Below are positions 1 to 64,000 of a DNA stretch of 64,000 nucleotides, piece after piece. Numbering within the stretch: the stretch's first letter is position 1; each line of letters starts with the position of its first letter. The translations under genes and the position numbers were made by a program. Location: contig JAAUZY010000060.1 of assembly GCA_014804355.1 (NCBI GenBank), forward strand, positions 1-64,000. Direction: 5' to 3'. The notes under the pieces are model-generated. The model was not told the DNA's origin. It ran no database searches and worked only from the letters and a program-made list of their open reading frames with translations. This DNA is from Lachnospiraceae bacterium. Lineage in GTDB: Bacteria; Bacillota; Clostridia; Lachnospirales; Lachnospiraceae.

Positions 1-2
1 AA

Positions 3-761
3 GAATTATCAATGCAGAGACAAATTGGAAAGCTCTTATATCAGATTGATCAAAAAATAAACAATAATATTTGTATAAACAATAATTTACTGCAACAAGC
101 AAATGCCTTATATCGGCAACTTATCACAACATCCAACTGTACTACAGCCTCTATTGCTGATATAGCTGATAAGGTAGCTATGGGACCATTTGGATCAAAT
201 ATTAAAGTATCAACGTTTGTTTCGTCTGGGGTTCCTATCATAAGTGGAAATCACCTTCGTGGCTATCTGTTAGAAGAATCGGTTTTTAACTATATTACCG
301 AAGAACATGCGGAAAAACTCAAAAATTCTATTGTATATCCGCATGATCTTATATTCACTCATGCTGGGAATATTGGTCAAGTTGCTATGATTCATGACAG
401 GTGTAAGTACCACCGATATGTTTTATCCCAACGTCAATTTTATTTGCGATGCAATGAAGCAAAAGTAGTTCCTGAATTTCTACTCATGTATTTTCATAGT
501 GCGGCTGGACAGCACGAACTCTTATCGTATGCAAACCAAACTGGTGTACCATCAATAGCTCAACCAGCATCAAATCTTAAGAAGATAACATTCCCGTTAC
601 CTTCCATGCCAGAGCTCAGGAATTGGAAAGAATTGGTCAATCCTCTCTTTGAAACCTACATACATAATCGACAGGAAAACGAGAGATTGTCTTCTGTTCG
701 AGATGCTTTACTGCCCCAATTGATGTCTGGCGAGCTCGATGTTTCTGGCATAGATTTCTAA
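3..761 (+). CDS. hsdS: Type I restriction-modification specificity subunit HsdS, 3' part (5' end outside window)
   Basis: Reading frame is open to the left edge before the first ATG at 12; central conserved region IGKLLYQIDQKINNNICINNNLLQQANALYRQL, then one TRD and the C-terminal tail LLPQLMSGELDVSGIDF. Confidence 0.88.
   Translation, partial: ELSMQRQIGKLLYQIDQKINNNICINNNLLQQANALYRQLITTSNCTTASIADIADKVAMGPFGSNIKVSTFVSSGVPIISGNHLRGYLLEESVFNYITEEHAEKLKNSIVYPHDLIFTHAGNIGQVAMIHDRCKYHRYVLSQRQFYLRCNEAKVVPEFLLMYFHSAAGQHELLSYANQTGVPSIAQPASNLKKITFPLPSMPELRNWKELVNPLFETYIHNRQENERLSSVRDALLPQLMSGELDVSGIDF
75..89 (+). repeat. Left copy of 15-bp inverted repeat ATAAACAATAATTTA (encodes INNNL in the + hsdS)
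   Basis: Exact reverse complement of 767-781, in the same codon phase of the opposing hsdS. Confidence 0.85.
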
Positions 762-1261
762 GCCGCTAAATTATTGTTTATCGCCTTATTTATTTCAATT
801 TTTTCATCTATATTTCGCAATACACTTGATATTCTTTTCTGTGTATCAATATCATATCTAGGAACTTCATATTGCATTACTGAGGCCTTATCTCCTCTTG
901 GCATTTTTGTGCCTTTGGATGTAGCCATTGCATATGCAAAAAAATCATCGTTTGCAAGCACATAATACAAGAAACATTTATCTACATCTTCATTCGCCAC
1001 AAATACCATCACATCATTTGAACATCCTCCATCAAATGTGGCCTGCCATATTTTTTTGAAATACGGCCTGATATTTGAAACAAGTACATCTCCTTTCCTA
1101 TACTCCTGAGTCAATGAAACTGCAGGTAATGAACTTGCCTCTGTAATTCCAACTTTATTTGGTAACATATTTTCAGTTGATATATAATTACAATTATTTA
1201 AGGTATCTACTGCAACCTTGCTTTTTCTAAATGAACATATATCTAACAACCTATACGTCAT
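758..1261 (-). CDS. hsdS: Half-length HsdS (one TRD), truncated just after the central conserved region
   Basis: 167 aa ending ...ISSVLRNIDEKIEINKAINNNLAA*; start overlaps the end of hsdM. Confidence 0.85.
   Translation of the reverse strand: MTYRLLDICSFRKSKVAVDTLNNCNYISTENMLPNKVGITEASSLPAVSLTQEYRKGDVLVSNIRPYFKKIWQATFDGGCSNDVMVFVANEDVDKCFLYYVLANDDFFAYAMATSKGTKMPRGDKASVMQYEVPRYDIDTQKRISSVLRNIDEKIEINKAINNNLAA
767..781 (-). repeat. Right copy of 15-bp inverted repeat (TAAATTATTGTTTAT on +; INNNL in the - hsdS)
   Basis: Exact reverse complement of 75-89. Confidence 0.85.
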
Positions 1262-2762
1262 ACCCTATCGCCCCCAATTTCCTCCTTATCTCCTCTTCTA
1301 ATTCATGTGATTTGATAAACATACCCGATAGCTCTGAAGTAAGCCTTGCCATTTTTTCTTCAAATGGTTCTCCGTCGTCCTCCTGCTCTTCTATTCCAAC
1401 ATAACGCCCTGGCGTAAGAATATAATCCTGATTCGCTATATCTTGAATTGTTGCTACTGCACAAAAACCCTTTCTCTCTTCCAATTTTCCATTTTGAAAT
1501 GCTTCAAACGTATCTGCTAACTTTTTTATATCCTTCTCATCATCTAAGTCTCTATGCTTTCTATCCACCATATGCCCCATATTCCGGGCATCGATAAATA
1601 AGGTTTTTCCCTTTTGCTTTTTATTCTTAGTAATAAACCACAGGGTTACGGGAATAGTGACACTGTAAAAAAGCTGTGTAGGCATTGCAACAATGCCTTC
1701 AATTAGGTCGTCCTCTACTATTTTCTTACGAATTTCTCCTTCACCGCTTGACTGCGTCGATAACGCACCATTTGCAAGTACAAGCCCTATCTTTCCATTT
1801 GGTGCCAGATGATGAATCATATGTTGAATCCATGCATAGTTGGCATTCCCAGCTGGAGGCAGGCCATATTTCCAACGAGGGTCATCTACCAGTCTTTCCT
1901 GATTCCATGGATGATAGTTAAACGGAGGGTTGGCAAGTATAAAATCTGCTTTCAATGTTTTATGCCAGTCATTCATAAATGTGTCTGCCTGATATGGCCC
2001 GAAGTCTGCATCTATCCCCCTAATAGCCATATTCATTTTTGCCATTTTCCATGTATCAGCATTGGCTTCTTGTCCGTATACAGAAATTGCGCCTCTTTTC
2101 CCATTATGTGCCTGAATAAATTTTGCACTCTGTACAAACATACCGCCCGAACCACAGCACGGATCATATACTCGACAATTTTCAAATGGCTTAAGTATTT
2201 CAACCAGTGTTTTTACAATGCTTGACGGTGTATAGAACTCACCTCCGCTTGCTCCTTCTTTTTCTGCAAACTGTGCTATACAGTATTCATATGTTCTTCC
2301 AAGCAGATCTTCATTTGCTTCTGTATCAGCCATGTCAATGCTATTTGTAAAAATGTCAACCACATCACCTAAAATTCTTTTATCCAAATCAGGACTTGCA
2401 TAATTTTTAGGGAGTACATCTTTCAAACTCTTATTATCTGCCTCTATTGCCCGCATTGCATTATCAATTACTATACCAATCTCTGGAGTGTGCGCGGCAG
2501 AAGCAATCGTTGACCATCTTGCTTCCTCCGGTACAAAGAAAACATTTTCCATAGTATATGCATCAATATCATCTTCAAATCCATCGCCTTCATCAACCAA
2601 CTCTTTGTGCCTTTTATCAAATGCTGCCGAAATATATCTTAAAAATATAAGTCCCACAATGACTTTCCTATATTCTGCTGCCGGAATATGTCCCCATAAC
2701 ACACATGCCGCATCCCATATTTCTTTTTCAAAGCCAATATTCGCGTTATTCTTTTCCGCCAC
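1251..2762 (-). CDS. hsdM: Type I restriction-modification DNA methyltransferase subunit HsdM
   Basis: N6-adenine MTase motif NPPF, FxGxG-type motif YDPCCGSGGMFVQS, N-terminal HsdM helical region. Confidence 0.97.
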   Translation of the reverse strand: MAEKNNANIGFEKEIWDAACVLWGHIPAAEYRKVIVGLIFLRYISAAFDKRHKELVDEGDGFEDDIDAYTMENVFFVPEEARWSTIASAAHTPEIGIVIDNAMRAIEADNKSLKDVLPKNYASPDLDKRILGDVVDIFTNSIDMADTEANEDLLGRTYEYCIAQFAEKEGASGGEFYTPSSIVKTLVEILKPFENCRVYDPCCGSGGMFVQSAKFIQAHNGKRGAISVYGQEANADTWKMAKMNMAIRGIDADFGPYQADTFMNDWHKTLKADFILANPPFNYHPWNQERLVDDPRWKYGLPPAGNANYAWIQHMIHHLAPNGKIGLVLANGALSTQSSGEGEIRKKIVEDDLIEGIVAMPTQLFYSVTIPVTLWFITKNKKQKGKTLFIDARNMGHMVDRKHRDLDDEKDIKKLADTFEAFQNGKLEERKGFCAVATIQDIANQDYILTPGRYVGIEEQEDDGEPFEEKMARLTSELSGMFIKSHELEEEIRRKLGAIGYDV

Positions 2763-2969
2763 AGTTACTCCTCACTTTCAACTATATATTCCGCCCTTGA
2801 TTTACAACTTTTCACCAATCGCTTCACTGTGCCTTATAAAAAATGTGGATGCACCATCTACGGTATATCCACATAATATCAAAGCTTATCCCCTACAAAC
2901 ATTTCGTCGGTTCCTAACAAGACCGTGATAATATCTATATCCGAATCCGGGTTCAAGCTCTTCCCAATA

Positions 2970-3557
2970 CTACTCAAACTCCACAATCAGCCCCTGCATG
3001 ATATACAGAAGCTGTTCATCCACCATCTTCTCCGTGATCCCGAAAGTCTGTGCGTTGATCTTCATTCCTTCCAGTACATACATAATATTAGTCGCCGCTC
3101 CCCTGGGGTCTTCACAGTAAAACTCTCCACTGGCGATTCCGGCCTGAATGAGTTTCTCCAATACCCTGACACCCGCGTCGAACTGTCTGCGCAGCATATT
3201 GTTCTTATCAGTCGATTCATGTGCGAAGAAATATTCATAGACTGCAACGGTCAAATTATTCTTTTTCTGCAGCAGCTCTTTCTTCTGCTCCTTCAGGAAA
3301 AGAGTCAGGATATCCGCCGCCGTATCTTCCTCCGAAATATGTTCGGTGAAGACATCGTCCGTCTCCTGCGCTTCCATCTGTAAGATCTCCAAAAGAATCT
3401 GCTCCGTGCTGTCGAAATATAAGTACAACCCGCCCCGGCTGATCTCACATGCTTCCACGATATCCTTCATCGTCACATTCTTAAATCCCTTCTCCACGAA
3501 GACTTTCCTCGCGGTATCCAGAATATATTGTTTCTTCTGAACTGATTTTTCTCCCAT
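2970..3557 (-). CDS. TetR/AcrR family transcriptional regulator
   Basis: N-terminal HTH: ILDTARKVFVEKGFKNVTMKDIVEACEISRGGLYLYFDSTEQIL. Confidence 0.93.
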   Translation of the reverse strand: MGEKSVQKKQYILDTARKVFVEKGFKNVTMKDIVEACEISRGGLYLYFDSTEQILLEILQMEAQETDDVFTEHISEEDTAADILTLFLKEQKKELLQKKNNLTVAVYEYFFAHESTDKNNMLRRQFDAGVRVLEKLIQAGIASGEFYCEDPRGAATNIMYVLEGMKINAQTFGITEKMVDEQLLYIMQGLIVEFE

Positions 3558-3610
3558 GTTTTTCCTGTTTCCTTCTCCTTCTTAATTCTTAGCATTATTG
3601 ACTTTTCTGG

Positions 3611-4123
3611 TCATACCATCGGCTTATCCCAGAACTCCAGGTTTTCTTTCATCTTGCGTATCACTTTTAGGAAAATACTGTTATATACTGCCTCCGACCA
3701 CAATCTGGCTTTCGTCATACCGCCCAGCACATATTTAGACAAGATACCTTTCAGAATATCCATATCCATAATACTTGCCCGGTCAATCATCCTGAGCTCG
3801 TCCTGCAGCGTCCGTATTCTGTGTCTCGAATAGATATACGGATAGTTCCTGTCAAGCAGTGTCGTCCGCTGCACATCTTTGATAAAACTCATCAGTGTAC
3901 TGTCATATACCGGAAAAGTGATCGAACTCCCTTTGATTCCGGAGCCCTCGAAAGTCTCAGCCACATTGCTTCCCGCCTTTTCCTCCAGCCACGGAAGATA
4001 GCGGATCAGCCGCTCCACGTCCGGCTTATAGGTACTGACTATCTGTTTCCTGTATGCAATATCATCCTGCTGCTGTCTGTATCCGATTTCTTCCTTATCC
4101 ATCAACATTACCCTTCCTGACAT
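3611..4123 (-). CDS. Hypothetical protein (170 aa)
   Basis: Single uninterrupted ORF divergent from the 754-aa gene; family not recognised. Confidence 0.65.
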   Translation of the reverse strand: MSGRVMLMDKEEIGYRQQQDDIAYRKQIVSTYKPDVERLIRYLPWLEEKAGSNVAETFEGSGIKGSSITFPVYDSTLMSFIKDVQRTTLLDRNYPYIYSRHRIRTLQDELRMIDRASIMDMDILKGILSKYVLGGMTKARLWSEAVYNSIFLKVIRKMKENLEFWDKPMV

Positions 4124-4406
4124 ACAACCCCTAACATGACATTACTGTCAAATTACCGATTGACACTCTTTTCGACATCTCCGTCATATTATTCTAGCAT
4201 ACTTTCTATAAAAGTACAGCACAAAATACCGGCAATATTCTTGTGCAAGTTGCTATCCGTTGCCATCGCCGCCCATTCATTCTTGTAATTATCGCGCAAT
4301 CGTAGTAGACTAAAAGGTAGTGACAAAAGGGTCTCAAATGCACTAAGTGCACGTTATTTTTATGAAGAAGGGTATCTGCCCTTAGGCGGATAAAAGGGGT
4401 TATGTT

Positions 4407-6671
4407 ATGGCTGTAAAAGAATTTCCTGCGGGAGCGCTTCTGGTACAGAGCGAGCAGGCGATCAATGCGCTGCATGTGATTGCCAAAGGAACTGTGCGCG
4501 CCACCTATCCCGGTGGTGAATTTTACTTATCTAAGGGAGATGTCATCGGAGTCTGTGAGCTTTTCTTTGATTCCCACTTCATCACTTATCATACGGAAGA
4601 GGCTTCGTCCGTTGCTTCCTATCCGTTTAATACGTCGCAGCTCTCCGGCATCATACGTGCCAATCCTGATATGGCGCAGCGGATCGTTACATCCATGTTC
4701 AAACAATTACAAGAGATTCTGGATCAATATGAACTGGCATGTTTCGACTGCAATAATTTCTATCACTATCTGATGGACAGCTACAAAGGGTATCTGTCTT
4801 TTTGTACGAAGCACAATATCTCGGCCCGTGCATTGCCGGGACTGGAAACCCTATCCGAACTCGTTCTGGAAGAGGATGTGGCCGGATGGATCGGCGGCTA
4901 TTATTCACAGCTTCGCAAACTGGTTACCGGAACTCCCGTCAAGGAGCAGGATGCTGATTTTCTTCAGGGGCTTTTGCTCAAAGCGAGTCAGGATGTATAC
5001 GGAGTGATATCAGTGTGCCGTGTGCTGTATGACTATAAATCAGAAATCATCAATTTGCTAATGAGCAAAAACAGATTGGATTTCTTCGATCTGTATACCT
5101 CTCTGCTCTATAGGATCGGGGCTCATGCGGATGACTCCACCACACTGATTGCAGCAATCTCCACTATGATGATTCAATTGGAGAGTCAGGCATCTATAGA
5201 CAAAAATATGTATAAAGAACGTGTCTCCGAATACCGCGAACGCTTAAACTCCTTAGACCAGTATACGGAATCTGCTGCCGATGAGGATATGAAGCCGGAT
5301 AATGTTCCGGATATCGCAGACTCTATGAACACAATTCTGACCTATTCCAAAGTGGATGAAGAGACGGCCACCGCCTTTCGGAATGCTATTAATCAGTACA
5401 GCAAGCTGACTGACAAGAACAGCTCGGATGATACTTCCAGGAAACTGCGTCTGACCATCACCAAGCTGTTCTATCAGATCTATGAGAAAGCATTCCTTCG
5501 CAGCCTTCAGGATTTTGAGGTGCCCAAGGTGCTTAAGATGTTCTTTAATTTCGGCTATGTGGACGAACATCTGGCCGGCATGGAGAATGCTGCCTATCTC
5601 TATTCTATTGTGGACAGAATTCCTTCGGACCCGTCCAGAAAAGTGTTTACGATCTACGAGTGGCTGCATGCCATCTATGAAGGAAAGAAAACACCCAGCC
5701 GTAACGAATTCGATACCGACTATCAGGCTTACGTGCATGAGCTCAAAATAACCGGCAAGATCACCGCCAAGGAAGAGACGACCATGCTCAAAGACCGGGA
5801 GAAACAGGTAATGTTCGAACTGCAGAACATGTTCCAGTCCGTCAATAAGATTACTTTCGGACGGATCAGCAGCTTCTGTCCGGTGTTCTCGGAGCATAAT
5901 ATCTTAAAAGAGCTGGATAAGTCCCTCGTATCCGCCGATAAGGTGGAACAGACCTTTAATCAGGTTCGTTCCGTTGACTTCAGCGCGTACTACCGGGATA
6001 TGGTCTACACCAACCCTAAGCTGGGTATCGGTAAGGAATATGTCAGCGTAGAGATTCTCCCCGATCTGATCCTGATGCCAAACGTAGGTGTCAGAGGTGT
6101 TATGTGGCAGGAGATCGAAGGGCGTAAGCGTACCACCCCTTCCCGTATGATGATATCCATCTTCCAGATGGAGGATCTGACTAACATTCTGGTAAGGCTT
6201 ACCGGCGACTTCCGCTGGGAAATGTGCAAGCGCGTACAGGGTGCCCGATGGAACGATATCTCCGAAGCTTCTCTTACCAGCGAATATTTCGATTATATTC
6301 AGTTCTATAAGAAAAACCATGATCTGTCTCCTGATGCCAAGGATAAGATCAAACTCAATATGCAGAAGGCTAAGAACAGCTTTAAAGAAATGTTTATCAG
6401 AGATTATATATCCTGGGTTCTCTTCGAGGGTTCCGGTTCTCCCCGTCTGAACAAAATAGCCCGGGCTATTCTGTTCACCTACTGTCCGTTCTCCAAGGAG
6501 ATCCGCGATAAGCTGAAGATGAACCCTCTCTATAAGGATACGATGGAACGCTACGATATTAAACTCGCGCAGAAGATCCATCACTATGATAACCTGTTCC
6601 AGAAACTGAAGAATATCGGTGCGGAAATTCCGCCGGAGATCCAGAGTCAGCGTAATTATCTCGGTTATTGA
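4407..6671 (+). CDS. Large protein with N-terminal cyclic-nucleotide-binding (Crp-like) domain and a ~600-aa unassigned region
   Basis: N-terminus AVKEFPAGALLVQSEQAINALHVIAKGTVRATYPGGEFYLSKGDVIGVCELFF fits a cNMP-binding beta-roll; the rest has no recognised motif. Confidence 0.8.
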   Translation: MAVKEFPAGALLVQSEQAINALHVIAKGTVRATYPGGEFYLSKGDVIGVCELFFDSHFITYHTEEASSVASYPFNTSQLSGIIRANPDMAQRIVTSMFKQLQEILDQYELACFDCNNFYHYLMDSYKGYLSFCTKHNISARALPGLETLSELVLEEDVAGWIGGYYSQLRKLVTGTPVKEQDADFLQGLLLKASQDVYGVISVCRVLYDYKSEIINLLMSKNRLDFFDLYTSLLYRIGAHADDSTTLIAAISTMMIQLESQASIDKNMYKERVSEYRERLNSLDQYTESAADEDMKPDNVPDIADSMNTILTYSKVDEETATAFRNAINQYSKLTDKNSSDDTSRKLRLTITKLFYQIYEKAFLRSLQDFEVPKVLKMFFNFGYVDEHLAGMENAAYLYSIVDRIPSDPSRKVFTIYEWLHAIYEGKKTPSRNEFDTDYQAYVHELKITGKITAKEETTMLKDREKQVMFELQNMFQSVNKITFGRISSFCPVFSEHNILKELDKSLVSADKVEQTFNQVRSVDFSAYYRDMVYTNPKLGIGKEYVSVEILPDLILMPNVGVRGVMWQEIEGRKRTTPSRMMISIFQMEDLTNILVRLTGDFRWEMCKRVQGARWNDISEASLTSEYFDYIQFYKKNHDLSPDAKDKIKLNMQKAKNSFKEMFIRDYISWVLFEGSGSPRLNKIARAILFTYCPFSKEIRDKLKMNPLYKDTMERYDIKLAQKIHHYDNLFQKLKNIGAEIPPEIQSQRNYLGY

Positions 6672-6880
6672 TTTGTTTTTATAGGCAAAATATTTTTATT
6701 CTTCCACCATATTTTAGCTATATTTATCATTTTCCGACTTGTTTCGCTAATATAGTTTTATTCTTTTGTAATATAATTATAGACTCTGTCGAAAAAAAAG
6801 ATTATATTAATTATAGACTTGATCACGGAAGTCAAGTCGGTTATAGCAATTCCGGAAGAATTCCCCTTTTACACAAGCGA

Positions 6881-6911
6881 AAACCTCGAAGGCACGGAAC
6901 CTTCGAGGTTT
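6881..6911. terminator. Intrinsic terminator, potentially bidirectional
   Basis: AAACCTCGAAGG-CACGGAA-CCTTCGAGGTTT, 12-bp perfect stem flanked by A/T runs between convergent genes. Confidence 0.9.
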
Positions 6912-6944
6912 TTGCTTATACTGCACAACTATTCTTCATTCGCG

Positions 6945-8702
6945 CTACTTTACTATCAGCACTGAGTACCCAGGCATCGTCGCCACACTACCCTCGATCG
7001 CAACTGCCTCATCTCCTGTAGTGAGCGTTGCACGTACCTCTGTGGTATCTCCCACCGCATTGCCGTTCAGCGTAATACTGCTTAAATCTACCGCCTCGTT
7101 CTCTGCACCCGTGTTGAACACGAGAAGCACCTCTGAACCATCGTAAACCTTCCGAAGCACACATATCTTTTCTCCGGATACTTGATCCAGATACTCTGCC
7201 GTTCCTCTGGCAATCTCGGGATTCTGATTTCTTACCTTGATCGCTTTCTTGTAGTAATTGTAGATCGAATCGCAATCCGGCTGCTGCTCCTCCAAGCTGT
7301 CATATTTCATCTCGAAAGAATCCATATCCGCCGGACCATCGCACATGCCTTCCGTCTCTGAGTCCTTACTCCAGTACATGGGCGCGCGTTTATTCTCGTC
7401 CTTACCGGAACCTTTCATGCCCAGTTCCTCTCCGTAATAGACAAACGCCGAACCGCTCATAAACAGATTCATCGCTCCTGCCATCTTAACGCGGTTTAAG
7501 GAGTTTTCTCCCACATAATAGCCGACGCTTCTCGCCATATCGTGATTGGTATAAAAAGGCGCATCAATATAGTTCTCATTATACTGTCCGAATGTCTCCG
7601 TAAGTGATGCACAGGAAGTGCCGTACTTCTCCGCCGATGTACCGTTCATAACCTTTGCGATAACGCCCTCCGCTCCCGCAAAAGCAAAGTTGAAGAGACT
7701 GTCCATACCGCTGGCATAATATCTGGAATATTCATTGATATTAAGCCATGCCTCTCCCACCAGATATGCGTCGTCTTTCTGTTCTTTGACTACATCAGTC
7801 AGCCATGCCAGAAAATCAATATTTTCCTGCTGTCCGTCAGTATAGTATTCCTTAACCGCATCCAGCCGGAAGCCGCCCACACCCATATCCAGCCAGTACG
7901 CGGTAATCTTCGCGATCTCATCCCGAAGCGCTTCGCAATCCAGATTCAGATCCGGCATCTCGCTCCAGAACTGCCCCTCGTAGTACCAATCCGTTCCCGC
8001 CACTTTATAATAGCCGCTTTGCTCTTCCTTGGAAAAGTGATAATAATCGAAATATGGGCACTCCTCCGTATTCGGTTCGCCATCCCCAAGATTCTTCAGA
8101 TAGGTACACGCTTCCTGAAACCAAGGATGCTTGGAAGATGAATGATTTAACACCAGATCCATAATGACCTTAATTCCTCTCTCATCACATGCCGCAAGAA
8201 ATTCCTTGAAATCATCCAGCGTACCGTATACCGGGTCAATATCATAATAATCCGTCACATCATACTTATGATAGGTCGGCGACGGATGAACCGGCATAAG
8301 CCATATTCCGTTACACCCTAAGTCCTCGTCGGTCGTATCATCTCCGTCATTGATATAATCCAGTTTGGAGATCAGCCCCTGCAGATCGCCGATCCCGTCC
8401 CCGTTACTGTCATAGAAGGAGTATACAAACACTTCATAATAAGTACGGTAATTATCATCTATGATATTCAGAGGGATCGTATCCGTGATATCCAGCTGCG
8501 ACTGCGCCGCTTCCCCACTCTCAGCTTCCGCCATATCGCCCTGCTGTGCGTCTGACGCGCCACCTACATCTTCCTCCGCCGCACCTTCCGTCTGTCCGGC
8601 TGCCTGTGGTACTTCCTCCGCCTTCCCACAGGAAGTCACGAACATCAGGCACAGTGCCATCACAAGAGCAATATTCCGCACAGTTCTCCTGTCCTTTCTC
8701 AT
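6945..8702 (-). CDS. GH13 alpha-amylase-family lipoprotein
   Basis: GIWLMPVHPSPTYHKYDVTDYYDIDPVYGT, GGFRLDAVKEYY, FYTNHDMARS; lipobox MFVTSCGK after the preferred start MRKDRRT (ORF track starts at 8792). Confidence 0.94.
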   Translation of the reverse strand: MRKDRRTVRNIALVMALCLMFVTSCGKAEEVPQAAGQTEGAAEEDVGGASDAQQGDMAEAESGEAAQSQLDITDTIPLNIIDDNYRTYYEVFVYSFYDSNGDGIGDLQGLISKLDYINDGDDTTDEDLGCNGIWLMPVHPSPTYHKYDVTDYYDIDPVYGTLDDFKEFLAACDERGIKVIMDLVLNHSSSKHPWFQEACTYLKNLGDGEPNTEECPYFDYYHFSKEEQSGYYKVAGTDWYYEGQFWSEMPDLNLDCEALRDEIAKITAYWLDMGVGGFRLDAVKEYYTDGQQENIDFLAWLTDVVKEQKDDAYLVGEAWLNINEYSRYYASGMDSLFNFAFAGAEGVIAKVMNGTSAEKYGTSCASLTETFGQYNENYIDAPFYTNHDMARSVGYYVGENSLNRVKMAGAMNLFMSGSAFVYYGEELGMKGSGKDENKRAPMYWSKDSETEGMCDGPADMDSFEMKYDSLEEQQPDCDSIYNYYKKAIKVRNQNPEIARGTAEYLDQVSGEKICVLRKVYDGSEVLLVFNTGAENEAVDLSSITLNGNAVGDTTEVRATLTTGDEAVAIEGSVATMPGYSVLIVK

Positions 8703-8800
8703 ATTCCTGTCACACACCTTTCTAATTCTGAAAAATGCAGACCGCCCACAGACAGTCTGCATTTCCATATTTATTTCTATTATAACCTTCAACTCAGCCG

Positions 8801-8895
8801 GGAAGAATGCTCGCCGTCCTCGGCGGCATTCTTCCGGAGATGATATAGTTATACTTAGGCTGCGTATTTTGCAGCCTTAGTATATCTTCATCTCC
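8801..8895. repeat. Two-hairpin dispersed element, copy 1
   Basis: GGAAGAATGCtCGCCG-TCCT-CGGCGGCATTCTTCC followed by GGAGATGAtatagtTATACTtAGGCTGC-gtatttt-GCAGCCTtAGTATAtctTCATCTCC; see copy 2 at 22007-22093. Confidence 0.85.
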
Positions 8896-9761
8896 TAACC
8901 TTTGACAGCACCACCCGTAACACCTTCTACATAGTACTTCTGCAGGCACATGAAAAGTATCGTGATCGGCACTGCGATCAACATACCACCCGCACAGAAA
9001 CGTGTGAAGTAGCCCTGATAGTCATTGGTCCATACCCATCTCTGCATCGCTACAGCTACGTTATAGCTGTCGGAATAACCGAATGCCACATAGGAAGCAA
9101 ATACGTAATCGCACCAAGGATTCATGAAAGCTGTCAATAATGCGTAGATGATAATCGGCTTCGACATCGGCAGGATCATCGTGAAGAATACTCTCGCTCT
9201 GGAAGCGCCGTCGATTCGTGCCGCCTCATCAAGCGCCTTCGGAATCGTATCGAAATATCCCTTGGTCACGTAATATCCCATACCGGAACTTGCCACACCG
9301 ATTAAGATCAATCCCGGAATCGCGCCCTCCTGTGTCAGACCGAACTGCTTCAGCAGGAAGTACAGGCAGATCATGGAAAGGAATCCGGGGAACATACCCA
9401 GAATCAACCAGAATCTCATCAATACGGTACGACCTTTAAAACGCATACGTGACAGTGCATAGCTTACACACAATACCATCATTGTCGATAATATCGCTAC
9501 AAAGAACGCAATGACCAGAGTATTGCCGTACCAGCGCACGAACTTGCTCTCTTCGCTGAACAGGAACGCATAGGAATCCAGCGAGAACTTCTTCGGCAGC
9601 AGGTAATCTACCATACCGCCGCCGCCTTCGTCCATGGAACGAAAGCTCTGTAAAAACATACATACAAACGGGAATAACCATATGATACTGATAACAATTA
9701 ATACAATATAGGTAATTGTATTGCTTATCGCTCTTTTTGTTTTCATTGAACTTGTTGTCAT
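8895..9761 (-). CDS. malG: Maltodextrin ABC transporter permease, MalG-like
   Basis: Permease with EAA-type loop DEAARIDGASRARVFFTMILPMSKPI. Confidence 0.93.
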   Translation of the reverse strand: MTTSSMKTKRAISNTITYIVLIVISIIWLFPFVCMFLQSFRSMDEGGGGMVDYLLPKKFSLDSYAFLFSEESKFVRWYGNTLVIAFFVAILSTMMVLCVSYALSRMRFKGRTVLMRFWLILGMFPGFLSMICLYFLLKQFGLTQEGAIPGLILIGVASSGMGYYVTKGYFDTIPKALDEAARIDGASRARVFFTMILPMSKPIIIYALLTAFMNPWCDYVFASYVAFGYSDSYNVAVAMQRWVWTNDYQGYFTRFCAGGMLIAVPITILFMCLQKYYVEGVTGGAVKG

Positions 9762-11179
9762 TATTGGAATCCCTCCTCATCTTTTACAGACGGCAGAATA
9801 CCGTATACTGCCAAGGAAATAACTGCAGTTACAACGAATACCATAATACCGAGGACTGCTGCCATACGGTAGTTCGTATCGTTTACCGTCATCTTATACA
9901 GCCATGTCACGAGCAGATCCGTATAACCCGCTTTGTTGGAAAGCGCCATGGACTGAGGTCCGCCCTGTGTCAGCAGATAGATCACGTTGAAGTTATTCAG
10001 GTTACCTGTATACTGTGTAAGCAGGAACGGACCTGTTACAAACAGCATGTAAGGAAGTGTAATGCTGCGGAACATCTGGAATCCGGTTGCTCCGTCGATC
10101 CTTGCACTCTCGTACAAGTCTTCCGGAATATTCATCAAAAGTCCGGTGGTGATCAACATTGTATACGGAATACCGATCCACAGGTTAATGACAATAATCA
10201 GAACTTTTGCCAATGTCGGATTAGACCAGAACGGAATATAGGAGCTGATCCATCCCCACTTCATCAGATAAGTGTTGATCAAACCGTCATTTGCAAACAT
10301 CTTATATACATACAGCAAGGATACAAACTGGGGAACCGCGATGGTAACAACCAGAATCGTTCTCCAGAGTTTCTTGAATTTAATTCCTTTTTTATTGATC
10401 ATGATTGCAACGCCCATACCACAGAAATAGGTGAGGAATGTTGCAAAAAATGCCCATATCAATGTCCATCCCAGCACGGTAAGGAAGGTTGAACCGATTC
10501 CCGATGTGCCGAAGGAGAGCATATTCTTAAAGTTTTCCAGTCCCACCCAGGAGAACAGATTTGTGGGCGGCTGGTGATTTGCATCATAATCCGTAAACGC
10601 GATACAGATCATGAATACGATCGGCAGTGCCGTGAATACCATAACTCCAGTAAAAGGCAGCGCCATTAATGTCTTGTCAAAGTTAGAATCTAACAACGAA
10701 TGCAGATCCTGTCTGTTCGTCGCGAGCTTTTTCCCCTCTGCCAGCAGCTTCTCTTCATTCCGGTTCACTCTGACATTGATCCGCCATACCAACAGGAACA
10801 CAAAGATCAGAACGATCGTCATGATACCATAAAGCAGAATAAGGAAACTGTTATCATTATAGCTGTAGGTTCCGTTGTCATTCATGACTCTGGCAACCGT
10901 TCCCAGCGTACCGATATCCTTCAGATATTTCCATCCGAAGCCGACCAGATAGAGAATAAACAACACTTCTACTGCGAGAAGCGCCAAGCCGCGGACAAAC
11001 TGCTTACGCATAATGGGACCGAATCCCATAATCAGAAAAGAGATTTTAGTTTTCCAATCTCCCTCCGCAAATGTCAAGCCGATTTCTTTAAAATCATTGC
11101 CAAGATTGCTGAAGAACTTTCCTACCGGACTTTGCTTCTTTGCTATATTGCCGGCATTTGCTTCTTTTCCCATATCCAA
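9761..11179 (-). CDS. malF: Maltodextrin ABC transporter permease, MalF-like
   Basis: Multi-TM protein with EAA loop YESARIDGATGFQMFRSITLPYM; immediately upstream of malG. Confidence 0.93.
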   Translation of the reverse strand: MDMGKEANAGNIAKKQSPVGKFFSNLGNDFKEIGLTFAEGDWKTKISFLIMGFGPIMRKQFVRGLALLAVEVLFILYLVGFGWKYLKDIGTLGTVARVMNDNGTYSYNDNSFLILLYGIMTIVLIFVFLLVWRINVRVNRNEEKLLAEGKKLATNRQDLHSLLDSNFDKTLMALPFTGVMVFTALPIVFMICIAFTDYDANHQPPTNLFSWVGLENFKNMLSFGTSGIGSTFLTVLGWTLIWAFFATFLTYFCGMGVAIMINKKGIKFKKLWRTILVVTIAVPQFVSLLYVYKMFANDGLINTYLMKWGWISSYIPFWSNPTLAKVLIIVINLWIGIPYTMLITTGLLMNIPEDLYESARIDGATGFQMFRSITLPYMLFVTGPFLLTQYTGNLNNFNVIYLLTQGGPQSMALSNKAGYTDLLVTWLYKMTVNDTNYRMAAVLGIMVFVVTAVISLAVYGILPSVKDEEGFQ

Positions 11180-11277
11180 AATACCTCCCGACTCTGTATT
11201 TCTTTCTGTCTGATATGATTACAATACCCGCCAGAGAGACTGCTCTCTGGCGGACAATATTGTACTGGTTTTACATA

Positions 11278-12624
11278 TTACTGTGCGTAAGAAATGCAAG
11301 TATCCTGGAAGTTCTGAAGAGCTGTCATCAACTCTTCATCTGAGGAAGATGTGCTCAGAGTACCCGTGATCACATCATCACCAAGAGATGTTGCCAATGT
11401 CCAGTAGTCACCAGGATAGTTACCCTGAGGAATCGTGTTTACAAGCTGCTCTGCCAGTGCGGAAAGAGCTACGTCTGCCTGTACTGCTGCATCCTGCTGT
11501 GCTGCTACGTTAGAAGGACCCCAGCCTGCCTCTGTGTAACGGGAAAGCTGTACTTCTGTGCTTGTCAGATACTGAGCAAGTGCGTGACAAACTGCCAGCT
11601 TGCCAGCATCTTCCTGAGGCTTGATACCTAATAACTTGAATCCGCCGAAACCGCTTAACTGATAGGTTTTACCGTCAGAACCTTCGAAAGAAGGAAGCTT
11701 AGCACATGCGTAGTTGTCACCGAATGCTGCCTGAGCCGGACCGGAATCCCATGTACCGTCAACGATTGCTGCGATGTTGGTTCCGTTATCTACGGAAGAA
11801 CCGTTCTGGAATGAGGAAGAAGACTTCAACTCAATGATCTCTTTCATTGCAACCAGACCCTGGTCGGATGCATAGTCGATATTACATTTTGTGAAGTTAC
11901 CTGCGTCATCTGTGTCATAAGTTAATGTACAGCCTGTTGCAAAGAAGAATGCCGGCTGATACCATCCGGAATTGATCTCGAAATAGAAGTTCTTACCTGC
12001 TGCCTCACAATCCTCAACGATCTTCTCTAAAGAAGTAGGATCTGTGATAACGCTGCTGTCATAGTATAAGAAGTAACCGTTATCAGATGTCATAGGATAT
12101 GCATAGATTGTGCCACCTACGGTAGCTGCATTTGCTGCACCTGCATCGTTCTCAGATGTAACAAAATTTGCATTATCGCCTACGATCGGGCAAACCGCAC
12201 CTGCGGATACAAGACGTGTAATCTGGTCCTGTGCGAAACCAAAGATATCTGCGCCGCCTTCTACGTCAGTGATCATGTTACCAGCTGCATCACCTTCACC
12301 TACGGGCTCAACGCTGACTTCATAACCAGCCATATCCGGATTAGCTTCCATAAATGCTGCTGCCTGCTTCTGGGTAAACTCGACAACGTTCTCAGCTACC
12401 CAAACTTTGATTGTGCCTGAGCCGTACTCTACAGCTTCATCTGCCGATGCTGCATCATCAGCCGGAGCTGCGTCATCTGCTGCCGGTGCTGCATCGTCTG
12501 CTGCCGGTGCTGCGTCGTCTGCTGCCGGTGTGCTTGCTGTGTCGTTGCCGGAATTACCGCAGCCTGCAAGACAGCCAGCTACCATTGCTGTTGCCAGTAA
12601 TGTTGCCAATACTTTCTTCTTCAT
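11278..12624 (-). CDS. malE: Maltodextrin-binding lipoprotein, MalE-like
   Basis: Lipoprotein signal MVAGCLAGCGNSG, extracellular solute-binding protein fold features (TYQLSGFGGFKLLG, STEVQLSRYTEAGWGPS). Confidence 0.94.
   Translation of the reverse strand: MKKKVLATLLATAMVAGCLAGCGNSGNDTASTPAADDAAPAADDAAPAADDAAPADDAASADEAVEYGSGTIKVWVAENVVEFTQKQAAAFMEANPDMAGYEVSVEPVGEGDAAGNMITDVEGGADIFGFAQDQITRLVSAGAVCPIVGDNANFVTSENDAGAANAATVGGTIYAYPMTSDNGYFLYYDSSVITDPTSLEKIVEDCEAAGKNFYFEINSGWYQPAFFFATGCTLTYDTDDAGNFTKCNIDYASDQGLVAMKEIIELKSSSSFQNGSSVDNGTNIAAIVDGTWDSGPAQAAFGDNYACAKLPSFEGSDGKTYQLSGFGGFKLLGIKPQEDAGKLAVCHALAQYLTSTEVQLSRYTEAGWGPSNVAAQQDAAVQADVALSALAEQLVNTIPQGNYPGDYWTLATSLGDDVITGTLSTSSSDEELMTALQNFQDTCISYAQ
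12470..12532. repeat. Tandem 21-bp repeat in malE N-terminal linker (encodes PAADDAA units)
   Basis: Three consecutive 21-mers: GCGTCATCTGCTGCCGGTGCT / GCATCGTCTGCTGCCGGTGCT / GCGTCGTCTGCTGCCGGTGTG, plus a shortened unit next to them. Confidence 0.9.
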
Positions 12625-12780
12625 AATTTTTTCCTCTTTCTTTCCGATTTAGCAGAGGCCATTTCCTCTCTAAATCTTAATCTCACCATTTTCTGGTTTC
12701 TATATAAAACGTGTTTTCACGTCTTATACCAAATTAAACAAATTTTACAATTGAACAAGGTTCTATTTTTGATCAAAGGT

Positions 12781-12828
12781 TTTATATTCTATAGTTATAG
12801 AATATAAAGAAAGGACTAGTCCTTTCTT
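12781..12828 (-). terminator. Two abutting perfect palindromes downstream of malQ; the 22-bp one is the likely terminator
   Basis: AAGAAAGGACTAGTCCTTTCTT (12807-12828) and TTTATATTCTATA-GT-TATAGAATATAAA (12781-12808). Confidence 0.7.
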
Positions 12829-12843
12829 ACGCCCGCCACCTCG

Positions 12844-14334
12844 TCATCGCCTGAATAACGCTGTCTGCGTACGGATCCAGCTTCTGCGCTCTTCCGGAAG
12901 AAGTTCATCCGTAAAGCGCCATTTCCAGTTCGTGCCGATGGTAGAAGGCCGATTCATTCTTGCCTCGTTTCCGAGCTGTAGGATATCCTGCATCTGCAGA
13001 ATCACTACATCCGCCACACTGGCATACGCTGTTCTGATCAAAGCATCCGATATTTGCTCTTTGTTTTCTATATTTAAATAGGAGTACATATACGCGAGCT
13101 CATAATCAGTGTGATTCCGATAATAACCGACAAGCGTATCATTATCATGTGTTCCCACATACAGTACTGTGTTGCTGTCTGTATAATTATGCGGGAGATA
13201 CTCATTATCCGCCTTGCCGTCAAAAGCAAACAGAAGTACCTTGATATCCGGCCATCCCATCTTATGGATCAGCTTATTGACCCCCGGAAGAACCGTACCC
13301 ATATTTTCTGCAATGAGCCTCTTATCACCCACAGCCTCCTCTATGATATCCGCCAGTTTCTTACCCGGTCCTTTCGACCATCGTCCCTCCCGGATATCCG
13401 TTTCACCCGCTGCAATACTGAAATATTTCACGATCCCAAGGAAGTGATCGATCTTCAAAACATCAAATAATGCCGCCTGTTGTCTGATCCTGTCTCTCCA
13501 CCAGCAAAAGCCGTCCGCCTCCATGGCGTCCCAGTCATATACCGGATTGCCCCAGATCTGACCTTCTTTCGCAAAATCGTCCGGCGGGCAGGCAGCCACC
13601 CGAGTTAAACCGCCCTCAGAATCCAAACTGAACAATTCCCGATGTGCCCACACATCCACACTGTCATACGCTACATAGAATGGCACATCTCCGATCATCT
13701 GTATGCCTTTGCGGTTCGCATATTCCTTCAAGGCATCCCATTGTCTGTAGAACTCATATTGACAGAAGTTCCAGAACGAAATTTGATCGGCAAGCTGCTG
13801 CCTGTACTGCGCCAGCGCTTCTTCCTGTCTGTCCCGAACCGCCACTTCCCATTCGTACCAAGGCTTATTGTCCGTATGGTACTTAAGTGCCATATAGAAG
13901 CTGTAATCCGCGAGCCATTCTTTATTCCTGTCACAAAATGCTATGTACTGCGCATTCCGGCAGTCAAACCGCTCATATGCCGACCATAGAACCGTATATC
14001 GGTTCTGATACAACACGGAATAATCTATATTATCACTGCTGTCTCCCCAGCGGTAAGAATTAATCTCTTCAATCCGCAGCAATCCGTTCTCAACCAGATC
14101 ATCCAGATCAATATAATAAGGATTACCTGCATACAGCGAGATTGATTGGAACGGGCTGTCCCCCACACTGAGTGGCCCCATCGGCAGTATCTGCCAATAT
14201 TTCTGCTTCAGATCCGCGAGCAGATCCACAAACCGAAAAGCCGCGTTACCAAAGGTTCCTATCCCATACGCGGAAGGCAGACTGGATATCGGTAACAATA
14301 TGCCTGCTCCCCTCGTTAACGATTTAGCCTTCAC
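12844..14334 (-). CDS. malQ: 4-alpha-glucanotransferase
   Basis: GH77 signatures: RGAGILLPISSLPSAYGIGTFG, KIDHFLGIVKYFSI, IAENMGTVLPGVN, YVGTHDNDTLVGYY. Confidence 0.96.
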   Translation of the reverse strand: MKAKSLTRGAGILLPISSLPSAYGIGTFGNAAFRFVDLLADLKQKYWQILPMGPLSVGDSPFQSISLYAGNPYYIDLDDLVENGLLRIEEINSYRWGDSSDNIDYSVLYQNRYTVLWSAYERFDCRNAQYIAFCDRNKEWLADYSFYMALKYHTDNKPWYEWEVAVRDRQEEALAQYRQQLADQISFWNFCQYEFYRQWDALKEYANRKGIQMIGDVPFYVAYDSVDVWAHRELFSLDSEGGLTRVAACPPDDFAKEGQIWGNPVYDWDAMEADGFCWWRDRIRQQAALFDVLKIDHFLGIVKYFSIAAGETDIREGRWSKGPGKKLADIIEEAVGDKRLIAENMGTVLPGVNKLIHKMGWPDIKVLLFAFDGKADNEYLPHNYTDSNTVLYVGTHDNDTLVGYYRNHTDYELAYMYSYLNIENKEQISDALIRTAYASVADVVILQMQDILQLGNEARMNRPSTIGTNWKWRFTDELLPEERRSWIRTQTALFRR

Positions 14335-14505
14335 CCTTCAATCCCCCAACTACGAAAATAAACACTGATTATTTCGTAAACTTTCGTATCTGAGATAAAT
14401 CTACCACTAAACTATACAATTTGTCAATACGGAAATCCTTTTCCTAATCTAATTTTTCCATTTTGCACGGATTTAAACCCTTCTATTTGTAAAGTTTATA
14501 CAAAA

Positions 14506-14523
14506 TTGCGAAACCTTTCGCAA
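14506..14523. promoter_or_regulatory. Candidate LacI-family (MalR-like) operator
   Basis: TTGCGAAA-CC-TTTCGCAA, perfect 8-bp arms, between malQ and the divergent lacI-family gene. Confidence 0.7.
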
Positions 14524-14657
14524 AACATAAAATGCACTATTGCATTATTTTTCTTTTTCTTCTATTCTTATGTTGGTGTTTTCACTTAATTATTTATACA
14601 TTATACTGTTTTTTCTGACTATACTGACTATACTATTAGCTATTCTACTATTAAGAG

Positions 14658-15668
14658 ATGAGAGGTATCACTATGGCAACAATCAAGGACATAGCCAATC
14701 GACTCGGCATATCCGTAAGCACCGTATCCAAAGGTTTAAACGGTGCCAGCGACATCAGCGAATCTCTGCGTCAAACCGTACTGGATACCGCGGTGGAACT
14801 GGGCTACACTACGAAACAAATGCGCGGCAAAGCTCAAAAAAAGCTCTGTCTGTTTGTGGAAAACATGGAATATCAGAATCCTGACCAGTTCGGCTATGAT
14901 ATTATCTTGGGATTTCGTCAGTCTGCCTCCCGCGAAAATTATGATGTCACGGTAACTCCAGTCACTCCTCTTTTCCAATCCACAGAGAAATACGACACTT
15001 ACATGCTCAAGCACGGATACGTGGGAGCATTTGTAATCGGGTTCGCCCTTCAGGATGATTGGATGACGCAGTTCAACACTACGAGCATCCCCACTGTTCT
15101 TCTGGACAACTATATCAAAAAGAATCCCGCTGTCAGTTATATAGGAACCGACAGTTTTGAAGGAATTGACGATGCCATCGTGCATTTGATGTCGCTTGGC
15201 CACAGTCGTATCGCCCTGATCAACGGATCACGTAACTCCATGATCTCCGAGCAGCGCCGTCAGGCTTATATCGACAGCATGACTGCCCATGAACTGCCCT
15301 TTGACGAAGCCACCATGCCCTATGGTTACTATGTAGCCGAAGCCGCAAAATATCATGTAAGCAATCTGCTCTCCATGGGAATCACCGCGATCCTGTGCGG
15401 CAATGACCTGATTGCTTCCGGCGTCATAACAGAATGTAACCAGCGCGGTTTCCGTGTACCCGAAGACATCAGCGTCATTGGTTTCGACGATCTGCCGATC
15501 GCCGCCCACCTTACGCCGCCCCTCACCACCATCCGTCAGGATTGTTCCACTTTAGGTAAATGCGGCTTCTATTCTCTTCATTCTCTGATCAATCATGTCC
15601 CGATCAGCCGGACAATGCTTCGTCCCCAGTTGGTCGTGCGAAAATCGACCTCTTCGGTCAATATATAG
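14658..15668 (+). CDS. LacI family transcriptional regulator, probable maltodextrin regulator
   Basis: ATIKDIANRLGISVSTVSKGLNGASDISESLR HTH and periplasmic-binding-like C-terminus; divergent from malQ. Confidence 0.95.
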   Translation: MRGITMATIKDIANRLGISVSTVSKGLNGASDISESLRQTVLDTAVELGYTTKQMRGKAQKKLCLFVENMEYQNPDQFGYDIILGFRQSASRENYDVTVTPVTPLFQSTEKYDTYMLKHGYVGAFVIGFALQDDWMTQFNTTSIPTVLLDNYIKKNPAVSYIGTDSFEGIDDAIVHLMSLGHSRIALINGSRNSMISEQRRQAYIDSMTAHELPFDEATMPYGYYVAEAAKYHVSNLLSMGITAILCGNDLIASGVITECNQRGFRVPEDISVIGFDDLPIAAHLTPPLTTIRQDCSTLGKCGFYSLHSLINHVPISRTMLRPQLVVRKSTSSVNI

Positions 15669-15669
15669 T

Positions 15670-15696
15670 ATGCCGTGCAGATTCACTGCACGGCAT
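15670..15696. terminator. Hairpin terminator between convergent genes
   Basis: ATGCCGTGCAG-ATTCA-CTGCACGGCAT, 11-bp perfect stem. Confidence 0.75.
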
Positions 15697-15728
15697 CGGT
15701 GTGCTATACAAGTAAATAGTACAGCGCA

Positions 15729-16835
15729 CTAAGGCTGATAGTCTCGTATCACTTCCAACGCCGGCAACGCTTGACCATCATAGTCAAACAGTGCCTGATT
15801 CGCCCATTCATTTCCGCATGGTCCCTTCTCTTCAATATAGGGCAGTGCGTTCTCCGTCGCCCAGCCGGAACCGGCTACCGGAATCCATGCAGCTTCCCAG
15901 TAAAAGAATCCTTTACATTTATGTTCCGGCACCTGATCGATCACATCGAACAGTGCCCTCATGAAGTCTTTCTGACCTTCCTTACTCATCGGAAAAGGTA
16001 AATTTTCCACCAGCTCAGGCTTTGTGGCGTATCCTTTACGCTCTTCGGGCGACAGCTTCTCATACTCTGCATAGTCCTCCATGGTAAATCCCATGGAAGT
16101 TTCCGCAATAATCAGTTCCTTGCCGTAGCGCACCGCCAGATCATTCATATTATTCCGCAGGTCTTCCATAGTGCCGTGCCAGAACGGATAATAGGACAAT
16201 CCGATGATCTGAAAATCATCTCCCCGCTCCATATAATGGTCAAACCAGTCTCTGTACATGGCGCCGTTGCCGCCGTTGTCCAAATGGATCATGACAGGCA
16301 TATCTGCGTCCACCGCCCTGACCCCACGGATACCGGCACTGATAAAGCGCGCCAGATTATCGTAGTTAGGCATCTGTCCGAGAGGCCAGAGCATTCCATT
16401 GGTCAGCTCATTCCCCACCTGTATCAGATTCGGATAGGCTCCCGCTTCCTTCATCGCAAGTAACGTATCCCTCGTATATGAATAGACTGTCTCGGTCAAC
16501 TGATCCGCATCCATACCGCGCCACGCCTTGGGCACCCTCTGCTTGCCCGGATCAGCCCAGAAATCGCTGTAATGAAGATTTAACAGTACATCCATACCAT
16601 GAGCCTGCGCACGCTTCGCCAGCTCTATCGTAACAGGCAGATCATTCGTGCCCGCCCCGTAAGGCTTACCGTCCTCAGTATAAGGATCATTCCACAGTCT
16701 GAGACGCACCGCGTTGACTCCATAAGTCTTTAAAATATCAAAAACATCTTTCTCCACGCCATGGTCATAAAATTTCCCGCCAAGACGTTCTACCTCTATA
16801 AGCGTAGATAAGTCCATACCCTTGTAGAATTTCAT
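15729..16835 (-). CDS. GH53 arabinogalactan endo-beta-1,4-galactanase, no signal peptide
   Basis: MKFYKGMDLSTLIEVERLGG, AVRLRLWNDPY, LNLHYSDFWADPGKQ, IQVGNELTNGMLWP, IIAETSMGF. Confidence 0.95.
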   Translation of the reverse strand: MKFYKGMDLSTLIEVERLGGKFYDHGVEKDVFDILKTYGVNAVRLRLWNDPYTEDGKPYGAGTNDLPVTIELAKRAQAHGMDVLLNLHYSDFWADPGKQRVPKAWRGMDADQLTETVYSYTRDTLLAMKEAGAYPNLIQVGNELTNGMLWPLGQMPNYDNLARFISAGIRGVRAVDADMPVMIHLDNGGNGAMYRDWFDHYMERGDDFQIIGLSYYPFWHGTMEDLRNNMNDLAVRYGKELIIAETSMGFTMEDYAEYEKLSPEERKGYATKPELVENLPFPMSKEGQKDFMRALFDVIDQVPEHKCKGFFYWEAAWIPVAGSGWATENALPYIEEKGPCGNEWANQALFDYDGQALPALEVIRDYQP

Positions 16836-16855
16836 GTGTAGTCTCCGTTCATGTC

Positions 16856-17074
16856 TTAATCAAAATCAAACTTCGTAAACCTCTTCATGGCATCCTTATA
16901 CCGAAACCGCACCAACTCATTCTTCTCAAGCACGTCCTCCTCCGTCCCCACATACTGACAGCGGATGCAATGATACTCCTTTTTATCCTTATCATAAAAC
17001 ATATCAATATCTAAGTCTCTCATGAAGCAGGAGGGACACCTGTAATTTAATTTGCCTTTGCCAGATTGAGCCAT
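16856..17074 (-). CDS. Small zinc-ribbon protein (72 aa)
   Basis: CPSC...CIRC pattern; overlaps the 3' end of the upstream 627-aa gene by 28 nt. Confidence 0.75.
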   Translation of the reverse strand: MAQSGKGKLNYRCPSCFMRDLDIDMFYDKDKKEYHCIRCQYVGTEEDVLEKNELVRFRYKDAMKRFTKFDFD

Positions 17075-18885
17075 GTCGCAAATACCTCCTTATCTTTTAA
17101 CTTGGTCGTGTAACCTAATGTGAACATCGGTGAGAATGCGTAGCCTTCCTTGATGTAACCTACCGCATCCTTCTTCTCGCAGCTGATGGATACTCTCGTC
17201 TCGATCTCCGGTACAACAGCAATCGCTTCCGTCGCGCCCTGCATCTGGGCTTCACGGCACTTGTATGCATAATCGATCTTCTCTGTGTTTGCACCGTCTG
17301 TAACGGACAGTACGATATTGCTCATATCCTCGGAATATTCCGTGGTGCCGTAACATGCTACCATATATTCGTTGATCTCCACCTCAGCATTCGGATCACT
17401 CATCTCTAAGATGGTTCTCTCGATCTTAATGTTGGAGCTGCCTTCCTCGAAGTACATCTTCGTCTGCAGCTTCACTGTCAGGTCATAGAACTCGATATCC
17501 ACAGGATCAAGCGTCAGGATTCTCGTGTTGCCCTCCTGTGAGAAATGCGCTTTCGTTCTGCACAGGCACAGATCCACTTCCTCGCCGTTATGCGTCAGCT
17601 TCGCACTTCTGACCGTACCCTCGCCTGCATAGTGGGTGAAGTAACCTGCTCTGTATTTCTCCTGAATTAAGAACGGATAAGAAGCGTCCGTCACATGCTT
17701 CGTACCGATACCTACCGGCCACTCTAATTTCGCCGCATAAGGACGCAGATCTACGATGGCGCCGCCCTGATCCATATTAGCGCAGACTCTCATGTAAGGA
17801 TCGCAGTACCAGAATAACTGCTTATCCGATCCGTACAGAATATCTCTCCACAGTGCGCATTCCGGCTCTGTCAGTCTTCTGTTCTCACGGTAGAAATCCG
17901 CGAACTCAGCCATGGTCATGTCATCCAGCTTGCCCTCTTTCTTGAGCTGACCGTAGTATGCCATGCCGTCCTCATAGGACTTAAGCAACAGCTCATAGGG
18001 TGCCTCCCAGCGTCCCATCTTGTTCATCCAGCCGGGACCTACAAACATCATATTGTATGCATAACCATTGTTATATTTTGCCAGATCACGGTACTGATCG
18101 ATCAGGTTGTACAGATACGGGTACTCCCATGTCTTAGAATCATAGCTCATGCTTCTGAGCACATTCTGCGGATGGGTTCCGAAGTTGGAGCCGTTACCGT
18201 CATAGCATGCGATCAGGTCACGGGACAGATGAGGGATCGCCACGATACCGCTGTCCTCCGCCTCATTCGCTGCCGGCGCATGTACATTCTGTTTACTCGG
18301 AATCCAAGGCGCCCACGGACCGCCGTCCATGAAGGTATACCATGAATTGTTACAGGTGTGATATGCCTTGGGACCTTCTTCCCAGCATGTAGCCACGGCA
18401 CATTTCACCATGGGATATTTCTCTTTTACATAATTTACCAGATCCGCATCCATATAATAGGAACCCGTAGATTCCGGATAGAAGCCGAATCTGTCATGGA
18501 ACTTACCGAATACATCGTCTACGATGGATTTCTTGTCCTCCATAGAGAACATCCATATACAGAAATCCTTGGTCTTATACTTCTCACGGAATTCTTCGCA
18601 GGGAAGTCCCAGCAGAGAAAGGGCGATCTCATCGCCGTACTTCTCGTGGTCTGCTTTAGCCAGTTCCACCGCCTCATCATTAAATAAGGAAGCATAAGTC
18701 ATCTGAATCGTAGTCTTAAGTCCGTTCTTGTGTGCAATTGCCTGCTGTGTCTTAAAGATATCCAGAGACTCTGTCAAAAGCTCCTTCCTGCCGATATCTT
18801 CTTCTTTACCGTGTCCGGTTACCTTCTCTGCATACTCAGGTACCATTTCCGGACGATGGATGATGTTAACAATAAACTTATCCAT
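17047..18885 (-). CDS. Uncharacterised large protein, inferred role in galactan utilisation
   Basis: Long ORF (track start 18930; preferred start MDKFIVNIIHRPEMV); in an apparent operon with GH53 and preceded by the LacI-type site at 19051. Family not recognised. Confidence 0.8.
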   Translation of the reverse strand: MDKFIVNIIHRPEMVPEYAEKVTGHGKEEDIGRKELLTESLDIFKTQQAIAHKNGLKTTIQMTYASLFNDEAVELAKADHEKYGDEIALSLLGLPCEEFREKYKTKDFCIWMFSMEDKKSIVDDVFGKFHDRFGFYPESTGSYYMDADLVNYVKEKYPMVKCAVATCWEEGPKAYHTCNNSWYTFMDGGPWAPWIPSKQNVHAPAANEAEDSGIVAIPHLSRDLIACYDGNGSNFGTHPQNVLRSMSYDSKTWEYPYLYNLIDQYRDLAKYNNGYAYNMMFVGPGWMNKMGRWEAPYELLLKSYEDGMAYYGQLKKEGKLDDMTMAEFADFYRENRRLTEPECALWRDILYGSDKQLFWYCDPYMRVCANMDQGGAIVDLRPYAAKLEWPVGIGTKHVTDASYPFLIQEKYRAGYFTHYAGEGTVRSAKLTHNGEEVDLCLCRTKAHFSQEGNTRILTLDPVDIEFYDLTVKLQTKMYFEEGSSNIKIERTILEMSDPNAEVEINEYMVACYGTTEYSEDMSNIVLSVTDGANTEKIDYAYKCREAQMQGATEAIAVVPEIETRVSISCEKKDAVGYIKEGYAFSPMFTLGYTTKLKDKEVFATWLNLAKAN

Positions 18886-19050
18886 GCTGCCCTGCCCTCC
18901 ATTTTCATTCGATGATTGTCTGATTGTCACGGTTTGCTTGTACTGCTATAACCCGTTCTACCGATGGCTGCATTCTCTCTACCACGCCTGCAACAGCAAC
19001 TTGCCGATGTATGCGCCTGTTCCTGTTTGCGCAGTTGGTACATTTTACCT

Positions 19051-19068
19051 TGCGCAATCGGTTGTTCA
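19051..19068. promoter_or_regulatory. Candidate LacI-type operator for the GH53 operon
   Basis: TGCGCAATCGGTTGTTCA; shares TGCGCAATCGGTTG with 29560-29577. Confidence 0.6.
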
Positions 19069-19223
19069 TGTTTTTAGAATAACAAATTGCATAGTTGCTG
19101 TCAATCTATTTTTTGCCAATTATAGAAAAAAATTCATACAGTTAATACGTGCCAATCCTGTCCAATCTGATTATATTCTTGCCATCTTCCCGAAATACAA
19201 TTATACTATAAAGAGAAACGCAG

Positions 19224-19250
19224 TAAAAAAGATAAAATACTGCCCGAAAA
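19224..19250 (+). promoter_or_regulatory. Candidate sigma-D/sigma-28 promoter of the chemoreceptor gene
   Basis: TAAAAAAG-N11-CCCGAAAA against consensus TAAAGTTT-N11-GCCGATAA, 27 bp before the ATG. Confidence 0.5.
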
Positions 19251-19277
19251 ATCTACTCAGACAGGAGCGAAAAACAT

Positions 19278-20975
19278 ATGAATAAAAAGCCAAGCATCAT
19301 CTCAATTTTACTTTTGTTGTGCCTTCTGCCTGCACTTCTATCTATTTTCGTTACCGTCCTCACTTCATCCAGATATATGCGGACCACTACGGAAAATGAG
19401 ATTGAAAGCATGCTGGAAGTCACCGGATATTCCCTGCTGCAAACCTTCGACGCGCTTGATGCAGGCACCTACAGGCTGTCCGGGGACGCCCTCTTCAAAG
19501 GCGGAACCAATCTTTCCGCCAGTACGGACACCATCGACTATATTAAAGAAATATCCGGTGTAGACTGCACGATGTTTTACGGTGACACCCGTTATTTAAC
19601 GACGATCACTGACGGATCGGGAAATCGCGTGCTTCTGACACAGTGCACCGATACGGTAAAAGAAATTGTTCTGAACCAGGGCAATACATACTTCGCCAGA
19701 AATGTCAATATCGGCGGTCAGGATTATTATGGTTACTATATTCCCATCGAACAGAAGGACAGCGTTGTCGGCATGATGTTCACCGGCAAGCCCAGTGCGG
19801 AACTTACCGCCGCCACCAACAGCTATCTGGTCTATATCCTTCTCATATGCCTTGGGCTTATGGTGATCATCGTTGCCATCGCCATTATTATCGGCAAAAT
19901 GATTACCGGACAGATTCATATGATCCGCGACGCTACGGTTATGCTCTCCGAAGGGAATCTTAATTTCAAAATCGATGATAAGAACCGCATCCGGGAAATA
20001 TCCGATGTTGCAAAAGCAGCAGAAAGCCTCCGCACGCAGCTTGTAAACGTTGTGGAGATGATCTTAAGCTGTGCCGGCACAGTGGATCATTCCGTGAGCC
20101 TTGTCGATGACTCTCTCGGCAACTGCGCGAAGGCCGTCAAAGATTTAAGCGCCACCATGGAAGAACTTTCTTCCGGTGCCCAGAGTATGTCGGGCTCTGT
20201 TGATAAACAATCCCATGACATGAATGAGATCTCCGAAAACATCACTCAGATCGCCGAGAGTTCTAAAGCTACCCGGGAGGTGACGGAAACCGTTACCCGT
20301 GTCAGCAACACAGCTAAAGCTGCTCTGAACGACCTATTGAGTGCCAACAAATACACTACCACCAGCGCCGACAACGTCATCATCAGCATTACCAGCGTCA
20401 GCAATGCGGTAAACCAGATCACTACCGCTGCAAAGATGATTATGGATATTTCCGGACAGACTAATCTGCTCTCCTTAAATGCCAGCATCGAAGCTGCCAG
20501 AGCCGGTGAAGCGGGAAGAGGTTTCGCAGTCGTGGCAGGTGAGATCCAGACGCTGGCGGAACAGTCCAATTCTTCCGCAAAGCAGATTCAGGCAATCATA
20601 GAAGAAATCACTTCCAAGACCGCAGAATGTACGAAGATTGCCGCACAAATTCAGGATGCGGTCATCAAAGAAGCTGATGCCCTAAAGAGCGTAAGCCACA
20701 GTTTCGAGGATGTGGACGGAAATATTGCGGAGGCCGCCAGTGCAGTTAATACAATCTCAGACATCGTGGAAATTGTTGACCAGAATAAGATCAGCGTTCT
20801 CGATTCCGTCAGCAGCTTATCCGGTATTTCCGAAGAAAATGCCGCGTCCGCGGAAGAAGCTAACGTTTCTACCGATGAACTGCGGGCAAACATCGAGGAT
20901 GTCGCGAAACAGGCGGACGAGCTGAAGTCCGTTATTGAACAGCTGAATGACAGCGTTGCTTTCTTCCAGATATAA
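19278..20975 (+). CDS. Methyl-accepting chemotaxis protein with extracellular Cache-type sensor
   Basis: TM - sensor - TM - HAMP - signalling hairpin tip [40 protein letters not shown]. Confidence 0.96.
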
Positions 20976-21066
20976 AAAAAGTAAATTCCTGCGGAATTAA
21001 CTTTGCGAGATTTGCTTCGCAAACTCGTGCACAATTTTGTAATATAAGCGAAAGGATTATTTCCCA

Positions 21067-21471
21067 ATGAAAATAACAATCATAGACGGTCAGGGCGGCC
21101 GGATCGGGAGATCTATTATAGAAGAGCTTAAGAAGAATCATGCGGATCTGGAGTTGTATGCCATCGGCACGAACAGCATCGCCACTTCTGCTATGCTGAA
21201 AGCCGGGGCTGACTACGGCGCTACGGGAGACAATGCGGTCATCGTCAATGCGGCAGACTCGGATATTATCGCCGGTCCCATCGGCATCGTCTTCGCTAAT
21301 GCGCTGTTAGGTGAGATCACACCGGCCATCGCCGCGGCCATCGGAGCCAGCCGTGCCTATAAAGTTCTGATACCGACGGGTCGCTGCAACCATTTCGTGG
21401 CAGGTTGCGCGGAAGCGTCGATGGGTGAATATATCCGTATCGCAATAGAAAAGATCGAGTCCATGCTGTAG
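21067..21471 (+). CDS. DUF3842-type protein (134 aa)
   Basis: MKITIIDGQGGRIGRSIIEELKK...ADSDIIAGPIGIVFANALLGEITPAIAAAIGAS; recognised as a conserved uncharacterised clostridial family. Confidence 0.8.
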   Translation: MKITIIDGQGGRIGRSIIEELKKNHADLELYAIGTNSIATSAMLKAGADYGATGDNAVIVNAADSDIIAGPIGIVFANALLGEITPAIAAAIGASRAYKVLIPTGRCNHFVAGCAEASMGEYIRIAIEKIESML

Positions 21472-21581
21472 GAGACAGCGCGAGCCACGCTAAACTCTGT
21501 ACATCGTTTTCGGTCATTTTAAAAAAGGCTGCCAGCATTGTCTGGCAGCCTTCACTTCATCTTTCGTCCGAAATCTCTCAA

Positions 21582-21911
21582 TTAATGGCAATGATGCCGT
21601 CTGGCACCACATCTGCCTCTGGAAACCGTCTTACCGGAAGTAGTCTTCCCCGAAGTGGTATCGTTTGAAGCATTCTCACAGGAATGGTCACAATAACCAT
21701 CTTTGTGGTCATATCCACAGTAATCATGACCATCATGGGTATGTCTGCCTTCTTCCGTACAACCTTCCACTGTACATACCGGACAGCTTGTATCTGTATC
21801 CTTTACTACTGTCGTCCGGCTGTGATGCCCGTGGGCAGAAACCGGCATAACGAAAACCATGGATACCATTGCCACGGTCAAAGCCGTCGTGAATAATTTC
21901 CTAAGACGCAT
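21582..21911 (-). CDS. Secreted His/Cys-rich small protein (109 aa), possible metal binder
   Basis: Signal peptide MRLRKLFTTALTVAMVSMVFVMPVSAHG, then CPVCTVEGCTEEGRHTHDGHDYCGYDHKDGYCDHSC and a CGARRHHCH C-terminus. Confidence 0.8.
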   Translation of the reverse strand: MRLRKLFTTALTVAMVSMVFVMPVSAHGHHSRTTVVKDTDTSCPVCTVEGCTEEGRHTHDGHDYCGYDHKDGYCDHSCENASNDTTSGKTTSGKTVSRGRCGARRHHCH

Positions 21912-22006
21912 AGTGTACGCCCCCTTTCCTGTTTATTTTCACATAAAGGCATGTGGAACAACACTCCCTCATGTCCCTCTTTTTCTATCTATCTTGTTTT
22001 ATCACG

Positions 22007-22093
22007 GAGAATGCATGCTCTTCGCATTCTCTTAGAGATGATATAGATATACTAAGATCATGTACTTTATGATCTTAGTATATCTTCATCTCT
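22007..22093. repeat. Two-hairpin dispersed element, copy 2
   Basis: GAGAATGC...GCATTCTC followed by AGAGATGAtatagATATACTAAGATCAT-gtacttt-ATGATCTTAGTATATctTCATCTCT; matches 8801-8895. Confidence 0.85.
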
Positions 22094-22234
22094 TATTATA
22101 CTGCACGCAGATGCAATTTTCAAGGAATAAACGCATGCTTCCAACTTAGTGCCGCAGATATTAACTTCACTCTGAGCGACCGGGTTTGCCAATGTGTGAA
22201 TAGTAACATGGAACTCCCTCTGCAAATTCCGAGG

Positions 22235-22837
22235 TCAACCGCCGCTGACAACAATGCACTTGCCCCGGATTCCGTAAGTCTCAAAATACCGGTTCTCCAT
22301 AGGAATCCATTCCCGCTCGAAGCGTTGGTACATTTTCGCTCCGTTTCGCACCAGTATTCTCCGCTTCTGTTCCCCTTCGGACACTTCCATAAAAAAGCGC
22401 AGTTGATACGCATCTCCGAAATAAGGATGGCAGCTGTACGCGCCCTCTATAATATTCAATCTGTTCCATGAAACCTCACGAGGCTCTCCAAGCGCCATCC
22501 TGCGGCAGTCAAAACGCCGGTATGCAAAACCTCCCTCATCCGCCAGATGCTCCAGAACCTCCGCCCGAAACCGCTCATAATCCACGTTTCCTCCGGCCTG
22601 TGCATACCGCGCCGCGGTACGCTGTTCCGGACGCAGGAAGAAATCATCCATATGAAAAAGATTACAGTCATATCTGAGGGCAAGCTCTTCTGCCAGCGTT
22701 GTCTTGCCGCTGCCGCACATACCGTCAATCGCCACATTGACTTGATCGGTCATACTCGCATGTTCCAGCGCACTGTCAATCATGGTATATATCTTATTCA
22801 CAAGACCCCTCCATCTCTCGCTCCGGGGCATAATCAT
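22235..22837 (-). CDS. Uridine kinase-like P-loop nucleoside kinase
   Basis: Walker A AIDGMCGSGKTTLAEEL and LFHMDDFFLRPEQR. Confidence 0.85.
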   Translation of the reverse strand: MIMPRSERWRGLVNKIYTMIDSALEHASMTDQVNVAIDGMCGSGKTTLAEELALRYDCNLFHMDDFFLRPEQRTAARYAQAGGNVDYERFRAEVLEHLADEGGFAYRRFDCRRMALGEPREVSWNRLNIIEGAYSCHPYFGDAYQLRFFMEVSEGEQKRRILVRNGAKMYQRFEREWIPMENRYFETYGIRGKCIVVSGG

Positions 22838-23353
22838 TCAGCACCCCGCCTTGCCAAGTGTAATCATGACAATCGGAATCAGCACGATCTGCAGTATGAT
22901 ACCCGGTATGGCATTCAAAAGTGCTCCGGACAGAAATATCTGCGCGGTAAATCCATTTCCGGCAATGCCGTACAGCGGAATACCGACGAGTCCCCACGCG
23001 GCTCTGCCGGCAATCATCGCGCAAAGAAGGCTCACGTAGATATAGGGAACCTTTTTCGGCAGCTTCGCATACAGAATTCCTGTCACCAAGCCATAGACTG
23101 CAAGCTCCACAGCCATCGCCGCTGCCGTAGGCATAAGCGGCGGCATACCAAACATAACGCTGCGAAGTAACGGAGTCATAAGCCCGACTGCCAGACCATA
23201 CTGCCAGCCGCAGATGAAGCCGCACAACAACACCGGAATATGCATCGGCAGGAGCATATTACCGATCTGTTGAATCTGTCCCGTCAGAAAAGGAAGAACA
23301 ATCCCCAATGCCATAAAAAGCGCCGATAATACAAGTTTACGTGTCTGTTTCAT
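22838..23353 (-). CDS. ECF transporter S component (vitamin-type substrate, unassigned)
   Basis: MKQTRKLVLSALFMALGIVLPFLTGQIQQIGNMLLPMHIPVLLCGFICGWQYGLAVG; start chosen from the GGAGG spacing (track start 23518). Confidence 0.88.
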   Translation of the reverse strand: MKQTRKLVLSALFMALGIVLPFLTGQIQQIGNMLLPMHIPVLLCGFICGWQYGLAVGLMTPLLRSVMFGMPPLMPTAAAMAVELAVYGLVTGILYAKLPKKVPYIYVSLLCAMIAGRAAWGLVGIPLYGIAGNGFTAQIFLSGALLNAIPGIILQIVLIPIVMITLGKAGC

Positions 23354-23404
23354 AATCATTTTCCTCCGTTTTATATGATAGGACGCACTTTCCCATAATA
23401 GAAA

Positions 23405-23476
23405 ACCAGGAAAGTACCCCGATATGCTTCCCGCATATCCGATTACCTTCCTGGTAAGCTTAGCCGGCTTCTGCCG
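23405..23476 (-). promoter_or_regulatory. Structured leader (two hairpins) of the ECF S-component gene, candidate cis-regulatory RNA
   Basis: On the minus strand: CGGC-AGAA-GCCG, then ACCAGGAAgGTAatcgGATATGC-gggaa-GCATATCggggTACtTTCCTGGT, followed by TTTTC. Confidence 0.55.
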
Positions 23477-23560
23477 ACCATTGTGTTTATTGTACTCTGT
23501 CCGGTAAATGTATGTCAAGTACGCTTTAGCTACATTTCTGCTCTTAATAAATTCAGCGGG

Positions 23561-25441
23561 CTACTCCTCCACCTGTAACTTCTGCGCATATAAGTCCATA
23601 TCCGTATATACGGGCTGAGATGCACCATAAGCTTCTCCGTCCGAGGTGCGCCAACTATTCTGTGCAAGACAACCGGCCACATAATCAAGCACATCTTGCG
23701 GAACAGAGTCCCCATCCCGGACATAGGTTACCGCCACAGCTGTATCACCATCCCGAAAAAAGATTCTGTGATATGTTTCTCCCGAAAGCCATACTCCATC
23801 AAAAAAATCCATCCGGTCACGGATGTAATCCTTCAGATTACTTACAGCCTTCTGCCAGTCTCTCTCCGGTGATCGTCGGGTATATCCTTCGCTGTGCGCC
23901 CATCGGATATCATCCATCTGTATGGAACGGCGTATCCGTTCACCCTCTGCATCTATATGCTCGTCCAGATACTTCTCCAATACAGGTTTCATATGCTCCC
24001 TGTATTTACTGACAGCGTTGTCATAAAACACACTGTTATCATACAACGTGCCGTACCATCCCTTTCGCGAAAAGCTACAACGCACATCCTTGCCAAGGAC
24101 ATCATTGCCCCATGCAATATCATAATCCCATATCGGTCCGGCATACATCTTTGTGTCCTTATCTTTATAATAAAAAACGCTGTACCGGTTTGCATCCGTA
24201 TCATTCGCCAGCTCATTAATCAGGAAGAGAAGACTCCACGAATCCAGATCGATATATTCCAGATATTCATCCGATTGTGCTGCATTTTCCGTGCTTTGTG
24301 TCAGATTACGTGCATATTCACTGATATATTTATACTCTTCAAAGGTCAATGCGGCGGGAGTTTTAACCTCAACCTGCTGCTCGGCCGCATAGAAATACCC
24401 CGCCTTCTCATCTTCTATTCTCTCGTTAAATTCAAGCAGATAGCCGTCCCTTTTTTCGTATTCCGACTCGTATTCCCACCATGCTCCTTCATTGCCTCTG
24501 ATATATCTTCCGTTTTCCTCCCGAGGCGTATCTACGGTGGAAATATTTACTCTTTCCCTGCCCGCTTCAATTTTTTCGCATAAAAGATAATTTCCTGCAT
24601 ACTCACCGTTTAACCACAGATCCACATAGGCGCTGTCTATGGCATACTGCAATCCGAGATCATGAGCCATGTCGTAGGTCAGCTTATTGCGCATACGTGT
24701 TGCGTCCAATGCATTGGCCTGCAGAACCCATTTCTCCGCAGCAGGCATACCGGCCAGAGCCGCTTCCCCGTCCAGTGTCACACTGTAGGATTTCTTATCC
24801 TCCACCCAACTGGAATTGCCCCTGCCGCTGATCTTCTCCATTGCTCCCGTATACGCTGATGCCCCCAAAGCGTCAATGCAAAAGAATTCGCCGGATTCTT
24901 TATTTCCCTTATCTGCATGAATCCAGTCCATTGAGCCGGATTCGGTACATATAAAAACAGCCGGAAGATTCTCGGACTGCAACAGTCTCAACTGACATAT
25001 GACCTCCTCATTCTCCCGAATGTCGGTGATTCTGAATCTCTCTTCGCTCTCATCCTCTTCGGATAGGGAAAATATATCTCCGTCGCTCACTTTATATCCC
25101 TTATCCACGTTTTCGACCATATACAGATCGTCGTCATATGCCCACTGTATTTCCGTCATGTCTGCCGCAGCAGGCACAAAGGCATATAAGTGATCTTCAT
25201 CCTGATACAGCCGAACGCGCTGCCGGAAGTCTCCCATCTGAACCATTATGCCGATGTCCATGAATGTGTTGACTGTTTCCTTAGCCTGTTCATTCTGCCG
25301 GGCAGGCGGTGTATCCTGCTCCATATCCGATTGTTCTTGTCCGCGCTGCTCATAATGGCGAAAAGCAATCACAGATGCGATAAGGGCACATACCAGCAAA
25401 ATTACCGCAATCCACCGCGCCCTGCCTGTTTCCAAATCCAT
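23561..25441 (-). CDS. CotH kinase family protein, membrane-anchored
   Basis: GRGNSSWVEDKKSYSVTLDG, KWVLQANALDATRMRNKLTYDMA, YVDLWLNGEYAGNYLLCEKIEAG, GPIWDYDIAWGND. Confidence 0.93.
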   Translation of the reverse strand: MDLETGRARWIAVILLVCALIASVIAFRHYEQRGQEQSDMEQDTPPARQNEQAKETVNTFMDIGIMVQMGDFRQRVRLYQDEDHLYAFVPAAADMTEIQWAYDDDLYMVENVDKGYKVSDGDIFSLSEEDESEERFRITDIRENEEVICQLRLLQSENLPAVFICTESGSMDWIHADKGNKESGEFFCIDALGASAYTGAMEKISGRGNSSWVEDKKSYSVTLDGEAALAGMPAAEKWVLQANALDATRMRNKLTYDMAHDLGLQYAIDSAYVDLWLNGEYAGNYLLCEKIEAGRERVNISTVDTPREENGRYIRGNEGAWWEYESEYEKRDGYLLEFNERIEDEKAGYFYAAEQQVEVKTPAALTFEEYKYISEYARNLTQSTENAAQSDEYLEYIDLDSWSLLFLINELANDTDANRYSVFYYKDKDTKMYAGPIWDYDIAWGNDVLGKDVRCSFSRKGWYGTLYDNSVFYDNAVSKYREHMKPVLEKYLDEHIDAEGERIRRSIQMDDIRWAHSEGYTRRSPERDWQKAVSNLKDYIRDRMDFFDGVWLSGETYHRIFFRDGDTAVAVTYVRDGDSVPQDVLDYVAGCLAQNSWRTSDGEAYGASQPVYTDMDLYAQKLQVEE

Positions 25442-25455
25442 AGATTTTCTCCGAT

Positions 25456-26907
25456 CTAGTCATAACAATCATCTAAATAACTTAATCTTCGTTCAATAAA
25501 CTGCCTCACATCAAGACAAGCCGCCTTATACTCCTCCTGATTCGCGTTTCTGGCAATATAACCGCTTTCAATCAACTTTTCCTCATACAGTCCGGCATAT
25601 TGCCACATGACCTCAGTGCTTAAGGCTCCGTTTCGCAAATCATGCCATTTTTTTAAAAATTCTTCTTCAATCGTACTGCCCGCTCCTTCCGCCAGCCTCT
25701 CATAAGGTTCATCCTCCATGATCGACTCGGCAGCTGTCAATGATCTCCAACCCATCTCTGATGGATAAATACCGAATACAAACTTGCTTCGCTCCGGCAC
25801 TCTGCAAAATTCATATGTCCCGCTATTCTCATGGGCAATGACACAGTAATCTTCCTTACTGCTTTGAATACCGCATACAGTCTGCAGCCAGATATGATAA
25901 TCCGCATAATTCCCGGTATTAATCTGCTCATACTCACGATTATCGTCATCCCACAGACTCAAATATTCCTCCAAAGCTCTCCGGTTTTTGCCTATATCTT
26001 CGTCTCCCACAACCGAATATATGTCTCCCTCCGCTTTATACAGCCGATCGTCTTCCTCCAGATCAAGAAAGCCCTTTCCCAGCTTAGGCGCCAGATAATA
26101 CAGACCGCAGTATTGTCCGTCCACTATGACTTCCGCATATTCCATGTTCCTGTGGAGCTTTTCATCTTCACAGACACAGTTCCAGACATAAGCAGCCAGC
26201 ATTTCTCTGAATGCACTGTCATCTCTGTCATGAACCGGATACAGTTTCCACGAAGTATGTTTGCCAAGTCCAAGGAGATTCAGGTTTCTCTCCTCCTGAT
26301 AATCCTGTTTACAGAGTTTAAAGGAAATGGTGCCGGAATGATAGTTAGTCTTTATCCAGACAGCAGAATCTTTGATACTCATCGTGATCACATCATCATC
26401 ATCGGGATTCTGCACCACAATTTCTCCTTTGCCGTAATTTTCTGCTAACCCATTCTCAGCGATATCAATACTAATCACCGGTAAACCCGTAAAAACCAGA
26501 TCAGCGACGGCATACTCTTCTTTTGCCACAAACCACAGTCTGAAAACATGTCCATCATAAATTGCCGTCTGTTTATCTTTCAGTTTACCATCTTCCTGAA
26601 GATACACAGAATATTGCTCCCCAATAACATGAAAGGTTCCGGCATACTCCGCAACCTTCGTGGATTGACTCACATAAAATGTATTGTGGAATCGGTCATA
26701 AGGAATCGTCTTACCGTCCAGTTCTATCAGCTCACCCATATCCTGCAGGCCGCTTATTTCAGATAGATTCTCTGTCAACTGTCTTAACTGCTCTTCGGAT
26801 TTTACCTGCAGTCCCTGAAACCGCATGGCATCTGCTCTGCGAAACAAAATAACGGAACATATCATGGCAATCAGCAGACATCCCATCCAAATAGGTCTCT
26901 TCTTCAT
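25456..26907 (-). CDS. CotH-like paralogue, apparently lacking the WDYD catalytic motif
   Basis: Colinear CotH-like blocks (NLNLLGLGKHTSWKLYPVHDRDDSAFREMLAAYVWN; YAEVIVDGQYCGLYYLAPKLG) but FVFGIYPSEMGWRS where GPIWDYDIAWG is expected. Confidence 0.75.
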   Translation of the reverse strand: MKKRPIWMGCLLIAMICSVILFRRADAMRFQGLQVKSEEQLRQLTENLSEISGLQDMGELIELDGKTIPYDRFHNTFYVSQSTKVAEYAGTFHVIGEQYSVYLQEDGKLKDKQTAIYDGHVFRLWFVAKEEYAVADLVFTGLPVISIDIAENGLAENYGKGEIVVQNPDDDDVITMSIKDSAVWIKTNYHSGTISFKLCKQDYQEERNLNLLGLGKHTSWKLYPVHDRDDSAFREMLAAYVWNCVCEDEKLHRNMEYAEVIVDGQYCGLYYLAPKLGKGFLDLEEDDRLYKAEGDIYSVVGDEDIGKNRRALEEYLSLWDDDNREYEQINTGNYADYHIWLQTVCGIQSSKEDYCVIAHENSGTYEFCRVPERSKFVFGIYPSEMGWRSLTAAESIMEDEPYERLAEGAGSTIEEEFLKKWHDLRNGALSTEVMWQYAGLYEEKLIESGYIARNANQEEYKAACLDVRQFIERRLSYLDDCYD

Positions 26908-27578
26908 TATCCGATACGCTCTCCCATTTCCAACAGCCAGTTTACACCGCTGACATGCTTACAGTTTCTAAGCGCCGTGATCGCTTCCACGTTCATCTCC
27001 TGTCTGGCCGATACTTCACAGATGATTTCGCAACGCTCTCCCACATAATTAGAAGCGCGAACGCCCATCTTGGGATAGTACGGTTTCAGTGTTGCCTTAA
27101 TCAGTTCCAGATCCGTATCTTTGCCGCCCCGTATAATGATCAGATATTTTTTTCGAACGTTCGCATAGTAGCTGGAAGCCAACAGCACAATCGCGATAAA
27201 AATCGTCGAAATAACTGCCAGCTTATAGATCTGTGCGCCTACGCAAAGTCCTTCCACAATCGCCCAGAAAATATAGATCGTGTCCGAAGGATCTTTGATC
27301 GCCGTTCTGAATCTGACGATAGATAACGCACCCACCATACCTAAGGAGATTGCCATGTTGCTGCTGATCATCAACATGATCACCGATGTGATCAACACAA
27401 TCACCACGTTTCCGGTATTAAACCGACCGTTATAACTGACTCCCGTATAGGCCAATCGATAAGTTATAAAGATAACTATTCCGACTGCAAACGAAACACA
27501 CAGCACAAACAATATTTTCTCCACGCTGAGAGACTCGCTGTTTACCGTAAACCAATCCAAAATTTCTTTCTTTGACAT
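26907..27578 (-). CDS. DUF4956-type membrane protein
   Basis: MISSNMAISLGMVGALSIVRFRTAIKDPSDTIYIFWAIVEGLCVGA; start at MSKKEILDW (track start 27707). Confidence 0.88.
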   Translation of the reverse strand: MSKKEILDWFTVNSESLSVEKILFVLCVSFAVGIVIFITYRLAYTGVSYNGRFNTGNVVIVLITSVIMLMISSNMAISLGMVGALSIVRFRTAIKDPSDTIYIFWAIVEGLCVGAQIYKLAVISTIFIAIVLLASSYYANVRKKYLIIIRGGKDTDLELIKATLKPYYPKMGVRASNYVGERCEIICEVSARQEMNVEAITALRNCKHVSGVNWLLEMGERIG

Positions 27579-27672
27579 GTTCTTCCTCACTTCTGCTTTC
27601 AGATATGCCCGCCCCGCAATATTTCCATCGGCCACCACTCTGCAAACATAATCTTTCTGTACTGTACTCTGC

Positions 27673-28365
27673 TTACACCAGATATCTCTCCATAATCGGA
27701 CGCCCACTCCCGTATTTGCTTACAGATACATTAGTCAAGTGATATTTAGCCAGTATCATCTTAATGGGTTCGATCAGTTTCTCATTATATTTTACTTCTA
27801 AAATCACCGCGTCCTCCACGGTATTCACCCATGGCAGCTCTTTATCAAACAGATCTAATGATAATTCGGAACTACGCACATGCCTGTCAATGGTAATGCG
27901 GGTACTATACTCGCCATACATGTATGCGCACCGCTCATACTCTATAATAACCACCGGGCGGTAACATCCCAGCGTCATATCGCAATACAGGCGCCACGCC
28001 AACTCCTCCGGATAATCAAGCAGACTGCTGTAATCACCTTCCATATAACGGACAGCATCATCTCTGCTTATGAGAAGACTCTCCTTATGCTGCATTGAAC
28101 CCGATTTCTGCTTGCATTCCAGCTTCACCGCGTCCGTACCCTCATCATAGATACGCAGCCGTATCTTCCTGCGCCGTTCCACTCCCTCCATCTTTTCTAT
28201 ATAATCCTTCTGATCAAGAGAATCAAAATATAAACTTTTTACGCGGTAAAATCCATCCTGTGAATAGTTATCCGGCATCAAAAGCCGACTCAGTTCTGTC
28301 TGGAGAAGAAGACTGTCACTGTAACTGATCCAATATTTAAGCTCACTTCTAAGTACAGAAAGCAT
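27673..28365 (-). CDS. VTC-domain polyphosphate polymerase-like protein
   Basis: RSELKYWIS, YRVKSLYFDSLDQKDYIEKMEGVERRRKIRLRIY, KLECKQKSGSMQHKESLLIS, VILEVKYNEKL. Confidence 0.92.
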   Translation of the reverse strand: MLSVLRSELKYWISYSDSLLLQTELSRLLMPDNYSQDGFYRVKSLYFDSLDQKDYIEKMEGVERRRKIRLRIYDEGTDAVKLECKQKSGSMQHKESLLISRDDAVRYMEGDYSSLLDYPEELAWRLYCDMTLGCYRPVVIIEYERCAYMYGEYSTRITIDRHVRSSELSLDLFDKELPWVNTVEDAVILEVKYNEKLIEPIKMILAKYHLTNVSVSKYGSGRPIMERYLV

Positions 28366-28397
28366 CGTCTCTCCTCCCTGCCCAATTTAAAATTCAT

Positions 28398-28430
28398 GTA
28401 ACTGTTCAGAGCCCTGTTCTTCACAGTTAC
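28398..28430. repeat. Palindromic dispersed repeat, copy 1
   Basis: GTAACTGTTCAGAGCCCTGTTCTTCACAGTTAC; first 29 nt identical to 53944-53972; GTAACTGT/ACAGTTAC arms. Confidence 0.85.
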
Positions 28431-28490
28431 AAATTCATAACAGATTTTACCTTATTTTTGCAGATTATGCAATTTCGCTTTTCTGCCTTC

Positions 28491-29489
28491 TCACCGCGTC
28501 GATTTCCGCATACGCACCTCGTACCCTAACAGTGTACGCCGCTCCACTTCCTCCCCGTCCAACATGCGCAAAAGCGTCTCGCACGCCTTTGTACCCAGCT
28601 CCTCCACATCAAATCGTATGGATGTGATGGACGGAATGCGGTTCGCCAGCACGGTGCTGTCATAGAATGAAGCGATCTGTATCTGTTCCGGTACAGCAAC
28701 CTGCCTCTGCTGCAGGGCATTCAACACACAGCCGCATAGAAAATCATCCATGCATACGATACACTCCGTCTTTTCTTCCAGAAGTCTCTCCACGATCTCA
28801 TCCACCCTGCCGCCGTCACTCACATTCAGAAAAGACTTCCTGCTGCCGTCCCATTCTTTTCTCTGCATAAAAGCCTCTTCAAATCCCCGTAATCTGTTGC
28901 CCGTGACGATATGAGTCTCATCGCTCCCAATCAACGCAATATTCCTGATGCCATGCGCCAGAAGCTTATCCGTCAGCTCTCTGCACGCACTCCGATGGTC
29001 GTTATCGACCTGCACGACCCTGTCGTCATCGGTGCTGCCCATTGCTACGAAGGGAATATCGCTTTCGATCAGGTACTTCATCGGCGCATCGTCCGCGAGT
29101 GTTCTTGTCAGGATCGCCCCGTCGATCTTACGATTTGCCACCGCACGTTCCAACTGGGAAATATTATCCGCAGTCACCATGGATATTAACACATCATATC
29201 CGTGGGCAGAAGCCGTCCTGCTGACGCCCAGCATACATTTCTGGAAAAAAGGCAATTCCACAACATTGTAATCTCCCGGCAGCACCATGCCCAAATTAAA
29301 GGTTTTATTCTGCGCAAGCCCTTTCGCGACCACGTTAGGGCTGTAATGATGCTCCTCGATATAATCCAGCACCTTCTTACGAGTCTGCTCCCCGATCCTG
29401 CCCTTGCCGGATATCGCCCTCGACACGGTTGTCTTAGACACCCCAAGCTCCTGCGCGATATCCCCAATCGTCAAATTCTTGTCGTCCAT
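28491..29489 (-). CDS. LacI family transcriptional regulator, probable galactan regulator
   Basis: NLTIGDIAQELGVSKTTVSRAISGKGRIGEQTR HTH; divergent from GH42. Confidence 0.95.
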   Translation of the reverse strand: MDDKNLTIGDIAQELGVSKTTVSRAISGKGRIGEQTRKKVLDYIEEHHYSPNVVAKGLAQNKTFNLGMVLPGDYNVVELPFFQKCMLGVSRTASAHGYDVLISMVTADNISQLERAVANRKIDGAILTRTLADDAPMKYLIESDIPFVAMGSTDDDRVVQVDNDHRSACRELTDKLLAHGIRNIALIGSDETHIVTGNRLRGFEEAFMQRKEWDGSRKSFLNVSDGGRVDEIVERLLEEKTECIVCMDDFLCGCVLNALQQRQVAVPEQIQIASFYDSTVLANRIPSITSIRFDVEELGTKACETLLRMLDGEEVERRTLLGYEVRMRKSTR

Positions 29490-29559
29490 AGCTCCCCCGA
29501 TTAATCCAATTTTCCTTTACTGCCCTTCAAGTATATGATAGAATAACACCAACACGCTA

Positions 29560-29577
29560 TGCGCAATCGGTTGCCCA
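29560..29577. promoter_or_regulatory. Candidate LacI-type operator in the lacI-GH42 divergent region
   Basis: TGCGCAATCGGTTGCCCA, 7/9 symmetric half sites around a central CG. Confidence 0.65.
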
Positions 29578-29673
29578 TTTCAAGATTACCAGATATCGGG
29601 CTGATTCGCAAGATGTTTTACAATTTTAGACAGTAATGTACTCTCAAAACCAGAAAGGTGAGGACGATAATCT

Positions 29674-31734
29674 ATGAAAACAGACAAACTCTTATTCGGC
29701 GCCGCATACTACGATGAATACCTGCCTTACGACAGGATTGAGACAGATATGGAGATGATGGAGAAAGCCCACATCAATGTGATCCGTATCGCGGAATCCA
29801 CGTGGAGTACATGGGAACCGCAGGAGGGGGTGTTTGACTTCACCCATCTGCACAGAATGCTGCGCGCTTCCGCAGCCCATGGCATCTCGGTAATCGTAGG
29901 CACACCTACCTATGCCGTTCCCACATGGCTTGCCGCGAAATGTCCCGATATCCTTACGGTGACTCACGACGGTCCCGAACGATACGGCCGCAGACAGAAC
30001 ATGGATATCACCCACCCCATATACTTGAAGCATGCCGAGATCATCATAAGGCGCCTGATGGAAGAGGTATCTTCTTATGAGCATGTCATCGGCTTCCAGC
30101 TCGACAATGAGACGAAATCCTACGACACATGCAGTGAATATGCCCAGAAGAAATTTGTCGAATACTTGAAAAAAGAATTTCACGATGATTTAGATGCCCT
30201 GAATCACGCCTTCGGCTTAGACTATTGGAGCAACCGCATCAATGCCTGGGAAGATTTCCCCGATGTACGCGGCACCATCAACGGTTCCCTGGGCGCGGAA
30301 TACCAGAAGTTTCAGAGAAAACTCGTGACGGATTTTCTCGCATGGCAGTGTGCTATCGTACAGGAATATGCCCGCTCCGACCAGTTCATTACCCAGAACT
30401 TCGACTATGAATGGCGTAACTACTCTTTCGGTCTGCAGCCGGAAGTTGACCAGTGGGAAGCCGCGAAACCGCTGACTGTAGCAGGTTTTGACATCTATCA
30501 CCCTTCGGCGCAGGACCTCACCGGCAAAGAGATCTCCTTCGGTGGCGCCGTTGCCCGTTCCGTAAAGAAAGACAATTACTTCATATTAGAGACTGAAGCA
30601 CAGGGTAATCACGGCTGGCTGCACTATCCGGGTCAGCTCCGCCTGCAGGCCTTCAGCCACCTTGCCTCCGGCTCCAACTCTGTCATGTACTGGCACTGGC
30701 ACTCCATACACAACGCCATCGAATCCTACTGGAAAGGAATCTTAAGCCATAACCTGAAAGAAAATGCAACCTACCGCGAGGCATGCACCATCGGCGCTGA
30801 TTTTGCCAAGTACGGCGATCACCTTAAGAATCTGCGTAAGAAAGCCGATGTTGCATTCCTGCTGTCCAACGAATCCCTGACCGGACTGAAATGGTTTGCC
30901 ATCCATCCTGACTTAAACTACAACGATATTGTCAGATGGCTCTACGATGCCTTCTACGAATTAAATATCGAGTGTGATATATTATCCGTAAATGATGTTG
31001 ACCTTTTTAGTCAATATAAGATTCTGGTGACCCCCGCGCTCTACAGTGTTTCCGACACCCTTGTCGATCATCTAAGACATTATACGGAGAACGGTGGAAT
31101 CCTGCTTTCAACCTTTAAAACGGCATTTTCCGATCCCGTTCTGAAAATCTATCCGGATGACCAGCCGCACAAACTGACAGATGTGTTCGGTATGACCTAC
31201 GATCAGTTTACTGACGGAGTCAAAGTCGGGTTGAAAAACTGTATTTTCCAAAACAGTACAAATCCGGTCAAAAATACTGCTCTTCCTGAGCCTTCCGCTG
31301 ATTCGACCGATTCGTCCGCAGAAGGTGTCCGCTACTGGATGGAGCTGCTCACCCCCACAACCGCACAGACCCTTGCCGACTACGACCATCCTCACTGGGG
31401 CAGCTATGCCGCTGTCACCGAGAACCACTATGGTGCCGGAACTGCGGTTTATCTTGGTTGTTACTTTGATAAAACAACATTGAAAGACTTATTGACTTAT
31501 ATAGTCACTAAATCAGGTATTACGCTGCCGGAAGTGCAGTACCCTGTCATCATCAAACGCGGAACCAACGAATACGACAAAGAGATCACCTACTATCTTA
31601 ACTATTCCGATGAGCCCGCCACAATCACATGGCAAGGCAGGGATTCCGTACTCCTTATGCAGAATCAGCCGTTGCGGGACGGCGACCCCATAACGATAGA
31701 TGGCTGGGGATTCGTGATCATAGAGGAAATATAG
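29674..31734 (+). CDS. GH42 beta-galactosidase
   Basis: MKTDKLLFGAAYYDEYLPYDRIETDMEMMEKAHINVIRIAESTWSTWEPQEGVFDF, GFQLDNE, ETEAQGNHGW. Confidence 0.96.
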   Translation: MKTDKLLFGAAYYDEYLPYDRIETDMEMMEKAHINVIRIAESTWSTWEPQEGVFDFTHLHRMLRASAAHGISVIVGTPTYAVPTWLAAKCPDILTVTHDGPERYGRRQNMDITHPIYLKHAEIIIRRLMEEVSSYEHVIGFQLDNETKSYDTCSEYAQKKFVEYLKKEFHDDLDALNHAFGLDYWSNRINAWEDFPDVRGTINGSLGAEYQKFQRKLVTDFLAWQCAIVQEYARSDQFITQNFDYEWRNYSFGLQPEVDQWEAAKPLTVAGFDIYHPSAQDLTGKEISFGGAVARSVKKDNYFILETEAQGNHGWLHYPGQLRLQAFSHLASGSNSVMYWHWHSIHNAIESYWKGILSHNLKENATYREACTIGADFAKYGDHLKNLRKKADVAFLLSNESLTGLKWFAIHPDLNYNDIVRWLYDAFYELNIECDILSVNDVDLFSQYKILVTPALYSVSDTLVDHLRHYTENGGILLSTFKTAFSDPVLKIYPDDQPHKLTDVFGMTYDQFTDGVKVGLKNCIFQNSTNPVKNTALPEPSADSTDSSAEGVRYWMELLTPTTAQTLADYDHPHWGSYAAVTENHYGAGTAVYLGCYFDKTTLKDLLTYIVTKSGITLPEVQYPVIIKRGTNEYDKEITYYLNYSDEPATITWQGRDSVLLMQNQPLRDGDPITIDGWGFVIIEEI

Positions 31735-31749
31735 TAAACTCAGACACAA

Positions 31750-31783
31750 CGGACTGCGGGTGCCTTCGCACCTTAGCAGTCCG
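31750..31783. terminator. Hairpin terminator between convergent genes
   Basis: CGGACTGC...GCAGTCCG with inner GGTGC/GCACC stem. Confidence 0.75.
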
Positions 31784-31793
31784 CTTCCCCTAC

Positions 31794-32894
31794 TTACATC
31801 CGCCTGTATACACGATATCCCTCTTCCACACAAAGCACGAGCACTACAACAATCACAGGAATCATCATCGCCTCTCTTCCCCATTCTACGGCTTCATAGA
31901 CCGATCCGGTCATGATCAGGAAGAGGGGCATACAGGAGGTAAAGAAATACCCTCCTCCGCCGAAAAACATCCTGATTAACATTGGCAACGCCCACAAGAT
32001 TCCTGCTGTCGTAACCGCACCGAAGGTACTTTTACAGTGCGCAGACGCGCACAACGTGATTGCACATAACAGGAGCAGCGCCAGAAAAATCATGCCCAGC
32101 ATAATCCCGGCAAATGTGCCTGCCGACATGTATCCGGTTTTCAGATCAGCACGGAGCGGCTGTGACAGCACGATACAAATCGCGCACCCGCCGCCGTCCA
32201 TCCCATAGATACAGGCGCTCATTACAAAACATAACAGCACAGTTATGCTATAGACTATTATAGTCAATGTAAACGCGGCGGCAATTTTCGCATACACATC
32301 CTTTTCTTTTCCTTCCTGCGTCGTAAATAACAGCGGCAGCATCTTCGCCTGCCCTTCCTGTGCAAACAGGGTAGATATCGACATCAGCAGCAGGATACTT
32401 GCCAACATCATTCCCATCTGCAGCGTATCCAGAAAAGCCGTCCATCCGTTCGTATAAGCAAATTGTATTTCTGTACCTGACGCGCGCTGCACTCTGCCAA
32501 GCTCCGTATCCGCAATGGCATATACCTGCGTCGGCGCCTTATAATTGTTCCAATCACGCTTGTACCCGTCTGACAGATACGTGGTTACAAAATTATTCAG
32601 ATAATTGCCATCCTGCCAGCCCGGATAATCATACACCACCTCCGAGGGTAGTCCGTACCGCTCCACCATCGCTGAAACCTTCTCATCCGTAAGCGCCCCT
32701 CGGTATTCCTCCGTGATCCGCCTGTTGACCTTAACAGCCTCATATCCATAGTACCGCACCCCGTCCACCGCAGCCGACTCACTACCGACCGTTGTCGCAA
32801 AATAAAATCCCGTAATCAATATCATACATATCCCACAGATCACAAACCCCTTCTTATGCCACAATTTATATAATTCCATCCGATATAATCTCAT
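31794..32894 (-). CDS. ABC-2-type membrane permease, paralogue of 35342-36544
   Basis: MRLYRMELYKLWHKKGF...VDGVRYYGYEAVKVNRRITEEYRGALTDEK...LPLLFTTQEGKEKDVYAKIAAAFTL. Confidence 0.85.
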   Translation of the reverse strand: MRLYRMELYKLWHKKGFVICGICMILITGFYFATTVGSESAAVDGVRYYGYEAVKVNRRITEEYRGALTDEKVSAMVERYGLPSEVVYDYPGWQDGNYLNNFVTTYLSDGYKRDWNNYKAPTQVYAIADTELGRVQRASGTEIQFAYTNGWTAFLDTLQMGMMLASILLLMSISTLFAQEGQAKMLPLLFTTQEGKEKDVYAKIAAAFTLTIIVYSITVLLCFVMSACIYGMDGGGCAICIVLSQPLRADLKTGYMSAGTFAGIMLGMIFLALLLLCAITLCASAHCKSTFGAVTTAGILWALPMLIRMFFGGGGYFFTSCMPLFLIMTGSVYEAVEWGREAMMIPVIVVVLVLCVEEGYRVYRRM

Positions 32895-33086
32895 ACCGTC
32901 TCCTCCTTACCTTTGTGAAATAAATAACCCTCCTCGCCTCCAAAAAGTTCACCGCCCTCCACATAAAAAAACTTTTCCCCCGATTAATCTTTTGTATAAT
33001 AAAATCAGTTATTTAAGTGTCAGAGTAATCACCGCGGCGAATCTGACACAAGACAACAGACAGCAAGGAAAGCACAGGATAAGCAA

Positions 33087-33611
33087 GTGACAGACAAAGA
33101 ACTGATCCGGAAAGTTCATAGCGGAAGCAAAGACGCCTTAAACGCCATCGTGGAAAGATACTACGATGAAATATACCGTTTCTGTCTGTATCTGACGGGG
33201 CAGGCGGTCGATTCCTACGATATCACGCAGGAAGTGTTCCTTCGCTTCATTAAATATGTAGATTCCTACGAATACCGTAATCTGAAGGGCTATCTGCTTA
33301 TCATCGCCCGCAACCTGTGCCGCGACTATTTTCACCATAAGAAAGACACCGCCTGTATCGAGGAGGCATCCTATGCCGGTAGAGAGGACGCGGAACTTCA
33401 CAGTCTGGAAGACCGCCTGCTCCTATGGCATGCACTACACGAGCTTCCCGTCAAACAGCGCGAGGTCATTATCCTGCGAATCTACGAAGAGCTGCGTTTT
33501 CACGAGATTGCCGGAATCTTAGGCTGCAATCTCTCCACCGTAAAATCCAGATTCCGTCTGGGTGTGCAAAGTTTAAGAAAAATCATGGAGGCATCGGATG
33601 AAGAATCATAA
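33087..33611 (+). CDS. ECF-type RNA polymerase sigma factor
   Basis: Region 2 DEIYRFCLYLTGQAVDSYDITQEVFLRFIKYV; region 4 LPVKQREVIILRIYEELRFHEIAGILGCNLSTVKSRFRLGVQSLR. Confidence 0.95.
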   Translation: MTDKELIRKVHSGSKDALNAIVERYYDEIYRFCLYLTGQAVDSYDITQEVFLRFIKYVDSYEYRNLKGYLLIIARNLCRDYFHHKKDTACIEEASYAGREDAELHSLEDRLLLWHALHELPVKQREVIILRIYEELRFHEIAGILGCNLSTVKSRFRLGVQSLRKIMEASDEES

Positions 33612-34392
33612 AAAACTGAGCTTCGCGGGGTTGCTAGATTTGCATCGCGAACTCGAAAATACAGACTCACTTTTTCCAATCGACAAACATGCCAAGGAAA
33701 ACACTCTGTCCGTTCTGCGGCAGGCAATTTCCGATAAGGAAGTACATTTACTGACCGACAGGCGGAGAATCTGGCGTAATCAAATACGTTACACCGACCG
33801 CAGCATGCTGGGATTCCATATCGCCGACTGTTTCCTCGTACTGTTCCTGATGGTAATGATGGGACTGCATGATGTGGATCAGTCCTATATGATCACGATA
33901 TCCACGCTGCTGGCGGGTGTGCTCGGTTCTTTCTCCATCATGCAGATCGGCAGGGCATGCTTTTCCAAGATTGCCGAACTTAGTGAAACCTGTTTCTTTA
34001 ATGTCAGCCAGTTGGCGGCCTATAACATGATCCTCTCGGGTATCATCAATCTGGCAGCGCTGGCGACGGGAATCCTGTTCGCCGGTTCCCGCTGGAAGAT
34101 CAGACTTCTGCAGATCGGTCTGTATATGCTGGTGCCCTTCGTCCTGACGCAGTGTGTCAGTCTGGGCATTCTGCTCACAGAGGCAGGCAGACGCAGCCCG
34201 TGGATGCAGGCGATCATCGGGATCTTCCTTTCCGTATTTTTCTCGGTACTGGCGGCTATGCCCATATTATATGAAGAATCTATGCTCTTTATCTGGGGCA
34301 TCGCACTCATGATCGGCACGGTGCTTCTCGGAATACAGATCAAAGCGCTTTTTACAGCAATTAATAAAGGAGAAATCTTATGCACGAATTAG
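33598..34392 (+). CDS. Membrane protein, probable anti-sigma partner
   Basis: Overlaps the sigma gene by 14 nt; cytoplasmic N-terminus then several TM segments. Confidence 0.7.
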   Translation: MKNHKKLSFAGLLDLHRELENTDSLFPIDKHAKENTLSVLRQAISDKEVHLLTDRRRIWRNQIRYTDRSMLGFHIADCFLVLFLMVMMGLHDVDQSYMITISTLLAGVLGSFSIMQIGRACFSKIAELSETCFFNVSQLAAYNMILSGIINLAALATGILFAGSRWKIRLLQIGLYMLVPFVLTQCVSLGILLTEAGRRSPWMQAIIGIFLSVFFSVLAAMPILYEESMLFIWGIALMIGTVLLGIQIKALFTAINKGEILCTN

Positions 34393-35258
34393 AACTGACC
34401 AATTTGGTCAAAACATTTAAAAACAAAACGGCGGTACAGGATGTCAACGTCCGTCTGGGACATGGAGTGTATGGACTTCTGGGCGAAAACGGCGCCGGTA
34501 AGACCACCCTTATGCGCATGGTATGCGGCATCCTGCAACCGACCCTCGGAAATATCCTGTGCGACGGCGTACCGATCTCACAGATGGGCGGCGAATACCG
34601 CAGACTGTTAGGTTATCTTCCGCAGGATTTCGGCTATTACGGGGATTTCAGCGCACTCCGCTTCCTGAACTACATGGCTGCGCTCAAAGCGCTTCCGGAG
34701 GAATATGCCCGCAACAGAATCAATGAACTGTTCGAACTGGTTGATCTGGCGGGAGTTAAAAAGAATAAACTGAAAACTTTCTCAGGCGGCATGCTGCGCA
34801 GAGTCGGCATCGCCCAGGCGCTCCTCAACGATCCCGAAATCCTTGTGCTTGACGAGCCGACAGCCGGACTTGACCCTGCCGAGCGTGTGCGCTTCCGTAA
34901 TATCATCAGTTCTCTGGGCAAGAACAGGCTGGTGATCCTGTCCACTCATATTGTACCGGACGTGGAGTATATCGCAGATAAGATCATGATCATGAAGAAC
35001 GGACAGATCATGCATATCAGCGATGAATCGCAGCTTCTTGCCGAAACTGCGGGCTGCGTGTGGAAATGTGTTGTGCCGGAAGATCGTGCCGATGAACTGA
35101 GCAAACAGCATGTGATCAGCAATCTGCGCAATCAGGCAGATCAGGTGGAACTGCGTATTGTCGCAGGGGACAAGCCCGTGGAAAATGCGGTTCCGGCGGA
35201 AGCGACACTTGAGGATGCCTATCTGTATTTTACCAAATGTAAATTTCTGGGGAATTAG
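34380..35258 (+). CDS. ABC transporter ATP-binding protein
   Basis: Walker A GLLGENGAGKTTLMRM, signature FSGGMLRRVGIAQALL, Walker B ILVLDEPTAGLDP. Confidence 0.97.
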   Translation: MHELELTNLVKTFKNKTAVQDVNVRLGHGVYGLLGENGAGKTTLMRMVCGILQPTLGNILCDGVPISQMGGEYRRLLGYLPQDFGYYGDFSALRFLNYMAALKALPEEYARNRINELFELVDLAGVKKNKLKTFSGGMLRRVGIAQALLNDPEILVLDEPTAGLDPAERVRFRNIISSLGKNRLVILSTHIVPDVEYIADKIMIMKNGQIMHISDESQLLAETAGCVWKCVVPEDRADELSKQHVISNLRNQADQVELRIVAGDKPVENAVPAEATLEDAYLYFTKCKFLGN

Positions 35259-35338
35259 CTTTTGGTGCTTTTGAAAGGCTGAGAGGGCAGATTGCACCCT
35301 TTGACACCCGAATCCCATAAACTATATGAAAGGAAAAG
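35259..35338 (+). promoter_or_regulatory. TPP-aptamer-like intergenic sequence (degenerate or variant)
   Basis: CTTTT..GGTGC..GGCTGAGAGGG..GCACCCTTTGAcACCcGA..ATAA..GAAaGGAAAAG resembles TPP landmarks GGCUGAGA, ACCCUUUGAACCUGA, AUAA, GAAGGGA; several core positions differ. Confidence 0.35.
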
Positions 35339-35341
35339 ATT

Positions 35342-36544
35342 ATGCGTCTGTATAAAGCAGAATTATACAAACTTTGTTACAAAAAAATATTCCCCGTAGG
35401 ACTCCTGTGCATACTGGGATTTGTGCTGCTCTACTTTTTCCAAAACCTTCTGTCGGAAACTTCGACGGTAGACGGTATTACGTATCACGGTTATGCAGCC
35501 GTTCGGATGGACCGTCAGATTACGGAAGAATTTAAGGGACCTCTTACGGATGAAAAAATGCAGCAGATCATAGACCGGTACGGCTTTCCGCAGAAATTCG
35601 AGCCGTATATCGGCTTGACAGACTCTAATTTTCTGAATGAATTTGTGATGCGATATGCTTCCGACGGATACACATACGACTGGGACGATTTCCGTCTGCC
35701 CTCCAAGGTAGTGCCCCTTGCCGACACGGAGCAGGGACGACTTATCACTTCTCTGCCGGACAGTTTCCAGTTGACATACTATGCCGGATGGGAAAACTTC
35801 ACGGCTATGTACCATACCGAGATGATCCTAATCAGTGTGCTTCTTCTGTGCGTCCTCTCCCCGGTCTTCTCCCATGAGTCACAGTCCCGGATGAAACCGC
35901 TGCTGTTCACCACAAAAGAAGGCCCCGCCTCGGCTGTCTCCGCTAAGATCGCCGCCTCTCTCACGCTGTCCGCTGTCCTGTGGCTTCTCTTTACTGTCCT
36001 CAACCTGCTGCTCTACGGCACGGTGTACGGCTGGGACGGACTGCGCTGTAACGCCGATCTCGTCACCTTCGGCCACCTCAGCTATCCCGGCAGCTTCGAA
36101 ATACTGCAGCAGCCTCTCGGCACCTATCTCTTAATAGTCATGCTTTTCGCCCTGACGGCTGTTCTGGAGCTGTGCGCCATCACACTGGCCATCTCTGCGG
36201 GCTGCCGTAGCAGCTTCCACACCGTCCTTGCGGCTGCCCTCTGCTGGATCATTCCCGTTTTTCTGTTTTTAATTATGAAACCGGCACTGATCAGATTTCT
36301 CTCTTCTCTGGGGCTTTCGCACAGTCTGCTCCGCGTGTTTGCCTATATTGTTTTCCTGTCGGACTGCCTGCTGTACGCCGCACCGTTCTACATGATCTAT
36401 GATGGCATTCTGGTTGAAATCAGCGTCATGAATCGTCACAGCGAAATCCTGCCGCTTTATATCGTCTTTGCCTGCGCATGTATCACCTTCGCGCTGTGCA
36501 TCGCAAGTACATATCACAGATATCGGAAGCAGGAGCGCCGGTAA
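35342..36544 (+). CDS. ABC-2-type membrane permease
   Basis: Adjacent to the ATPase; N-terminus MRLYKAELYKLCYKK and multi-TM C-terminus; paralogue of 31794-32894. Confidence 0.87.
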   Translation: MRLYKAELYKLCYKKIFPVGLLCILGFVLLYFFQNLLSETSTVDGITYHGYAAVRMDRQITEEFKGPLTDEKMQQIIDRYGFPQKFEPYIGLTDSNFLNEFVMRYASDGYTYDWDDFRLPSKVVPLADTEQGRLITSLPDSFQLTYYAGWENFTAMYHTEMILISVLLLCVLSPVFSHESQSRMKPLLFTTKEGPASAVSAKIAASLTLSAVLWLLFTVLNLLLYGTVYGWDGLRCNADLVTFGHLSYPGSFEILQQPLGTYLLIVMLFALTAVLELCAITLAISAGCRSSFHTVLAAALCWIIPVFLFLIMKPALIRFLSSLGLSHSLLRVFAYIVFLSDCLLYAAPFYMIYDGILVEISVMNRHSEILPLYIVFACACITFALCIASTYHRYRKQERR

Positions 36545-36646
36545 AAGGCCGTGCGCTCCCGTTCTCTGTATCGTTCTATGCTTCTCTGTACCATTCTATC
36601 ACTTGCGCTGTACACCGCACTTCTACAACGCAATCTGCAAGTCCCG

Positions 36647-37882
36647 CTACTCTTCACTCAGCTTCTGAAATACCTGCATCATCTCTATCTTTTCCCCCTT
36701 GCTATGCAGGGTTCTGGTCTTGCCGTCCCGCTCCTGATAATCTGCGAGATCGACCTCCTCATAAGTATGCAATACACCGTCCCATCTGTAAGTTACACCG
36801 TAGGCGCTGTGATCCGGCATCTCAAACACGAATCTTACACCGTCGCGATACGCTACTGCGCTGTCCATATGTTCCAGATAGTAGGCATAGACATTCACAT
36901 AGTCAGCCTCCGCCTTCTTCTCCATAAACTCTTCCGCATATTCTCGTAGTACACCGATCTTCTCCTTTGCCTCTTCGATCGTAAGATCCGATTCATCCGG
37001 CGAATCGGGATCTGTCTGAGCCGCCCATATCACACGGCCGTCCTGTGCGCTGAGTTCTATATAATAACATTTGTGCGTGACGGGGTGAGACCATGTGACA
37101 ACATAGCACGCTTCCCCCGGTATCCCGTTACCACTCTCGGTGTAGTAGCTGTTTAATTCCAGTCCCTCACCGTTACTTTCAAAGAAAGTAAAAAGTTTCT
37201 CCGCAGCGATCTCGACCGCCTGCTGCTGCGTAATGCCGCCGTTTTCCACATTATCGGCAATCTGCTTCTCCTCAAGCTCTTTCTCTTTCGCACGCTCCTG
37301 TGCAAACTCTTCCTCACTATTCTGCCTGAATGCATAATCTCTCTTCACGATAAAGTCTATGATCTCCAGAATCTCCTCATCTGTCAGTTCCCTGTCCGGC
37401 AGATGAAAAGTGCTGCGCGGCACGATAAAGCAAAATTCGTCCTCCTTCACATCCTCCTCGGTGTCCGCCTGCGGGATCTCATCTTCCGGAAACGTACCGG
37501 ACATATACTTCTCTGCAAGCTCCTGATATCTTGTCTTCTCGCTGTCCGTATATGCTCTGGAAAATCCGTCCGCTTCTTCCTGACTGCGCGACACGGTATC
37601 GTAGACTGCCTCTACTTCCTCCTTCGGCATCGCCTCCAGACGCTCCTGCACAAGAGAATTGACAAACGCACGGACCGGAAAGGCAATGACTCCCGATACC
37701 ACGATGAGAACCGCCGCCGCTGCCGCCGCTCTATGCCAAGTCGCAGTCTTTCTGTCCGCTGTGCCTCTTTCCGCACTCTTTTGCGTTCTCTCTCTGACAT
37801 TATTGATGACCTCCCGGCGCATCTCTTCCTTCATGTGGATTCCCTTTACGGAATCTCTTAAATCCTCAATTCTCATTTTCAC
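36647..37882 (-). CDS. Single-TM anti-sigma-like protein with large extracellular region
   Basis: Cytoplasmic N-terminus, TM AAAAAAVLIVVSGVIAFPVRAFV, charged extracytoplasmic part; downstream of the sigma gene. Confidence 0.7.
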   Translation of the reverse strand: MKMRIEDLRDSVKGIHMKEEMRREVINNVRERTQKSAERGTADRKTATWHRAAAAAAVLIVVSGVIAFPVRAFVNSLVQERLEAMPKEEVEAVYDTVSRSQEEADGFSRAYTDSEKTRYQELAEKYMSGTFPEDEIPQADTEEDVKEDEFCFIVPRSTFHLPDRELTDEEILEIIDFIVKRDYAFRQNSEEEFAQERAKEKELEEKQIADNVENGGITQQQAVEIAAEKLFTFFESNGEGLELNSYYTESGNGIPGEACYVVTWSHPVTHKCYYIELSAQDGRVIWAAQTDPDSPDESDLTIEEAKEKIGVLREYAEEFMEKKAEADYVNVYAYYLEHMDSAVAYRDGVRFVFEMPDHSAYGVTYRWDGVLHTYEEVDLADYQERDGKTRTLHSKGEKIEMMQVFQKLSEE

Positions 37883-37898
37883 TTGACTCCTTTCCTTT

Positions 37899-38032
37899 GA
37901 TTTTGCCTACGGCAAAATCGGCAAGAATCTTGCTTCGCGACGATTCTTGCTGGCAACGCGCTATTTACTGCAACAAATGAATCTTGCTTCGCATCGATTC
38001 TTACTGACAACGCGCTATTTACTGTAGCAACA
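37899..38032. repeat. 54-bp tandem duplication plus adjacent hairpins, spanning the sigma-gene stop codon
   Basis: Unit 37925-37978 and unit 37979-38032 (~85% identical by eye); hairpins GATTTTGCC-tac-GGCAAAATC and GCAAGAATC...GATTCTTGC. Confidence 0.85.
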
Positions 38033-38468
38033 GCTGCAGGCTCTTTCGTCCTCTCTGCATCCTTTTCTTTACGGCATTCACGGTGATCCCCAGCATCCCG
38101 GCGATCTCCTCCGTCTTATAGCCTTCTATGTAGTGCAGATATATGACCGTTTTAAGCTTATCCGGCAGTTTCATCAATGCCGTCAGAACTTCGCTTTGCT
38201 CCGGCAGTTCACAGTAGGCCGAAACTTCCTCCAGACTCTCTGTGGGGTGCCGCATTCTTCCTCTGTGAACATCCCGGCAACGATTGGCCGCAACCTTGAT
38301 CAGCCACGCTTTCTCATGTTCCGCGCCGCGAAACTTCGGCGCATATTCTATGTATCTGCATAAGGTGTCCTGCACCGCATCCTGCGCGTCCTGCTCATTA
38401 CACAGCATTACCAGACAGATCCGAAATAACATATCCCCATATTCCGCGACAATCTCTTCCACCGACAT
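38019..38468 (-). CDS. ECF-type RNA polymerase sigma factor
   Basis: DMLFRICLVMLCNEQDAQDAVQDTLCRYIEY; LPDKLKTVIYLHYIEGYKTEEIAGMLGITVNAVKKRMQRGRKSLQLLLQ. Confidence 0.95.
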   Translation of the reverse strand: MSVEEIVAEYGDMLFRICLVMLCNEQDAQDAVQDTLCRYIEYAPKFRGAEHEKAWLIKVAANRCRDVHRGRMRHPTESLEEVSAYCELPEQSEVLTALMKLPDKLKTVIYLHYIEGYKTEEIAGMLGITVNAVKKRMQRGRKSLQLLLQ

Positions 38469-38639
38469 ATCTTCCTGTCACCTCCTACATTAATAACACG
38501 CACACGCGGGCGAAATGGTGCCATATGATTATTAAAAAAATGTAACTGTTCTGAACACTTCCAAAAAATTATCTTGCTAAACCCTCCCCATCTATGCTAT
38601 AATACAAGTCGGCGGTTTCAAATACCTGCTGCAATACAT

Positions 38640-38710
38640 AGGGGCATAGTTCAAAGGTAGAACAGTGGTCTCCAAAACCATCGATGTGGGTTCGATTCCT
38701 ACTGCCCCTG
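38640..38710 (+). tRNA. tRNA-Trp (CCA)
   Basis: Acceptor AGGGGCA/TGCCCCT, anticodon loop CTCCAAA with CCA, T-arm GGGTTCGATTCC. Confidence 0.96.
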
Positions 38711-38716
38711 CTATCA

Positions 38717-38745
38717 CCCGTGAGTTACCGCTCACGGGATTTTTT
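38717..38745 (+). terminator. Intrinsic terminator after tRNA-Trp
   Basis: CCCGTGAG-TTACCG-CTCACGGG followed by ATTTTTT. Confidence 0.9.
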
Positions 38746-38799
38746 GTTTCGGGCGAACAATTTCCTATATTCAATGAACTGAGAAAGGATTTCCATGTC

Positions 38800-39300
38800 A
38801 TGAAGAAAACTGTCACACTGCTCGCATCCATCGGCCTGACCTTCAGCCTGCTCACAGGCTGCGGTGAAAGTACGCCTTTGCTCTCCGCAGTGGATTATGA
38901 ATTGGATTTAGAGACGACTACGACAAATCGAGGGGTATCTGTCGGAGACACCCCTGAATCTTTTCTGACCGCTTACGGCGAATATAGAATTTTTACTTCT
39001 GTAGACGGCGGCGCATATCAGGCTCTTCCCACGGAGGAGATTCCATTTGATTCCGATATCGTTACCTTACTGCCGTCTTTTTTCATTGACGGACTGTCTG
39101 TTGACCCCGATGTCTTCTGTGAGGAAAATGAGATCGAGAAAGCCGATCTTCTCACTTTCCTGACTTCCGAGGACTATCTTAAGTCCCATACGGTAGTCTA
39201 CTACTATCTGGCTTTTACATGGGAAAACGGTTCCATCATAGACATCGCTTCCCAATTTATGGATTTCAACGCGGATGCTGCTTACTATACGGCAAACTGA
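38800..39300 (+). CDS. Hypothetical lipoprotein (166 aa)
   Basis: MKKTVTLLASIGLTFSLLTGCGES lipobox; the track start (38665) lies inside the tRNA and is not used. Confidence 0.8.
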   Translation: MKKTVTLLASIGLTFSLLTGCGESTPLLSAVDYELDLETTTTNRGVSVGDTPESFLTAYGEYRIFTSVDGGAYQALPTEEIPFDSDIVTLLPSFFIDGLSVDPDVFCEENEIEKADLLTFLTSEDYLKSHTVVYYYLAFTWENGSIIDIASQFMDFNADAAYYTAN

Positions 39301-41042
39301 CTCTGATACAGCGTCGCATAGAATCCGTTCTGCGCAAGCAGTGTCTCATGATTACCCTGTTCTATAATATTTCCGTCCTTCATCACAAGGATCACGTCCG
39401 CCTCGCGGATCGTGGACAGTCTGTGTGCCACGATGAAACTGGTTCTGCCCTGCATCATGGTTGCAAAGGCTTTCTGTATTCTGATCTCCGTTCTCGTATC
39501 AATGGAAGACGTCGCCTCATCCAGAATCAGCATAGGCGGCAGGCACAGCATAACTCTCGTAATGCACAGAAGCTGTTTCTGTCCCTGGGAGAGACTGCCT
39601 CCATCTTCGCCGATCACCGTGTCATACCCCTGCGGCAGACGCTTGATAAAGCTGTGGGCATGGGACGCTTTCGCAGCGGCAATGATCTCTTCCTGCGTCG
39701 CCTCCGGTTTGCCCATCACAATGTTGTCTCTGATCGTTCCTGATTTCAGCCATGTCTCCTGCAGCACCATGCCGTAATTATCCCTCAGACTGCTTCTGGT
39801 CACATCACGGATATCCTGATCATCCACGCAGATCTTACCGGACTGCACATCGTAGAAGCGCATCAGCAGATTGATGACCGTGGTCTTGCCGCAGCCCGTG
39901 GGCCCGACGATCGCCACTCGCTGTCCCGCCCGCACCGACAGATTAAAGTCTGTTATCAGTTTCTTATCCGGCACATAGGAGAAGTCAACATGCTGCAGGT
40001 CCACTCTGCCATCCACGTTCTCCAAAACGACCGCTCCCTCACTGTCCAGAACCTGCGGCTCCTCCTCGATCAGCTCGAAGATTCTCGCCGCACAGGCAAG
40101 GGCGTTCTGCAGTTCCGTTACCACACCCGATATCTCATTAAAAGGTTTGGTGTACTGATTCGCATAAGTTAAGAAGCAGGACAACTGTCCCACACTGATC
40201 CCGCCTTTAATCGCAAAGACCGCACCCGTCACCGCCACACCCGCATAGACCAGATTGTTAACGAATCTCGTGGCCGGATTGGTGATCGACGAATAGAAGA
40301 TCGCCTTCAAGGAACATTTTCCTAATCTGTCGTTGATCTCGTCAAATTCTTCCAGCGCCTCATCCTCATGGGAAAAAGCCTGCACCACCTTCTGGTTGCC
40401 GATCATCTCCTCGATCAGCGCAGTCTGCTCTCCCCGTGTCTGGGACTGTACATGGAACATGGTATAAGTTTTCTTCGCGATAAAAGCCGCCACCAGGAAA
40501 GATAACGGCGTAATAAGCACCACCACGCCCGTGATGCCCACATTGACACTGAGCATGAATCCCAGCGTACCGAGGATCGTGATGACTCCCGTGAAGAACT
40601 GGGTAAATCCCATCAGCAGACCGTCCGAGAACTGATCCACATCGGCGATGACCCGGCTCACCACTTCGCCGTAAGAATGTCCGTCGATATACTTAAGCGG
40701 CAGAATCTCGATCTTGCGAAAAGCCTCGTCCCTGATATCCTGCACGATGCGATAAGCCATCTTGTTATTGCAGACATTCATAACCCACTGAGCCGCCGCC
40801 GTAACGGCGATCACCACTGCCATCTTCTGCAGAATCTGAAATACGCCCGCAAAATCTACCATTCCCTTATCCAGAATCAGATCGATGACCCTTCCGGTCA
40901 ATATCGGCAAATAGAGTGTCAACGTCACGGTAACTGCCGCCATCACAATGGACAGCGCCAGATAGATCCAATATTTCCTGATATAATGTAACACTTTCAC
41001 AAGAGTCGCCTTCTGACTGCCCTTTCCTTCTCCTGCTGCCAT
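39285..41042 (-). CDS. ABC exporter, ATPase/permease fusion (second of pair)
   Basis: TM domain plus GPTGCGKTTVINLLMRFY, LSQGQKQLLCITR, MLILDEATSSIDTRTE. Confidence 0.96.
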   Translation of the reverse strand: MAAGEGKGSQKATLVKVLHYIRKYWIYLALSIVMAAVTVTLTLYLPILTGRVIDLILDKGMVDFAGVFQILQKMAVVIAVTAAAQWVMNVCNNKMAYRIVQDIRDEAFRKIEILPLKYIDGHSYGEVVSRVIADVDQFSDGLLMGFTQFFTGVITILGTLGFMLSVNVGITGVVVLITPLSFLVAAFIAKKTYTMFHVQSQTRGEQTALIEEMIGNQKVVQAFSHEDEALEEFDEINDRLGKCSLKAIFYSSITNPATRFVNNLVYAGVAVTGAVFAIKGGISVGQLSCFLTYANQYTKPFNEISGVVTELQNALACAARIFELIEEEPQVLDSEGAVVLENVDGRVDLQHVDFSYVPDKKLITDFNLSVRAGQRVAIVGPTGCGKTTVINLLMRFYDVQSGKICVDDQDIRDVTRSSLRDNYGMVLQETWLKSGTIRDNIVMGKPEATQEEIIAAAKASHAHSFIKRLPQGYDTVIGEDGGSLSQGQKQLLCITRVMLCLPPMLILDEATSSIDTRTEIRIQKAFATMMQGRTSFIVAHRLSTIREADVILVMKDGNIIEQGNHETLLAQNGFYATLYQSQFAV

Positions 41043-41044
41043 AT

Positions 41045-42826
41045 CTACGCCTCCTTCTCCTTAGAATACTGTGAATAGTATATCTCCTGATAAACGCTGC
41101 ACCTCGCAAGCAGCTCGTCATGCGTACCGATATCCGCTACTTCCCCGTCCTCCAGCACGATGATCTGATCCGCATGGCGGATGGAGGATGCCCGCTGCGA
41201 CACGATAAAGACCGTCATATCTCCTTCCATGTTCCGGATCGACTGTCGAAGCGCCGCATCCGTAGCATAGTCCAGCGCCGACGCACTGTCGTCCAGAATC
41301 AGAATGTCGGGTCTTCCCACAAGCGCCCTTGCTATGGTCAGACGCTGCCTCTGTCCGCCTGACAGGTTCCTTCCCGACTGCGCCACGGGTGCATCCAGCT
41401 TTCCTTCCTTCTGCTCTACGAATTCCTTAGCCTGTGCGGTCTCTACCGCCTGCCACAGCTCTTCCTCCGTGGCATCCTGCTTGCCCCACAGCAGATTGTC
41501 TCTGATCGTCCCTTGGAACAGAACCGCCTTCTGAGGCACGATACCCACTTTCTGACGCAGCTCTTCCATTGTATATTCCCGCACATCCCTGCCTTCTACT
41601 CTGACGCACCCCTGTGTGGCGTCATAGAATCGCGGAATCATATGCACGAGGGAAGATTTTCCCGATCCCGTTCCGCCGATGATTCCTACCGTCTCTCCTT
41701 TTTTCACACGGAAATCCAGATCTGACAAGGATTCCGCACCCGCCCCGGCGTACATTAAGTGTACATGGTCAAATTCTACTATATAATCTGCCGCCTGCTG
41801 CCTCGCCACCGCTTTGCCGTCCTCTGCCAGCATACCGCTTTCGGACTGAACCGTATCGGTCAATTTCTGTGCCCACTCCATACTGGACTCAATCTCGAAC
41901 ACGCCCTGTATCCGGTTGGCACAGGCAAGCGCCTTTGTGATCGTGATGATCAGATTCGCCAGCTTGACCAGCTCGATCAGGATCTGTGACATATAATTGA
42001 CTAACGCCACCACCTGACCCTGTGTGATCGTTCCCTCGTCTACCCGCACCGCTCCGGTATACAGCAATATAATGGTTGCGGCATTGATGATAATATAGGT
42101 GACCGGATTAGTCAACGCAGATAATTTCCCGACGAAAAGCTGCATATGCGCTAACGCGCTGTTCTTTTCCTCGAAGGCGTCGATCTCCTCCTGCTCCTTG
42201 TTAAAAGCACGTATCACACGCGCTCCCGTAAGATTCTCCCTTGTGGCTCCCAGCACGCTGTCCAGCCCTGCCTGCACTTTCTTATACATGGGCATGGTCA
42301 GCATCATAATGCCGAAGACTACCACGGATAACAGCGGAATCGTTACGACAAAGATAAACGCTGCCTTCACATCTATGGTAAATGCCATGATCATAGCGCC
42401 GAAGACAATAAACGGCGACCGCAGGAAGAGACGCAGTACCATATTGACTCCGTTCTGCGCCTGATTCACATCGGAGGTCATACGCGTGATCATCGTGGAA
42501 GTTCCCAGCGTATCGATCTCCGTAAAAGAAAGTCCCTGAATGTGTTCAAATAACGCATGTTTCAGTTTCGTGGAGAATCCCACTGCCGCCTTGGCCGCAT
42601 AATACTGCGCCGTGATGGAACAGACCAGCCCGATCACGCCAAGCGATATGAGCAGCCCGCCCATACGCAGCACATAAGGAACATCGCTGCCGCCGATACC
42701 CTGGTCAATGATCGCCGCCATAACAAGCGGTACAAACAGCTCAAATGTCGCCTCCAACATTTTAAAAAGAGGCGCCAGAACTGTCTCCTTCTTATAATCA
42801 TTTAAATAAACCAATAGCTTCTTCAT
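41045..42826 (-). CDS. ABC exporter, ATPase/permease fusion (first of pair)
   Basis: TM domain plus IIGGTGSGKSSLVHMIPRFYD, NLSGGQRQRLTIARAL, ILILDDSASALD. Confidence 0.96.
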   Translation of the reverse strand: MKKLLVYLNDYKKETVLAPLFKMLEATFELFVPLVMAAIIDQGIGGSDVPYVLRMGGLLISLGVIGLVCSITAQYYAAKAAVGFSTKLKHALFEHIQGLSFTEIDTLGTSTMITRMTSDVNQAQNGVNMVLRLFLRSPFIVFGAMIMAFTIDVKAAFIFVVTIPLLSVVVFGIMMLTMPMYKKVQAGLDSVLGATRENLTGARVIRAFNKEQEEIDAFEEKNSALAHMQLFVGKLSALTNPVTYIIINAATIILLYTGAVRVDEGTITQGQVVALVNYMSQILIELVKLANLIITITKALACANRIQGVFEIESSMEWAQKLTDTVQSESGMLAEDGKAVARQQAADYIVEFDHVHLMYAGAGAESLSDLDFRVKKGETVGIIGGTGSGKSSLVHMIPRFYDATQGCVRVEGRDVREYTMEELRQKVGIVPQKAVLFQGTIRDNLLWGKQDATEEELWQAVETAQAKEFVEQKEGKLDAPVAQSGRNLSGGQRQRLTIARALVGRPDILILDDSASALDYATDAALRQSIRNMEGDMTVFIVSQRASSIRHADQIIVLEDGEVADIGTHDELLARCSVYQEIYYSQYSKEKEA

Positions 42827-42923
42827 GTCGTCATGACCTCTCTGTTATCAATTACTGTGCCCGGACACTCCGGACTGTTATTCTCCGATACAAAAATAAG
42901 GCACACATTCTGCTTACGCGCAC

Positions 42924-42958
42924 AGACAGCAGTCGGGCTTTTCCCCCGGCTGCTGTCT
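42924..42958. terminator. Hairpin between the LCP gene and the ABC operon
   Basis: AGACAGCAGtCGGG...CCCGGCTGCTGTCT. Confidence 0.7.
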
Positions 42959-42972
42959 TAGGTTTCCTGTTT

Positions 42973-44085
42973 TTATCTGTATTCTGCCGTCAACGACTCA
43001 ATTTCATCGCTGATACCGATCACTCGCTTAGACGGTTTATAGTCCGTCTCCGGATATAAGATGCTATGCAGTTCTATCACGTTCTCTTCCAGATCAATCG
43101 GAACGACACAGCTTCCTTTACTGCCTACGTTAACACCGACTCTGTTATCCTCAAAAGGAAATCCGTCGCTGGTGACTACGCTATAACCCGCTACACCGCC
43201 CAATACACTCAAGATATCATTCACGCCGAGAGAAGTCTCCACCTCCGGCAGTATTGCGTTAACCATATCAGTCAACTCGCCTACAGAAGCACGTTTTGCT
43301 TTCTCCATCATAGCCATCAGCACGTCTCTCTGCCGCTCTGCACGTCTGAAATCATCGCCCTTAGTATAGCGTATTCTGCAATAAGCCGTGGCCTGCATGC
43401 CGTTCAGGAGCTGTTTGCCGCTGTGTTCCACCGGTATATAATCCACGTTCAGCTCCTCCGCCATGGTCAGCTGATAATTATTCAAATGTGAGATCTCCGC
43501 ATTCGTGACCTCCATCTCGATGCCACCCAGTGCATTGACCGAATCGATCAATCCGCCGAATCCTACGGTCACATAATCGGTAATATCAAGATCCAGATTG
43601 GCATTCAACATACTGATCGCCTGTTCCGGCCCGCCCTGTGCATATGCCGCATTACATTTGTTGTAAGAATCATTGCCCAGATTCAGGAAAGTATCACGGA
43701 ATACGGATATCAGCTTGATCTCTTTCGTATCCTGATTGATACTCGCAATGATGATCGTATCGCTTCTGTTTCCCTTACCAAGGTCTCCGTTTCTGGAATC
43801 CACGCCGAACAGGGCGATATTATAATATCCTTTGACAGTCTGCTCCGTCTCCTCTGTCTGCTTGATCTCCGCAATCTCTTCATTGATCGTAATCTTTTCC
43901 TTATCGATCGTCTTGCGCTCGACTTCATCCGTCGTAGTTACCACTACATACATGACTCCGACTGCAATAAGGAGCAGACAGACCTCCACGATCAGAAGCG
44001 GAATATTCTTGATTCTGCGTGACTTTTTATCTGTCGGATTCTCATTCTGCTGCTCTTCCTGAGAATCCTGTACCTGCTTGTCCAT
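42973..44085 (-). CDS. LytR-CpsA-Psr family protein
   Basis: NIALFGVDSRNGDLGKGNRSDTIIIASINQDTKEIKLISVFRDTFLNLG; YCRIRYTKGDDFRRAERQRDVL. Confidence 0.95.
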   Translation of the reverse strand: MDKQVQDSQEEQQNENPTDKKSRRIKNIPLLIVEVCLLLIAVGVMYVVVTTTDEVERKTIDKEKITINEEIAEIKQTEETEQTVKGYYNIALFGVDSRNGDLGKGNRSDTIIIASINQDTKEIKLISVFRDTFLNLGNDSYNKCNAAYAQGGPEQAISMLNANLDLDITDYVTVGFGGLIDSVNALGGIEMEVTNAEISHLNNYQLTMAEELNVDYIPVEHSGKQLLNGMQATAYCRIRYTKGDDFRRAERQRDVLMAMMEKAKRASVGELTDMVNAILPEVETSLGVNDILSVLGGVAGYSVVTSDGFPFEDNRVGVNVGSKGSCVVPIDLEENVIELHSILYPETDYKPSKRVIGISDEIESLTAEYR

Positions 44086-44324
44086 AAGTGACTCCTTCGT
44101 CCGGGTTCACGGTAACACCCCTGTTTATCCCATAAGAACCCATAATTTGTTATCACATATCTATAGCACTATAACATATTTTATATATCCTATCACAAAA
44201 ATCCATATTTGGGTATACAAAAAACATAAAATATTAAATTTATTCATATTTTTGTTACATTTCTGTTACATTTATCCTAAAAAAACCGCGAAAGATCTCA
44301 TTCACTTTCCTAATTTCTATCTTG

Positions 44325-45707
44325 TCAGATCAAATCGATCGCATCCCGCACGGATCTCACTCCGATCATCTTCACTCCCGCTATGGGCTTCACCTGTTCG
44401 ATGCCGGATTTCGGTATAATACAAGTGGTAAATCCCAGCTTGGCAGCTTCCGCTACTCTCTGCCCTACCATGGAAACACCGCGTACCTCGCCGCTTAATC
44501 CGATCTCTCCGAAGGCAATGGTCCTATCGTCGATCACGCGGTTCTTGAAACTGGATACAATCGCCATGGCTATTCCCAGATCGATGGCCGGCTCTACGAT
44601 ACGGATTCCGCCGGTCAGATTCACATAGGCGTCGCAGTCGGACATCTGAAGATTCAGCCTTTTCTCCAATACCGCCATCAGAAGATTTACCCTGTTAAAA
44701 TCCGTGCCGATGGCCTGTCTCCTCGGAATGCCGAAATTACTGTGGCATACCAGCGCCTGAATCTCTAAAAGAATCGGTCTTGTCCCTTCCATGGAACATG
44801 ACACGACGGAGCCGCTTGCACCCTCCGGTCTGCCGCTCAACATAAACTCCGAAGGATTTTTGACCTCAATCAGTCCTTCCTCCTTCATCTCAAACACACC
44901 GATCTCATTGGTGGATCCGAAACGGTTCTTCACTCCGCGCAGAATGCGGTAGGAAGCATGTCTGTCTCCCTCGAAATAGAGCACCGTATCCACCATATGC
45001 TCCAGCACTCTCGGACCCGCTACCGTTCCCTCTTTCGTCACATGTCCCACGATAAAGACGGATACGTTAAGTCCTTTGGCAAGCTGTAACAGAATATTTG
45101 TGGATTCCCGCACCTGCGACACACTTCCGGGTGCGGACGATATTTCCTCATGATACATTGTCTGGATAGAATCGATAATCGTGATATCGGGCATGACACT
45201 GCGGATCGTCCGCTCCACGACTTCAAGACTCGTCTCACACAGCAAGAGCAGATTGTCCGAGAAATCTCCCAGCCTGTTGGCCCTTAACTTGATCTGCCGC
45301 AGGGATTCCTCCCCGGAAATATACAGAACCTTCCTCCCGTCAGCCGCCATCATCCGGCATACCTGCAATAGCAGCGTGGATTTACCGATACCGGGATCGC
45401 CTCCCACCAACGTAAGCGAGCCGGGCACGATACCGCCGCCCAGCACTCTGTCCAGTTCCGCTATGCGGGTTTGCATACGTTCTTCTTCCTGTATGCTCAC
45501 CTCCGACAGATTAGAAGGCTCCGCCGCCTTTACGCCACGCACCGCACCGCCTCCGATGCCGCGGGATGCGCCGCCGGTTCTTGCCGGTACCTTCTCCTCC
45601 ACCATACTGTTCCACTCTTTGCAGGCGGGACACTGTCCGACCCACTTAGAAGATTCATGTCCGCAATTCTGACAGTAAAACACTGTCCCTGTCTTGCTCT
45701 TAGCCAT
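44325..45707 (-). CDS. radA: DNA repair protein RadA
   Basis: Zinc finger CQNCGHESSKWVGQCPAC, GGDPGIGKSTLLLQV, KNRFGSTNEIGVFEM, Lon-like C-terminus. Confidence 0.98.
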   Translation of the reverse strand: MAKSKTGTVFYCQNCGHESSKWVGQCPACKEWNSMVEEKVPARTGGASRGIGGGAVRGVKAAEPSNLSEVSIQEEERMQTRIAELDRVLGGGIVPGSLTLVGGDPGIGKSTLLLQVCRMMAADGRKVLYISGEESLRQIKLRANRLGDFSDNLLLLCETSLEVVERTIRSVMPDITIIDSIQTMYHEEISSAPGSVSQVRESTNILLQLAKGLNVSVFIVGHVTKEGTVAGPRVLEHMVDTVLYFEGDRHASYRILRGVKNRFGSTNEIGVFEMKEEGLIEVKNPSEFMLSGRPEGASGSVVSCSMEGTRPILLEIQALVCHSNFGIPRRQAIGTDFNRVNLLMAVLEKRLNLQMSDCDAYVNLTGGIRIVEPAIDLGIAMAIVSSFKNRVIDDRTIAFGEIGLSGEVRGVSMVGQRVAEAAKLGFTTCIIPKSGIEQVKPIAGVKMIGVRSVRDAIDLI

Positions 45708-46116
45708 TCTTCACAATCTTAACCGCGATCTCACCTGCATGCTCCAGCTCCACGCTGATGCTCAGCTTGCCGCTCAAGTTCGTCTTCATCTTACCGATAT
45801 TCGTATCCCCTACGGTAACGCTGTACTCCGTATCCTCTTCCAGTCCGACGGTGATCTGTGTATCCTCGTCTGCCTCCACGGTGAAAGTAACGCCGTCCTC
45901 CGTCTCCTTAAAATCGATCACGCTCGTTCCGGGCTGTGACTCATAGGCGAACATGCCGTTCTTCTCCAGTTTCGTCAGTTCCTTATAAGTCTTAACCTTA
46001 TATAAGTCACCGCCGTGTTCGTAATTCTCCAGCTTTGCTTTCGTCTCCAGCTTATAATTGCCGAAGCTGATCGCTCCGTTCTCCTCTGTTCGCAGTAATT
46101 CCTCTACTACAGCCAT
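45700..46116 (-). CDS. Hypothetical protein (138 aa)
   Basis: ORF between clpC and radA with overlapping junction; family not recognised. Confidence 0.7.
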   Translation of the reverse strand: MAVVEELLRTEENGAISFGNYKLETKAKLENYEHGGDLYKVKTYKELTKLEKNGMFAYESQPGTSVIDFKETEDGVTFTVEADEDTQITVGLEEDTEYSVTVGDTNIGKMKTNLSGKLSISVELEHAGEIAVKIVKNG

Positions 46117-46143
46117 TGTCTTCTCCTCCTAAGTCCTTGCCTT

Positions 46144-48594
46144 TTATTTATCATCGCGTACGGTAAATACGATTTTCTTATTCTTAAGCCCGGCCGAAAC
46201 CCGATCGCCCTGTTTGACACTGCCCCGAAGTATCTCTTCCGCCAGTGCGTCCTCGATCTCCGACTGTATGGCACGCTTCATGGGTCTTGCGCCCATCTTG
46301 GCATCCATATGCTTCTCGATCAGCCAATCCTTGACGGACGGTGTAATGACAAGCTCGATCTCCATCTGCTCTCTGCACCGTTTCACCAGATTCTGCGCAA
46401 GCAGTGTGACGATCTTCTTCATATCCTCTCTCTGCAGCGGATGGAATACCATGATCTCATCAATACGATTGATGAATTCCGGTTTGAAAAGACGCTTCAC
46501 CTCTTCCATCACACCCGACTTCATCTTATCATAATCCTGCTCTTTCGTCGTCTGTGCACCAAAACCGAGATTCTTAGGATCAATGATCCTCTGTGCTCCC
46601 GCATTGGAAGTCATAATCAGGATAGTGTTCTTGAAGCTGACCTTCCTGCCCTTGGAATCGGTGATATGTCCGTCATCCAATACCTGCAAAAGCACATTGA
46701 ATACATCCGGATGTGCCTTCTCGATTTCATCGAAAAGTACGACAGAATACGGATTTCTCCGCACCTTCTCCGACAACTGACCGCCATCCTCAAAGCCCAC
46801 GTATCCCGGCGGCGAGCCAATCATCTTGGACACGGAATGCCCTTCCATATATTCCGACATATCTACACGGATCAACGCATTTTCCGAACCAAACATCGCT
46901 TCCGCCAGCGCCTTGCTTAACTCCGTCTTGCCCACGCCTGTAGGTCCCAGAAACAGGAATGAACCGATGGGGCGGTTGGGGTCCTGCAGCCCTACCCGTC
47001 CTCTTCTCATTGCCTTGGCGACAGCTGTCACTGCTTCCTCCTGTCCGATCACACGCTTGTGCAATATGGACTCCAGCTTTAACAGACGCTCACTCTCTTT
47101 CTCGGCCAGCTTCTTTACCGGAATCTTCGTCCAGAGCGCCACTACCTCCGCGATCTCATTCTCACCCACCACATAGGTGCGCTTCGCTTCTTCCTTCTCC
47201 ATGCGCTTGATGATCCGGTCATACTTCCTGATACAATCACTCTGCTTCTTCTTCAGCTCCGCCGCCTGCGTGAAAGCCTCCATGCGGATGGAACGCTCGA
47301 TCTGCAGATCGATCTTCTTGATCTCCTCCGAAAGTTCCCGCAGCTTATCCGGTTGTCCGGTCACGTTAAGACGCACAGCAGCAGCCGCCTCATCGATCAG
47401 ATCGATGGCTTTATCCGGCAGATTCCGGTCATTAATATATCTGTTGGAAAGCGCTACCGCAGCGCTGATCGCCTCCCCAGTAATCGTGACACGGTGGTGC
47501 TCCTCATATTTATGGGCGACACCCCGGAGGATGTTTTCAGCTTCCTCCACGGTAGGTTCCTCCACCGTCACAGGCTGGAATCTCCGTTCCAATGCCGCAT
47601 CTTTCTCCACATATTTACGATACTCCGCGATCGTGGTAGCCCCGATTAACTGAATCTCTCCCCTGGCCAGAGAAGGCTTCAGTATATTAGAGGCATCGAT
47701 AGCGCCCTCCGCGCCGCCCGCGCCGATGATCGTATGCATCTCATCGAGGAAAAGAACCACATTGCCATCCTCGATCACTTCCCGTATGACCTTCTTGATC
47801 CTCTCCTCAAATTCTCCTCTGTATTTACTTCCGGCTACCATACCGGACAAATCCAGTGTCAGTACCCTTTTATTCTGTACGGTAAAAGGCACGTCGCCTG
47901 TAACGATCCGTGCCGCCAATCCTTCTACCACGGCAGTCTTTCCTACGCCCGGTTCTCCAATCAGACAAGGATTGTTCTTGGTTCTGCGGCTTAAGATCTG
48001 AATCACCCGGGTAATCTCTTCTTCCCTGCCGATCACGGGGTCCAGCTTACCTTCTCTCGCCAGCGCCGTCAGATCACGGCTGTACTGATCCAACGTAGAA
48101 GTCGAGCCCTTCTTTTTGCCCTGCTTCTTCCCCAGATCTTCCTTATACAAAGCGCCGTCCTCGCCCATTGCCACCAGCACATCCACATACAGTTTCTGCA
48201 CGGAGATACCCATGGTGTTAAGCAGTCTGACCGCCACGTTCTCTCCCTCTTTTAACAGTGCCAGCAGAATATGCTCTGTGCCCGTCTTATCGCTGTGAAA
48301 ACGCTCCGCCTGCCTATGGGCTTCGTCCAGAATGCTCTGCGCCCGCGGAGAATAGCCGTCCCGCTCTGAAATCAGAACAGAACTCTCAGGCGCAATCAGA
48401 TCCTTGATCATCTCTTTCAACTGCACCACATCCACGCCGTTATTTTGTAAAACCGTGGCTGCAACCCCCGTATTCTCTCGCAGCAGGCCTAACAGGATAT
48501 GTTCGCTTCCCACATAGCTCTGCCTCAGACTTCTGGCTGCCCTCTCCGCAAGCATTAAAGCGGCTTTCGCCTTATCTGTAAATTGTGGCTGCAT
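46144..48594 (-). CDS. clpC: ATP-dependent Clp protease ATP-binding subunit ClpC
   Basis: Clp_N repeats, two AAA+ modules (GEPGVGKTAVVEGLA; GPTGVGKTELSKALAEAMFG), UVR-like middle segment. Confidence 0.97.
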   Translation of the reverse strand: MQPQFTDKAKAALMLAERAARSLRQSYVGSEHILLGLLRENTGVAATVLQNNGVDVVQLKEMIKDLIAPESSVLISERDGYSPRAQSILDEAHRQAERFHSDKTGTEHILLALLKEGENVAVRLLNTMGISVQKLYVDVLVAMGEDGALYKEDLGKKQGKKKGSTSTLDQYSRDLTALAREGKLDPVIGREEEITRVIQILSRRTKNNPCLIGEPGVGKTAVVEGLAARIVTGDVPFTVQNKRVLTLDLSGMVAGSKYRGEFEERIKKVIREVIEDGNVVLFLDEMHTIIGAGGAEGAIDASNILKPSLARGEIQLIGATTIAEYRKYVEKDAALERRFQPVTVEEPTVEEAENILRGVAHKYEEHHRVTITGEAISAAVALSNRYINDRNLPDKAIDLIDEAAAAVRLNVTGQPDKLRELSEEIKKIDLQIERSIRMEAFTQAAELKKKQSDCIRKYDRIIKRMEKEEAKRTYVVGENEIAEVVALWTKIPVKKLAEKESERLLKLESILHKRVIGQEEAVTAVAKAMRRGRVGLQDPNRPIGSFLFLGPTGVGKTELSKALAEAMFGSENALIRVDMSEYMEGHSVSKMIGSPPGYVGFEDGGQLSEKVRRNPYSVVLFDEIEKAHPDVFNVLLQVLDDGHITDSKGRKVSFKNTILIMTSNAGAQRIIDPKNLGFGAQTTKEQDYDKMKSGVMEEVKRLFKPEFINRIDEIMVFHPLQREDMKKIVTLLAQNLVKRCREQMEIELVITPSVKDWLIEKHMDAKMGARPMKRAIQSEIEDALAEEILRGSVKQGDRVSAGLKNKKIVFTVRDDK

Positions 48595-48977
48595 CAGTAA
48601 TCCATTCCTTTCCCATAGTCTTCATATATTTCATCTATAAGAGCATGTACTTCTTCTCTGGAAATATTCTTACAACTTGCTTTCGCCAGCGTCACCTGCA
48701 ATTCCCTGCGCACCTCGTCAAGCGCCTGCATCCTGTTGATGTCGATCGCGATCATGGCGCCTCTCCTGCGGTCTACCTTCACGTATCCCTCCTGTTTCAG
48801 CACGGTATACGCTTTGTTGACCGTATGCATATTGATACCGATAGTATCCGCCAGTTGTCTGACGGAAGGGAGCATATCCCCTTCCTGAAACTGCGCCGTA
48901 GCAATTCCTAAGATGATCTGGTTGCGCAGCTGCATATATATAGCTTCATCACTGTTAAAATCTATCTCAATGAACAT
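48594..48977 (-). CDS. GntR/YtrA-type regulator
   Basis: SDEAIYMQLRNQIILGIATAQFQEGDMLPSVRQLADTIGINMHTVNKAYTVLKQEGYVKVDRRRGAM. Confidence 0.94.
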   Translation of the reverse strand: MFIEIDFNSDEAIYMQLRNQIILGIATAQFQEGDMLPSVRQLADTIGINMHTVNKAYTVLKQEGYVKVDRRRGAMIAIDINRMQALDEVRRELQVTLAKASCKNISREEVHALIDEIYEDYGKGMDY

Positions 48978-48991
48978 TCATTCTCCTACCA

Positions 48992-50386
48992 TCATTCCCT
49001 GTCGTCCATACTTAAGAACTCAAACTCGAATTCATCATCATCCAGCAGAAAATTCTTCGTCTTACGCTTGGGGGCGTTTGCTGCCGCAGTCTCTTCCTCT
49101 CTCTCGTCGCGTGCCTGCCGTCTGCGTGCCTGACGTTGTTCTGTCTCAGCATCCTCCTCGTCCTCCGAACGCCTTCTGCGTCTGCTGGACGGCTCTTCCG
49201 CTTCCTGCGAACGCCGTCTGCGAGGCAACTCTTCATCCTCTCTCGCTTCCCGTCTTCCGCTACGCGCCGTCCTTGCATCCGTCTGAGAGTCACGCCTTCT
49301 CTCCTGCGGCGCTTCATCTTCCTCCGCACGCTGTCTGCGTCTGGACATTCCTTCCGTCTCCGGTTCTTCCTCGTCCTCTTCGTCGTCCTCATAATCCTCG
49401 TAATACACATCACGCAGCTTCAACGCCATAATGATCACCGCGATGATCAGCAACACGGCCAGAACCACCAGCGCGACAATCGCGATCCGCTGCTTTACAA
49501 GCGTCTTCGCTTCCTCCTCCGTATCCTCCGGCTGCATATTCGCCGCTGCCAATATCTGATCTACTCTCTTCTTATCACTGCCACCCTGTGTGTGATCATA
49601 CAAATACCACGCATAGGAACCGTCCGGCTCCGATTCATAGATCAACTCGTAGTCATTATTCACGGGACGCTGTGTCTCCTGCGGCTGTTCCGGTTCCTGC
49701 GGCTGCTCCTCCTCTTCTGATACGGGAACCATATCTCCCAATGTCAGAAGATCCGAGCGGATAAACCCTGTCTTCTCCACGTTACCGGTTCCGGTAAAAG
49801 TAACGTAATACCAGTCTTTACCGTCACTTCCCTCGGACTTTCCGCTGATAACTACCTGTGCATTTTCAGTCAGTCTGTCTACTACCGTATCGTTTGTGGA
49901 CGGCGCCGATCTTACCTTGATCGCTTCCACGTGAACAGATGCATACTGTGCATCCATGGGCTCATGAGGCTGTACCGTCGCGCCCGACGGTGTCTGCCCG
50001 TCACCGGACGCTGTACCGGCATCACCAGTGTCATTCGAAGCCGCGTTCTGAGAAGAACTATCGCCGGCCTCCTTGTCGATCATATCCGCCCGAATATACC
50101 CTGTCTTATTTGCGTCGATGGCTACCTGATACCACAGTGCGCCGGCGGAATCCTGTGCTTCCTCCCGGATCGAAACCTTCGCGCCTCTTGAGGCGCTGCC
50201 GATGACTTCGCTTGTCGCGTCCGCTTTCTCACGTATCTTAACGGAATCCACTTTAACCGTGCCCGTGGAATCCGCCAGACTGATCAGCGGATGGCACCAT
50301 AATATGGAGACAATGCCGGCTACCGCCACCATCCCCCGCAGGATGCGCCCACAGATCGCTCTGATATCTCTTCTGTTCTGTGCCAT
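48992..50386 (-). CDS. Membrane protein with two SH3b domains, TM helix and long mixed-charge tail
   Basis: SH3b repeats VKIREKADATSEVIGSASRGAKVSI and IKVRSAPSTNDTVVDRLTENAQVVI; TM; Arg/Glu/Asp-rich C-terminus. Confidence 0.85.
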   Translation of the reverse strand: MAQNRRDIRAICGRILRGMVAVAGIVSILWCHPLISLADSTGTVKVDSVKIREKADATSEVIGSASRGAKVSIREEAQDSAGALWYQVAIDANKTGYIRADMIDKEAGDSSSQNAASNDTGDAGTASGDGQTPSGATVQPHEPMDAQYASVHVEAIKVRSAPSTNDTVVDRLTENAQVVISGKSEGSDGKDWYYVTFTGTGNVEKTGFIRSDLLTLGDMVPVSEEEEQPQEPEQPQETQRPVNNDYELIYESEPDGSYAWYLYDHTQGGSDKKRVDQILAAANMQPEDTEEEAKTLVKQRIAIVALVVLAVLLIIAVIIMALKLRDVYYEDYEDDEEDEEEPETEGMSRRRQRAEEDEAPQERRRDSQTDARTARSGRREAREDEELPRRRRSQEAEEPSSRRRRRSEDEEDAETEQRQARRRQARDEREEETAAANAPKRKTKNFLLDDDEFEFEFLSMDDRE

Positions 50387-50411
50387 ATCTTTTCTCCCTT
50401 TGTCTGTCTTA

Positions 50412-50900
50412 CTACTGTTCTCTTGTAAACCGCTTAGAGCCTTCCTCACCCTTAGGTCTCTCTGCGCTGAAACCGGACAGATTAATATTTCTGGAAGCTC
50501 TCGTTTTCTCCTCTATAGCTCTGTGATATGCCGTCTCACACTTAGCGCAGTATTTTCCGAAACGAATCGCCGACCCGCAGATCTCACAAGTCAGAAATAC
50601 ATTGGAATTAGGCGCGATCTCCAGCCTTTCTTCCTTAAGCATATCCCTGATTGCCTTCTGCGACACTCCCGTAGCATCAGATGCCTGCGCGGCCGTCGCG
50701 CCCGCATGCTTCTCGATATAATTGCGCACTTTACCATAATCGTCGTACTCCTGATAATTGCAATCCTCGCACCGGAACTCTCCGCACCCTTTATAAACCA
50801 TGACCCCGCCGCATTCCCGGCATATCGTAGGTCTGTTATAATTCTGCAGGTCCAGCAGCTCCCTTCTGAGATTTTCAGCCTTTTCCTCCCTACTGCTCAT
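50412..50900 (-). CDS. Zinc-ribbon protein with HTH-like region (YvyF-like)
   Basis: CRECGGVMVYKGCGEFRCEDC, ATGVSQKAIRDMLKEERLEI, CEICGSAIRFGKYCAKC. Confidence 0.75.
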   Translation of the reverse strand: MSSREEKAENLRRELLDLQNYNRPTICRECGGVMVYKGCGEFRCEDCNYQEYDDYGKVRNYIEKHAGATAAQASDATGVSQKAIRDMLKEERLEIAPNSNVFLTCEICGSAIRFGKYCAKCETAYHRAIEEKTRASRNINLSGFSAERPKGEEGSKRFTREQ

Positions 50901-50932
50901 GGAAATACTCCTCTCCCTTCTTTTACACCCCT

Positions 50933-52204
50933 TTATGCTTCATCAATGGCTTTGCCGATATCGTTCCTCATATATTTGTTATCGAAGCTGATCCATTTGG
51001 TTGCTTCATAGGCGTTGGCACGCGCTTCTTTCAGATCCTTCCCCTTCGCGGTAACACCCAGCACGCGCCCACCGTTAGTCACGATTCCCTGTTCTGTCTG
51101 TTTCGTTCCCGCATGGAAACAGTAATAATCGTCACTGCCGACAAACCGCTCCAACCCATTGATCAAAAATCCCTTCTCATAGGAAACCGGATACCCTTCG
51201 GATGCCAGCACAACACAGACCGCCGCATTATCCTCGAACTGCAGGTCGATCTGATCCAGCGTGCCGTCAATACACGCCTCAGCAACCTCAATAATATCGT
51301 TTTTCATGCGCGGCAGCACCACCTGCGCCTCGGGATCTCCGAATCTGGCATTATATTCCAGCACACGGGGCCCGTCCTGCGTCAGCATCAGCCCGAAGAA
51401 GATTACTCCGTGGAAAGGCCGTCCCTCCGCCGCCATGGCATCCACCGTCGCCTGATAAATATGTTCCTTGCAGAAAGCATCCACTTCTTCCGTATAGAAG
51501 GGACTCGGAGAGAATGTACCCATACCGCCCGTATTGAGTCCTCGGTCACCGTCCTGTGCCCGTTTGTGATCCTGCGCTGAGGACATGATCCTGATTGTCC
51601 TGCCGTCTACAAAGGAAAGTACGGAAACTTCTCGTCCCGTCATGAATTCCTCTATGACCATGCGGTTGCCTGCCGCACCGAACTTCTTATCCTCCATGAT
51701 CGTTCTGACGCCTTCCTTTGCCTCCTCCAAAGTCTGGCAAATCAGTACGCCCTTACCCAGAGCCAGCCCGTCGGCTTTCAGAACTACAGGCATCTTCGCT
51801 GTTTCCAGATAGACCAGAGCCGCCTGCGGATCGTCAAAATTCTCATATGCCGCCGTAGGAATATTATATTTTTTCATCAAATCCTTGGAAAATGCCTTGC
51901 TTCCCTCTAAGATCGCCGCATTCTTCCTCGGTCCGAAGACGCGCAGTCCCGCCGCCTCCATCTCATCCACCAGGCCGCCTACTAACGGATCATCCATGCC
52001 GACGATGGTCAGGTCGATAGCCTGCTCCTTGGCAAACTCCACGATCTTATCAAATTCCATGGCGCCGATGGGCACACACTCCGCAATCTGTCCGATGCCC
52101 GCGTTCCCCGGCGTACAGTAGATCTTATCCACCCTCGGACTCTTCGCCACGCTGGCAGCTATCGCATGTTCCCTGCCGCCGCTTCCTACGATTAATACTT
52201 TCAT
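50933..52204 (-). CDS. purD: Phosphoribosylamine-glycine ligase
   Basis: MKVLIVGSGGREHAI, GTFSPSPFYT, VLEYNARFGDPEAQVVLPR. Confidence 0.98.
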   Translation of the reverse strand: MKVLIVGSGGREHAIAASVAKSPRVDKIYCTPGNAGIGQIAECVPIGAMEFDKIVEFAKEQAIDLTIVGMDDPLVGGLVDEMEAAGLRVFGPRKNAAILEGSKAFSKDLMKKYNIPTAAYENFDDPQAALVYLETAKMPVVLKADGLALGKGVLICQTLEEAKEGVRTIMEDKKFGAAGNRMVIEEFMTGREVSVLSFVDGRTIRIMSSAQDHKRAQDGDRGLNTGGMGTFSPSPFYTEEVDAFCKEHIYQATVDAMAAEGRPFHGVIFFGLMLTQDGPRVLEYNARFGDPEAQVVLPRMKNDIIEVAEACIDGTLDQIDLQFEDNAAVCVVLASEGYPVSYEKGFLINGLERFVGSDDYYCFHAGTKQTEQGIVTNGGRVLGVTAKGKDLKEARANAYEATKWISFDNKYMRNDIGKAIDEA

Positions 52205-52251
52205 CTTGATATCCTATGCCTTTCCGATTTATCTGCATTGTACGCGGCACA

Positions 52252-52878
52252 TCACTCCGCGATCTGTACCCGTCCGTCAACAACCGTCACCGCACCCGCG
52301 GCAATCAGCGCCAGACTCCAGGGCAGAATCACCCACTCCGCCTCTTCCATCACACGCTGCTGCAGAGTCTCCGGCGTGTCTCTCTGTAAGACCTGCACCG
52401 CCTTCTGCATGATGATCGGTCCCGTGTCCGTGCCCTCATCCACGAAATGCACCGTGGCGCCGGTTACTTTCACGCCCCGCTCCAACACCGCCTCATGTAC
52501 TTTCAGTCCGTAATACCCCTTACCGCAGAAGGAGGGGATAAGAGACGGATGAATGTTAATGATCTTGTTCTCGTATTCTTTAATCAGCTGCGGCGGGAGC
52601 ACTACCAGAAATCCTGCCAGCACGATCAGATCCGGGCTGACCTCGTCTACCGCCTTATGCAGCGCTTCATTGAACTGTTCCCGATCCGGATAATCATGGG
52701 GAGAAACGCAGATTCCTTCGATCCCTGCCTGCTTTGCGCGTTCCAGTGCGTAAGCATTCCTGTTATTGCTGATTACACGCAGAATCTCTACATTTGGAAT
52801 TGATCCTGCATGCACACCGTCAATGATCGCCTGTAAATTCGTGCCGCCTCCGGACACACATACCACTATCTTGAGCAT
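52252..52878 (-). CDS. purN: Phosphoribosylglycinamide formyltransferase
   Basis: VCVSGGGTNLQAIIDG, IINIHPSLIPSFCGKGYYGLKVHEAVLERGVKVTGATVHFVDEGTDTGPII. Confidence 0.98.
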   Translation of the reverse strand: MLKIVVCVSGGGTNLQAIIDGVHAGSIPNVEILRVISNNRNAYALERAKQAGIEGICVSPHDYPDREQFNEALHKAVDEVSPDLIVLAGFLVVLPPQLIKEYENKIINIHPSLIPSFCGKGYYGLKVHEAVLERGVKVTGATVHFVDEGTDTGPIIMQKAVQVLQRDTPETLQQRVMEEAEWVILPWSLALIAAGAVTVVDGRVQIAE

Positions 52879-52896
52879 CGCTTTTGCCTCTTTTCC

Positions 52897-53922
52897 CTAT
52901 TTAATAATAACTTCTCTGCTTCCAGACTCCGTCTCTCCGACGATATACGCCGTCTCGCCGGCTTCCTTCAGCGCGGCAAGCGTCTTGTCCGCATCTGCGG
53001 AATCTACCGCCAGAATCATGCCAAGCCCCATGTTGTAAGTATTGTACATCATCTTTTCATCCAGATTACCGGTCTTTTGTAATAACCGGAAGATGGGAAG
53101 TACCGGATAGCTGTCTTTATGTACCACGGCCGTCACGCCCTCCGGCAGCATTCTCGGAATGTTCTCATAGAAGCCGCCGCCGGTAATGTGGCTGCACCCC
53201 TTGATGGTCACGCCTGCACTGCGTACGGACTGCAGCGCCTTCACATAGATTCTGGTGGGCGTAAGAAGCGCCTCTCCCAGCGTCATATTAAGTTCCTCAT
53301 AATAGGTATCCAGACTCTCTTTCGTCATCTCAAATACTTTGCGTACCAGAGAGAAGCCGTTACTGTGTACACCGGAAGACGCGATACCGATCAGGGTATC
53401 CCCCAGTTCGATCTGCTCGCCTGTGATCAGATCCTTCTCATCCACCACGCCTACTGCAAAACCGGCCAGATCATACTCATCCTCCGGCATCAGTCCCGGG
53501 TGTTCCGCCGTCTCGCCGCCGATCAACGCCGCGCCCGCCTGCTTACACCCCTCGGCGACACCGCTGACTATGGACGCGATCTTCTCCGGATAATTCTTGC
53601 CACATGCGATATAGTCTAAGAAAAACAGCGGTTCTCCGCCCGCGCACACCACATCGTTGACACACATCGCCACACAGTCAATTCCCACCGTATCATGCCT
53701 ATCCATAAGAAACGCCAGCTTGATCTTCGTGCCGACGCCGTCCGTCCCCGACAGGAGCACCGGATGCTCCATCTGCTTGATCTTGTCCATGGAGAAAGCT
53801 CCCGAAAAGCCGCCCAGTCCGCCTAACACTTCCGGTCTCATTGTTTCCTTTACGTGTTTCTTCATTAATTCTACCGACCGATAACCGGCTTCGATATCGA
53901 CACCCGCTGTCTTGTAATCCAT
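52897..53922 (-). CDS. purM: Phosphoribosylformylglycinamidine cyclo-ligase
   Basis: [50 protein letters not shown]. Confidence 0.98.
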
Positions 53923-53943
53923 ACCTTACCTCCATTGTATTTC

Positions 53944-53998
53944 GTAACTGTTCAGAGCCCTGTTCTTCACAGCTACGAAGCTCCTTCTGAACAGTTAC
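53944..53998. repeat. Palindromic dispersed repeat, copy 2 (long form)
   Basis: GTAACTGTTCAGA (53944-53956) pairs with TCTGAACAGTTAC (53986-53998), 13/13; first 29 nt identical to copy 1 at 28398. Confidence 0.88.
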
Positions 53999-54012
53999 TG
54001 TATTTCTATAAT

Positions 54013-54522
54013 TTAGTCCGCCATATAATTTCTGTATCCCACTTCCTGCAGCTTCGCGTCTTTCTTCTGCACGCTTGCCTTCAGGCTCTGGGTATAATCT
54101 TTCAGTCTCTGCAGCAGCGCAGGATCGGATGTGGCGAGTATCTTCGCCGCCAGAATACCCGCATTCTGTCCACCGCCGATGGCCACCGTGGCTACCGGTA
54201 TGCCGGAGGGCATCTGCACGATGGAATACAGAGAATCCACCCCTCCCAGATCGGAAGTCTTCATGGGTACGCCGATAACCGGCATCGGAAAGATCGCAGC
54301 GCACATACCGGGCAGGTGTGCCGCCTTACCGGCGCCTGCGATGATCACCTTGAAACCTTTACTCTCCGCACTCTTCGCGTACTCATAGAACACATCCGGT
54401 TCTCTGTGCGCCGATATAATCGACATCTCGTAAGATATGCCGAGATCTTCCAGTAAATCTGCCGCCTTAGCCATAACGGGCATATCGGAATCGCTGCCCA
54501 TCACAATACCTACCTGTGCCAT
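54013..54522 (-). CDS. purE: 5-(carboxyamino)imidazole ribonucleotide mutase
   Basis: IVMGSDSDMPVM, ISAHREPD, IAGAGKAAHLPGMCAA. Confidence 0.97.
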   Translation of the reverse strand: MAQVGIVMGSDSDMPVMAKAADLLEDLGISYEMSIISAHREPDVFYEYAKSAESKGFKVIIAGAGKAAHLPGMCAAIFPMPVIGVPMKTSDLGGVDSLYSIVQMPSGIPVATVAIGGGQNAGILAAKILATSDPALLQRLKDYTQSLKASVQKKDAKLQEVGYRNYMAD

Positions 54523-54624
54523 CTGTCATTTCCTCCTTAGCTTCCCTACCACAACATCTTGTGGCAACGCGGATTAATACCCATAATCAGTGTACTATTT
54601 TTTCCGTCAGAGCGCAACTATCTT

Positions 54625-56727
54625 TTATAGTATATTCTCCCCAAAAGCACGGTTCAGCTCCTCGCACCCCTCCAGAACGAATTGACCGTCCCGGATAATC
54701 GAAATCGTCTCTCCCGTTTCAGTCAACACTGACAACTCTCCCAGCTCATCATAAGGTATCGTAATATCCGTGTGACACTGGAAATATGCCTTGTTGACAT
54801 CCGTGTCACGTAAAACTGACACTTCGTTATCCTTCGCAACGATCTCCTTTCTGTCCGGATTATACACCCGTACATTCTCCGCATGGGAATAGCAGGTATC
54901 CCCCACTGCAAAATGCGGTCCCGTCTTCTCTGCAATCAGAATCGGCATCTTATCCTCTATCCCGTACTTACGCGCCACCACATAGGCAGTAGTATTGGTA
55001 CCGATGGCAAACTCGCCCAGCGGAAGCGAATCATGGTGAAACAGCACATTATCCTTGATATATTTGCGATTTTCATCCTCCGTCGGGAAATTGGCACAGC
55101 CGTAATCCGTCACCATACCGTCTGTGAACTTCAGCCACATATCCTTATATTCCAGTCCGTTCAGGAAGACTCTTGTCACGTGCAGGGTACCGTCCGTGCC
55201 GGTCAACATCGGGGAAGTGAATACCTCGCCCACCGGAATATTCACATCCGCCACACAGTTCTCGAAATTTGTCTCCTTGTCGGGATCTGCCAGTCTGTGC
55301 AGACGGATCGTCAAATCTGTCCTGTTGTCTCCGCTGCCAATGACTCTCGCAGTCAATCCAAGGTCCAGCGCATCTATGATCTTCTGCTGGATTCCCTGAT
55401 ACAATTTATAATCCAATGTGTTGATGCGAACGATGTCATCGAATATCTCCTCATACCGCTCTCCGATGTCCGGTACCGGGAAGGCGATGATCGTAAAGCT
55501 TCTCTCCTCACCGGGAATATATTCATTCTGCAATGCCCCTGCCTTAACCGCATACTCTACGGAAAGCTTCTGCTGCTTCGGCGTCAGTCTGTATGCCGTC
55601 TTCTTCGTCTGCGGCACGAAAGGCTTCTCACCGAAGATCTCCGCAACCGCGGGACCGCCGAATACTGCCGCCTGTGCCCGATACTGCTCATAGGCATTCT
55701 TCATGCAGTTAAGCTTCCGCTCCGCCAGTTGTTTATCCAGCACAAGTGCCTGATCTTCCCTGTGGTCATAATCAAACTGTTTATTCGGGTTCGCGCCGAA
55801 GAATCCGTTCTTATCTACGCTTCTGCCCTGGAAAATATTTGTGCCCGCGCGATAGATCGTGGTTTGTAGACCGATTTGGTCAAAATTAAGAACAGCCTCT
55901 CGGATCATCCGCTCAAAACCCAGCGCATAGCGGATATTCACCGTTTTCTTGATAGAGATATCCTTATTGCCGACCTGAAATCCGATACGATATCCTTCCG
56001 TATATGTGTCGGCTAACAGCTTCACTCTCTCGGCCGGCATCTCATTCAGATGGGCGGCAGTTTTCAGTTCATTGTCCGTGACATATTCCCCGTAATAATA
56101 GAGATACCGCAGATCAGACAGATCACTCTCCATCACGATGCGATATGCGAAATCCTTGTCCGGGCACAGCATTCCTGCCGTCCGTTCCAGCGATGCCGGT
56201 TCGTAATAATCACTCACATACCAGTACAGAATCTGCTGTAGTGCTTCCTCCTTCGGCATGCCATCCTGTTCCTGCGTCTCACCCTCAAACGCCTGATAGA
56301 CTTCCAGAAGCAGCTCTGCCCGTATCACCATATCAAAGCGATTCTGCTCAAACGCCGCCGGAATCATCCCCCGCAGTTCCGCGTAGAGAAATGAAAACAT
56401 TTTTCCAATCGACTCACCCAGACAATCCACCGCATAATCAGGATTGCCGTAGCTCGCGTCATAATGCTCCGGTAAAATATCGGCATACAATTCCCGGTTG
56501 AACTCCTGCAGTTCTTCCAGACTCATCTGCCGCAGTCTGCCGCTCTCCACGATATTCCATGCACGATCCGCCAGCAGTACAAACTCAGCCATACGACCAA
56601 AATATGCCTGTTCTTTTTCCTCATAGATTGACTCATTCGGTATTTCCCTGATCCGTTCCATTGCCAGCGCATACCGCTCCCTTTCCAGATCGTCTCTGTC
56701 CGCTTCCGAAATATAAATGTCTTCCAT
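54625..56727 (-). CDS. M29-family aminopeptidase-like protein with long N-terminal extension
   Basis: C-terminal half: GSGDNRTDLTIRLHRLADPDKETNFENCVADVNIPVGEVFTSPMLTGTDGTLHV. Confidence 0.8.
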   Translation of the reverse strand: MEDIYISEADRDDLERERYALAMERIREIPNESIYEEKEQAYFGRMAEFVLLADRAWNIVESGRLRQMSLEELQEFNRELYADILPEHYDASYGNPDYAVDCLGESIGKMFSFLYAELRGMIPAAFEQNRFDMVIRAELLLEVYQAFEGETQEQDGMPKEEALQQILYWYVSDYYEPASLERTAGMLCPDKDFAYRIVMESDLSDLRYLYYYGEYVTDNELKTAAHLNEMPAERVKLLADTYTEGYRIGFQVGNKDISIKKTVNIRYALGFERMIREAVLNFDQIGLQTTIYRAGTNIFQGRSVDKNGFFGANPNKQFDYDHREDQALVLDKQLAERKLNCMKNAYEQYRAQAAVFGGPAVAEIFGEKPFVPQTKKTAYRLTPKQQKLSVEYAVKAGALQNEYIPGEERSFTIIAFPVPDIGERYEEIFDDIVRINTLDYKLYQGIQQKIIDALDLGLTARVIGSGDNRTDLTIRLHRLADPDKETNFENCVADVNIPVGEVFTSPMLTGTDGTLHVTRVFLNGLEYKDMWLKFTDGMVTDYGCANFPTEDENRKYIKDNVLFHHDSLPLGEFAIGTNTTAYVVARKYGIEDKMPILIAEKTGPHFAVGDTCYSHAENVRVYNPDRKEIVAKDNEVSVLRDTDVNKAYFQCHTDITIPYDELGELSVLTETGETISIIRDGQFVLEGCEELNRAFGENIL

Positions 56728-56748
56728 TACATCATCCTCTTTTCTTTA

Positions 56749-57069
56749 TTATAAATACGCACCGGCATACAGAATCACACTGATCACGACAAGAACAAGC
56801 ACATTGAGCGTGATACCCAGATAAGCAAAAAGATAGAATTTATCCTTCTCCGTCTTGGCAAGCACTCCCAGCAGGATCCCCACAAAGGCAAAGATCATGA
56901 CTAACATCGCCGCCGCGCCGTACTGTCTGGGAATATTCCCCGCCTTAAGATAGCTCATGACAATGGCATAAGCCAGCGTTATAAGCGAGATCACTCCCAG
57001 AATCGTGGACATGATCCCCTTCTGTGTATGCTGTTTGTTTGTAAACATGTAACTGTTTTTCTTTGACAT
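56749..57069 (-). CDS. Small membrane protein (106 aa), DUF6142-like
   Basis: Three predicted TM segments, KGIMSTILGVISLITLAYAIVMSYLKAG; family name from recollection. Confidence 0.7.
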   Translation of the reverse strand: MSKKNSYMFTNKQHTQKGIMSTILGVISLITLAYAIVMSYLKAGNIPRQYGAAAMLVMIFAFVGILLGVLAKTEKDKFYLFAYLGITLNVLVLVVISVILYAGAYL

Positions 57070-57190
57070 AATTACCCCTTACACCCATCTGTCCGCCGCT
57101 CTTATGGAAATACATCCACAGCGCTTAGAAAGATGGAAATGGGTATCTTCGTCCGTCCCGAAAACACCCATTTGTCCTTAGTTCTTCTTT

Positions 57191-57343
57191 TCAGAATAAG
57201 ATCTTGCTTCGTCCTGCCAAAAGCTTGGCGCCGCTGATGATCAGGAGTACTCCGCTTGCCACGCCGACCACCAATGAAACTACACCGACTGCAATGTTGA
57301 GCGCGCCGGAACCGCCCATCGTCTTATAGGTTCTCTCTTCCAT
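57191..57343 (-). CDS. 50-aa single-TM protein, absent from the ORF track
   Basis: MEERTYKTMGGSGALNIAVGVVSLVVGVASGVLLIISGAKLLAGRSKILF* preceded by TGGAGGAAAAT. Confidence 0.75.
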   Translation of the reverse strand: MEERTYKTMGGSGALNIAVGVVSLVVGVASGVLLIISGAKLLAGRSKILF

Positions 57344-57369
57344 ATTTTCCTCCATTTCGAAACGCTGCA

Positions 57370-58050
57370 CTAGGAAATTGCTCCATACTGTTCATAGTAT
57401 ACGTCGATTGCACCTTTTAATGTATCGTCAATATATACGCTGCCTTTGTAAGGCTTATTGTAGAGGAACTCTACCACCTCTTCCATCGTCACGATTGCGT
57501 CCGCATCGAATCCGTACTTCTCACGAATCTCCGCCAGTGCGCTCTTCTCACTGTCCAGCCCGCGCTCCATGCGGTTTAATGAAACCATGAGTCCCTTGAT
57601 CTCTACCTTCGCCTGGCTTGTCAGAATCGGAAAAGTTTCCTCGATGGATTTACCGGAGGTCGTTACATCCTCGATTATCACCACCCGGTCACCGTCCTGC
57701 AGCTTGCTTCCCAGAAGTATGCCTGTGTCTCCGTGATCCTTCACTTCTTTGCGGTTGGAGCAGTAACGGATCTCCTTACCGTACAGCTCGCTGATTGCCA
57801 TCGTAGTCGCTACGGACAGCGGAATTCCCTTATACGCCGGTCCGAACAGTACATCGAAATCCAGCCCATACCTGTCATGAATCGCCCGAGCGTAATATTC
57901 CCCCAGTCTGCGAAGCTGTGTACCCGTCACATAGGCACCCGCATTCATGAAAAAGGGGGACTTCCTACCGCTTTTCAACGTAAAATCTCCGAATTTCAAC
58001 ACCTGGCTGTCCACCATAAATCCAATAAATTCCTGCTTATACTGCTCCAT
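57370..58050 (-). CDS. pyrE: Orotate phosphoribosyltransferase
   Basis: DVLFGPAYKGIPL, VVIIEDVTTSGKSI. Confidence 0.97.
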   Translation of the reverse strand: MEQYKQEFIGFMVDSQVLKFGDFTLKSGRKSPFFMNAGAYVTGTQLRRLGEYYARAIHDRYGLDFDVLFGPAYKGIPLSVATTMAISELYGKEIRYCSNRKEVKDHGDTGILLGSKLQDGDRVVIIEDVTTSGKSIEETFPILTSQAKVEIKGLMVSLNRMERGLDSEKSALAEIREKYGFDADAIVTMEEVVEFLYNKPYKGSVYIDDTLKGAIDVYYEQYGAIS

Positions 58051-58064
58051 TTTTACCCCCGTTC

Positions 58065-59027
58065 TTACGCTCTGCCTGCCAGTGCCTGAGCGATATCCTC
58101 TTTCATGGCGAGCACCGCCGCTCTGGACGCGTCCGCAAAATTCTCCGCACCGTACTTTGCATACTGCTCCTGCTGATATGCCGCGATAATGCCACGGGAA
58201 GAGTTGACGATAGCTCCCAGCCCGTCCCGGTCAAAGAAATGCACCAGATCCGCGCCTTTTCCGCCCTGTGCACCGTATCCCGGCACAAGAATATAGGCCT
58301 TCGGCATGATATCCCGCAGAATCCTGCCCTGCTCCGGATAGGTCGCTCCCACAACAGCGCCGATGTAACTGTAAGATTCACCCATACATTCCGCGCCCCA
58401 TGCAGCCACCTGCTCTCCCACGATCTCATAGACCGGTCTGTCCGTGCCCTGTCCGCCGTCTTCTGCCGCTTCGGTCCGCACCACTCTATCCTGCAGTTCT
58501 CCGCTGCTGGGGTTGGATGTCTTAACCAGCACGAAAATGCCTTTCTTTTCCTCCTGACATACCTTGATAAAAGGTCTGACCCCGTCAGAACCCAGATAGG
58601 GATTCACGGTCACAAAATCCTCATCAAATCCCCTGCACATGGTACTGCCTACCTTAACCTGTCCCAGATGTCCTACCGCATATGCTTCCGAGGTAGAACC
58701 AATATCGCCGCGCTTGATATCGCCGATCACCACCAGATCCTTCTGCTTACAGTAATCGACCGTCTTCTGAAAAGCGATCAAGCCCTCGATACCGAACTGC
58801 TCATACATGGCAATCTGCGGTTTCACAGCCGGAATCAGGTCATATATGCTGTCAACGATCACTTTATTGTACTGCCAGATCGCCTCCGCGGCACCTTTCA
58901 TCGTCTCACCGTACTCCGCATACGCCTTCTTCTGTATATGTTCCGGCACAAACTTCATGGTAGGGTCCAGCCCTACCACGATCGGTGCCTCTGTCTTTTT
59001 GATTTTATCCACTAATTTATTGATCAT
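58065..59027 (-). CDS. pyrF: Orotidine 5'-phosphate decarboxylase
   Basis: PIVVGLDPTMKFVP, VIGDIKRGDIGSTSEAYA, ILVPGYGAQGGKGAD; start at MINKLVDK (track start 59108). Confidence 0.97.
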   Translation of the reverse strand: MINKLVDKIKKTEAPIVVGLDPTMKFVPEHIQKKAYAEYGETMKGAAEAIWQYNKVIVDSIYDLIPAVKPQIAMYEQFGIEGLIAFQKTVDYCKQKDLVVIGDIKRGDIGSTSEAYAVGHLGQVKVGSTMCRGFDEDFVTVNPYLGSDGVRPFIKVCQEEKKGIFVLVKTSNPSSGELQDRVVRTEAAEDGGQGTDRPVYEIVGEQVAAWGAECMGESYSYIGAVVGATYPEQGRILRDIMPKAYILVPGYGAQGGKGADLVHFFDRDGLGAIVNSSRGIIAAYQQEQYAKYGAENFADASRAAVLAMKEDIAQALAGRA

Positions 59028-59434
59028 AAAGTTTTTCCTTCCAGATCCTGCAATACATACTGATTCTCGATATAGAGCGGAAACTCTTCCTTGGTCACCC
59101 ATGTCCACTCGCCATAATCTTCGGTAAGTATGATATTGGTCTCATCCTCCTCTTTGATCGAACACAGATATGCTATGCCCACACACTGGGTATCACCCAG
59201 CATACTCGACCATGTATACTCTATCCTTTCAATCGTTCCTTCCACCGATAAAAGTTCTTTGACCGCACGAATTACCGTATCATCCGGCGCCTCTCCGTGC
59301 TGTACCTCCGCATCGATAAATTCCCAGACAAACGGCTCTGGGATACGGTCATCCACCCATCTCTTAATCAAAAGATACCTGTTATCCTTCTTAATAATTC
59401 CTTTCACACGTACGAAAGTATTCCTATTCTCCAT
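59024..59434 (-). CDS. Nudix-fold-like protein with degenerate Nudix box
   Basis: FVRVKGIIKKDNRYLLIKRWVDDRIPEPFVWEFIDAEVQHGEAPDDTVIRAVKELLSVEG; ATGA overlap with pyrF. Confidence 0.75.
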   Translation of the reverse strand: MENRNTFVRVKGIIKKDNRYLLIKRWVDDRIPEPFVWEFIDAEVQHGEAPDDTVIRAVKELLSVEGTIERIEYTWSSMLGDTQCVGIAYLCSIKEEDETNIILTEDYGEWTWVTKEEFPLYIENQYVLQDLEGKTL

Positions 59435-59517
59435 TCAGTCACCATACCTTCCTATTTATTACACAGCTTCTGTATTCTCTTCCAAATAGTACCATTGCCC
59501 TTATTGCCTTGTCAATC

Positions 59518-60687
59518 TTATCTCGTCTGTAAAAACTCATATTCCCGTTTTGCCGTTGTATCGTCAGGATACGACCGCAGATAACTGTTCATCAGCGCCG
59601 CCGCCGTCTTATAATCCCGCATGTATTCGTAGGTGACGATCTCATTGAACTTAAGTGTCTGCAGCATACCGTTATCTTCGATATTCATCGCCGCCTGAAA
59701 AGCCTCAAGCGCCGCTTCATATTCACCCATCTGCATTCTGCACAGCCCAAGCTGGTTATAGATTTCCGCCTTGCTCTGGTCATTCTCCGTATAACCGGCA
59801 TAAATACTGGAGGCATAATTATAATCCCCAAGCGCCTCATAGGTTCTGCCCAGATAAAGCGCCGCTCCGTAATCCGTCTCCGTCTTCAGATTCGTCAGCC
59901 GGTTGCGCGCGTTCTCATAATCTCCCATATAATAGCAGATACGCCCCATATCGTAATCGGAGATCGACTTCTCATTCTCCGACAGAGCGTTTTGCAGATA
60001 AGTAAGTCCCGCGTCTTTATACCCATACTCCTCAAGCGCCATGTAGATGCGGATCATCTGGTCATAGTTCTTGCCGTCCAGAGCAACCGCCTCGTCAAAA
60101 TCCGCCTGTGCTCCCTCGAAATCATCCAACGACAGCTTCACGCAGCCCCGCAGATAAAACGCATCCTTTTCTCTGGGACGCAGCGCTAAGATCGCACTGT
60201 AAGCGTCGATCGCGTCCTGCGCCTGCCCGTTCTTATAATAGGCCGTAGCAAGATAATAGTTAATGTCGAAATCCACATCTCCTACCATACCGCTGCCGGC
60301 ATGAAGCGCCGCCTCCAAATAAACAATGGCATCCTCATACTGCGTCAGCCCCATATAGGCAAGCCCCATGCCGCGGTATATAAGCCGCTCGTCCTCACCC
60401 TGTTCCTGTCCGTTCTTAAAACAGTTCAGCGCCTCGTTATATTCCAGCGCCTCCACCGCCTCCATACCCTGCTTCGTATAACTGACCTGCTCCCCGCCGC
60501 ACCCGCTAAGCAGTATCCCCGCCAGCACACACACCGGTATCAATCGTATTCTTCGTAACAATCCGGCCATCGGCCGCCACGTCACGCTATTGTTTTTCTC
60601 ATCTCTATCATTCGTTCTCATGTTCACCGTATCTGTCGTTATCCTACTTTCTCCGTAGTCATCTGTTCTTATATTATGATACCACAC
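59518..60687 (-). CDS. TPR-repeat lipoprotein
   Basis: Lipobox LAGILLSGCGGEQ and repeated TPR motifs. Confidence 0.88.
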   Translation of the reverse strand: MWYHNIRTDDYGESRITTDTVNMRTNDRDEKNNSVTWRPMAGLLRRIRLIPVCVLAGILLSGCGGEQVSYTKQGMEAVEALEYNEALNCFKNGQEQGEDERLIYRGMGLAYMGLTQYEDAIVYLEAALHAGSGMVGDVDFDINYYLATAYYKNGQAQDAIDAYSAILALRPREKDAFYLRGCVKLSLDDFEGAQADFDEAVALDGKNYDQMIRIYMALEEYGYKDAGLTYLQNALSENEKSISDYDMGRICYYMGDYENARNRLTNLKTETDYGAALYLGRTYEALGDYNYASSIYAGYTENDQSKAEIYNQLGLCRMQMGEYEAALEAFQAAMNIEDNGMLQTLKFNEIVTYEYMRDYKTAAALMNSYLRSYPDDTTAKREYEFLQTR

Positions 60688-60720
60688 CGCCCGTCTAAAT
60701 CCAAGTAAAGATTCCCTCTG

Positions 60721-61476
60721 CTACCGCAGATTCCCACACACCAGATCCTTCATAATCCCGAAGAACTCCCGCACCATGTTATTCAGCTGAAAATACACAT
60801 TAGATCGCGCCGATATGCCGCATACATCCTGAAATCCTGCCGCCTTTGCCAGATGCACTCCCCGAAATACATGAAAATTGTTCGTGACGATGCCCACGCT
60901 TACATCCGTCCGCCCGATCAGCGCCTTGCTGTATGCGATATTTTCCGAAGTGTCCGTGGAACGGTCTTCCATCAGGATGCGCTCCGGCGCGATCCCCTTG
61001 TCCGTGAGATACCGGTACATTCCCTCTGCTTCGGTGCAGGGCTCGTTGCTGCCCTGTCCGCCCGACACGACACAAATCGTCCCTTCATTCTCCGTCAGAT
61101 AATCATAAGCCGCGTCCAGCCGGAACTTAAGCACCGCGCTCGGTCCGGCCGGCTTCATCTGCGCGCCCAGCACGATAATATAGTCCAGATCCGCCTTACC
61201 CTTATCATGAAATCTGCTTATAATACATCCTTCTACGATGACAAACAGCACAGCGCCAATAAGCACTGCTGCCAGAAATATCCTCCGGAATATAAGCGGA
61301 ATCTTATCCCATATATTAAAATGCAGCAAAAGCGCAATTCCAAGCAAACACACGCCGCCAAGCGCCCATATCAGATAAAACCTGCTGCCTGACTTGATCC
61401 GAAAGACGACCACACAGTATCCCAGACAAAACAACGCCGCCACAACACATGCAATACTCATGATTTTCTTACCCAT
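60721..61476 (-). CDS. YdcF/SanA-like DUF218 membrane protein
   Basis: YIIVLGAQMKPAGPSAVLKFRLDAAYDYL, VVSGGQGSNEPCTEAEGMYRYLTDKGI, ILMEDRSTDTSENIAYSKALIG. Confidence 0.92.
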   Translation of the reverse strand: MGKKIMSIACVVAALFCLGYCVVVFRIKSGSRFYLIWALGGVCLLGIALLLHFNIWDKIPLIFRRIFLAAVLIGAVLFVIVEGCIISRFHDKGKADLDYIIVLGAQMKPAGPSAVLKFRLDAAYDYLTENEGTICVVSGGQGSNEPCTEAEGMYRYLTDKGIAPERILMEDRSTDTSENIAYSKALIGRTDVSVGIVTNNFHVFRGVHLAKAAGFQDVCGISARSNVYFQLNNMVREFFGIMKDLVCGNLR

Positions 61477-61617
61477 CCTCTACTCCGTTCCGTATATTCC
61501 CGTATAATTAACATTAGTCACCTCATCTCATCATACCGTGCAAATCTTAAATCCCCCAACGTTAATTCTTAAGATTTCATTATCTTTCGGGTATCAAAAT
61601 GCCTCTAAACCCTCACA

Positions 61618-61843
61618 GGCAGATTGCGCAAAATGTTCTCTTGTGTCTTGCGCAGTCATATGAGATTTTCTTAATATTCCGTTCAGTATCCAGAAATTTC
61701 GGGACACGGATGTCCCGAAAAGCCCGCCATGAGCCCGGATGGCGAATGAAGGGCGGTTTCGTCCGTCGTCACAGCCTAACCGGAATATTTTAGAAAATCC
61801 ATATGCCGAAGCCGACACAAGAGAACATTTTGCGCAATCTGCC
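61618..61843. mobile_element. MITE-like nested palindromic element (226 bp)
   Basis: 30-bp perfect terminal inverted repeats GGCAGATTGCGCAAAATGTTCTCTTGTGTC (61618-61647 and 61814-61843), imperfect pairing further in, central TTTCGGGACA-CGGA-TGTCCCGAAA. Confidence 0.7.
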
Positions 61844-61946
61844 CTCCCCGCGTTTATATCAATCACCTTCTACCACCCAATCCATTTTAAGAAAAAAGGA
61901 GCCCACCCCCGGCAGACCCCTCATACCACAACATTATGTTTCTATT

Positions 61947-62294
61947 TTATAACTCCTTAATCACTTCCACCGTCTTGTCATACGCCTTTGTCGCATGTCT
62001 CATATGGTGCATAATGCTCTCCTCATCATAAGGCCCATTCCGCAGCTCCTCCGTCAGAGGACCCACATAATCCAAGATTCCGCCCAGACCGAGATTACCG
62101 CACAGTCCCTTGACCGTGTGCGCATATGTAAACGCATCCTTCCAGTTTTTATCGGCAACCGCCTGCTGCAAACCGCCGTAGTTCTTATCATCCACAAATT
62201 TCTTCAACATTCTCAGATAAAAATCTTCTTTACCCATAAAGCGCTTAAGCACCTCATCGTACTCTACCCCGACTGCCATTAATTTTTCTTTCAT
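61947..62294 (-). CDS. Hpt-domain protein
   Basis: YAHTVKGLCGNLGL phosphotransfer motif; start at MKEKLMAVG (track start 62369). Confidence 0.85.
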   Translation of the reverse strand: MKEKLMAVGVEYDEVLKRFMGKEDFYLRMLKKFVDDKNYGGLQQAVADKNWKDAFTYAHTVKGLCGNLGLGGILDYVGPLTEELRNGPYDEESIMHHMRHATKAYDKTVEVIKEL

Positions 62295-62591
62295 TATGCA
62301 TTCTCCCTTATTCAAAATTAAACAAGAAAATCCTATATTTAGCTTACGTTGTTTTGGGACAAATGGCAAGTGTTTTCTTAAAAAAACAATACCAAAGTTG
62401 GCTCAAACGTTTAAGTTGGTGTAATTATGTATATCCCTATTAAATATACACAAAATCGCTTTGACTATTTTGTCACAATTAGTAAATTATGCTTTTCACA
62501 TCAAAAAAAGCTATTAATTTCGCGTATAATATGGTATTATAACTAAAACGATTAAGTAACGCGATAGGACAATCAACCAGGAGGTTATATT

Positions 62592-64000
62592 ATGAAAAAG
62601 CTGTCTTCCATCAAAGCAAAGATCTCATTCGTCATGATCCTGTTTATCACAGCGGCGGTCATCATTGCCATCATCGTCAATTACAAATCTCTGACTAATA
62701 TGGCTCACGATACGCTGACTGACTACATAAGCGATTCTCTTCTGGAAATCGTCAAAGCGCACGGTGCCGGTATCGATGAATCCATCGAGAAATACAACTC
62801 CACCATGAAATATCTGGACAGTTCGGAGAATTTCTTTGTCTTCCACCTCAACAACGGCAACAAATTTTCCAAAGAAGTACATGCGTCGCTAAAAAAATAT
62901 ATGGAATCCAATCCTACCCATGAGAGCATAAACTACGTGTGCGGCGATGACCTGCTGCTCCTTGCAAGCTCCATCGAATCAACAGAAGGCGTTTCCTACG
63001 CTGATCGGGGATTTGTGAAATATATCATGGAGAACAACCTCCCGGCACAGAGCAATATCTTCTTCGATGAGGAAACAGGCGAACCGATGATCTCTATCGG
63101 CGTACCCCAGACAAGCAACTATGATGACACTACCCTCGGCGGCGTTCTGTTTACCAATATCAAAGTGTCCCTCCTCGCAGATGAGCTCACCGACATCAGC
63201 GTATTTGATTCGGACACCAGTTATGCCTGCCTGTTAGACAGCAACGGTGTCTTCATCTACCATCCGAACGAGTCCCTGGTAGGTACGAAATCCGATAACC
63301 CGACAATCACTGCGGTGGTGGATCAGATCGCTGCCGGCAGCGCGCCTGCCGCCGGTCTTGTCACCAATGAAAGTACCGGACAATATCTGGCTTACAATGT
63401 GTCTGATTTAAATAACTGGATTTTCTGTCTCCTGATGGATCAGGATGTCATTCTGGATCCGCTGGTAGAAATGCGGCAAAGCGCCGTCTCTACCAGCATC
63501 GCTACCTGCCTGATCATTATCGCGGTCTTTACCGTGCTGGGCTTCATTTTCGCAAGCACCATCACCACGCCGATCAAAACCGTAACTAATGTCATCAGCA
63601 GGACTGCCGATCTGGACATCTCTCTGGACACCTCCTATCATTCTCTGCTGAAACATAAGGATGAAACCGGTGAAATGAGCCGTGCCCTCCAGAAGATGAG
63701 GAGTTCCTTCCGCCGTATGATGACAGATATTTCCTCGGCTTCGGAATACATCAGCAACAGCGCGGATCAGCTTCACCAGATCGCAACCACGGTAAACGAC
63801 AATGCCAACGACAATTCCACCACTGCCCAGCAGGTATCCGCCAGCATGGAACATACCGCCCAGAACACGGAATCCATCAGCAATGAAATGCTGGAAGTGG
63901 AGCAGAACACCTCTGACATTACCGCAAAAGCACGGGAAGGTGTAAGTCTGTCCGAAGAAATCATGAAGCGCGCCGAGAAACTCAAGGAAGACACCATACA
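62592..64000 (+). CDS. Methyl-accepting chemotaxis protein, 3' end outside window
   Basis: ATG after AGGAGG at 62579-62584; MKKLSSIKAKISFVMILFITAAVII, Cache-type sensor, HAMP and start of signalling domain; no stop before the window end. Confidence 0.93.
   Translation, partial: MKKLSSIKAKISFVMILFITAAVIIAIIVNYKSLTNMAHDTLTDYISDSLLEIVKAHGAGIDESIEKYNSTMKYLDSSENFFVFHLNNGNKFSKEVHASLKKYMESNPTHESINYVCGDDLLLLASSIESTEGVSYADRGFVKYIMENNLPAQSNIFFDEETGEPMISIGVPQTSNYDDTTLGGVLFTNIKVSLLADELTDISVFDSDTSYACLLDSNGVFIYHPNESLVGTKSDNPTITAVVDQIAAGSAPAAGLVTNESTGQYLAYNVSDLNNWIFCLLMDQDVILDPLVEMRQSAVSTSIATCLIIIAVFTVLGFIFASTITTPIKTVTNVISRTADLDISLDTSYHSLLKHKDETGEMSRALQKMRSSFRRMMTDISSASEYISNSADQLHQIATTVNDNANDNSTTAQQVSASMEHTAQNTESISNEMLEVEQNTSDITAKAREGVSLSEEIMKRAEKLKEDTI

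Follow-up and report, generated by a model that had tools for sequence, protein, structure and literature searches.

The window, by which we mean the whole 64-kb stretch of DNA analysed here (64,000 nucleotides), begins with the first base of contig C60, part of a 3.85-Mb draft assembly in 115 contigs from a gut bacterium whose relatives place it in the Lachnospiraceae, and its plus-strand hsdS frame therefore opens mid-gene. Close to this end, the minus strand carries hsdM (1251-2762), an open reading frame for a type I N6-adenine methyltransferase subunit of 503 aa (Pfam N6_Mtase, 3e-109, plus HsdM_N). The 3' end of this gene overlaps with the beginning of a 5' half of hsdS with one TRD, termed head D (758-1261, minus strand; 167 aa; Methylase_S, 1e-6). 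On the plus strand, antisense to hsdM, lies the 3' part of a second 5' half, head B (1-74), in frame with a 3' half that contributes the second TRD and reads INNNL-LQQANALYRQL...SGIDF* (tail A; open reading frame at 75-761). As described in an earlier note on this DNA, the two genes share an exact 15-bp inverted repeat, ATAAACAATAATTTA, present at 75-89 on the plus strand (site r2) and at 767-781 on the minus strand (site r1, the junction between head D and the end of tail A, whose position is conserved in relatives). Both copies are read as ATA-AAC-AAT-AAT-TTA, or INNNL, in the converging hsdS frames; head D stops two codons past its copy, ending INNNL-AA*, and the stop codons of the two genes overlap within 758-761 (TAA at 759-761 for the plus gene, TAG at 758-760 for the minus gene). 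As sequence, the half HsdS beside hsdM is real.

With up to one mismatch allowed, no further match to ATAAACAATAATTTA was found in the 64-kb window, and shuffled sequences gave none. The 14-bp core of the repeat, TAAACAATAATTTA, which here takes the form TAAA-CAATAA-TTTA and codes for I-N-N-N-L midway along HsdS, has five copies in the 3.85-Mb assembly, at hsdS junctions only and at four places of the locus, and its non-complemented reverse is absent from the whole assembly. The shuffles and the whole-assembly count rule out a chance repeat. The repeats are located inside hsdS, at the TRD borders, and the joins they make are in frame.

The remainder of the locus was found on contig C87 of the same assembly (locus L012; 10,058 bp), which is linked to C60 by exact overlaps. 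It had been proposed to look left of the window for a tyrosine recombinase, hsdR and the 5' half of the plus-strand hsdS; C87 carries all three, and the adjoining recombinase and hsdR bear out the assignment to inverting type I hsdS loci. The contig shows, in this order, a non-coding copy of the 14-bp core (65-78); two small ORFs, DUF7724 and DUF4160, between site r2 and the recombinase (103-872); the tyrosine recombinase itself, of 327 aa (958-1941; Phage_integrase, 3e-30); and an intact hsdS of 374 aa (1956-3080), composed of the complete head B (1956-2489) and a second tail, tail C. Head B sits directly 3' of the recombinase stop, with a GAGG-like, ribosome-binding-like stretch and an ATG. 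Further site copies are placed between head B and tail C (2491-2504; r3) and at the end of tail C (3086-3099; r4). Then follow a 285-aa ORF (3093-3950) without Pfam or PADLOC match, hsdR (4068-7265) and, directly behind hsdR, a GmrSD-type gene (7281-9347; GmrSD_N, GmrSD_C and DUF5655) matched by the PADLOC models Orf5 and HEC-06, given which the locus may amount to a small defence island. Taken across C60 and C87, hsdM, hsdR and at least two hsdS frames are thus present in one locus. Elsewhere in the genome, contigs C89 and C109 carry two more type I R-M systems with hsdS genes, the C89 hsdS running off the end of its contig; and in Lactococcus plasmids a DUF3800 gene occupies the position equivalent to that of the 285-aa ORF.

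All four joins between a head and a tail start are open in silico, namely, D-A (388 aa), D-C (356 aa), B-A (406 aa) and B-C (374 aa), whereas a head joined to a tail end meets a stop two codons later, INNNL-AA*, and yields a half HsdS. The inversion of 75-781 envisaged in the earlier note, when carried out in silico, gives the minus gene an uninterrupted D-A protein of 388 aa (about 385 had been predicted) and leaves the plus frame ending INNNL-AA*. In its own arrangement the locus has head D as a half and head B complete. The idea that hsdM is paired only with a half subunit was not sustained, because a complete HsdS, of 374 aa (B-C) or 406 aa (B-A), is encoded behind the recombinase.

The two contigs disagree on what adjoins the tail starts. 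Positions 1-89 of the window match C87 2416-2504 exactly (head B, 1-74, corresponding to 2416-2489), after which the contigs split into tail A and tail C, respectively. Conversely, C87 1-80 is the exact reverse complement of window 74-153, and continues into a non-coding flank, dead1, instead of head B. Site r2 is hence joined to head B in C60 and to dead1 in C87, and the assembled sample holds B/A-start, B/C-start and dead1/A-start junctions. The D/A-end junction at r1 is unbroken through C60, and the end of tail C is unbroken too; the alternative junctions involve tail starts only. These junctions point to exchange at r2 and r3, which bound the recombinase segment, and the simplest single event that would explain them is an inversion of this segment rather than a flip of 75-781, the left end of C60 suggesting a recombinase-inverted form. 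A tail swap could give rise to the same junctions, but the unbroken junctions at r1 and r4 argue against it. The heterogeneity is read from unphased contig ends of a metagenome-derived assembly, and the differences could be between strains rather than within one clone. An assembly is not expected to break at a 15-bp repeat that is fixed.

A query with the recombinase retrieved 80 loci in named genomes, plus further loci, and the same anatomy recurs in about 80 loci, with recombinases that are 72-80% identical. The distribution is patchy. Within the genus, 8 of 77 species gave a match at E<=1e-60; at the family level and under a stricter cut-off (E<=1e-130), 16 of 397 sampled genomes did. Most related loci have the sites at the same four places and keep the gene order. 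In 58 loci the recombinase lies between an upstream hsdM and a downstream hsdR, co-oriented, and hsdR usually comes after the shuffling part. The gap from r2 to the recombinase is only about 100-115 bp in most relatives, as against the small ORFs found here. The general form of the core is TAAA-NNNNAA-TTTA; among 98 loci its middle is CAAT in 42, CGAT in 18, TGAT in 13, CGAG in 11 and CAAG in 11, with three singletons. Within a locus, site copies taken at no more than one mismatch vary only at the outer positions 1, 2, 13 and 14. A middle that is constant within a locus and varied between loci is what a crossover region should show. Recombinases less than about 66% identical, which mostly come without an exact site of this form, were left out of the analysis. 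Contig ends near the recombinase in relatives fall within 82 bp of a site in 11 of 21 cases, seven of these within 4 bp. Two loci, L073 and L094, are 3.2-kb contigs with both ends exactly at a site, in which the minus strand carries hsdM and a head, and the plus strand the recombinase; their layout is different, hsdM seeming to lie inside the mobile segment.

Near-identical relatives that are differently arranged show rearrangement directly. First, in L083 and L090 head D is 100% identical and the central segment 99.9%, and a tail that is 99.8% identical has been flipped in place to the opposite orientation; how the tails are arranged is all that distinguishes the two. Second, four Lactococcus plasmid records are 100% identical in head D and in the recombinase segment, and the tail arrangement alone differs: in pJM2A and pUC073A, D is joined to P and Q is inverted; in pUCCL627F, D is joined to Q and P is inverted; and Lactococcus cremoris pJM1A (L152) has D as a half, B-P complete, and tail P present twice. 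In pJM1A, the same 635-bp tail occupies both tail places in opposite orientation and the other tail is lost, suggesting an exchange between plasmid copies. The site of these plasmids is TAAATCATCATTTA, the repeat published for the SsuCC20p system of Streptococcus suis.

We then scored which heads are complete in 67 independent loci, with recombinases at least 97% identical collapsed. Head D is complete and head B a half in 35, and the reverse holds in 28; both are halves in three and both complete in one. Exactly one head is therefore complete in 63 of 67, where half would be expected if flips were independent (binomial p about 6e-15, phylogeny not corrected). The apparent exceptions are L027 and L023, with none complete (head B of L023 opens only 27 codons), L055, with two, and L124, a doubtful call; L157 of L. 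salivarius, in which both heads are halves, is another. The recombinase is inverted in four loci. L042 is arranged like the window (D half, B full), with an hsdM only 26% identical; L082, L084 and L085 are arranged like the window after a flip of 75-781 (D full, B half), with hsdM 83-88% identical.

The locus is very probably of the SsuCC20p kind, a type I R-M locus with four sites that is shuffled by its recombinase. In S. suis, shuffling has been shown experimentally to depend on xerD, each assembly and each long read contained a single complete hsdS, the hsdS located behind xerD was found to be expressed and to methylate, and no inverted xerD was found (PMC10790761). The present locus resembles SsuCC20p in having hsdM, hsdR, four TRDs and one xerD-type recombinase; in its 14-bp inverted repeats, which form two identical sets of the type TAAA-N6-TTTA (TAAATCATCATTTA in S. 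suis), each flanking a 3' TRD; in that a single hsdS is complete in any arrangement, be it the one behind hsdM or the one behind the recombinase, with a truncated partner; and in that the recombinase gene immediately precedes the second hsdS head (here C87 958-1941, then 1956-3080). This shared anatomy, together with the one-complete rule, places it within a known kind. It differs from SsuCC20p in the site middle, CAATAA, in the small ORFs between r2 and the recombinase, and in junctions that suggest a recombinase-inverted form, not seen in S. suis.

The proposed order of parts would be hsdM, head D, r1, a tail, r2, a central segment (flank, DUF7724 and DUF4160 ORFs, tyrosine recombinase and head B), r3, a tail, r4, the ORF and hsdR. 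From the parts, the sites, the in-frame joins, the alternative assembly junctions and the rearrangement between near-identical relatives, all observed, we infer that the C87 tyrosine recombinase carries out the shuffling and that the shuffling switches the methylation motif. The recombinase would exchange strands at the 14-bp core, TAAA-CAATAA-TTTA; since this codes for I-N-N-N-L in mid-HsdS, either tail start could follow any head in frame. Here, head D is the half form, and the complete HsdS would come from head B with tail A or tail C.

Why only one hsdS should be complete is a matter for conjecture. Conceivably, though we consider it rather unlikely, the four-site design keeps one complete HsdS at every step: only sites that share a flank would recombine (two tail starts, two tail ends or two heads), and single inversions would proceed through recombinase-inverted intermediates, of which the arrangement at the left edge of the window may be an example. 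If true, such a rule would supplant the guess of a "coordinated double recombination" for SsuCC20p. In flank profiles, the upstream flanks of dead sites are weakly conserved, and so they do not by themselves prove flank matching. The GCGGCTTA stretch adjoining the core at tail ends of relatives (for example, L020:7244-7252) is 75-93% conserved per base. That this includes third codon positions that are free to vary suggests a role at the DNA level, albeit one not separable from a stop-codon role.

Among other explanations, the one that fares best is that the half HsdS is itself functional, two D halves dimerising to give HsdM a palindromic motif, such that each state would have one full and one half enzyme. 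A half HsdS engineered from S. aureus CC398-1 has methyltransferase activity (PMC6158711), half forms nearly always end exactly two codons past the site, and D-heads are conserved and under purifying selection (pN/pS 0.20-0.36). However, the CC398-1 construct retained the central region in full, while D stops within this region, and SsuCC20p methylation is accounted for by complete hsdS alleles (PMC10790761). Moreover, the same head D is a half in L020, L031, L025 and L083 but full in L076, L032 and L090; because heads alternate between full and half, selection on D-heads is expected in any case. A functional half HsdS at this locus is possible but unproven, and we regard it as unlikely.

Less probable still is the reading of the earlier note, a two-state switch in which inversion of 75-781 exchanges the full and half forms, and hsdM is left with the half subunit in the present state. 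Part of it stands: the flip is in frame in silico and would exchange the two forms, relatives show both arrangements (L042-like before the flip; L082-, L084- and L085-like after it), and L083 and L090 differ by a tail flipped in place. But there are four sites rather than two, along with two heads and two tails, the alternative junctions occur at tail starts and point to r2 and r3 with r1 unbroken, and a full hsdS is present behind the recombinase. Finally, it is highly improbable that we deal with a static duplicated hsdS, the 15-bp match reflecting conserved INNNL codons and the contig breaks strain mixture or assembly error, for although INNNL-like motifs are frequent at the same place in HsdS proteins of relatives, and the assembly is a draft in 115 contigs, the site is exact in DNA, including the non-coding copy at C87 65-78 and tail-end copies outside codons, its middle bases are locus-specific, in other genomes, too, contig ends are clustered at sites, and near-identical relatives are rearranged (Lactococcus plasmids; L083 and L090).

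The four-site shuffling locus also invites comparison with better-known inverting systems. Like SpnIII, the cod locus with CreX (PsrA) of Streptococcus pneumoniae, it has a tyrosine recombinase inside a type I locus and HsdS halves swapped by inversion, and one repeat pair of SpnIII is also 15 bp; but SpnIII has three unlike repeat pairs (15, 85 and about 300 bp) with the core ATTATGGGAA, silent hsdS copies and six alleles (PMC4948785, PMC7096588, PMC6620402). The hsd loci of Listeria monocytogenes CC8 and CC4 likewise produce four HsdS alleles by TRD shuffling, with an integrase between the hsdS genes, but use two unlike repeat pairs of other sequence, swap both TRDs into one expressed gene, and have a second hsdS without start codon or promoter (PMC4783014, PMC7662400). 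Site comparison led us to reject the notion that the site is of the CreX/PsrA or Listeria CC8 type.

What goes beyond this literature is the breadth of the four-site loci in Bacillota, the locus-specific site middle and the recombinase-inverted forms, with the proviso that open-licence papers were searched and that the breadth may be reported elsewhere. A mechanism shown in one zoonotic streptococcus would thereby extend to many Bacillota, mostly gut anaerobes, and the signature TAAA-NNNNAA-TTTA, coding for I-N-x-N-L with a middle fixed per locus, could serve to find such loci. Why a single specificity gene should be complete in any one arrangement becomes testable too, as does a role of recombinase-inverted forms as intermediates. 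Short-read and metagenome assemblies break at the 14-bp site, so that hsdS genes appear truncated. A recombinase of 58% identity is carried by an archaeal plasmid, NZ_CP118754, of Methanosphaera sp. ISO3-F5.
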